A stretch of 32,204 nucleotides of DNA from OCS116 cluster bacterium AG-430-B22. GTDB lineage: Bacteria > Pseudomonadota > Alphaproteobacteria > MED-G09. The notes under the pieces are model-generated. The model saw nothing but the letters and a program-made list of their open reading frames with translations, made no database searches and was not told the DNA's origin. A program made the position numbers and the translations under genes. How positions within the stretch are numbered: the first letter of the stretch is position 1; the number at the start of each line of letters is the position of its first letter. The stretch spans positions 1 through 32,204 of the forward strand of contig QCOD01000012.1 of NCBI GenBank assembly GCA_003209955.1, given 5' to 3'. Positions 1 to 32,204 of the stretch are shown one piece after another.

Positions 1-242
1 AATTTATTTATAGTTTTATAAAGTAAATCTCCAGCGTAATCCCCAGTAAAAGGTCTCCCAGTTTTATTTGCGCCCTGTAAGCCTGGCGCAAGACCAACAA
101 TTAATAAACTTGAAGATAATTCACCAAATGTAGGAACTGGGGCATTGAACCAATCCGGGTTATTAGACTGATTTTTTTTTCTAAAATTATATAATCTTCT
201 GCACTTAGAACAATTTTTATTAGGTTCTATTAATTTATTCAT
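1..242 (-). CDS. Uracil-DNA glycosylase, family 5 (UdgB-like), 3' part outside window
   Basis: This is the N-terminal 80 codons of a base-excision repair glycosylase that removes uracil, and in this family often other deaminated bases, from DNA. Reading the minus strand from the ATG at 242 gives an uninterrupted frame to the window edge. Two cysteines at residues 11 and 14 fit the start of the 4Fe-4S ligand set of family 4/5 enzymes. A WFNAPVPTFG stretch (31-40) is followed by the hydrophobic strand and motif GLAPG (50-54), then GANKTGRPFTGDYAGDLL (57-74). GLAPG rather than GEAPG points to family 5 (established knowledge). The rest of the protein lies left of position 1, so length and the C-terminal motif cannot be judged. 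It is divergent from rpoZ, with 105 bases between the two start codons. Confidence 0.88.
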   Translation of the reverse strand, partial: MNKLIEPNKNCSKCRRLYNFRKKNQSNNPDWFNAPVPTFGELSSSLLIVGLAPGLQGANKTGRPFTGDYAGDLLYKTINK

Positions 243-336
243 GATTGTTTTATATTATTAATTCAGGTTAAATTGTATAAAATAATAAAACTTAAAACTT
301 GAATTTTGTGTTCTTTAATGATTAAAAGACTTTTTT

Positions 337-341
337 AAGGA
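337..341 (+). promoter_or_regulatory. Shine-Dalgarno site of rpoZ
   Basis: AAGGA lies six bases before the rpoZ ATG and supports that start. The rest of the 243-347 divergent gap is very AT-rich. TATAAAATA at 276-284 looks like a -10 element, but no convincing -35 stands at the right distance, so I do not call a promoter. Confidence 0.6.
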
Positions 342-347
342 AAAATA

Positions 348-770
348 ATGGCAAGAGTTACCGTAGAAGATTGTGTAGATAAGGTTGAAAGTAGATTTGA
401 TCTTGTTCTTTATTCAGCTTTTAGATCAAGAGAAATTGCTGAGGGAGCTGAACTCCAAGTTGACAGAGAAAATGATAAGAATCCAGTTGTTGCTTTAAGA
501 GAGATAGCTGAAGATAAATTAAATTCTGAAACTCTTGAAGAAGAACTTATTGAAAGCCTTCAAACCCAAATTGATGTTGATGAGGCGGATGAAGATTACA
601 TTCCTTTAATTCAACAAGAATCAAATACATCTGATCAAAACTCATTAAGTGATGAAGAAGTAAGTCAAGAATCTGAAGAACCTGAACAAAAACAAATGAC
701 TGAAGAAGAATTGTTAAAGGCTATTGAAGATAATCTTAATGATAAAAAAAATACAAGGCGCTCATTTTAA
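348..770 (+). CDS. rpoZ: DNA-directed RNA polymerase subunit omega
   Basis: This is the small omega subunit, which helps fold and assemble the beta' subunit and in many bacteria forms part of the ppGpp site. The first 60 residues match the family: MARVTVEDC start, then [16 protein letters not shown] and [11 protein letters not shown]. The 140-residue length is longer than the 90-residue E. coli form because of a highly acidic tail rich in Glu and Asp from about residue 65; alphaproteobacterial omegas are often extended this way. An AAGGA ribosome site precedes the ATG. It is the first gene of a plus-strand run and lies 14 bases before rsh, the usual rpoZ-spoT pairing. Confidence 0.95.
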
Positions 771-784
771 TTTAGGCTGGATAA

Positions 785-2896
785 ATGCGTGAAACTGATT
801 TAGTTGATCGTATTCTGTCATACAATCCCAAAGTTGATACTAGGATAATAAGAAAAGCATTTCATTTCGGAATGTTAATGCATGGATCTCAACTTAGAGA
901 AAGCGGTGATCCGTATTTTTCTCATCCAATAGAAGTAGCAAATATATTAGCTGAGCTAAATCTTGATACATCATCTCTGGTATGTGCTCTTCTTCATGAT
1001 ACGATTGAAGATACAAAAGCAACCATAAAAGATGTAAAAGAAAATTTTGGTAAAGAAATAGCCAAACTTGTTGATGGCGTTACAAAATTAAATAAACTAG
1101 AAAGCAGACCCGATCAATCAAAAGCTGCTGAGGATTTTCGGAAATTAATTTTAGCTAGTTCATCAGATATAAGGGTTCTTCTTATTAAGTTGGCTGACAG
1201 GCTGCACAATATGAGAACTTTGAAACATCTAAAAAATAAAGACAGAAGGCAAAGAATTGCTAAAGAAACTCTTGATATATATGCTCCTCTTGCCTCAAGA
1301 ATAGGAATGCATGAAATTAGAGAGGAACTAGAAGATCTTGCTTTTTCAGAAACAGAACCAGAAATTAGAGCAATTCTTATAGAAAGAATAAAAGATTCAA
1401 AAAAGAAAAATAATAAAATAGTAAAAGATATTTCTGATGAATTATCAAAGGTTTTAAAATCAAATAAACTAAAGGCATTTGTATCTGGAAGAGAAAAATC
1501 GATTTATTCTGTTTGGTTGAAAATTGAAAATCAAAATAAATCCTTAGAGCAATTATCTGATCTATTTGGTTTTCGAATACATGTAGATAAAATTGAAGAA
1601 TGTTACTCTGTTTTAGGCGTGCTTCATCAAAATTGGCAAGCAGTTCCAGGCCTTTTTAAGGATTATATTTCAACCCCAAAAAAGAATGGATATCAGTCAA
1701 TTCATACAACGCTAGTAGGACCAAATAATCATCGTGTTGAAATTCAAATAAGAACGAATAAAATGCATGAGATTAATGAGAGAGGAGTAGCAGCTCATTG
1801 GGCTTACAAAGAAAAAGATTCATCAAATGGTGAATACTTAAGCTCTATTGCTTGGATGGCTGACTTAATTGACATCCTTCAAAAGGATGGTGCTACAGAT
1901 GAGTTTCTTGAAAACACAAGATTAGAACTGTCCCATGATCAAGTTTATTGTTTTACACCTAAGGGTCGTTTAATTGCCTTACCCCAAGATTCAACTGCAT
2001 TAGACTTCGCTTTTGCCTTACATACAGATTTAGGTTTATTTTGTTCAGGAGTTAAGATTAATGGAGAAAAAAAACCTAGAAGAACAAAATTAAAGAATGG
2101 TGATGAGGTTGAAATAATTAAATCTAAATCTGAAGTGCCTTTGGACTCTTATGAAGATCTTGTAACTACAGGTAGATCAAAATCTTCAATAAGGCGAGCT
2201 ATTAAAGAAAACACGATAAAGAACCAAAGACTTTTAGGAAAAGAAATTATAAAAAGTGTTTTTTCTTCTCATAGAAAAAAACCGACAAGAGATATTTTGG
2301 AAAGATCATTTGGACCATTGAATGTTAAATCCTTAATGGATCTCTATCAATTAGTAGGTTCAGGAAAATCATCTGGTTCTGAAGTTTATGATCATGTTTA
2401 TCCAAAAACCAAAAGAAAGACAAAGAGAAAAAGATATTACAGTAAAAATATTTCTTTACAGATTTCCGGATTACTTCCTGATATGGATGTGAGCTTTCAA
2501 AAAAATTCCTTGCTTGTTCCTGGGGATAATATAATCGGAATAACTGTCCCAGGTAAGGGAATTACAATCTATCATGCTAAAGATGAAGAGCTTCATAAAC
2601 ATGAAAACAGTCCTGAAAGATGGTTAAGACTTCAATGGAAAAAAGAAATTGATGTAACATTTACTGCTAGAATTATGTTAAGCATTATTAATGAGGTTGG
2701 TTCCTTAGGTATTATCAGTGCTGCAATTGCGGATTATGGTGGAAATATAACAAATTTAAATTTAACAGAAAAAGATACTGACTTTTACAACTTAAGGATT
2801 GATATTGATGTTGATGATAAAGGTCATATTGATAATATAGTTAAATCTTTGAAGGGCCTTCCAGAGGTTAATTCAGTTGAGAGGTTAATACATTAA
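785..2896 (+). CDS. rsh: Bifunctional (p)ppGpp synthetase/hydrolase (RelA/SpoT family)
   Basis: This enzyme makes and degrades the stringent-response alarmone (p)ppGpp. An HD hydrolase domain occupies about residues 20-180: H47, HDTIED at 71-76 and ADRLHN at 137-142 are intact. The synthetase domain covers about 230-345: GREKSIYSVW (235-244), DLFGFR (259-264), GYQSIHTT (302-309) and EIQIRT (319-324). A TGS domain starts near 387 and an ACT domain ends the protein (about 625-703). The FKDYIS segment at 291-296 resembles the RXKD motif of bifunctional enzymes but has Leu where Arg is usual. No cysteine exists after residue 420: where the family has the CC...PGD motif and a later DC, this protein reads NSLLVPGD and KDEEL. 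The length of 703 residues is normal. Its TAA shares one base with the pyrE ATG. Confidence 0.96.
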   Translation: MRETDLVDRILSYNPKVDTRIIRKAFHFGMLMHGSQLRESGDPYFSHPIEVANILAELNLDTSSLVCALLHDTIEDTKATIKDVKENFGKEIAKLVDGVTKLNKLESRPDQSKAAEDFRKLILASSSDIRVLLIKLADRLHNMRTLKHLKNKDRRQRIAKETLDIYAPLASRIGMHEIREELEDLAFSETEPEIRAILIERIKDSKKKNNKIVKDISDELSKVLKSNKLKAFVSGREKSIYSVWLKIENQNKSLEQLSDLFGFRIHVDKIEECYSVLGVLHQNWQAVPGLFKDYISTPKKNGYQSIHTTLVGPNNHRVEIQIRTNKMHEINERGVAAHWAYKEKDSSNGEYLSSIAWMADLIDILQKDGATDEFLENTRLELSHDQVYCFTPKGRLIALPQDSTALDFAFALHTDLGLFCSGVKINGEKKPRRTKLKNGDEVEIIKSKSEVPLDSYEDLVTTGRSKSSIRRAIKENTIKNQRLLGKEIIKSVFSSHRKKPTRDILERSFGPLNVKSLMDLYQLVGSGKSSGSEVYDHVYPKTKRKTKRKRYYSKNISLQISGLLPDMDVSFQKNSLLVPGDNIIGITVPGKGITIYHAKDEELHKHENSPERWLRLQWKKEIDVTFTARIMLSIINEVGSLGIISAAIADYGGNITNLNLTEKDTDFYNLRIDIDVDDKGHIDNIVKSLKGLPEVNSVERLIH

Positions 2897-3477
2897 TGAA
2901 TGAAAAAGAATTAATTGAAGATTTTAAAAACTGTGGTGCCTTATTAGAAGGTCATTTCATATTATCTTCAGGATTACATTCAACTAAATATCTTCAGTGT
3001 GCTTTAGCCCTATCAAACCCAATATTAGCAAAGAAAATTACAAAAGCTCTTGGTGAAAAGATAATTAAAGAGTTTAATAAAAAAATTGATTATGTAATTG
3101 CCCCGGCAATGGGAGGTCTGATTATTGGTCATGAAATTGCTATGTTTTTAAATTTACCTTTTATGTTTCTAGAAAGGGTTAATGGTGAATTTGAATTAAG
3201 AAGAGGCTTTTCTTTTGAAAAAAATTCAAATTTTCTAATGATTGAAGATGTTGTTACTACAGGTCTATCCTCTATGGAAGCAATTAAGGTTGTTAATGAT
3301 ATGGGTGGAAATGTAATAGGTGAAGCTGCAATAATAGATCGTTCAGGAGGTGAGGTTGATATTGGTATAGATTTAGTAACCTTACTATCTCTCAATATTC
3401 CTACATTTGACAAAAATAATATTCCAGATGATTTAAAATCAATCGAAGCTGAGAAACCAGGTAGTAGAAGTTTATAA
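2896..3477 (+). CDS. pyrE: Orotate phosphoribosyltransferase
   Basis: It transfers phosphoribose from PRPP to orotate, giving OMP in de novo pyrimidine synthesis. The type I PRTase hallmark is present as LMIEDVVTTGLSSMEAI, the PRPP-binding loop, with APAMGGLIIGHEIA upstream for phosphate binding and an HSTKYLQCAL segment near residue 28 typical of the family's N-terminal hood. The length of 193 residues is usual for the alphaproteobacterial subgroup. The start codon overlaps the rsh stop by one base (TAATG), implying translational coupling. Confidence 0.95.
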   Translation: MNEKELIEDFKNCGALLEGHFILSSGLHSTKYLQCALALSNPILAKKITKALGEKIIKEFNKKIDYVIAPAMGGLIIGHEIAMFLNLPFMFLERVNGEFELRRGFSFEKNSNFLMIEDVVTTGLSSMEAIKVVNDMGGNVIGEAAIIDRSGGEVDIGIDLVTLLSLNIPTFDKNNIPDDLKSIEAEKPGSRSL

Positions 3478-3480
3478 TCA

Positions 3481-3960
3481 ATGGAAAATAAAAAAAAATT
3501 AAGAAAAATTAATTTTTCAAAATTAATTAGAATTTCTGATACCCCACATTCTATTTCATTGGGTTTTTCTATTGGTGTATTTGCTTCTTTTACTCCTTTA
3601 ATTGGAGTACATATTATTCTTGCAATCCTTTTATCATGGATTCTAAAAGCTAATTATTTTTCTTCTGTTTTAGGAACATTTATTGGAACACCGCTAACTT
3701 ACCCTTTTATTTGGTTCTCCTCTCTTTATGTCGGTAATATCTTTATTCCTATCGAAGATTTTAATTTAATAGAGTTAGGGAATTCTTCTTTTTATTCATT
3801 AGAGATTTTATCAAATATAAAACCTCTAATACCCTCTTTTTTAATTGGCGCTTTAATGGTAGGTCTAGCGTCTGCATTTTTATCATATTTTTTTGTTAAG
3901 AAATCGATTATTTTTTATCGAAACAAGAAAAGATTAAGAAAAGGAATTTCTAATGACTGA
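3481..3960 (+). CDS. DUF2062 family membrane protein
   Basis: This is a small inner-membrane protein of unknown function. It matches DUF2062: a short basic N-terminus, then HSISLGFSIGVFASFTPL followed by IGVHIILAILLSWILKAN, a GTFIGTPLTYPFIW block and a final hydrophobic helix before a basic tail. I see about three or four membrane segments in 159 residues. In many alphaproteobacteria a DUF2062 gene sits beside pyrE/pdxJ, as here. Its last eight bases overlap pdxJ, so the two are very likely co-translated. No function can be read from the sequence. Confidence 0.85.
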   Translation: MENKKKLRKINFSKLIRISDTPHSISLGFSIGVFASFTPLIGVHIILAILLSWILKANYFSSVLGTFIGTPLTYPFIWFSSLYVGNIFIPIEDFNLIELGNSSFYSLEILSNIKPLIPSFLIGALMVGLASAFLSYFFVKKSIIFYRNKKRLRKGISND

Positions 3961-4696
3961 AACTCTAGATATAAAGTTAGGTGTTAATATTGATCATATA
4001 GCAACACTTAGAAATGCCAGAGGAGAGAAGTTCCCTGATCCTATAAAAGCAGCTGAGATAGCTCTAAATTCAGGCGCTGACTCAATAACAGCTCATTTAC
4101 GTGAAGACAGAAGGCATATTAAAGATGAAGATGTTAGCAATATTATAAAAAAATTTCCCGGCAAATTAAATCTTGAGATTGCTGCAAATGAAGAGATGAA
4201 AAATATTGCTTTGGAAGTTAACCCTTTTTCTTGTTGTATTGTCCCAGAAAGAAGAGAAGAGGTAACAACCGAGGGCGGCTTAGATGTCTTGAGTAATTCA
4301 AATTATTATAAAAATTTAAATAATATTCTTAGAGAGCAGGGCATAAGAACATCTTTTTTTATTGATCCTGTTGTTGATCAAGTAAAATCTTCTATTGATT
4401 GTGGCGTTGAATGTGTAGAGTTTCATATGGGAAAATACTGTAAATTATTTTATGAAGATAAAGCTCAAGCTGAAATAGAGTTTAAAAAAATACATGATTT
4501 ATCTATTTTTACTTATGAATCAGGTCTTGAGGTCCATCTTGGTCATGGTTTAGATTTTGATACTACAAAAAAAGTTACAGATATACCTTGTCTTCAAGAA
4601 GTAAATATTGGCTTTTTTCTTATCGCTGACTCAATTTTTTCAGGATTAGAAAATTCTATTAGAAAAATGAAAGACATTTGTAATCGTGATTTTTAA
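3953..4696 (+). CDS. pdxJ: Pyridoxine 5'-phosphate synthase
   Basis: PdxJ condenses 1-deoxyxylulose 5-phosphate with 3-amino-2-oxopropyl phosphate to form pyridoxine 5'-phosphate in the DXP-dependent vitamin B6 pathway. The family signature is clear: LGVNIDHIATLRNARG at the N-terminus, then SGADSITAHLREDRRHI, VPERREEVTTEGGLDV, and the phosphate-binding GLEVHLGHGLDF segment. The length of 247 residues is normal for this TIM-barrel enzyme. It overlaps the preceding DUF2062 gene by eight bases and is followed 12 bases later by acpS, a common pdxJ-acpS arrangement. Confidence 0.96.
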   Translation: MTETLDIKLGVNIDHIATLRNARGEKFPDPIKAAEIALNSGADSITAHLREDRRHIKDEDVSNIIKKFPGKLNLEIAANEEMKNIALEVNPFSCCIVPERREEVTTEGGLDVLSNSNYYKNLNNILREQGIRTSFFIDPVVDQVKSSIDCGVECVEFHMGKYCKLFYEDKAQAEIEFKKIHDLSIFTYESGLEVHLGHGLDFDTTKKVTDIPCLQEVNIGFFLIADSIFSGLENSIRKMKDICNRDF

Positions 4697-4698
4697 CT

Positions 4699-4703
4699 GG
4701 AGG
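4699..4703 (+). promoter_or_regulatory. Strong Shine-Dalgarno deciding the TTG start of acpS
   Basis: GGAGG lies five bases upstream of TTG 4709-4711, immediately after the pdxJ stop. It is one of the few perfect ribosome sites in the window and fixes a non-ATG start for acpS. Confidence 0.8.
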
Positions 4704-4708
4704 TGTAA

Positions 4709-5107
4709 TTGATTATCGGTATAGGCAATGATCTTATCAATATTAATAGAATTGAGAACACTCTTTCAAAATTTGGCGATAGATTTATTAAAAGAGTATT
4801 TAATGATATTGAAATCAAAAAATCAGAAGGTAGATTAAAAAAATCATCTTCATATGCAAAAAGATTTGCAGCTAAAGAAGCTGTTACAAAAGCTCTTGGC
4901 ACAGGGTTAAGTAGTGGCGTATTTTTTAAAGATATAGGCGTAGAAAATGATGAATACGGTAAGCCTTCAATTGTACTAACTGGCGGAGCTAAATTAAGAC
5001 TTGAGAATATTATTCCGAAAAATCATAAGGCTAAGATAAATTTAACAATCACAGATGATTTTCCTTGGGCTCAAGCAATAGTAATTATTGAAGCAATAAC
5101 CGAATAA
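4709..5107 (+). CDS. acpS: Holo-[acyl-carrier-protein] synthase
   Basis: AcpS moves the 4'-phosphopantetheine arm of CoA onto a serine of acyl carrier protein, activating fatty-acid synthesis. The metal-binding N-terminal motif GIGNDLININRIE and the central RFAAKEAVTKALGTG helix, with the catalytic Glu of KEA, are both present. The length of 132 residues is normal. The start is TTG: the family's invariant I-I-G-I-G-ND begins directly after it, no in-frame ATG lies nearby, and GGAGG sits five bases upstream. It is embedded between pdxJ and lepB as in many alphaproteobacteria. Confidence 0.95.
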   Translation: MIIGIGNDLININRIENTLSKFGDRFIKRVFNDIEIKKSEGRLKKSSSYAKRFAAKEAVTKALGTGLSSGVFFKDIGVENDEYGKPSIVLTGGAKLRLENIIPKNHKAKINLTITDDFPWAQAIVIIEAITE

Positions 5108-5124
5108 CCATAGATTATATTTTA

Positions 5125-5877
5125 ATGGCTAAAGCAAAGAAAAAAGAAAATTTTATTTCATCATTTTTATGGATACTTTTACTTGCCTTACTTTTTCGAT
5201 CATTTCTTTTTACTAGTTATAATATTCCAACTGGTTCGATGATTAATACCCTTAAAATAGGAGATTATATTTTTGCATCAAAATGGACTTATGGCTATTC
5301 AAAACATTCATTACCATTCAGTCTGCCATTAATTCCTCATAGATTTTTTTCCTCTTCACCCGAAAGAGGTGATGTAATTATTTTTAAACTACCTTCAGAT
5401 AATTCTACAGATTATGTAAAGCGTGTTATAGGTGTTCCTGGTGATAATATTCAAATTGTAAATGGCAAAGTATCGCTAAATGGTAAATTATTATCTTATG
5501 ATGTTATTGGAAAAAATATCAATAATCGCTTCATAAATCCCAACAATCGATCTTTAGGTTGTTATAATCAAGAATCGATTTTACTAAAAGAAACTCTTCC
5601 AAATGGAAAATCTTATGAAATTCTTGATACTTATCAAAATTTGCCTCAAGATAATTCTCAAATATACAGAGTTCCACCTAATCATTATTTTGTGATGGGT
5701 GATAACAGAGATAACTCTCAAGATAGTAGATTTCTTAATAAAGTTGGTTTTATACCGCACGATAATCTTGTTGGTAAAGCAGAGGTAAAGTTTTTTTCAT
5801 GGCATTGGAGAAAGCTTGGCAAAAAAAATTGTGACGCAAGCGTAAGATGGAAAAGAATATTTAGACCAATTCATTAA
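5125..5877 (+). CDS. lepB: Signal peptidase I
   Basis: This membrane-bound serine protease removes signal peptides from exported proteins. A basic N-terminus is followed by one membrane segment (about residues 10-30). The nucleophile motif NIPTGSM gives Ser38 and the general-base motif DYVKRVIGVPGD gives Lys99. The box MGDNRDNSQDSR lies near the C-terminus, as expected for the S26 family. The length of 250 residues is typical of the alphaproteobacterial form. Its stop codon directly abuts the rnc start, and the acpS-lepB-rnc-era order is conserved. Confidence 0.96.
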   Translation: MAKAKKKENFISSFLWILLLALLFRSFLFTSYNIPTGSMINTLKIGDYIFASKWTYGYSKHSLPFSLPLIPHRFFSSSPERGDVIIFKLPSDNSTDYVKRVIGVPGDNIQIVNGKVSLNGKLLSYDVIGKNINNRFINPNNRSLGCYNQESILLKETLPNGKSYEILDTYQNLPQDNSQIYRVPPNHYFVMGDNRDNSQDSRFLNKVGFIPHDNLVGKAEVKFFSWHWRKLGKKNCDASVRWKRIFRPIH

Positions 5878-6561
5878 ATGAAAAGTAAATTAAAATATAT
5901 AAATACCTTAGAACAAAAAATTAATTATAATTTTAATAATAAAGATTTGTTAGAAGAAGCATTAACCCATTCAAGCTTCAAAAATAAATCTAATTCAAAT
6001 CAAGAAAGACTTGAATTCTTAGGTGACAGAGTTTTAGGTCTTGTTATTGCGGAATTCCTGTTTCAAAGTTTTTTAAGTGAAAGAGAAGGTGTTTTGACTA
6101 ATAAGTTTCGTTACTTAATCCAAAATAAACAATGCACAAAGATTGCAGAAAAATTAGATATTGCTAATTATCTTCAGGTTGGTAATTCTGAAAAAAACAA
6201 AATAACTAATTCAATTTTAGCAGATTCCATAGAGGCTCTTTTAGGAGCTATTTATTTGGATGGGGGATATGATGAGTCTAAAAAAGTAATCTTATCTTTA
6301 TGGGATGAATATTTGAATAATGATGAAATGCTTAATGCAACTGTGAGTTCAAAAAATATCTTACAAGAGTATTTGCATGCTAATAGTTTAACAGAAGCCA
6401 CTTATTTAGTTATTTCTAAAGATGGAGAAGATCATAATCCTAACTTTCTAGTTGAGGTCTCTGTAGATAAGGTTGGAAAAGCAGATGCTTTTGGAAAATC
6501 TATAAAAGAGGCAGAAATTAATGCTGCTAAAAAATTTATTGATGAGTTTGAAATTGGATAA
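5878..6561 (+). CDS. rnc: Ribonuclease III
   Basis: RNase III cuts double-stranded RNA, including rRNA precursors. The catalytic signature ERLEFLGDRVLGL (residues 43-55) carries the metal-binding acids, and ADSIEALLGAIYLDGG gives the second acidic cluster. A dsRNA-binding domain follows from about residue 155, with the usual SSKNILQEYLH start and an AAKKFI helix at the end. The length of 227 residues is normal. It begins immediately after the lepB stop and overlaps the start of era in another frame. Confidence 0.96.
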   Translation: MKSKLKYINTLEQKINYNFNNKDLLEEALTHSSFKNKSNSNQERLEFLGDRVLGLVIAEFLFQSFLSEREGVLTNKFRYLIQNKQCTKIAEKLDIANYLQVGNSEKNKITNSILADSIEALLGAIYLDGGYDESKKVILSLWDEYLNNDEMLNATVSSKNILQEYLHANSLTEATYLVISKDGEDHNPNFLVEVSVDKVGKADAFGKSIKEAEINAAKKFIDEFEIG

Positions 6562-7456
6562 AATAAGCAAATCAAATATTGTTGTTAGTATTATTGGTCC
6601 CAGTAATTCAGGAAAATCAACATTATTGAACAAAGTTTTAGATGAAAAAGTTTCTATTGTAAGTCGAAAAGTTCAAACTACTAGAATGGGATTAAGAGGA
6701 ATACTCAACAATAATGAAACTCAAATTATTTTCATTGATACCCCTGGTTTGTTTGAAGCTAAAACTATTTTTGAAAAAGCGATGGTCGAAAATGCATTTG
6801 CTAATTTGAATGATGCCGATCTTGTTTATTTTTTAATAGATGGATCAAGAAAGTTAAGTAATTTTGATAAAAAGGTTTTAAAATATTTTAAAAACTTTAA
6901 AAAGGAAGCTTTTTTAATAATCAATAAAATTGATCTTATTGAAAAAAAACAATTACTTGAAATCACAAATATTATTAATTCATATTTTCCATTTAAAAAA
7001 ACATTCTATATTTCTGCAAAAAACAAAAAAGGCATAAATGACCTACTGTTAGAAACAAATCATGAAGCTAATTCTGAAGGATGGTTGTATCCAGAGGATC
7101 AATATACAAATCTCCAAAGCGCCATTCTATGTGAAGAAATAACTAGAGAGAAAATATTTAATCATGTACATGAGGAGGTTCCTTATGGCTCAATAGTAAA
7201 AACTGATAGCTGGTCAGATAAGAAAAAAGTTTTAAAGATAGGTCAAACTATCTATGTAAAAAAAAATAATCACAAAGGAATTATTCTTGGAAAAGAAGGT
7301 TCAAAAATAAAAGAAATAGGTACTGCCTCAAGAATTGATTTAGAAAAAATATTCAATAAAAAGATATTTTTAAGTTTAGATGTAAAAGTAGATAAAAATT
7401 GGGATAAAGATCCAAAATATTTTAATAGGTTAGGTCTTGAGGTGAAGAAAAGATAA
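6542..7456 (+). CDS. era: GTPase Era
   Basis: Era is an essential GTPase that binds the 3' end of 16S rRNA and assists 30S assembly. G1 is GPSNSGKST, G3 DTPG and G4 NKID, with an SAK G5; a KH RNA-binding domain lies at the C-terminus (HKGIILGKEGSKIKEIG). The start is uncertain. I chose ATG 6542 because 12 residues before the first strand fits the family. The upstream in-frame ATG 6521 has a better ribosome site (AAGAGG at 6506-6511) and would add seven residues. Either way the gene overlaps the end of rnc, by 20 or 41 bases. Confidence 0.94.
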   Translation: MSLKLDKISKSNIVVSIIGPSNSGKSTLLNKVLDEKVSIVSRKVQTTRMGLRGILNNNETQIIFIDTPGLFEAKTIFEKAMVENAFANLNDADLVYFLIDGSRKLSNFDKKVLKYFKNFKKEAFLIINKIDLIEKKQLLEITNIINSYFPFKKTFYISAKNKKGINDLLLETNHEANSEGWLYPEDQYTNLQSAILCEEITREKIFNHVHEEVPYGSIVKTDSWSDKKKVLKIGQTIYVKKNNHKGIILGKEGSKIKEIGTASRIDLEKIFNKKIFLSLDVKVDKNWDKDPKYFNRLGLEVKKR

Positions 7457-7457
7457 G

Positions 7458-8177
7458 ATGCAATTAAATGATACTGCAATAGTCTTAAATACTAGAAAAT
7501 ACAATGATAGCTCGATAATAATGAAAGTTATTACTGAAAATAACGGTATTTATTCTGGTTTAGTTAGAATAAAAAAAAATCAAGGTGGTTTCGGAGTAAA
7601 TATAACCGGAAATAAACTAAATTTAATGTGGAGAGCTAGGTTATCTGAGCATTTAGGTTTTTTTACAACTGAATTAAACAAATCCAGAGCTCATGAAATC
7701 ATGAAAGATCAAATTTTCTTATCTGGCATTAATTTAATTTGTTCTCATCTCGATCTTTACCCTGAAAGGGAGCCTTGCCAAAATATTTATATTGAATTTG
7801 ATAATTTAATTGATAATTTTAATAAAAAAGAGAAGATTTGGATAAAGAAACTTATTGAATTTGAATTTAATTACCTAGAATTTATGGGTTTTGGAATTGA
7901 TTTATCAGAATGTGCTCTAACGGGAACAACAGATTCATTGGAATGGGTTTCACCAAAATCTGGTCGAGCTGTAAATTCTAAAGCTGGAAAAAAATGGTCA
8001 AAAAAGCTGCTTAAACTCCCTCCCTTCCTCTTAGACAAAAAAATAGATGCAGATAAAAATGATCTCATTGATGGATTAAATTTAACTGGTCATTTTTTGA
8101 AAAAACAAATTTATTCTGATTTAAATAAAGACTTGCCCTCTTCAAGAAAAAAAATAATTGATTCACTAAAAAATTAG
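7458..8177 (+). CDS. recO: DNA repair protein RecO
   Basis: RecO loads RecA onto SSB-coated DNA together with RecR in the RecF(OR) pathway. The N-terminal OB fold starts LNDTAIVLNTRKYNDSSII, followed by a helical region with GIDLSECALTGT, VSPKSGRAV and a KLLKLPPFLL block, the pattern of alphaproteobacterial RecO proteins. Only single cysteines appear, not a four-Cys zinc finger, which is common in this subgroup. The length of 239 residues is normal. It begins one base after the era stop; era-recO is a conserved pair. Confidence 0.92.
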   Translation: MQLNDTAIVLNTRKYNDSSIIMKVITENNGIYSGLVRIKKNQGGFGVNITGNKLNLMWRARLSEHLGFFTTELNKSRAHEIMKDQIFLSGINLICSHLDLYPEREPCQNIYIEFDNLIDNFNKKEKIWIKKLIEFEFNYLEFMGFGIDLSECALTGTTDSLEWVSPKSGRAVNSKAGKKWSKKLLKLPPFLLDKKIDADKNDLIDGLNLTGHFLKKQIYSDLNKDLPSSRKKIIDSLKN

Positions 8178-8205
8178 GAATCTATGTATAAAATTTTTAT
8201 TACAA

Positions 8206-10410
8206 ATGAATTTAATAGATCAATATAAAGATATAGAAATAGTTGATGCCCTTGAAGAAAGGTACTTAGCTTATGCATTAACAACGATAATGGATAGAGC
8301 TCTTCCCGATGTAAAAGATGGCCTAAAACCAGTACACAGAAGACTTCTTTTTGCAATGAGACAACTAAATTTATCTCCTAATTCTTCATTTAAAAAATCC
8401 GCAAGAATAGTAGGGGAGGTAATGGGAAGATTCCATCCCCACGGTGATCAAGCAATTTATGATACATTGGTAAGATTAGCTCAAGATTTTTCTGTAAGAT
8501 GGCCATTAATTAATGGGCAGGGGAATTTTGGGAATATTGATGGCGATAATGCTGCTGCAATGCGTTATACAGAATCCAAATTAACTACAATTTCTGAATT
8601 ATTATTATCTGGAATTGATGAAGAGTGTGTTGATTTTAGATTAACATATGATGAAGTTGATAAAGAGCCTATTGTTTTACCTGCAAATTTCCCTAATCTT
8701 CTTGCAAATGGATCATCAGGAATTGCTGTTGGTATGGCAACATCGATACCTCCGCACAATGTTGAAGAGATATGTAATGCATCACTTCATCTTATAAAAC
8801 ATAGAAATATGCATTTTGATAAACTAATTGATTTTATTCCTGGGCCTGATTTTCCTACTGGAGGAGAAATTTTTGAATCTAAAGATTCAATCCTTAATAT
8901 TTATAAAACAGGGAAAGGAAATATAAGGATAAGAGCTAAGTGGGAAATTGAAAAAGAAAAAAGAGGGGTGTGGAAGATTGTTGTTAATGAAATACCATAC
9001 CAAGTTAATAAGGGTAAATTAATTGAAAAAATAGCTCAACTTATTATAGATAAAAAAATACCCATACTTGACGATATTCGTGATGAATCTGATGAAAGTA
9101 TTAGATTAATTTTAGTTCCCAGAAATAGAGATGTGGATCCCGAGCAATTAATGGAAGCTTTATTTAGTCTAACAGATTTAGAAACTAGGTTTTCAGTTAA
9201 TTTAAATGCAATAAACAATAATATACCTAAGGTACACAATCTTCGTGATTTACTTCTTGCCTGGATTGATCACAGAAGGGATGTGCTTGTAAGAAGAAGT
9301 ACATTTAAGTTAAATCAAATTAAAACCCGAATGGAAATATTAAGTGGCTATTTAATTGTTTATGTAAATCTTGATGAGGTTATCAAAATTATTAGAGAAG
9401 AAGATGAGCCAAAAATTAAATTAAAAAAGAAATTTGATTTAAATGAAAATCAAGCCAATTCAATTTTAAATATGCGTCTTAGGTCATTAAGGAAGTTAGA
9501 AGAACTAAAAATTAAAGAAGATTATGACTCATTAAAAATAGAGAAATCAATTTTAGTTAAACTAATTAAATCAGAAGATATTCAATGGAAGGAGGTATCA
9601 AAAGAAATTAAAGAAATAAAAAAAGATTTTTCTAAAAAAACAGACTTAGGAAAAAGAAGAACAAAAATTAACTATAATGCAGAAATTTTAGATATTGATC
9701 TTAATTTTTCTGAACCTGCAGAACCTATTACTGTTGTCTTATCAAAAGAGGGTTGGATCAAGACACTAAAAGGCCTTGATCATGATGTTGCAGAAATTAA
9801 ATTTAAAGATGGAGATGACTTACTTTTTATTCATGAAACAATGAGTGATGAAAAGCTTTTAATTTTTTCTTCAAATGGAAAATTTTATACAATTGATGCA
9901 AGTCAACTTCCTTCTGGAAGAGGGTATGGAGATCCGTTAAAGCTCTTAATTGATCTACAAGATGATGATAAAATTATTTCCTTATATACATTTTCTCAAG
10001 CTGGAGAGCTAGTTATAGCTTCAAAATTTGGATATGGTTTTATAGTATCTTTTGAGGATTTGATTTCAAATAGAAAAGCTGGAAAACAAATATTAAACTT
10101 ATCAAGCGATGATGAGGCTATTAGTTCAGATTATTTAAAAGGAACCAATATAGCGGTTATTGGTGAAAATAAAAAAATGCTATTATTTAATCAAGAAGAA
10201 CTCCCTAGGATGTCAAAAGGCAAAGGAGTTAGACTTCAGAAATATAAAGAAGGAAATCTTAAATCGATTATAAGTTTTAATTATAGCGAAGGATTAAATA
10301 TTGTTGATAATAATGGAAGAAATAGAAATTTTGATGATATTGAAAATTGGCTAGGAAAAAGAGGCCAAGCAGGAAAAAAAGTTCCTAAGGGCTTTCCTAG
10401 AAACTTCTAA
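8206..10410 (+). CDS. parC: DNA topoisomerase IV subunit A
   Basis: ParC is the breakage-reunion subunit of topoisomerase IV, which decatenates daughter chromosomes; ParE is not in this window. The winged-helix region has RALPDVKDGLKPVHRRLL, FHPHGDQAIYDTLVRL and AAMRYTE, where Tyr121 is the DNA-linking tyrosine. The C-terminal beta-propeller region is relatively short (734 residues total), typical of ParC rather than GyrA, and no GyrA-box is visible. It lies 28 bases after recO. Its stop codon overlaps that of the convergent TRAP permease gene. Confidence 0.94.
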   Translation: MNLIDQYKDIEIVDALEERYLAYALTTIMDRALPDVKDGLKPVHRRLLFAMRQLNLSPNSSFKKSARIVGEVMGRFHPHGDQAIYDTLVRLAQDFSVRWPLINGQGNFGNIDGDNAAAMRYTESKLTTISELLLSGIDEECVDFRLTYDEVDKEPIVLPANFPNLLANGSSGIAVGMATSIPPHNVEEICNASLHLIKHRNMHFDKLIDFIPGPDFPTGGEIFESKDSILNIYKTGKGNIRIRAKWEIEKEKRGVWKIVVNEIPYQVNKGKLIEKIAQLIIDKKIPILDDIRDESDESIRLILVPRNRDVDPEQLMEALFSLTDLETRFSVNLNAINNNIPKVHNLRDLLLAWIDHRRDVLVRRSTFKLNQIKTRMEILSGYLIVYVNLDEVIKIIREEDEPKIKLKKKFDLNENQANSILNMRLRSLRKLEELKIKEDYDSLKIEKSILVKLIKSEDIQWKEVSKEIKEIKKDFSKKTDLGKRRTKINYNAEILDIDLNFSEPAEPITVVLSKEGWIKTLKGLDHDVAEIKFKDGDDLLFIHETMSDEKLLIFSSNGKFYTIDASQLPSGRGYGDPLKLLIDLQDDDKIISLYTFSQAGELVIASKFGYGFIVSFEDLISNRKAGKQILNLSSDDEAISSDYLKGTNIAVIGENKKMLLFNQEELPRMSKGKGVRLQKYKEGNLKSIISFNYSEGLNIVDNNGRNRNFDDIENWLGKRGQAGKKVPKGFPRNF

Positions 10411-11960
10411 TTAAATATATAACTTGGTAACCATGTTGCTATCCCTGGGAATACTGATAACAAAATTAGCATCATCATTTGTATGAGAATAAACGGGATT
10501 ACTCCTTTATATATATCTGAAGTTTTTACTGAGTCTGGTGCAACTCCTCTTAAATAAAAGAGAGCAAATCCAAATGGGGGCGTTAAGAAACTTGTCTGAA
10601 GATTAATAGCCATCATTACACCTAGCCAAACTGGGTCTATACCCATTTGAAGAATGATTGGAGCTACTATAGGTACCACAACAAAAGTTATCTCAATAAA
10701 ATCTAAGAAGAAACCAAGTAAGAACATTGATATCATCACTATAAGTATTGCACTAAAAGTTCCTCCAGGAAGACTCGTAAGAAAATGCTCTATAGTTTCA
10801 TCTCCACCCAAACCCCTAAAAACAAGACTAAAGAATGTTGCTCCAATTAATATAATAAAGACCATAGAAGTAATTTTGGTAGATGATCTTGCTGCATCAA
10901 TTAAAACACCACTTAAATACAACTTATATATACTTAAAAGTGTAGAGATTAAGAAGATAACAAAAATTGTTACTGCTAAAAATATATTAAAAGTTTCATA
11001 AAGATTTAAATCGACTCTATTAAGCCTTAAATCAAATAAAAAATTAAGAACCAAAAGAGCGATAAATGAAAATGTTGATACTAATGTCCAAAAATTTTCT
11101 TTAGCTATCCTATTTGCAGCCAATAAAATTGAACCAATTGCTCCAACTGAAGCTGCTTCAGTAGGCGTTGCAAAACCTGTTAATATTGATCCTAGAACAG
11201 CAATGATTAATGCCAGAGGAGGAAATAAGGTTTTGAATAGCTCTTTATAACTTATTTCATTTTCTTCAATGAGAATTTCAGGGGTAGAATTAGGATCAAA
11301 TAGTGCTTTAAAAAATTGATAAAAAATATAGAGAGAAACGAGTAACAATCCTGGAAAAAGTGACCCTGCAAATAAATCACCTACAGAAACTGTATCTGGT
11401 GAAAAAATTCCCATTTGTAATTGTGATTGCTGATAAGCATTTGAAATAACATCACCAAGAAGAATTAATACAATTGAGGGTGGAATTATTTGTCCTAATG
11501 TTCCTGCTGCAGTTATTACTCCAGTAGCTAATTTTGGGCTATAGCCATTTTTTAACATTGTAGGTAATGATAAAAGTCCCATTGTTACTACTGTTGCACC
11601 CACAATTCCAGTTGAAGCAGCTAATAATGCTCCTACAAGGGTAACTGAGATACCAAGCCCACCCCTTACATGTCTTAATAATTTACTCATATTTTCAAGT
11701 AAATCTTCAGCCACCTTGGATTTTTCTAAAATTGTTCCCATGAAAATAAATAAAGGAACGGCCATTAAGACTTCATTTGTCATTGTTCCAAAAATTCTTT
11801 GTGGAATAGCTTTTAAGAATTGTATTGGAAAAACACCAAAATAGTCCCCAACTAAAGCAAAAATAATTGCAATACCTGCTAAAGAGAATGCTACTGGAAA
11901 ACCTAAAAGAAGGACCAAAATTGCTACAGCAAACATCAATAAATCTAAATATTCTATCAT
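10407..11960 (-). CDS. dctM: TRAP transporter large permease (DctM-type)
   Basis: This is the ion-coupled membrane subunit that moves the substrate across the inner membrane in a tripartite TRAP transporter. Family features are the PLFIFMGTILEKSKVAEDLL segment, GIVGATVVTMGLLSLPTML, GTLGQIIPPSIVLILLGD and the C-terminal TPPFGFALFYLRGVAP. With 517 residues it is about 90 longer than classic DctM. The extra region (roughly 295-370), with two additional hydrophobic segments, is typical of the subfamily paired with TakP-like binding proteins. It overlaps the small permease gene by four bases and its stop overlaps the parC stop. The symbol denotes the family; the substrate is not proven. Confidence 0.93.
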   Translation of the reverse strand: MIEYLDLLMFAVAILVLLLGFPVAFSLAGIAIIFALVGDYFGVFPIQFLKAIPQRIFGTMTNEVLMAVPLFIFMGTILEKSKVAEDLLENMSKLLRHVRGGLGISVTLVGALLAASTGIVGATVVTMGLLSLPTMLKNGYSPKLATGVITAAGTLGQIIPPSIVLILLGDVISNAYQQSQLQMGIFSPDTVSVGDLFAGSLFPGLLLVSLYIFYQFFKALFDPNSTPEILIEENEISYKELFKTLFPPLALIIAVLGSILTGFATPTEAASVGAIGSILLAANRIAKENFWTLVSTFSFIALLVLNFLFDLRLNRVDLNLYETFNIFLAVTIFVIFLISTLLSIYKLYLSGVLIDAARSSTKITSMVFIILIGATFFSLVFRGLGGDETIEHFLTSLPGGTFSAILIVMISMFLLGFFLDFIEITFVVVPIVAPIILQMGIDPVWLGVMMAINLQTSFLTPPFGFALFYLRGVAPDSVKTSDIYKGVIPFILIQMMMLILLSVFPGIATWLPSYIFN

Positions 11961-12445
11961 TTTTTTGTTTTTAAATTATTAATTGAGCTGAATAAAATAA
12001 CTAGGGCTTGAATAAATAGTAGAATTGGAAAAATTATCAAAGTAGTTTTATATATATATGTAGCATTTAAACCGCTTGTTTCAGGCGATCCTTCCAAAAT
12101 TTTCCAAGATCTAATAACATATGGGTAACTCATGAAAAACGTAACTATTATAAATGGCATAAGAAGAGTTAATGTTCCGATTAAATTGACAACATTTTTA
12201 AATTTTTTAGATGACTCTCTATAAAATGAATCAACTCTTACATGTTCATCATATAATAATGTATAACCTGCAGCTACAGTAAATAATGTTCCATGCATAT
12301 ATATCATTAATTCTTGAAGTTTGATAAACCCTAATCCAAATACATATCTTGAAAGTACGGTTACAATTTGTACAATAACCATTATAATTATTAGCCAAGA
12401 AATATAACGACCAATATATTCGTTAATTGATTTTAGGATATGCAT
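11957..12445 (-). CDS. dctQ: TRAP transporter small permease (DctQ-type)
   Basis: This is the small membrane subunit of the TRAP transporter, which pairs with the large permease. Four hydrophobic segments can be seen in 162 residues, with the family's LQELMIYMHGTLFTVAAGYTL region followed by DEHVRVDSFY, the conserved stretch after the second helix. It lies between the binding-protein and large-permease genes in the usual P-Q-M order, overlapping the first by one base and the second by four. Confidence 0.92.
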   Translation of the reverse strand: MHILKSINEYIGRYISWLIIIMVIVQIVTVLSRYVFGLGFIKLQELMIYMHGTLFTVAAGYTLLYDEHVRVDSFYRESSKKFKNVVNLIGTLTLLMPFIIVTFFMSYPYVIRSWKILEGSPETSGLNATYIYKTTLIIFPILLFIQALVILFSSINNLKTKK

Positions 12446-13554
12446 CAGTCTTCTCTTGAGGCCATATAAGCCAATTCAGAATGTTTGGACCAGTTTCTTA
12501 ATCTTTTTAGATTATCCATAAAAGATAAATAGATTTCATTTGAAATTGGATCTTTTGTTGCTACATCTTCAAGTACTTCACTAGACTTTAATTTTAACTC
12601 ATCCATGATTTCTTTTGAAAAACTCCTCATTTGAACGCCATGTTTATTAATTAAAGTATTTAAAGCAATTGAGTTATGATGATTAAATTCTGCTAATGTA
12701 TATGTATTTTCATGAGAGAATACGTTCTTAAATATTTCTCTTTGTGTATTTGTTAATGAATTCCAGGTATCAAGATTTACACCTGTAGCTAAACCAGCTC
12801 CTGGTTCATGAAAACCTGGCCAGTAATAGAATTTAGCAACTTGATAAAAGGCAAATGCTAGGTCATTCCATGGTCCCACCCATTCAGTTGCATCAATAGC
12901 ACCTGATTGAAGAGCTGGATAAATTTCACCTCCAGGAATGGCAACTGCAGCTGATCCTACTCTTCTTAGAACCTCTCCTCCCAGTCCGGGCATCCTAATT
13001 TTGAGGCCTTTTAAATCATCTATATTAGTTATTTCTTTATTAAACCATCCCCCCATTTGTACTCCGGTATTAGCGGATTGAAATGAAATCACATTAAACT
13101 GAGCGCTTAACTTGTTCCAAAGTTCTTTTCCACCCCCATGATCAATCCATGCATTTAATTCATTTGCTGTCATACCAAATGGAACTGATGTAAAAAAATT
13201 AAAACCTATATTTTTACCTTGAAAGTAATATTCGGCACCATTGTACATGTCAGCAACCCCTATTGAGGCAGCATCTAGGGCTTCAAAAGCTGGGACTAAC
13301 TCTCCTGCAGCGAAAACCTTTATCTCAATCTCACCATCAGTTGCTTGATTTATATGTTTAGCTATTCTTTCAGGTGATGTGCCTAGGCCAGGAAAATTTT
13401 TAGGCCAAGTGTGAGTCATAGTTAATCTTCTAATACCTTTTGAAATTGCAGGTTTTGCTAGAGCACTGGATAACAATATTGATGAAGCTCCACCAATTAA
13501 AGCATTTCTTCTGCTAATCTTAATATTTCTTTTATTTTTTATTTTCTTTTTCAT
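12445..13554 (-). CDS. TRAP transporter substrate-binding protein, TakP-like, Tat-exported
   Basis: This periplasmic receptor captures the substrate for the TRAP permease. The N-terminus is basic and carries a twin-arginine pair (S14-R15-R16) before a hydrophobic stretch and an ALAKPA region, a Tat signal. The mature part matches the TakP/mannitol-chloroaromatic subgroup: IKVFAAGELVPAFEALDA, NTGVQMGGWF, LKGLKIRMPG with the conserved ligand Arg, and IYPALQSGAIDATEWVGPWND. In Rhodobacter TakP these features bind 2-oxo acids, so an oxo-acid is a reasonable guess, but lactate and other acids are bound by relatives. The length of 369 residues is normal. The 5' end overlaps bpt by 23 bases. Confidence 0.92.
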   Translation of the reverse strand: MKKKIKNKRNIKISRRNALIGGASSILLSSALAKPAISKGIRRLTMTHTWPKNFPGLGTSPERIAKHINQATDGEIEIKVFAAGELVPAFEALDAASIGVADMYNGAEYYFQGKNIGFNFFTSVPFGMTANELNAWIDHGGGKELWNKLSAQFNVISFQSANTGVQMGGWFNKEITNIDDLKGLKIRMPGLGGEVLRRVGSAAVAIPGGEIYPALQSGAIDATEWVGPWNDLAFAFYQVAKFYYWPGFHEPGAGLATGVNLDTWNSLTNTQREIFKNVFSHENTYTLAEFNHHNSIALNTLINKHGVQMRSFSKEIMDELKLKSSEVLEDVATKDPISNEIYLSFMDNLKRLRNWSKHSELAYMASRED

Positions 13555-14272
13555 AGCTTATCCACTCACCATTCATAAGGATTTCAGAAGATATAAAATC
13601 TTTTTTATATTCCATTTCCTTACAGCCGCTTATCCAATAACCCAAGTATATTAATTCTTTGTTATATTTCTCACTAAATGCAATATGATCAAGAATCATG
13701 AATTTACCTAAAGAATATTTTTTTAAATAAGGACTATAAAAAGAATATACCATTGATAATGCATCATCTAAAAAATCAGTTATACAGGAAGAAATTAGAA
13801 TATTATTTAATCTATATTCAATAATTTTTGTATCTATGCCAGAATTTTTGATCATTGAATAATAATCAGCAAAAATCATATCATTCATTTCGCTATCAGG
13901 ATGCTTATAATTTAAATATTCTTTAAATAAGTAGAATTGTTCATAAGTAGCTTTTTCCGTAATATTTCTCTGAAAAATTTTTCCTTTACTTAAAATTCTT
14001 TTTTGGTTTTTTTTTGCTTTGAAATTATTAGTTTTTATTCTAATTGGTATACATTTATTGCAGCCTTCGCATACTTGATTATAAAGGATATTTTGACTTC
14101 TTCTAAAACCTCTTGAAATTAAAAGATTATAAAAATCTTTATCCTTAGATCCCTTAATAAATGTAAATAATTTTCTTTCCTTTTGATCAGGCTGATAAAC
14201 ACATTCAGTTGAGTCTGAGATATAAAAATCTTCTTTATGAGTATTTTCTAATTTATTCAATTTAGTAACCAA
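13532..14272 (-). CDS. bpt: Aspartate/glutamate leucyltransferase (Bpt/Ate family)
   Basis: This enzyme attaches leucine from Leu-tRNA to proteins with N-terminal Asp or Glu, marking them for ClpS/ClpAP degradation in the bacterial N-end rule. The N-terminal part has CVYQPDQKERKLFTF, then SRGFRRSQNILYNQVCEGC with CEGCNKC, the cysteine cluster of the ATE N-domain, and IPIRI. The C-terminal part has MVYSFYSPYLKKYSLGKFMI and YLGYWISGC, the acyltransferase (GNAT-like) core. The length of 246 residues fits. It is the bacterial Bpt form rather than the eukaryotic arginyltransferase by length and context; specificity is inferred from family. It overlaps both neighbours (11 and 23 bases). Confidence 0.92.
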   Translation of the reverse strand: MVTKLNKLENTHKEDFYISDSTECVYQPDQKERKLFTFIKGSKDKDFYNLLISRGFRRSQNILYNQVCEGCNKCIPIRIKTNNFKAKKNQKRILSKGKIFQRNITEKATYEQFYLFKEYLNYKHPDSEMNDMIFADYYSMIKNSGIDTKIIEYRLNNILISSCITDFLDDALSMVYSFYSPYLKKYSLGKFMILDHIAFSEKYNKELIYLGYWISGCKEMEYKKDFISSEILMNGEWISYEKENKK

Positions 14273-16079
14273 AAAAACTAATCATAACTGTATAGCTTAA
14301 CCACATTAATAAAACTAGTGGGATTCCTGAAGTAAGATAATCTTTAAATTGATAATTTCCTGGACCCATAACCAAGAGATTTGTTTTGTATCCAATGGGT
14401 GTAGCAAAAGAGCAATTAGCCGCAAAAATTAAACAGTAAATAAATGGTTCAGGTTGAATATTGAAATCACTAGCAAGATTAATTGCTATTGGAGCAAATA
14501 ATACTGCAGTTGCGTTATTACTTAAGAAATTTGTAATTACCGCAATAAAAATAAAAAACAATGATAATACTGTTATCATATCAAAGTTTATTAAAAGATT
14601 TTTTAAAAAATCGGCAATGTAGAGGGCTCCGCCTGTTTCCTGAAGTGCCGTAGACAGCATTATTGATGAAGCTACTAATAAAAATATCTTTGTATCGAGG
14701 GCAGATACAGCATCCCTTATAGTAAGTACATTTGTTAATAACATTAAAATTACACCAAGTAATGCTGCTACTGTAATGTTTAACAGACCAGTTGCAGCAG
14801 ATAAAATTGTAACAGCAAAAATGATTCTGGATCGAAGAATAAATTGTTTAGCTGGTAGGTATATAGCAGACCATTCAATTGGAAAAATTTCTTTTTTCCC
14901 TCTTAAATTTTTAATATCCTCTTCCTCTCCTTTTATTAATAATATATGTCCTGCTTCCATTTTTTGATATCGAGGTAAATTTCTTAAGAATTTTTTATCA
15001 TTTTTAATTCCAATGATTTTACAATTCGTTTCTGCTTCAAAATTAGTTTCTGTTAAATTTCTTCCAATAAAAAACGATCTAGGTGTAACTGAGGCTTCGA
15101 TTAAAACTCCTCTTTCTGATGAAAAATTATTATCGTCTATAGAATTAAAAACATTGTCGTTAGATCTTATTTTTTCAGTTAGTTGATTTTTTGTAATCTC
15201 AAGAACTAACTTATCACCAATTTTTATTTCAATATCCTCAAATGGGGGCAGAATTTTTTCACCATCTCTTAATATTACATTTACTGCTGTATCTTTGATG
15301 TCAGATAGGATGCCAGAGGTAAATTTTTTACCAACTAAGGGGTTTTCTTGATCGACTGCGATTTCTACCAAATAAATTCTACCACTTTCAAAATTTTCTT
15401 TGTCATCTTCAACAACACCTTTATTCTTTTTTTCAAGTATTCTAGGTAAAATAAAAATTGCATATATAAAACCTACCGAAGCTAATATTATTCCTTGATT
15501 TGTGAACTCAAAAAAACCTAATTCACGTCCAATCAGATTAGAGGTAGTTCCTGAAACCAGTAAATTTGTGGATGACCCTATTAATGTTGTCATACCACCC
15601 AATATTGAGACATAGGAAAGCGGAATTAAAATTGATCGTGAAGATACATCCATTTGCTTACTAATTGCTATTATGATTGGTATAAACATTATAATAATAG
15701 GCGTATTATTTAATGTTGCACTTAAAATAAAGACCAAGACCATAATTCCATAAAATTTATAAATTGTATTCTTGTCTCTATCCCCCGATAGCCAAACCGC
15801 TATATCTTCAAGAGCGCCCGTAACAAGTAAACCATGCCCAATAACCAATAAACTCATTAAAGCTATTAGTGCTGGATTAGCAAAACCTTGTAATAATAAA
15901 TTAATATTTATTGGTCCTCCTGAAGAAAGCCCTAAAATAGGACTGTTTTGGAAAACTAATAAAAGAACAACGATTGAAAAAAGAGAAATTATCTCCATTC
16001 TTATTTTATCTAATGAATACAATACCATAGTTAGTAATGTTAATCCAAATACTATCCACATATAAAATTCTTGCGACAT
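14262..16079 (-). CDS. SLC13-family permease with two RCK_C (TrkA-C) domains
   Basis: This is a predicted sodium-coupled anion transporter of the DASS/SLC13 group. Two membrane halves flank a soluble insert. The first half contains the GSSTNLLVSG signature (about 168-177); the second has an equivalent GYKTNLLVMGPG near the C-terminus. The insert holds two RCK_C modules, about residues 233-296 and 325-385, each ending in a strand-rich GDKLVLEI/GHILLIKG pattern; these often bind small ligands. Many such proteins are annotated as sulfate or dicarboxylate transporters, but the substrate is not evident here. The length of 605 residues is usual. Its ATG overlaps the stop of the RDD gene by one base. 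Confidence 0.88.
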   Translation of the reverse strand: MSQEFYMWIVFGLTLLTMVLYSLDKIRMEIISLFSIVVLLLVFQNSPILGLSSGGPININLLLQGFANPALIALMSLLVIGHGLLVTGALEDIAVWLSGDRDKNTIYKFYGIMVLVFILSATLNNTPIIIMFIPIIIAISKQMDVSSRSILIPLSYVSILGGMTTLIGSSTNLLVSGTTSNLIGRELGFFEFTNQGIILASVGFIYAIFILPRILEKKNKGVVEDDKENFESGRIYLVEIAVDQENPLVGKKFTSGILSDIKDTAVNVILRDGEKILPPFEDIEIKIGDKLVLEITKNQLTEKIRSNDNVFNSIDDNNFSSERGVLIEASVTPRSFFIGRNLTETNFEAETNCKIIGIKNDKKFLRNLPRYQKMEAGHILLIKGEEEDIKNLRGKKEIFPIEWSAIYLPAKQFILRSRIIFAVTILSAATGLLNITVAALLGVILMLLTNVLTIRDAVSALDTKIFLLVASSIMLSTALQETGGALYIADFLKNLLINFDMITVLSLFFIFIAVITNFLSNNATAVLFAPIAINLASDFNIQPEPFIYCLIFAANCSFATPIGYKTNLLVMGPGNYQFKDYLTSGIPLVLLMWLSYTVMISFFGY

Positions 16080-16516
16080 TAAGAAATTTCTCCTAAATCT
16101 TTAAAACGAACCTTATAAAGTAAATCATGAATACAGGCTCTTTTGTCATTTAATAAAGGGTAAATAAAGTAAGTTAAAGTAATTACTCCGAGAGGAAGAA
16201 TTGCAAAGAAAAGGATAGAGTGGATAAAAGCATGTTTTTTTGTGAAATTACCTCCTTTTTTAAGAAGTAACTTGAAATTCATTATCATCATCCCATGTGT
16301 TGCTTGTTTTTTTCCACCTAAAGTTAAAATAAAATATGATGAAATAACCACAGGAACGATAAAATAATATGAAGTGTAAAATAAATTAAAGATAATTAAA
16401 TTAATTATTTTAATAGACAAAAAGACTAGCAAAGATAGATTTAGAACAATAACTATATCTATTATTGATGCTATAAACCTTCTAATTAGTTGCCTATCAT
16501 ATCCTGTTATTTTCAT
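16079..16516 (-). CDS. RDD family membrane protein
   Basis: This is a small inner-membrane protein of the RDD family. The RRFIASIIDIVIVLNL segment resembles the family's Arg...Asp pattern, and GKKQATHGMMIMNFKLL with NDKRACIHDLLYKVRF near the end matches the second conserved block. Three or four hydrophobic helices are visible in 145 residues. Function is unknown; some RDD proteins affect membrane trafficking or ion exchange. It is the first gene of the minus-strand operon ending in the TRAP large permease. Confidence 0.85.
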   Translation of the reverse strand: MKITGYDRQLIRRFIASIIDIVIVLNLSLLVFLSIKIINLIIFNLFYTSYYFIVPVVISSYFILTLGGKKQATHGMMIMNFKLLLKKGGNFTKKHAFIHSILFFAILPLGVITLTYFIYPLLNDKRACIHDLLYKVRFKDLGEIS

Positions 16517-16541
16517 AGGTATAATTTTAATTAAATTAAAA

Positions 16542-16547
16542 TATAAT
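16542..16547 (+). promoter_or_regulatory. Possible -10 element for the glycerophosphodiesterase gene
   Basis: A perfect TATAAT stands in the 16517-16565 divergent gap, 42 bases before ATG 16590; another TATAAT is at 16520-16525. Neither has a convincing -35 hexamer at 16-18 bases, and TATAAT occurs often by chance at this base composition. Confidence 0.25.
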
Positions 16548-16589
16548 TAATAGTATAAGTTTTAGTTGATTTTTTATAAGGCATTAAAA

Positions 16590-17342
16590 ATGCATATATC
16601 TTTTAATAAAAGTAAATTTATGGCTTTTGCTCATCGAGGCGGTACCGAATTTGCACCAGAAAATACTTACGAAGCTTTTTCTGCTGCTGTAGAAACTGGT
16701 TACAAATATCTTGAAACAGATGTTCACCCTAATGCAGATGAAAAGCTAATGGCATTTCATGATCCCACCTTAGATAGAGTAACAAATTATATAGGAAAAA
16801 TTCGAGATTTTACTTCGCAAGAATTAAAAAAAATTAGAGTTAATGATAAATTCCAGATACCTTTTTTAGAAGATCTATTAGATTCTTTTTCTCAAAATTA
16901 TTTTTCAATAGACATGAAATCAGATGAAAGTGTAAGACCTTTAATAAAACTAGTTAGAAAAATGAATGCCATTGATAGGGTATGTTTTGCATCATTTAAT
17001 CAACAGAGATTGAATTATGTCCGTGAAGAATTTAATAATAAGTGCATTACATCTATGGGACCAAAAGAAATAGTAAAAACCAAATTATGTTCAATATTTA
17101 ATATAAAGCATAATGTTGTACCGCTGATATCCTCACTCCCAATTAAAAGATATAAAATTGAATTGTTAAATAAAAAACATGTAGATTTTTTAAAATCATT
17201 AAATATTAAAGTAATTGCATGGACAATAAATGATGCAAACGAAATTATTAGACTTATAGACCTAGGGGTAGATGGAATAATGACTGACAAAATTTCTGTT
17301 TTAAAAGAAATTTTAATTAAAAAAAATCTTTGGCAACATTAA
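16590..17342 (+). CDS. Glycerophosphodiester phosphodiesterase
   Basis: It hydrolyses glycerophosphodiesters, the deacylation products of phospholipids, to glycerol 3-phosphate and an alcohol. The GDPD TIM-barrel signature is present: AHRGGTEFAPENTYEAF, ETDVHPNADEKLMAFHDP with the catalytic His of HDP, SIDMKS, and near the end IKVIAWTIND and LGVDGIMTDK. The length of 250 residues is usual for the cytoplasmic form; no signal peptide is seen. I chose ATG 16590 because AAGG lies eight bases before it; a TTG at 16566 would add eight residues. It is divergent from the RDD gene and 69 bases before glyA. Confidence 0.9.
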   Translation: MHISFNKSKFMAFAHRGGTEFAPENTYEAFSAAVETGYKYLETDVHPNADEKLMAFHDPTLDRVTNYIGKIRDFTSQELKKIRVNDKFQIPFLEDLLDSFSQNYFSIDMKSDESVRPLIKLVRKMNAIDRVCFASFNQQRLNYVREEFNNKCITSMGPKEIVKTKLCSIFNIKHNVVPLISSLPIKRYKIELLNKKHVDFLKSLNIKVIAWTINDANEIIRLIDLGVDGIMTDKISVLKEILIKKNLWQH

Positions 17343-17370
17343 AAATATTTGTGTTATTTCATAAACCGAT

Positions 17371-17386
17371 ATACAAAATATTGTAT
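17371..17386 (+). repeat. Inverted repeat upstream of glyA
   Basis: ATACAA and TTGTAT form a perfect six-base inverted repeat separated by AATA, 25 bases before the glyA ATG. It overlaps a poor promoter-like pair (TTGTGT at 17349 and TACAAA at 17372, 17 bases apart). It could be an operator for glyA; chance is also plausible in such AT-rich DNA. Confidence 0.3.
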
Positions 17387-17411
17387 TTATTTAGAAAGAT
17401 TATCCAAAATT

Positions 17412-18722
17412 ATGTCAGAAACAACAAAAACAGCACAATATGAAGATTTTGAAGATTTCTTTTCAAGAAGCTTAAAAGAAGCTGATCCAAAATTGTACGA
17501 ATCTTTGTCTCAGGAATTTGAGAGGCAACAAGAGCATATTGAATTAATAGCATCAGAAAATATTGTTTCTAGATCTGTTTTAGATGCCCAAGGCTCCATT
17601 ATGACAAATAAATATGCTGAAGGATATTCAGGCAGAAGATATTATGGAGGATGTGAATATGTTGATCTAGCAGAGGATCTTGCTATTTCAAGAGCATGTG
17701 AATTATTTGATTCAAAATACGCCAATGTTCAACCTCATTCAGGATCACAAGCTAATCAAGCTGTTTTTCAAGCCCTTCTAAAGCCCGGAGATACAATTTT
17801 AGGTATGAGCTTAGATGCTGGAGGTCACTTAACTCATGGTGCTAAACCCAATCAATCAGGCAAGTTATTTAATGCGATTCAATATGGTGTAAAAAAAGAA
17901 GACAGCCTAATAGATTTTAATGAAGTAGAGTCGCTTGCAAATCAGCATAAACCAAAACTAATTATTGCTGGAGGATCTGCTTATCCAAGAGTAATAGATT
18001 TTACAAAATTTAGAGAAATAGCAAACAATATAAATGCTTATCTTTTAGTTGATATGGCTCATTTTGCAGGTCTTGTAGCTTCCAAAACCTACCCATCACC
18101 AATACCTATTGCTGATATTGTTACCACAACCACACATAAAACTTTGAGAGGCCCAAGGGGTGGATTAATTCTCACTAATTATGAGGATATTTCTAAAAAA
18201 ATAAACTCAGCGATTTTTCCTGGAATACAAGGTGGTCCACTCATGCATACAATTTTAGCGAAGGCTGTAGCTTTTGGTGAAGCATTGAGACCAGAATTTG
18301 TAAATTATTCACAAAATGTAATAGACAATGCAAAAATATTATCACAAACACTTCTTGAGGATGGTTTTGATATAGTTTCTGGAGGTACAGACAGTCACCT
18401 TGTTCTTCTAGATCTTAGACCAAAAGGAATCAAAGGTAATGAAGCTGAGGATGTATTAGGAAAAGCAAATATAACTTGCAATAAAAACGGCGTCCCGTTT
18501 GATCCTGAAAAACCAACTATAACATCAGGTATAAGACTAGGAACTCCTGCAGGTACAACTAGAGGGTTTGGACAGGCGGAGTTTCATAAAGTTGGATCCT
18601 ATATTTGTGAAGTCCTAAATGGATTTCAATCAGATGGTGTTGATACAAAAGCTATTTTAGAAGTTCAGAAAAAAGTAATACATCTTTGCAGCAAATTCCC
18701 TATTTATGGAGGAAATTTATGA
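17412..18722 (+). CDS. glyA: Serine hydroxymethyltransferase
   Basis: GlyA is a PLP enzyme that interconverts serine and glycine with tetrahydrofolate, supplying one-carbon units. The conserved [37 protein letters not shown] and the PLP-lysine motif [14 protein letters not shown] are all intact, and [11 protein letters not shown] lies near the C-terminus. The length is 436 residues. The frame is open upstream to a TTG at 17349, but those 21 residues are not family-like, so I use ATG 17412. The final codons overlap nrdR by four bases (ATGA). No glycine riboswitch is visible in the 69-base gap before it. Confidence 0.96.
18708..18712 (+). promoter_or_regulatory. Shine-Dalgarno of nrdR inside the glyA 3' end
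   Basis: GGAGG lies six bases before ATG 18719 and within the last codons of glyA. It fixes the nrdR start, eleven codons inside the longest open frame, and indicates coupling with glyA. Confidence 0.8.
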
Positions 18723-19189
18723 GGTGTCCTTTCTGTGGAAATGAAGATACTCAAGTAAGGGATTCTCGTCCGACAGAGGAGGCGTCATCAATAAGAAGAA
18801 GAAGACAATGCCTTGCATGTGGTGGAAGATTCACAACTTTTGAAAGAATACAGATGAGAGATTTAACTGTTGTCAAAAGATCAGGAAGAAGAACCCCTTT
18901 TGACAGAGATAAATTGATGAGATCTGTTCAAATTGCCATTAGAAAAAGGGATATAGATCCTGAAAAAATTGAAAGAATGGTAACAGGTATTATTCGTCAA
19001 TTAGAAAGCACAGGTGAGTCAGATATACCCTCTAACTTAATTGGAAGTTTAATTATGGCAGCACTAAGAGAATTAGATATGGTTGCATATGTAAGATTTG
19101 CTTCAGTTTATAAAAATTTTAGAGCGGTTGGAGATTTTGAGGATTTTGTTGGCGAACTTGATAATCCTCCAAGTAAAATTGATGATTGA
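18719..19189 (+). CDS. nrdR: Transcriptional repressor NrdR
   Basis: NrdR represses ribonucleotide reductase genes in response to ATP/dATP. The N-terminal zinc ribbon has two CxxC pairs (MRCPFCGN and QCLACGGRF) with the [17 protein letters not shown] link; the ATP-cone domain follows from about residue 46 ([19 protein letters not shown]). The length of 156 residues is normal. The start follows from GGAGG six bases upstream and the family's invariant MRCPFC. No NrdR-box pair or reductase gene was noticed in the window. glyA-nrdR-ribD is a frequent alphaproteobacterial order. Confidence 0.96.
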
Positions 19190-19223
19190 ATTGCTCTGTA
19201 ATCTATTTTAAGAAATAAATACT

Positions 19224-20330
19224 ATGAAAATAATAAGGAATGATAATTTCTTTATGAATCTAGCTATTAATATAGCTAAGAGGAATAGAGGAATGACAGG
19301 AGTTAACCCTTCAGTAGGATGTGTTGTTGTCTCAAAGAATAAGACTATCATTTCTACTGGAAGTACCGGGACAAATGGATCACCTCATGCTGAAAAAGTA
19401 GCACTGAATGGTATAAATATTGAAGCTGGTTCAACATTGTATACAACATTAGAACCATGCTTTCATTCAGGTAAAAACCCTCCCTGTGTTAATGAAATAA
19501 TTAAAAGCGGAATCAAAAGAGTTGTTGTTGCTTCTTTAGATAAAAATCCATTAGTTAATGGAAAAGGTATCAAGAAATTAAAAAATTGTGGAATAACTGT
19601 TTTACAAGGTGTTTTAAAAGAGGAAACGGAGGATCTTTATAATGAGTTTTTTAATAGAGTTAGTTATGGTGTTCCAGGAATAAATATTAAGATAGCAAGT
19701 TCAGCCGATGGAAAAACAGCATTAAAAAATGGTAAATCAAAGTGGATTACCAATACATTATCAAGAAATTATGGTCATAAATTAAGATTATTTAATGATG
19801 GCATAATGGTTGGAATAAATACAATCTTAAAAGATAACCCATCATTAACTTGTAGGTTACCAGGGCTTACAAATTTTTCACCTTCAAGAATAGTTATGGA
19901 TACAAATCTTAAAGTTCCAATTAATTCTAAAATTATTAATACAGCAGAAAAAAATGAAACGATTATTTTTACTTCAAAATTTTCATCTGAAAGAAAAATT
20001 AAAATTTTAAAAAATAAAGGCGTTAAAGTAATAAGAATACCAAAAACAAAAAAAGGATTATCACTTAATAGTGCATTAAAATTTCTTGGTAAAAAAGAAT
20101 ACAACAGTCTCTTAATTGAGGGAGGAAATAAACTAATAGCTTCTGCAATTACTTCTTCTTATTTAAATAAAATTTTCTGGTTTTCATCGGAAAAAATTAT
20201 AGGTGAAGAGGGAAAACCAAGCATTGGTAAACTTAACATTAATAATCTCGACAATAGCCCAAATTTGTTTCTTCAAAATATGATTAATTTGGATAATAAT
20301 TATCTTAAGGTTTATAGGGTAAGAAAATAA
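19224..20330 (+). CDS. ribD: Bifunctional riboflavin biosynthesis deaminase/reductase RibD
   Basis: RibD performs the second and third steps after GTP opening: deamination of the pyrimidine ring and reduction of the ribosyl side chain. The N-terminal deaminase has the zinc site HAEKVAL and EPCFHSGKNPPC; the reductase half starts near residue 150 with INIKIASSADGKTAL and ends with LLIEGGNKL. The length of 368 residues is normal. A later ATG (19254) would also fit the family start. Its TAA shares one base with the ribE ATG. Confidence 0.95.
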   Translation: MKIIRNDNFFMNLAINIAKRNRGMTGVNPSVGCVVVSKNKTIISTGSTGTNGSPHAEKVALNGINIEAGSTLYTTLEPCFHSGKNPPCVNEIIKSGIKRVVVASLDKNPLVNGKGIKKLKNCGITVLQGVLKEETEDLYNEFFNRVSYGVPGINIKIASSADGKTALKNGKSKWITNTLSRNYGHKLRLFNDGIMVGINTILKDNPSLTCRLPGLTNFSPSRIVMDTNLKVPINSKIINTAEKNETIIFTSKFSSERKIKILKNKGVKVIRIPKTKKGLSLNSALKFLGKKEYNSLLIEGGNKLIASAITSSYLNKIFWFSSEKIIGEEGKPSIGKLNINNLDNSPNLFLQNMINLDNNYLKVYRVRK

Positions 20331-20929
20331 TGTTTACTGGAATAATTACTGATATAGGGAAAATTATTGATATTAAGGATAATGATCATCGATTAATTAA
20401 AGTTGCTTGTTCATATGAAAGTAAAGAAATTGATATTGGTGCTTCGATATCTTGTTCAGGAGTATGCTTAACAGTTATTAATAAGGGGCTTGAGCAAAGT
20501 CAAAATTTTTTCGAAGTTGAAGTATCAAAAGAAACTGATGATAAAACAACTACAAAATTTTGGAGAGAGGGAACTAAAATAAATTTAGAGAAAAGCTTAA
20601 AGGTAGGTGATGAGGTAGGTGGTCATTTCGTATATGGCCATGTTGATTGTTTAGGTGAATTATCTGAAATTCATGAAGATAAAAACAGCAATATATATAT
20701 AGTAAAGTATCCAAAAAAATTCAGTAAATTTATTGTTGAAAAAGGTTCTGTTTCTCTAGATGGAATTTCATTAACAGTTAATCAAGTAAATGATAATGAG
20801 GAACCAAATTTTTCAGTAAATATTATCCCACATACTAAGGAGTTTACCACATGGTCTGATATTGCTATAAACTCGAAAATTAATTTAGAAGTAGACTCCA
20901 TTGCAAGGTATGTTTTGAAAAGTAAGTAA
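20330..20929 (+). CDS. ribE: Riboflavin synthase (alpha subunit)
   Basis: It dismutates two 6,7-dimethyl-8-ribityllumazine molecules to give riboflavin. It starts MFTGIITDIGKI, the family signature, and contains two lumazine-binding repeats: the first with ISCSGVCLTVI and the second with VSLDGISLTVNQV; GGHFVYGHVD joins them. The length of 199 residues is normal. It overlaps ribD by one base and is followed one base later by ribBA. Confidence 0.95.
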   Translation: MFTGIITDIGKIIDIKDNDHRLIKVACSYESKEIDIGASISCSGVCLTVINKGLEQSQNFFEVEVSKETDDKTTTKFWREGTKINLEKSLKVGDEVGGHFVYGHVDCLGELSEIHEDKNSNIYIVKYPKKFSKFIVEKGSVSLDGISLTVNQVNDNEEPNFSVNIIPHTKEFTTWSDIAINSKINLEVDSIARYVLKSK

Positions 20930-20930
20930 T

Positions 20931-22031
20931 ATGAAAAATTATCTATCACCTATTGAAGATATTATTAAGGAAGCAAAAACAGGAAAAATGTTTATTCTTG
21001 TTGACGCTGAAGATAGAGAAAATGAGGGTGATTTAGTAATTCCTGCAGTTGATGCTACTCCTGATATGGTAAATTTTATGGCAAAATATGGTCGAGGCCT
21101 CGTCTGTCTTCCTCTTTCAGAGGAAAAAGCGGATCACTTAAATCTTAAATTGATGTCTGATGATAATAAATCAAGACATAAAACACCATTTACAGTGTCT
21201 ATTGAGGCTAAAGAAGGCATATCAACTGGTATTTCGGCTAAAGATAGATCAACAACTATACAGACAGCAATTAACCCCAAAGCTCGAGAAGAAGACATTG
21301 TAACTCCTGGTCATATTTTTCCTTTAAAGGCAAAAGATGGTGGTGTTCTTGTTAGAGCCGGACATACAGAAGCAGCAGTAGATATTAGTAGATTAGCTGG
21401 AAAAGATCCATCGGCAGTTATATGTGAAATAATGAATGATGATGGAACAATGGCTAGATTACCTGAATTAATCGAGTTTGCAAAAATTCACGACTTAAAA
21501 ATTGGCACTATTGCTGACTTAATAAATTACAGAATTAGAAACGACCATATAATTTCAAAAGTTTTAACAAAAGAGATAGATATTCCTAAGTTTGGAACAT
21601 GGAATTGTTCAGTTTATAAAAATAATATTGATAAATCAGAACATATTGCTTTTGTAAAAGGCGATATTGCTCAAAGTAAAATTACACCTGTAAGAGTCCA
21701 TGTCGTAAATGTTTTTCAAGATTTAGTGGGTATAGAATCTTCAAGAGAAAATCTTATTAATAAGGGTTTTAAGAAAATTAATGATATAGGTTTTGGTGTT
21801 TTCATTTTTATAAGGGATACAAACCAAAATGTTATATCCAATAATTTAAAAAAAATTAACAATAATGATCCTTCAAAAGAGATTGAGTTAAGAGAGTATG
21901 GGGTAGGTGCTCAAATTTTATTAGATATAGGTGTAAGGAATATTAAATTAATTTCAGATTCAAAAAGTACTTTATTAAATATTGAAGGATATAATCTTGA
22001 AATTAATGAAAGAGTAACTTTGGTTGATTAG
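20931..22031 (+). CDS. ribBA: 3,4-dihydroxy-2-butanone 4-phosphate synthase with degenerate RibA-like domain
   Basis: The N-terminal domain (about 1-205) makes the four-carbon unit for lumazine from ribulose 5-phosphate. It has VDAEDRENEGDLVIPA, the acidic loop, DRSTTIQTA, and GHIFPLKAKDGGVLVRAGHTEAAVD, all catalytic signatures of RibB. The C-terminal domain (about 220-366) aligns with GTP cyclohydrolase II in order but lacks its zinc cysteines and the RQEGRGIG loop. It contains only one Cys (WNCSV), so it is probably not a cyclohydrolase. Such RibB-X fusions are known in proteobacteria. The length is 366 residues. Confidence 0.93.
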   Translation: MKNYLSPIEDIIKEAKTGKMFILVDAEDRENEGDLVIPAVDATPDMVNFMAKYGRGLVCLPLSEEKADHLNLKLMSDDNKSRHKTPFTVSIEAKEGISTGISAKDRSTTIQTAINPKAREEDIVTPGHIFPLKAKDGGVLVRAGHTEAAVDISRLAGKDPSAVICEIMNDDGTMARLPELIEFAKIHDLKIGTIADLINYRIRNDHIISKVLTKEIDIPKFGTWNCSVYKNNIDKSEHIAFVKGDIAQSKITPVRVHVVNVFQDLVGIESSRENLINKGFKKINDIGFGVFIFIRDTNQNVISNNLKKINNNDPSKEIELREYGVGAQILLDIGVRNIKLISDSKSTLLNIEGYNLEINERVTLVD

Positions 22032-22034
22032 ATA

Positions 22035-22472
22035 ATGACAAAAAAAATATATATAATTAATGCAAATTATTATGAAGAAATAAGTGATAGATTAATTGGC
22101 GGAGCTAAAAATTTTTTAAATGAAAATGATATTGATCACGAAATATTAAATGTTCCAGGCGCACTAGAGATTCCAACAGCTATTAATTTAATTCATGATA
22201 AAATAAATTCTGACAATCTTGACATTGGTTTTATTGCTATTGGTTGTGTAATTAGAGGAGAAACATCTCATTATGATATAGTAGTTAATGAATCTGCCTC
22301 TGGAATAACTCAATTATCAATTTCAAATAATATCATAATAACAAATTCAATATTAACTGTTGAGAACAAAAAACAAGCTTTAGACAGAAGTCTAAATGAT
22401 ACAACCAATAAAGGATATCATGCCGCGTATGCGTGTAAATTATTAATAGATATTAAGAATGGGAAATTCTAG
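22035..22472 (+). CDS. ribH: 6,7-dimethyl-8-ribityllumazine synthase
   Basis: RibH condenses the RibD product with the RibB product to form lumazine. The substrate motifs are VPGALEIPTAINL, GCVIRGETSHYDIVVNE (conserved His) and LTVENKKQALDRS. The length of 145 residues is on the short side of normal. It lies three bases after ribBA and overlaps nusB by 14 bases, the usual ribH-nusB linkage. Confidence 0.95.
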   Translation: MTKKIYIINANYYEEISDRLIGGAKNFLNENDIDHEILNVPGALEIPTAINLIHDKINSDNLDIGFIAIGCVIRGETSHYDIVVNESASGITQLSISNNIIITNSILTVENKKQALDRSLNDTTNKGYHAAYACKLLIDIKNGKF

Positions 22473-22899
22473 TAAAAGCTCATCAAGATTATTTGCCGTC
22501 CAAATTCTCTATGAGATGGAATTAAACGGAAAGTCATTTGAAATTATTCAGAAGCGTTTTTCTGATGATTCTTTTATAGAATTAGAAAAAATAAATAATC
22601 AAGGCAAACCAAATAAGATTTATATTGAAAAACTTGTAAAAGGTGCTTCAAAAAATCAAAAAAAGATTGATGACCTTATTAATAAAAATCTAAAAAATTG
22701 GAAATTATCTAGAATAGAGTCAATTGTTAGAGCTATTTTAAGAATATCTGTATATGAATTAATTCATGAGGAAAATATTCCAAAAAAAGTAATTTTTAAT
22801 GAGTACATTGAGATTGCCAAATTCTTTTTTGATGGAGATGAGCCGTCTTTAATTAATGCTGTATTAGATGCAGTTTCAAAAAATGCAATTAAATATTAG
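22459..22899 (+). CDS. nusB: Transcription antitermination factor NusB
   Basis: NusB binds boxA RNA with NusE (S10) to promote antitermination, chiefly of rRNA operons. It is an all-helical protein with an N-terminal SRLFAVQILYEMELNG and the C-terminal SIVRAILRISVYELIHE...FNEYIEIAKFF helices, then a DGDEPSLINAVLDAVSK end typical of the family. The length is 146 residues. Its start lies inside ribH (14-base overlap), so translation is likely coupled. Confidence 0.95.
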   Translation: MGNSSKSSSRLFAVQILYEMELNGKSFEIIQKRFSDDSFIELEKINNQGKPNKIYIEKLVKGASKNQKKIDDLINKNLKNWKLSRIESIVRAILRISVYELIHEENIPKKVIFNEYIEIAKFFFDGDEPSLINAVLDAVSKNAIKY

Positions 22900-22907
22900 A
22901 TTTTATC

Positions 22908-23834
22908 ATGCTTAAAGAAACAGAGTTTATAAAAAATTATATAAAAAATGGTACGAAACAAACTAAACATTCATTAAATTTTGAAGATGATGTAGCTGTC
23001 GTTAATAACTTTGCATATTCAACAGATACCATTTCAGAAGATATACATTTCTTTAGCGATGATGACCCTAAAACAATAGCTAAGAAACTAATACGAGTTA
23101 ACATCAGTGACTTAATCTCTAAGGGCGTTAAACCAAAGTTTTGTTTATTAAATTTTTCCTCTGGGAAATCAATTAATAAAAGGTGGTTGGATTCTTTTTT
23201 TAGATCTTTTCATCAAGATCTACAGGATTATAACCTTAATCTTATTGGCGGTGATACTATTTCAACAAAAAATAAGACTATTTTAAGTCTTACAATATTT
23301 GGTCCAGTTAAATCAAAAAGAATTATAAAAAGATCATCAGCAAAGCTTTCAGATTTGATTTATGTAAGCGGAACAATTGGTGATGCCTTTATTGGGATGA
23401 GTATTAAAAAGAAACAAATTAAGTTTGATAAAAGGGCAAAAGAAAAATTGATATTAAAATATCTTGTGCCTCAACCGCAAACAAACTTAATCAATTTAAT
23501 TAGAAATAAAGCAAATGCCTCCACTGATATTTCCGATGGATTACTAAATGATTTAAATAATATTTGTACAATGAGTAAACTAGGGGCTGAAATTCAATTT
23601 TCATCAATTCCAAAATCAAACGAAGTTATTAAATTTTTAAATTCATATAAAGGATATGAAAAATTAATTCTAATAGGTGGCGATGATTATCAAATTTTAT
23701 TTACAGGGCCAAAAGGATTAGATAAGCACAAAAATATTACAAAGATAGGTCGAATGACAAGAAAAAAAGGGATAAAAATTATTGATAAAGATTTCAATAA
23801 TTTGTTAGGGGGCTTTACTCATTCATTATATTAA
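22908..23834 (+). CDS. thiL: Thiamine-monophosphate kinase
   Basis: ThiL phosphorylates thiamine monophosphate to thiamine diphosphate, the last step to the active cofactor. It is recognisable by FEDDVAVVNNFAYSTDTI, VNISDLISKGVKPKFCLL, NLIGGDTIS (ATP-grasp-like AIRS fold) and DISDGLLNDLNNI. The length of 308 residues is normal. It follows nusB by eight bases. No other thiamine gene is in the window, so the precursor route is elsewhere or imported. Confidence 0.93.
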   Translation: MLKETEFIKNYIKNGTKQTKHSLNFEDDVAVVNNFAYSTDTISEDIHFFSDDDPKTIAKKLIRVNISDLISKGVKPKFCLLNFSSGKSINKRWLDSFFRSFHQDLQDYNLNLIGGDTISTKNKTILSLTIFGPVKSKRIIKRSSAKLSDLIYVSGTIGDAFIGMSIKKKQIKFDKRAKEKLILKYLVPQPQTNLINLIRNKANASTDISDGLLNDLNNICTMSKLGAEIQFSSIPKSNEVIKFLNSYKGYEKLILIGGDDYQILFTGPKGLDKHKNITKIGRMTRKKGIKIIDKDFNNLLGGFTHSLY

Positions 23835-23847
23835 GCTTTAGCTTGAT
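23832..23847 (+). terminator. Small stem-loop after thiL
   Basis: TTAAGC and GCTTGA can form a six-pair stem (one T-G pair) with a four-base loop right at the thiL stop. Only scattered Ts follow, so termination would be weak at best. The remaining gap up to hppA holds a perfect ribosome site. Confidence 0.2.
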
Positions 23848-23895
23848 ATTTATATTAACTTTTGGCATGTTCGCTCAGTATTTATATAAGGATTC

Positions 23896-23900
23896 GGAGG
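23896..23900 (+). promoter_or_regulatory. Strong Shine-Dalgarno of hppA
   Basis: GGAGG lies five bases upstream of the hppA ATG. It is one of only three perfect ribosome sites noticed, consistent with high expression of the pyrophosphatase. Confidence 0.75.
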
Positions 23901-23905
23901 ACTAA

Positions 23906-26008
23906 ATGGAAATCATTCACTTAATAATAGGGGCAGGTGTTTTAGCTGTAGTCTATGGTATTGTTACATCGATTTCAGTGCTTTCAGCGGATACTGGAAA
24001 TGAAAAAATGCAGGAAATTGCTAGCGCTATCCAAGAGGGTGCAAGTGCGTATTTATCAAGGCAATACTCTACTATTGCTATAGTTGGTTTAGTAATATTG
24101 GTAATTTCATATTTTCTGCTTGGATTAGAGGTTTCTATAGGTTTTCTAATTGGAGCGGTGCTATCTGGAATTGCTGGATACATTGGAATGCTTGTATCAG
24201 TTAGAGCAAATGTAAGAACAACTCAAGCGGCCTCAAACAGTTTGGCTGAAGGCTTAAGTATTGCATTCAAATCAGGAGCCGTAACGGGTATGCTTGTTGC
24301 GGGTTTAGCATTACTTGCCGTTGCCGTTTATTATTATGTTTTAACAAATATATGGATTCCTCAAAATGACAGAATAGTTATAGATGCTCTAGTAGCTTTA
24401 GGTTTCGGTTCTTCTTTAATTTCTATTTTTGCTAGACTTGGAGGTGGTATTTTTACAAAAGGTGCTGATGTTGGAGGTGATTTAGTTGGGAAGGTTGAGG
24501 CCGGAATACCCGAAGATGATCCTAGAAATCCTGCAACAATTGCTGATAATGTTGGTGATAATGTTGGCGATTGTGCTGGTATGGCAGCTGATTTATTTGA
24601 AACTTATGCTGTAACGGTTGTTGCCACAATGGTTTTGGCATCAATATTTTTTGCAGGAAATGAAACCATGATGATTTATCCTTTATCAATATGTGGAGCT
24701 TGTGTAATTACATCTATTCTTGGAACATATTTTGTTAAATTAGGAAAAAGCAACTCTATTATGGGTGCTCTTTATAAAGGATTTATTGCAACTGCAATTC
24801 TTTCATTAATTGTTCTTTATTTTGTTACTGATTTAGTTGTTGGTTTTGGAACCTCTCTCACTATATCAGGAAAAAGTTTTAATGGTTTAGATTTATACAT
24901 ATGTGGTGTAACAGGATTGGCAATAACAGGTTTAATCATTTGGATTACAGAATATTATACAGGCGTAGACTATAGACCAGTTAAATCAATTGCAAAATCT
25001 TCTGAAACAGGACATGGAACAAATGTCATTCAGGGCTTAGCAATTTCAATGGAATCAACAGCTCTTCCTGCTTTAGTAATTGTTTTTGGAATTATTATTA
25101 CTTATTCATTAGCGGGTCTTTTCGGTATCGCTGTTGCGGTAACTACAATGCTGGCGCTTGCAGGTATGGTTGTTGCTTTAGATGCTTTTGGTCCCGTTAC
25201 AGATAATGCAGGCGGAATAGCCGAAATGTCTGAACTTCCTGAAGAAGTTAGAAACACAACTGATTCTTTGGATGCTGTTGGCAATACCACAAAAGCAGTT
25301 ACAAAAGGTTATGCAATTGGATCAGCTGGTTTAGGTGCATTAGTTCTTTTTGGTGCTTACACTGCAGACTTAGAATATTTCTCATCTAATGCTGCTGAGG
25401 GAAGTTATTTCTTTGGAGTGAATCCTGACTTTTCTCTTTCTAACCCTTATGTTGTTGTTGGCTTATTAGTTGGTGGTATGCTTCCTTACTTATTCGCAGC
25501 ATTAGGAATGACAGCGGTTGGGCGTGCAGGCTCAGCTATTGTTGAGGAAGTAAGAAAGCAGTTTAAGGAAAAACCAGGAATTATGACTGGAGAAGATAAA
25601 CCTGATTATAGTTCAGCTGTTGATCTACTAACAAAATCTGCAATTAAAGAGATGATTGTGCCATCTTTATTACCTTTATTATCACCGATAGTCCTTTTTT
25701 ATACTGTTAATTTTATTGCTACAAAAAGTGATGCATTTTCAGCTCTTGGAGCAATGCTTCTAGGCGTTATTGTTACAGGATTATTTGTTGCCCTTTCTAT
25801 GACTGCCGGAGGAGGCGCATGGGATAATGCAAAAAAATATATTGAAGATGGTAATTATGGTGGAAAAGGTTCTGAGGCTCATAAAGCTGCAGTAACGGGT
25901 GATACTGTTGGTGACCCTTATAAGGACACCGCGGGACCAGCTGTTAACCCTATGATTAAGATAACTAATATTGTAGCTTTATTATTATTGGCAGTTTTAG
26001 CGCATTAA
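23906..26008 (+). CDS. hppA: Membrane-bound proton-translocating pyrophosphatase, K+-independent type
   Basis: This integral membrane pump couples hydrolysis of inorganic pyrophosphate to proton export. The substrate site motif [20 protein letters not shown] is intact, followed by [18 protein letters not shown]. The C-terminal half has [15 protein letters not shown] and [18 protein letters not shown]. About 15-16 membrane segments are visible in 700 residues, the normal length. Lys463 in [10 protein letters not shown] marks the K+-independent class, which is known to pump protons. The gene lies 71 bases after thiL with a GGAGG site, possibly as its own unit. Confidence 0.95.
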
Positions 26009-26027
26009 GTGCTTAATAAAATTTTAT
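25999..26027 (+). terminator. Possible terminator after hppA
   Basis: AGCGC (25999-26003) and GTGCT (26009-26013) can pair across the hppA stop with a five-base loop. A perfect 12-base palindrome ATAAAATTTTAT follows at 26016-26027. The T-rich part is only moderate, so this is a weak candidate. Confidence 0.3.
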
Positions 26028-26066
26028 AATTATACTAAGTATATCTATTAATGATTCTTTTTGTTA

Positions 26067-27245
26067 ATGGATATACTCGTGTATAAAAAAGCTAAATATG
26101 CAACTGATTTTCATAATAGCAGGGGAAGATTTTACTCTGAGTCAGAAAGCGAACATCGAAATCCCTTTCACAGGGATAAGGATAGAGTTATTCACTCAGA
26201 ACATTTTCGTTTACTAAAACATAAAACTCAGGTTTTTATCGCTCATACTGAAGATTACTATAGAACCAGATTAACTCATTCAATTGAAGTTAGCCAAATA
26301 GCCCGAACTATTGCTCGTATTTTGAGACTAGACGAAGATTTATCAGAGGTATTGGCCTTGTCCCATGATTTAGGACATCCACCTTTTTCACATTCAGGTG
26401 AGGAAGCATTAGATGAATGTATGAAAGATTTTGGAGGGTTTGATCATAACGTTCAAACACTTAAAATTGTTACTGGATTGGAAAAAAGATATCCTGATTT
26501 TGGCGGATTAAATCTTTCTTGGGAAACATTAGAAGGAATATTAAAGCATAATGGCCCAATTAAAAATTATAAAAATAAATCTCCAATAGGGTTTTTTGTG
26601 AAAGATTTTATTTCAAATTATGATCTAGAGATTTCTACTTTTGCAAGTTTAGAGGCACAGATTTCTTCTTTGTCAGATGATATAGCATATAATAATCATG
26701 ATATTGATGACGGCTTTAGAGCAAAGAAATTCAAAATAAAAGATATATGTGAAATTGAATTAATTGATACGATTTATAAGGATATAATAAAGGAATATAC
26801 TGGTCTGGATGATTTTATGATAATTCAAGAATTAGTCCGTAGACTAATCGGTTTTATGGTTAATGATTTATTAGCGCAAACAAACAAGAATTTAGGAACA
26901 TTAAAACCGCAAAGTGTCGAAGATATTAGATGTCATGATTATCCCATTGCAGCATTTTCTAATAAAATGAAAAAGCAAGACAAGGAGCTAAGAAAATTTT
27001 TACATGAAAGAGTTTATTCGCACTCTTCAATGGATAATGATAGGAATAATGGACGCAAAATAATAAAAGAGCTTTTTGATAAATTATTAACTAACAATGA
27101 CCTTCTTCCTTTAAAAATCAAACAAGACTGTGATGATCAAAATCTATCTAAAAAAGCAATTATTGTATGTGATTTTATAGCGTCTATGACTGATCGATCT
27201 GCAACTGCGAATCATGCAAAGGTTATTGAGCAAAAGAACTTATAG
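26067..27245 (+). CDS. dGTPase-like dNTP triphosphohydrolase (HD domain)
   Basis: This belongs to the Dgt/dGTPase-like family that cleaves dNTPs to nucleosides and triphosphate. The HD metal site is present: RTRLTHSIEVSQIARTIAR (first His), SHDLGHPPFSHSGEE (His-Asp) and the later SSLSDDIAYNNHDIDDGF. The N-terminal RDKDRVIHSEHFRLLKHKT is the usual nucleotide-binding region. The length is 392 residues from ATG 26067. A TTG at 26061 is also in frame and no ribosome site distinguishes the two. The stop directly abuts argS, a common alphaproteobacterial pair. Confidence 0.92.
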   Translation: MDILVYKKAKYATDFHNSRGRFYSESESEHRNPFHRDKDRVIHSEHFRLLKHKTQVFIAHTEDYYRTRLTHSIEVSQIARTIARILRLDEDLSEVLALSHDLGHPPFSHSGEEALDECMKDFGGFDHNVQTLKIVTGLEKRYPDFGGLNLSWETLEGILKHNGPIKNYKNKSPIGFFVKDFISNYDLEISTFASLEAQISSLSDDIAYNNHDIDDGFRAKKFKIKDICEIELIDTIYKDIIKEYTGLDDFMIIQELVRRLIGFMVNDLLAQTNKNLGTLKPQSVEDIRCHDYPIAAFSNKMKKQDKELRKFLHERVYSHSSMDNDRNNGRKIIKELFDKLLTNNDLLPLKIKQDCDDQNLSKKAIIVCDFIASMTDRSATANHAKVIEQKNL

Positions 27246-28976
27246 ATGGATATACTAGAAAAATATAAGAATATTTTAATTACAAAGCTTAATAAATCTT
27301 ATTCAAAGGAAGATTTATCAAATATATCTTTTGAATTTCCAAGAGATAGCTCACACGGGGATTTTTCAACAAATGCGGCACTTATTTTATCAAAAAAATT
27401 AAAAATAAACTTAGATCAGATATTCCTGGAAGTTAAAAAGTTTTTTGAAGATAGTGGCGATTTCAAAGATATTGTATTAGCAAAGTCAGGTTTTATTAAT
27501 TTTTTCGTTAAAGATTATATTTTACATGATTTTATTCGAGAGGTTTTAAAAAATAGAGAAAATTTTGGAAAAAAAGAACTTGGAAAAGGAGAAAAGATTA
27601 ACATTGAGTATGTTTCAGCTAACCCCACAGGACCTTTGCATGTTGGACATACAAGGGGAGCAGTTTTTGGTGATACACTAGCTAATATATTTGATTTTGT
27701 GGGTTTTGATGTTTGTAGAGAATATTATATTAATGATTCAGGCGAGCAAATAAGAAATTTAGCAAAATCTGTTTATTTAAGATATTTACAAAATTTTTCA
27801 GATAAAGAAATTGTGATACCAGATAACCTTTATCCTGGAGAGTATTTAATTCCTATAGCAAAAAAAATCAGCGATGAGCATGGAGAAAAATTTCTAGATA
27901 AAGATGAAAGTGAATGGCTAGATTTTTTTATGAAAGAATCGATATCTAGTATAATGGATATTATTAAAAACGACCTTAAATCTCTTGAAATAAAACATGA
28001 TTTATTTGTCTCAGAAAAAGCTTTATTGGAAGAAGGTGATGTAAATAAAGCTTATAAAAATCTAGAGGATAAAAAACTACTTTATAAGGGCAATACAAAC
28101 CCACCTAAAGGCAGTAAAAAAGATGAATGGAGAGAAAAGAAGCATATTCTTTTTAAATCAAAAAATTTTGGAGATGATGAGGATAGAGTTGTAAAAAAAC
28201 ATGATGGTCAATGGACTTATTTTATGCCAGATATTGCCTATCATTTAAATAAATATGAAAGAGGATTTATTAGGATGATAAATATCTTTGGGGCTGATCA
28301 TTCAGGATATATAGCTAGAATGAAGGCGGCTGTTAAAGCTGTAACTAATGAAAAGGCAAATCTCGAAATAAAAACTTGTCAATTGGTTCGTTTGTCTAGA
28401 GGTGGAAAGCCTATTAAGATGTCAAAAAGGGCAGGAAGCTTCATTACATTAAAAGAAATTGTTAATGAGGTTGGTAAGGATGCAGTTAGATTTATGATGG
28501 TTTCAAGAAAAAATGATGCCCAATTAGATTTTGATTTCGAAGTTTTTAAAAATGAAAACAATGATAACCCTATCTTTTATATACAATATGCAAATGCAAG
28601 AATATCTTCGCTAATTAGAAATTCGAAAGAAAAACTTGGAAGAGATATTAAAGATAATGATTTGATAAATGCCGATTTAGCTTTTTTGCAAAATGAAAAC
28701 GAAAAAAAGATAATATTTCAAATAGCTAATTTTCCAAAAGTAATTGAGCAATCAGTTACATTTATGGAGCCTCATAGGTTATCTTACTATTTAAGAGATC
28801 TTGCTTCTTCTTTTCATCAATATTGGAATTTAAAAATAGATAACAAACGTATTCATATTTTAGATAAAAGTGAAATCGAACTATCATTGGCTAGGGTAGC
28901 TCTGCTTTTTGCTGTTTCAATCACAATCCAAACTGGTTTAGGATTACTTGGAATTGAAGCAATAGAGGAATTGTAA
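27246..28976 (+). CDS. argS: Arginine--tRNA ligase
   Basis: ArgRS charges tRNA-Arg. The class I HIGH motif appears as HVGH (132-135) within ANPTGPLHVGHTRGAVFGD, and the KMSKS loop as KMSKR (391-395) in GGKPIKMSKRAGSFITL. The N-terminal additional domain (about 1-95) and the C-terminal DALR anticodon-binding helices (from about 450) complete the 576-residue protein, a normal length. The start codon immediately follows the stop of the dGTPase-like gene and its stop abuts the next gene. Confidence 0.96.
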   Translation: MDILEKYKNILITKLNKSYSKEDLSNISFEFPRDSSHGDFSTNAALILSKKLKINLDQIFLEVKKFFEDSGDFKDIVLAKSGFINFFVKDYILHDFIREVLKNRENFGKKELGKGEKINIEYVSANPTGPLHVGHTRGAVFGDTLANIFDFVGFDVCREYYINDSGEQIRNLAKSVYLRYLQNFSDKEIVIPDNLYPGEYLIPIAKKISDEHGEKFLDKDESEWLDFFMKESISSIMDIIKNDLKSLEIKHDLFVSEKALLEEGDVNKAYKNLEDKKLLYKGNTNPPKGSKKDEWREKKHILFKSKNFGDDEDRVVKKHDGQWTYFMPDIAYHLNKYERGFIRMINIFGADHSGYIARMKAAVKAVTNEKANLEIKTCQLVRLSRGGKPIKMSKRAGSFITLKEIVNEVGKDAVRFMMVSRKNDAQLDFDFEVFKNENNDNPIFYIQYANARISSLIRNSKEKLGRDIKDNDLINADLAFLQNENEKKIIFQIANFPKVIEQSVTFMEPHRLSYYLRDLASSFHQYWNLKIDNKRIHILDKSEIELSLARVALLFAVSITIQTGLGLLGIEAIEEL

Positions 28977-29606
28977 ATGAATTTAATAAAATACACTAAA
29001 TATGTTCTTTTAATATTCATAATTTTTGTATTTATTTTAATTTATAAGATATTGTTCGATGAGAAAGAGGTTTTAATTTTAACAAATAATGATCCAATAA
29101 AAGAACAACCCATTAATCCTCCTGAAATGAAAGATCCAGAAATAATTCCATGTGTATATTCTCTTTGGAATGAAAATACCCCATGTCAAAGTACTGAAAA
29201 TTTATTAAATGTAAGAAAAGAAAAAAAAGGATTTTTTACGATTAGGTATGCAACTTTTGAAAATTATAAAGATGCTGAATTACATATAAAAAAGCTAAAA
29301 ACATTAAATGAGATTAATAAACTTAGGTTGGAAATTGAAACAATTCAGCAGGAAAAGAGTATAAGAGTTAAACAAGGTGATACATTATCAAGAATTGCCG
29401 CATTATATGGAGTTTCTATCGATGATTTAGCGCGTTTTAATTCAATAAAAGATCCAGGCAGAATAACCTTGAATCAAAAGCTATTAATACCCATGAAAGA
29501 AAAATACCGAATCATATCAATTAATATTGATGGTTATAAAGAAGCAAAGAAGATTTGTGATATCCTTATTGATAATCAATTTACATGTTTAATCAAATCT
29601 CAATAA
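28977..29606 (+). CDS. Membrane-anchored protein with LysM domain between two SPOR-like halves
   Basis: This is a predicted cell-wall-binding protein. A single membrane anchor lies at residues 8-27, followed by a proline-rich linker. A strand-helix segment (FFTIRYATFENYKDAELHIKK from residue 86) resembles the first half of a SPOR domain. A clear LysM domain follows (about 129-173: IRVKQGDTLSRIAALYGVS and GRITLNQKLLIPM). The last 34 residues (KYRIISINIDGYKEAKKICD onward) resemble the second SPOR half, with a CLIK end like alphaproteobacterial SPOR proteins downstream of argS. LysM binds peptidoglycan chains and SPOR binds denuded glycans at the division site. The LysM call is firm; the SPOR halves are my inference from pattern and position. 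Confidence 0.75.
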   Translation: MNLIKYTKYVLLIFIIFVFILIYKILFDEKEVLILTNNDPIKEQPINPPEMKDPEIIPCVYSLWNENTPCQSTENLLNVRKEKKGFFTIRYATFENYKDAELHIKKLKTLNEINKLRLEIETIQQEKSIRVKQGDTLSRIAALYGVSIDDLARFNSIKDPGRITLNQKLLIPMKEKYRIISINIDGYKEAKKICDILIDNQFTCLIKSQ

Positions 29607-29632
29607 GTAAAATATAATTTAATTTATTACTT
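29605..29632 (+). terminator. Weak terminator-like inverted repeat after the SPOR/LysM gene
   Basis: AAGTAA (29605-29610) and TTACTT (29627-29632) can pair over a 16-base loop, followed by a run of Ts. The stem is entirely weak A-T apart from two pairs. The rest of the 29607-29792 gap is AT-rich, with a ten-base palindrome CTATATATAG at 29743-29752 and no recognisable RNA gene. Confidence 0.3.
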
Positions 29633-29792
29633 TTTTATTGTAAAGCATTGATAATAATGTATTAATTATATTTAAAATAAGATTTTTCTAGATACTCTTT
29701 TCTAAAATAGTATTTAATTAGTGTTTTTAGTAATTATAGGCGCTATATATAGTATATGGATAGTGATGGCCAATTAAGTTTTTTTTGTTGAT

Positions 29793-30539
29793 TTGGATGG
29801 TTTCGAGGGACCATTAGATCTTCTTTTATCTTTAGCTAAAGAACAAAAGGTTGATTTACTAGAAATTTCAATTTTGGAATTAGCAAGTCAGTATTTAGAT
29901 TTTGTTACTGAAATGCATTCCCGTGATATTGAACTTGCCGCTGATTATTTAGTCATGGCCTCATGGCTGGCCTATCTTAAATCCAAGCTATTACTTCCTA
30001 TTGAAGAAATAGAACCTGGCGCAGAAGAAATGGCTGCAATTTTAGCCTTCAGATTAAGGCGATTAGAAGCAATGCGAAATGCTGGTAATAACCTTATGAA
30101 TAGAAATCGTATTGGTGAAAGATTGTTTAGAAGGGGAATGCCTGAAATAATTAAGACTATAAAAACATATTCACAAAAAGATACCATGTTTGATATTTTG
30201 AAATCATATAGTGAAGTCAGAAATAGAAATTATGTAGTAAATTGGTCACCAAAACCATTACCAATTCTTTCAATAGAGGATGCTCGGAAAAGATTAGAAG
30301 CAATGTTGGGTGTATCAATTGAATGGATAAATTTTTTAGATTTTATACCATCATCTAAAGACACCGGTGAAAGAGCAACCTCATATAGAAGAAGTTCAGC
30401 TGCATCAATTTTTAATGTAAGTTTAGAAATGTCAAAAAAAGGATTAATAGAAATAAGCCAAAATAAGAATTTTGGCACTATAAGATTTAAGAATTTAGAT
30501 AAGGAAGAAAGTAAAAATAAAGAGGAGATAAGGGCCTGA
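29793..30539 (+). CDS. scpA: Segregation and condensation protein A
   Basis: ScpA is the kleisin subunit that bridges SMC heads in the bacterial condensin complex with ScpB. The N-terminal signature GFEGPLDLLLSLAKEQKVDL is immediately recognisable, as are LASQYLDF and AADYLVMASWLAYLKSKLLLP; the C-terminal winged helix ends near residue 240. The start is uncertain. TTG 29793 is the only start codon in the open frame, but the family sequence (VFFVDL before DGFEGP) continues upstream to a TAA at 29775, and an ATG (29766) lies three codons before that stop. The stop overlaps the scpB ATG by one base. Confidence 0.9.
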   Translation: MDGFEGPLDLLLSLAKEQKVDLLEISILELASQYLDFVTEMHSRDIELAADYLVMASWLAYLKSKLLLPIEEIEPGAEEMAAILAFRLRRLEAMRNAGNNLMNRNRIGERLFRRGMPEIIKTIKTYSQKDTMFDILKSYSEVRNRNYVVNWSPKPLPILSIEDARKRLEAMLGVSIEWINFLDFIPSSKDTGERATSYRRSSAASIFNVSLEMSKKGLIEISQNKNFGTIRFKNLDKEESKNKEEIRA

Positions 30540-31195
30540 TGAAAGAAAATAATTTTGATAATAGTAAAGCGTCAATAAGCCAGAATGATCAATTAAGAAT
30601 AGTTGAGGCGTTATTATTTGCCTCATCTGATCCTTTAGATAAGAAAACTTTATCTGAAAAATTACCTAAAAATTCAAATATAGATGAAATAATTAATAGA
30701 CTTGAAGATATTTATCAAAACAGAGGATTAGAATTAAAAAAAGTTGGTAATAAGTTTATGTTTAAAACAGCTGAAGATTTATCTTTTATAATGCAAAGAG
30801 AAGCTAAGGCCCAAAAAAAACTATCTAAAGCTGCTATAGAAACATTATCTATAATTGCATATCATCAACCAGTAACTAGAGCAGAAATAGAGGATATAAG
30901 AGGCGTTAATGTTTCACCTGGAACGATTGACACACTTCTGCAAATGAATTGGGTTAAAATTAAAGGTAGAAGAAAAGTTCTAGGTAATCCAATTGTATAT
31001 GGAACAACAGATGAATTTTTGGTTCATTTTGATCTTGAGAGCATTAAAGACCTTCCAGATATGAAAGAATTAAAATCAATGGGTCTTTTAGATAATAATC
31101 TTCCTCCAGATTTATATCCTGAAAATGAAATAAATGATAACGATATAGAAGAAATTGATGCTATAAATTCAAATGAAGTTGATGGAGAAATTTAA
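30539..31195 (+). CDS. scpB: Segregation and condensation protein B
   Basis: ScpB forms a dimer that binds the ScpA kleisin and completes the SMC condensin. The two winged-helix domains are recognisable: [19 protein letters not shown] at the start, then [20 protein letters not shown] and [19 protein letters not shown]. The length of 218 residues is normal, with an acidic tail. It overlaps scpA by one base and its TAA overlaps the tatA ATG by one base, giving a continuous scpA-scpB-tatABC unit. Confidence 0.94.
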
Positions 31196-31371
31196 TGTTT
31201 CCAAGTTGGTTACAGATTTTACTTGTTGTAATGTTGGCGCTTATATTTTTTGGTAGAGGTAAGATTTCAGATTTTATGACAGATTTGGCTAGTGGTATTA
31301 AAAGTTTTAGAAAAGGCATGTCTGATGATGATGATAATACTGCTATCGAGGATAATGAAGATAAAGAATAA
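31195..31371 (+). CDS. tatA: Sec-independent protein translocase subunit TatA
   Basis: TatA forms the size-fitted conduit of the twin-arginine translocase. The 58-residue frame starts at ATG 31195 in a TAATG overlap with scpB. A short membrane helix (about 5-19) is followed by the [10 protein letters not shown] hinge and an amphipathic helix, [12 protein letters not shown], then an acidic tail. These features, its size and its place before tatB and tatC make the call firm despite its shortness. Confidence 0.93.
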
Positions 31372-31379
31372 TTTCCGTT

Positions 31380-31637
31380 ATGTTTGATTTTGGATTTAAC
31401 GAGTTATTACTTTTAAGCATTTTGATAATTGTTTTTTTTGGACCTAAAGAATTACCAGTTGTTTTAAAGGCCATACACAATTTTTTTTCAAAATTATGGG
31501 TCTACTCAAAGGAAATAAGAACCTCTGTCGAATCTCTTGTTGATGATATAGATATCTCAAATAAAAAAGAACTTAAAGATGTCGAAAAAGAAATCAATAG
31601 CATTACCGAGGATATCGAGAATAAAAATAAAGAGTAA
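31380..31637 (+). CDS. tatB: Sec-independent protein translocase subunit TatB
   Basis: TatB pairs with TatC to recognise twin-arginine signals. MFDFGFNELLLLSILIIVFF gives the membrane helix, then the FGPKELP hinge characteristic of TatB and an amphipathic helix. At 85 residues it is short for TatB, lacking the long variable tail of many relatives. It lies eight bases after tatA and six before tatC. TatB rather than a second TatA is supported by the Glu in the helix and the PKELP turn. Confidence 0.9.
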   Translation: MFDFGFNELLLLSILIIVFFGPKELPVVLKAIHNFFSKLWVYSKEIRTSVESLVDDIDISNKKELKDVEKEINSITEDIENKNKE

Positions 31638-31643
31638 TAGTTT

Positions 31644-32204
31644 ATGAATGAAGAAAGTATAGAAGCTTCTAAAGCACCCTTAATCGATCACTTTATCGAG
31701 CTAAGAACTAGAATATTAAGATCAATTTTTATTTTATCAGTAACATTTATATTTGCCTTTATTTTTTCAGAAAATATTTATCTATTTTTGGTTAATCCAT
31801 ATGAAGAAATAATGGGATCAAATAGTCAAATGATATACACAGCACCTCAAGAATTTTTAATGGTAAAGTTAAAAATTGCTTTGTTTGGAGGTTTATTGAT
31901 TACCTTTCCTTATTTTTGTCTGGAAATATATTCTTTTATATCTCCAGGGCTTTATAAAAAAGAAAAGATTGCGATGGCGCCATATTTTATTTTTTCACCA
32001 ATATTATTTTTAATTGGCGCTGTCACTGTTCAATTTTTTATTATGTCATTAGCTCTCAATTTTTTTTCTGATATGCAAATAAAAGACTCAGATAGTATAT
32101 CAGTATTAATGATGCCAAAGGTAAGTGAATATCTAAATCTAATTACATCACTTATAATTGCTTTTGGTTTGTGTTTTCAATTACCAGTTTTACTATCATT
32201 ACTT
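31644..32204 (+). CDS. tatC: Sec-independent protein translocase subunit TatC, 3' end outside window
   Basis: TatC is the multi-spanning receptor for twin-arginine signal peptides. The frame opens at ATG 31644 and runs without stop to the window edge (187 codons). Family marks are LIDHFIELRTRILRS at the N-terminus, YTAPQEFLMVKLKIALFGG, and FISPGLYKKEKIAMAPYFIF. Four of the expected six membrane helices are visible before the sequence ends. It completes tatABC, whose product would export the Tat-type binding protein encoded at 12445-13554. Confidence 0.95.
   Translation, partial: MNEESIEASKAPLIDHFIELRTRILRSIFILSVTFIFAFIFSENIYLFLVNPYEEIMGSNSQMIYTAPQEFLMVKLKIALFGGLLITFPYFCLEIYSFISPGLYKKEKIAMAPYFIFSPILFLIGAVTVQFFIMSLALNFFSDMQIKDSDSISVLMMPKVSEYLNLITSLIIAFGLCFQLPVLLSLL

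Follow-up and report, generated by a model that had tools for sequence, protein, structure and literature searches.

The marine OCS116 cluster bacterium AG-430-B22 carries a gene in which a LysM domain appeared, from the sequence, to have been inserted into the middle of a SPOR domain. The locus raises three linked questions: whether the two blocks that flank the LysM are halves of one SPOR domain, to which family the protein belongs, and which of its two modules would bring it to the cell wall. We analysed the gene in the window, by which we mean the whole stretch of 32,204 nucleotides examined here (contig QCOD01000012.1), where on the plus strand the argS stop codon is followed without gap by the ATG of the nested gene. 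The features are given in Table 1.

Table 1. Positions in the window of the nested gene, its parts and its neighbours.
Feature	Residues	Window positions	Strand	Remark
Putative FtsN-like gene, LysM nested in SPOR domain		28977..29606	+	209 aa
argS		27246..28976	+	upstream neighbour marking the conserved slot
Membrane helix, single	3-27	28983..29057	+	AlphaFold model
Linker, conserved, periplasmic by predicted topology	33-64	29073..29168	+	resembles linker motif of argS-adjacent SPOR proteins
SPOR first half (strand 1, helix 1, strand 2)	86-128	29232..29360	+	
LysM insert	129-175	29361..29501	+	PF01476 E 4.2e-14; 4uz2 Z 9.3
SPOR second half (strand 3, helix 2, strand 4)	176-209	29502..29603	+	
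scpA		29793..30539	+	downstream neighbour; Pfam scan of the G005 copy

The LysM domain was readily identified by Pfam, with PF01476 matching residues 130-172 of the window protein (52.6 bits, E 4.2e-14; cut-off 20.9 bits); it also matched 15/15 members of the family at E <= 1 (best 2.6e-15), and all 15 loci exceeded the cut-off. The SPOR profile PF05036, searched against the intact window protein, reached residues 80-110 only (E 0.15, 12.8 bits). Removal of residues 129-175, which the original prediction had put forward as a check, extended the alignment to profile positions 2-72 of 76 and improved the E-value to 0.0023, with a score of 18.7 bits that still falls below the gathering score of 21. 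The score varied with the segment removed (18.3 bits without 128-174, 15.7 without 129-174 and 13.9 without 131-176), and the window protein without its LysM remained under the gathering score at all cuts used (13.9-18.7 bits). Across the family, PF05036 was detected at E <= 1 in 13 of the 15 intact members (best 7.3e-4) and in all 11 LysM-removed members submitted (best 4.3e-5).

A closer SPOR profile was built from the last 88 residues of 28 argS-adjacent relatives in the class. With this profile the best domain of the window protein rose from 8.8 bits when intact to 25.0 bits without residues 129-174 (16.1 to 25.4 bits for the whole protein, with pieces summed), and the score increased on LysM removal in 15/15 members, five of which, from genus g2, reached only 10.7-14.1 bits without the LysM. 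A 46-residue deletion moved along the window protein through 104 positions had its optimum at 131-176 (29.0 bits, against a median of 9.4), and the best deletion started at residues 128-134 in the four members scanned. The maximum from 3000 shuffles of residues 81 onward of the LysM-removed window protein was 5.6 bits compared with 25.0 for the real sequence, and the SPOR match is therefore above chance; the shuffle maxima for three members were 5.6, 7.3 and 7.8 bits against real scores of 25.0, 30.3 and 15.7. Comparison of the intact family with the SPOR family by hhalign gave a probability of 85% (E 6.9e-6) with one long gap over nearly the whole LysM, and the LysM-removed family gave a probability of 95% (E 2.5e-8), all hhalign E-values in this study being single-comparison values. 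A PDB search with the LysM-removed family profile returned no SPOR chain, and its seven matches, at E 0.058 or worse, were six affibodies and one ribosomal protein.

Two AlphaFold models were computed from 15-row alignments, one for the window protein and one for a relative at 39% identity, with mean confidences of 77.5 and 79.9 that were higher from about residue 91 (means of 85-91 per ten residues over 91-209 in the window protein). The window model contains a helix at 3-27, a strand at 86-94, a helix at 97-107, a strand at 118-130, the LysM helices at 137-144 and 148-154, a strand at 168-185, a helix at 187-199 and a strand at 205-208, thereby placing the same blocks at the same coordinates as had been read from the sequence (86-128, the LysM, and 176-209). 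For both models the top structural match was the SPOR domain of Pseudomonas aeruginosa RlpA (6i05; Z 9.8 and 11.0), superposed over 75/76 residues at rmsd 1.6 and 1.7 Å on model ranges 86-209 and 86-211, that is, across the LysM. Other SPOR domains in the lists were those of CwlC (Z 7.5 and 9.0) and DedD (Z 5.7 and 6.2), and the insert, predicted with the beta-alpha-alpha-beta fold of a LysM, was matched by the LysM structure 4uz2 at 126-174 and 127-174 (Z 9.3 and 9.6). This SPOR-first ranking comes from a second aligner run on the chains that Foldseek ranks highest; Foldseek alone listed no SPOR domain in its first 50 rows, with ribosomal proteins and LysM on top.

In the strand order of the SPOR fold, strands 2 and 3 are adjacent. 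The strand at 118-130 of the window model links SPOR strand 2 to LysM strand 1, and that at 168-185 links LysM strand 2 to SPOR strand 3; in the second model both joining strands are broken by short turns. The outer blocks are thus predicted in both models to pack as a single beta-alpha-beta-beta-alpha-beta SPOR sheet, an RNP-like fold (PMC6895207), interrupted by the LysM. The gain in profile score on LysM removal, the deletion scan, the hhalign comparisons and the two models confirm that residues 86-128 and 176-209 together form a single SPOR domain, one half each, with a complete LysM (129-175) at its midpoint, as originally predicted.

The original prediction had also likened the second block to the SPOR protein that follows argS in alphaproteobacteria, a link that gene position and conserved residues bear out and the linker supports more weakly. 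At 37 loci of the class the ORF after argS was inspected by eye and a SPOR protein was picked in 28, all of which (28/28) were confirmed by Pfam at E <= 0.01. These relatives are 174-505 aa long without any LysM, compared with 209 aa including the LysM here. Their near-invariant SPOR columns R, A, C and C, present in 26, 26, 26 and 27 of the 28, correspond to R178, A190, C194 and C204 (window numbering), which are kept in 15, 14, 15 and 15 of the 15 members. A linker motif, K/R..P..xGG, is found in 20/28 of the relatives. The membrane helix and linker together matched the argS-adjacent SPOR proteins by hhalign at E 5e-6 (probability 86%); the linker without the membrane helix gave E 3.5e-4 and a probability of 37%, which is weak evidence for orthology, and its score of 20.5 exceeded the maximum of 18.2 obtained from 200 column shuffles. 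An FtsN-like layout is present, with a single membrane helix in the model and a C-terminal SPOR domain, here split, that the predicted topology would place in the periplasm. By fold and homology we file the nested protein as a putative FtsN-like ortholog whose split SPOR domain would descend from that of the argS-adjacent family, with denuded-glycan binding as a putative property only.

The order to which the window genome belongs is the PS1/OCS116 marine clade, represented by 18 genomes (G000-G017) from three genera of one family. The nested gene is complete in 15 of them, its products sharing 36-93% identity with the window protein, and on this count is not an assembly artefact; it is truncated by a contig end in one further genome and was not found in the remaining two, neither of which gave an argS hit above the cut-off. 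Outside the order, a search of 289 class genomes (285 non-PS1) with the family profile gave matches at E <= 1e-7 in 76, and the non-PS1 matches listed fall on the LysM region, with few extending past it. Six non-PS1 stretches inspected by eye, including four of the further-reaching ones (G077, G273, G120 and G038) but none of a further set that extends a little past the LysM (such as G211, G066 and G149), were rejected as nested forms: they comprise LysM-M23 proteins, a TPR/secretin-like protein and a 411-aa LysM protein in which no SPOR was visible. The window genome was the sole match among 398 genomes of the phylum at E <= 1e-12, and viral contigs contained no relative. Nothing in this thin sampling points to a nested form outside the order. 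That the LysM was inserted in or before the ancestor of the order forms part of the explanation favoured below, and we regard it, as part of that whole, as reasonably probable.

FtsN acts as a trigger for the synthesis of the septal wall, and recruitment by denuded glycan is classically illustrated by its SPOR domain. Drawing on the computed architecture, homology, conservation and gene position, and on the nested domain being the sole LysM found in these genomes, we favour with moderate confidence the explanation that the protein is an FtsN ortholog in which wall targeting has moved from SPOR to LysM. The LysM would have entered the SPOR fold after strand 2 and before strand 3; SPOR strand 2 would continue as LysM strand 1, and LysM strand 2 would lead back into SPOR strand 3, forming one two-lobed head that would still bring the protein to septal peptidoglycan. 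Binding would have shifted from denuded glycan, recognised by SPOR, to the glycan backbone, recognised by LysM, and the membrane helix and linker would retain the role of FtsN in promoting septal wall synthesis. The shift would accompany a loss of recognisable amidase activators of the LytM/M23 type, proteins that frequently bear LysM domains elsewhere in the alphaproteobacteria.

The residues that contact glycan are central to this explanation. In RlpA, Q270, R302, R309 and R311 touch the glycan and F274 borders the site, Q270 and R309 being equivalent to Q251 and R285 of FtsN (PMC6895207). The strand-1 Gln is the sole invariant column of the 28 argS-adjacent relatives (28/28), and it is absent in 15/15 members of the nested family, where its place is taken by R in 6, L in 6, I in 2 and A in 1 (Arg at residue 90 of the window protein); hmmalign left 6/15 of the members unaligned at this column, and the residues were read in the family alignment at the position that precedes the invariant F94 by four. 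The equivalents of F274 and R309, placed like the other RlpA equivalents by alignment and spacing, are F94 and R178 and are invariant in 15/15 members. The R311 equivalent is Ile in 15/15 (I180 in the window protein), at a position that is variable in the relatives too. With the Gln replaced throughout, the SPOR half is perhaps no longer a usual binder. The original prediction of two peptidoglycan-binding modes is weakened by this replacement.

The same residues bear on an alternative that we consider unlikely, the dual binder of the original prediction, in which the SPOR half would still bind denuded septal glycan in a modified manner and the LysM would act as a second, peptide-tolerant grip, giving avidity, not replacement. 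The invariant F274 and R309 equivalents and the retention of an amidase in 16/18 genomes (see below) are in its favour, as is the finding that the RlpA SPOR domain reads glycan mainly by main-chain contacts (PMC6895207); the Arg found in the window genus might still contact the lactyl carboxylate. Against it stand the replacement by R, L, I or A of the one residue that all 28 relatives share, and the Ile at the R311 equivalent.

The other SPOR protein of the clade, an RlpA without LysM, had the strand-1 Gln in 0/14 sequences compared by eye (L076-L078 and L124-L134); the Gln was kept in 4/4 RlpA-type proteins of the class, a biased sample of top SPOR hits that passed a Gln-bearing profile. The Gln is therefore lost across the clade, and causes other than the LysM insertion are possible.

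The shift to LysM that we favour coincides with a further change in the clade. In 15/18 genomes of the order no LysM was found besides the nested one, and the other three are those without a complete nested gene. An M23/LytM domain above the cut-off was found in 0/18 PS1 genomes (one profile; 6 genomes at least 90% complete) and in 42/43 other genomes of the class, and by Pfam the nested protein itself has none. A weak M23 match in G017 (19.2 bits, below the cut-off) was discarded, as the ORF reads by eye as RNA polymerase beta'. Reading by hand located a LysM-M23 ORF no more than 13 kb downstream of argS, in the same orientation, in at least 12/43 of the other class genomes. One such genome (G025) has the order argS, SPOR, nagZ, scpA, scpB, tatC, serS, pcm, LysM-LysM-M23, secD, secF. 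Two PS1 genomes (loci L144 and L145) retain scpA, scpB, tatC and serS followed further on by secD and secF, with yajC between in G005, and no ORF occupies the places of nagZ, pcm and LysM-M23 in their argS-to-secDF clusters. In these comparisons scpA, serS, YajC, PCMT and LysM-M23 were named by Pfam from one copy each, and tatC, secD, secF and nagZ by eye. In the window, nagZ was not seen between the nested gene and scpA (29607-29792), where it is present in G025. A GH3 protein was seen elsewhere in only 6/18 genomes of the order (open frame of 434-655 aa).

Loss of the amidase itself, and with it of denuded glycan, was ruled out, as an Amidase_3 protein is present in 16/18 PS1 genomes (the single copy scanned combines AMIN and Amidase_3); denuded glycan is thus probably still made. 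In E. coli amidases the zinc is bound by a Glu from a blocking helix, and an interaction helix docks in the groove of the LytM activator (PMC10268282). We equated stretches of the alphaproteobacterial amidases with these helices by position and pattern, using one sequence per genome and excluding the PS1 copy of G012, which is broken into two frames. At the putative latch position, Glu is present in 15/15 PS1 and 31/33 class amidases. The motif [ILV]L.DL in the interaction-helix region is found in 0/15 PS1 amidases versus 31/33 class amidases, and the PS1 sequences have a short insertion in this region (L135-L138 and L148-L158). The loss of the motif supports a real loss of M23/LytM proteins in the clade.

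From this co-occurrence we infer that the transfer of a LysM into the FtsN-like protein may have compensated for the lost LysM-LytM regulators. One idea is that the nested LysM derives from the lost neighbouring LysM-M23 gene, although a stretch of 43 residues offers little for a tree. A bolder and distinctly doubtful version is that the FtsN-like protein took over the job of the lost activators, such that the LysM would sense septal glycan and the protein would release the amidase, with FtsN or its head touching the AMIN-type amidase at its rewritten regulatory helix. The observation that points to it is that rewritten helix alone. If true, septal synthesis and septal cutting would be gated by one protein and not by two pathways.

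Two further explanations can be set against a transfer of wall targeting to the LysM. Both ends of the LysM fold lie next to each other, which would make it structurally easy for the domain to enter a tolerant hairpin tip as a passive insert that plays no part in binding; a LysM between the repeats of a CVNH lectin also exists (PMC4392113). The domain is nevertheless found in 15/15 complete copies that are 36-93% identical to the window protein, with I129, G134, D135, N155, P160, Q167 and P172 invariant, in small genomes in which no other LysM was found, all of which make a passive insert improbable. That the outer blocks are an unrelated ferredoxin-like fold carrying a LysM, as might be suggested by the Pfam scores below the gathering score even without the LysM, the PDB sequence search devoid of SPOR matches and the other alpha-beta folds lower in the structure lists, is very hard to reconcile with the RlpA SPOR domain ranking first for both models alongside CwlC and DedD, the hhalign match to the argS-adjacent SPOR family, the conserved R, A, C and C, and the shared gene slot after argS, and we give it almost no weight.

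Among characterised proteins, the closest in layout are CC2007/FtsN of Caulobacter and RgsS of Sinorhizobium, FtsN-like proteins with one membrane helix, a periplasmic linker and a C-terminal periplasmic SPOR domain, whose loss leads to filamentation (PMC7822825, PMC7327166, PMC4211646). The nested protein differs from these in its interrupted SPOR domain, the loss of the conserved Gln and its small size. The CC2007 or RgsS gene itself is presumably also located after argS. With the RlpA SPOR domain of P. aeruginosa (6i05, 6i09) the protein shares the fold and the F274 and R309 equivalents; it lacks equivalents of Q270 and R311 as well as the catalytic DPBB domain, and it has the nested LysM. 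Regulators of the NlpD/DipM type, which combine LysM and M23, resemble it in having a LysM that serves, in DipM, for reaching the division site (PMC10336132), whereas the nested protein is without M23/LytM and has a membrane anchor and SPOR halves.

The nesting of a LysM in another glycan-binding fold is already known from the MoCVNH-LysM lectin of Magnaporthe oryzae (2l9y), in which the LysM lies between repeats of the host fold (PMC4392113), and SPOR and LysM domains are each known separately; the host there is a fungal CVNH lectin, and here the SPOR domain of a bacterial division protein. In the literature searched, largely without subscription papers, we found no report of a LysM nested in a SPOR domain or of this gene. 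A 2026 paper on domain insertion (PMC13114784) does not contain the whole words LysM or SPOR, and PMC7901474 uses both terms for separate proteins. The nested gene thus offers a bacterial example of a LysM within another glycan-binding fold, in an order whose SPOR domain has been opened by a second glycan-binding module and has lost a key residue. This change coincides with the loss of recognisable LytM activators and of an amidase motif in the activator-binding region, and the clade is in effect a natural test, in a reduced marine genome, of how far division needs the feedback loop between amidases and SPOR proteins.

Several minor features of the locus were also noted. The cysteine pair C194/C204 of the second SPOR half, common to 26 and 27 of the 28 argS-adjacent relatives, could form a family-wide disulfide. 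In the linker, C59, C70 and S62-L63-W64 (residues 59-70, window 29151-29186) are invariant in 15/15 PS1 members and are perhaps a disulfide or a partner-binding site. Downstream, the scpA frame appears to be broken near its start at a run of T (window 29756-29795), possibly through an assembly or read error; the window ORF is listed from a TTG at 29793, and the relative in G005 starts with an ATG 12 residues earlier.
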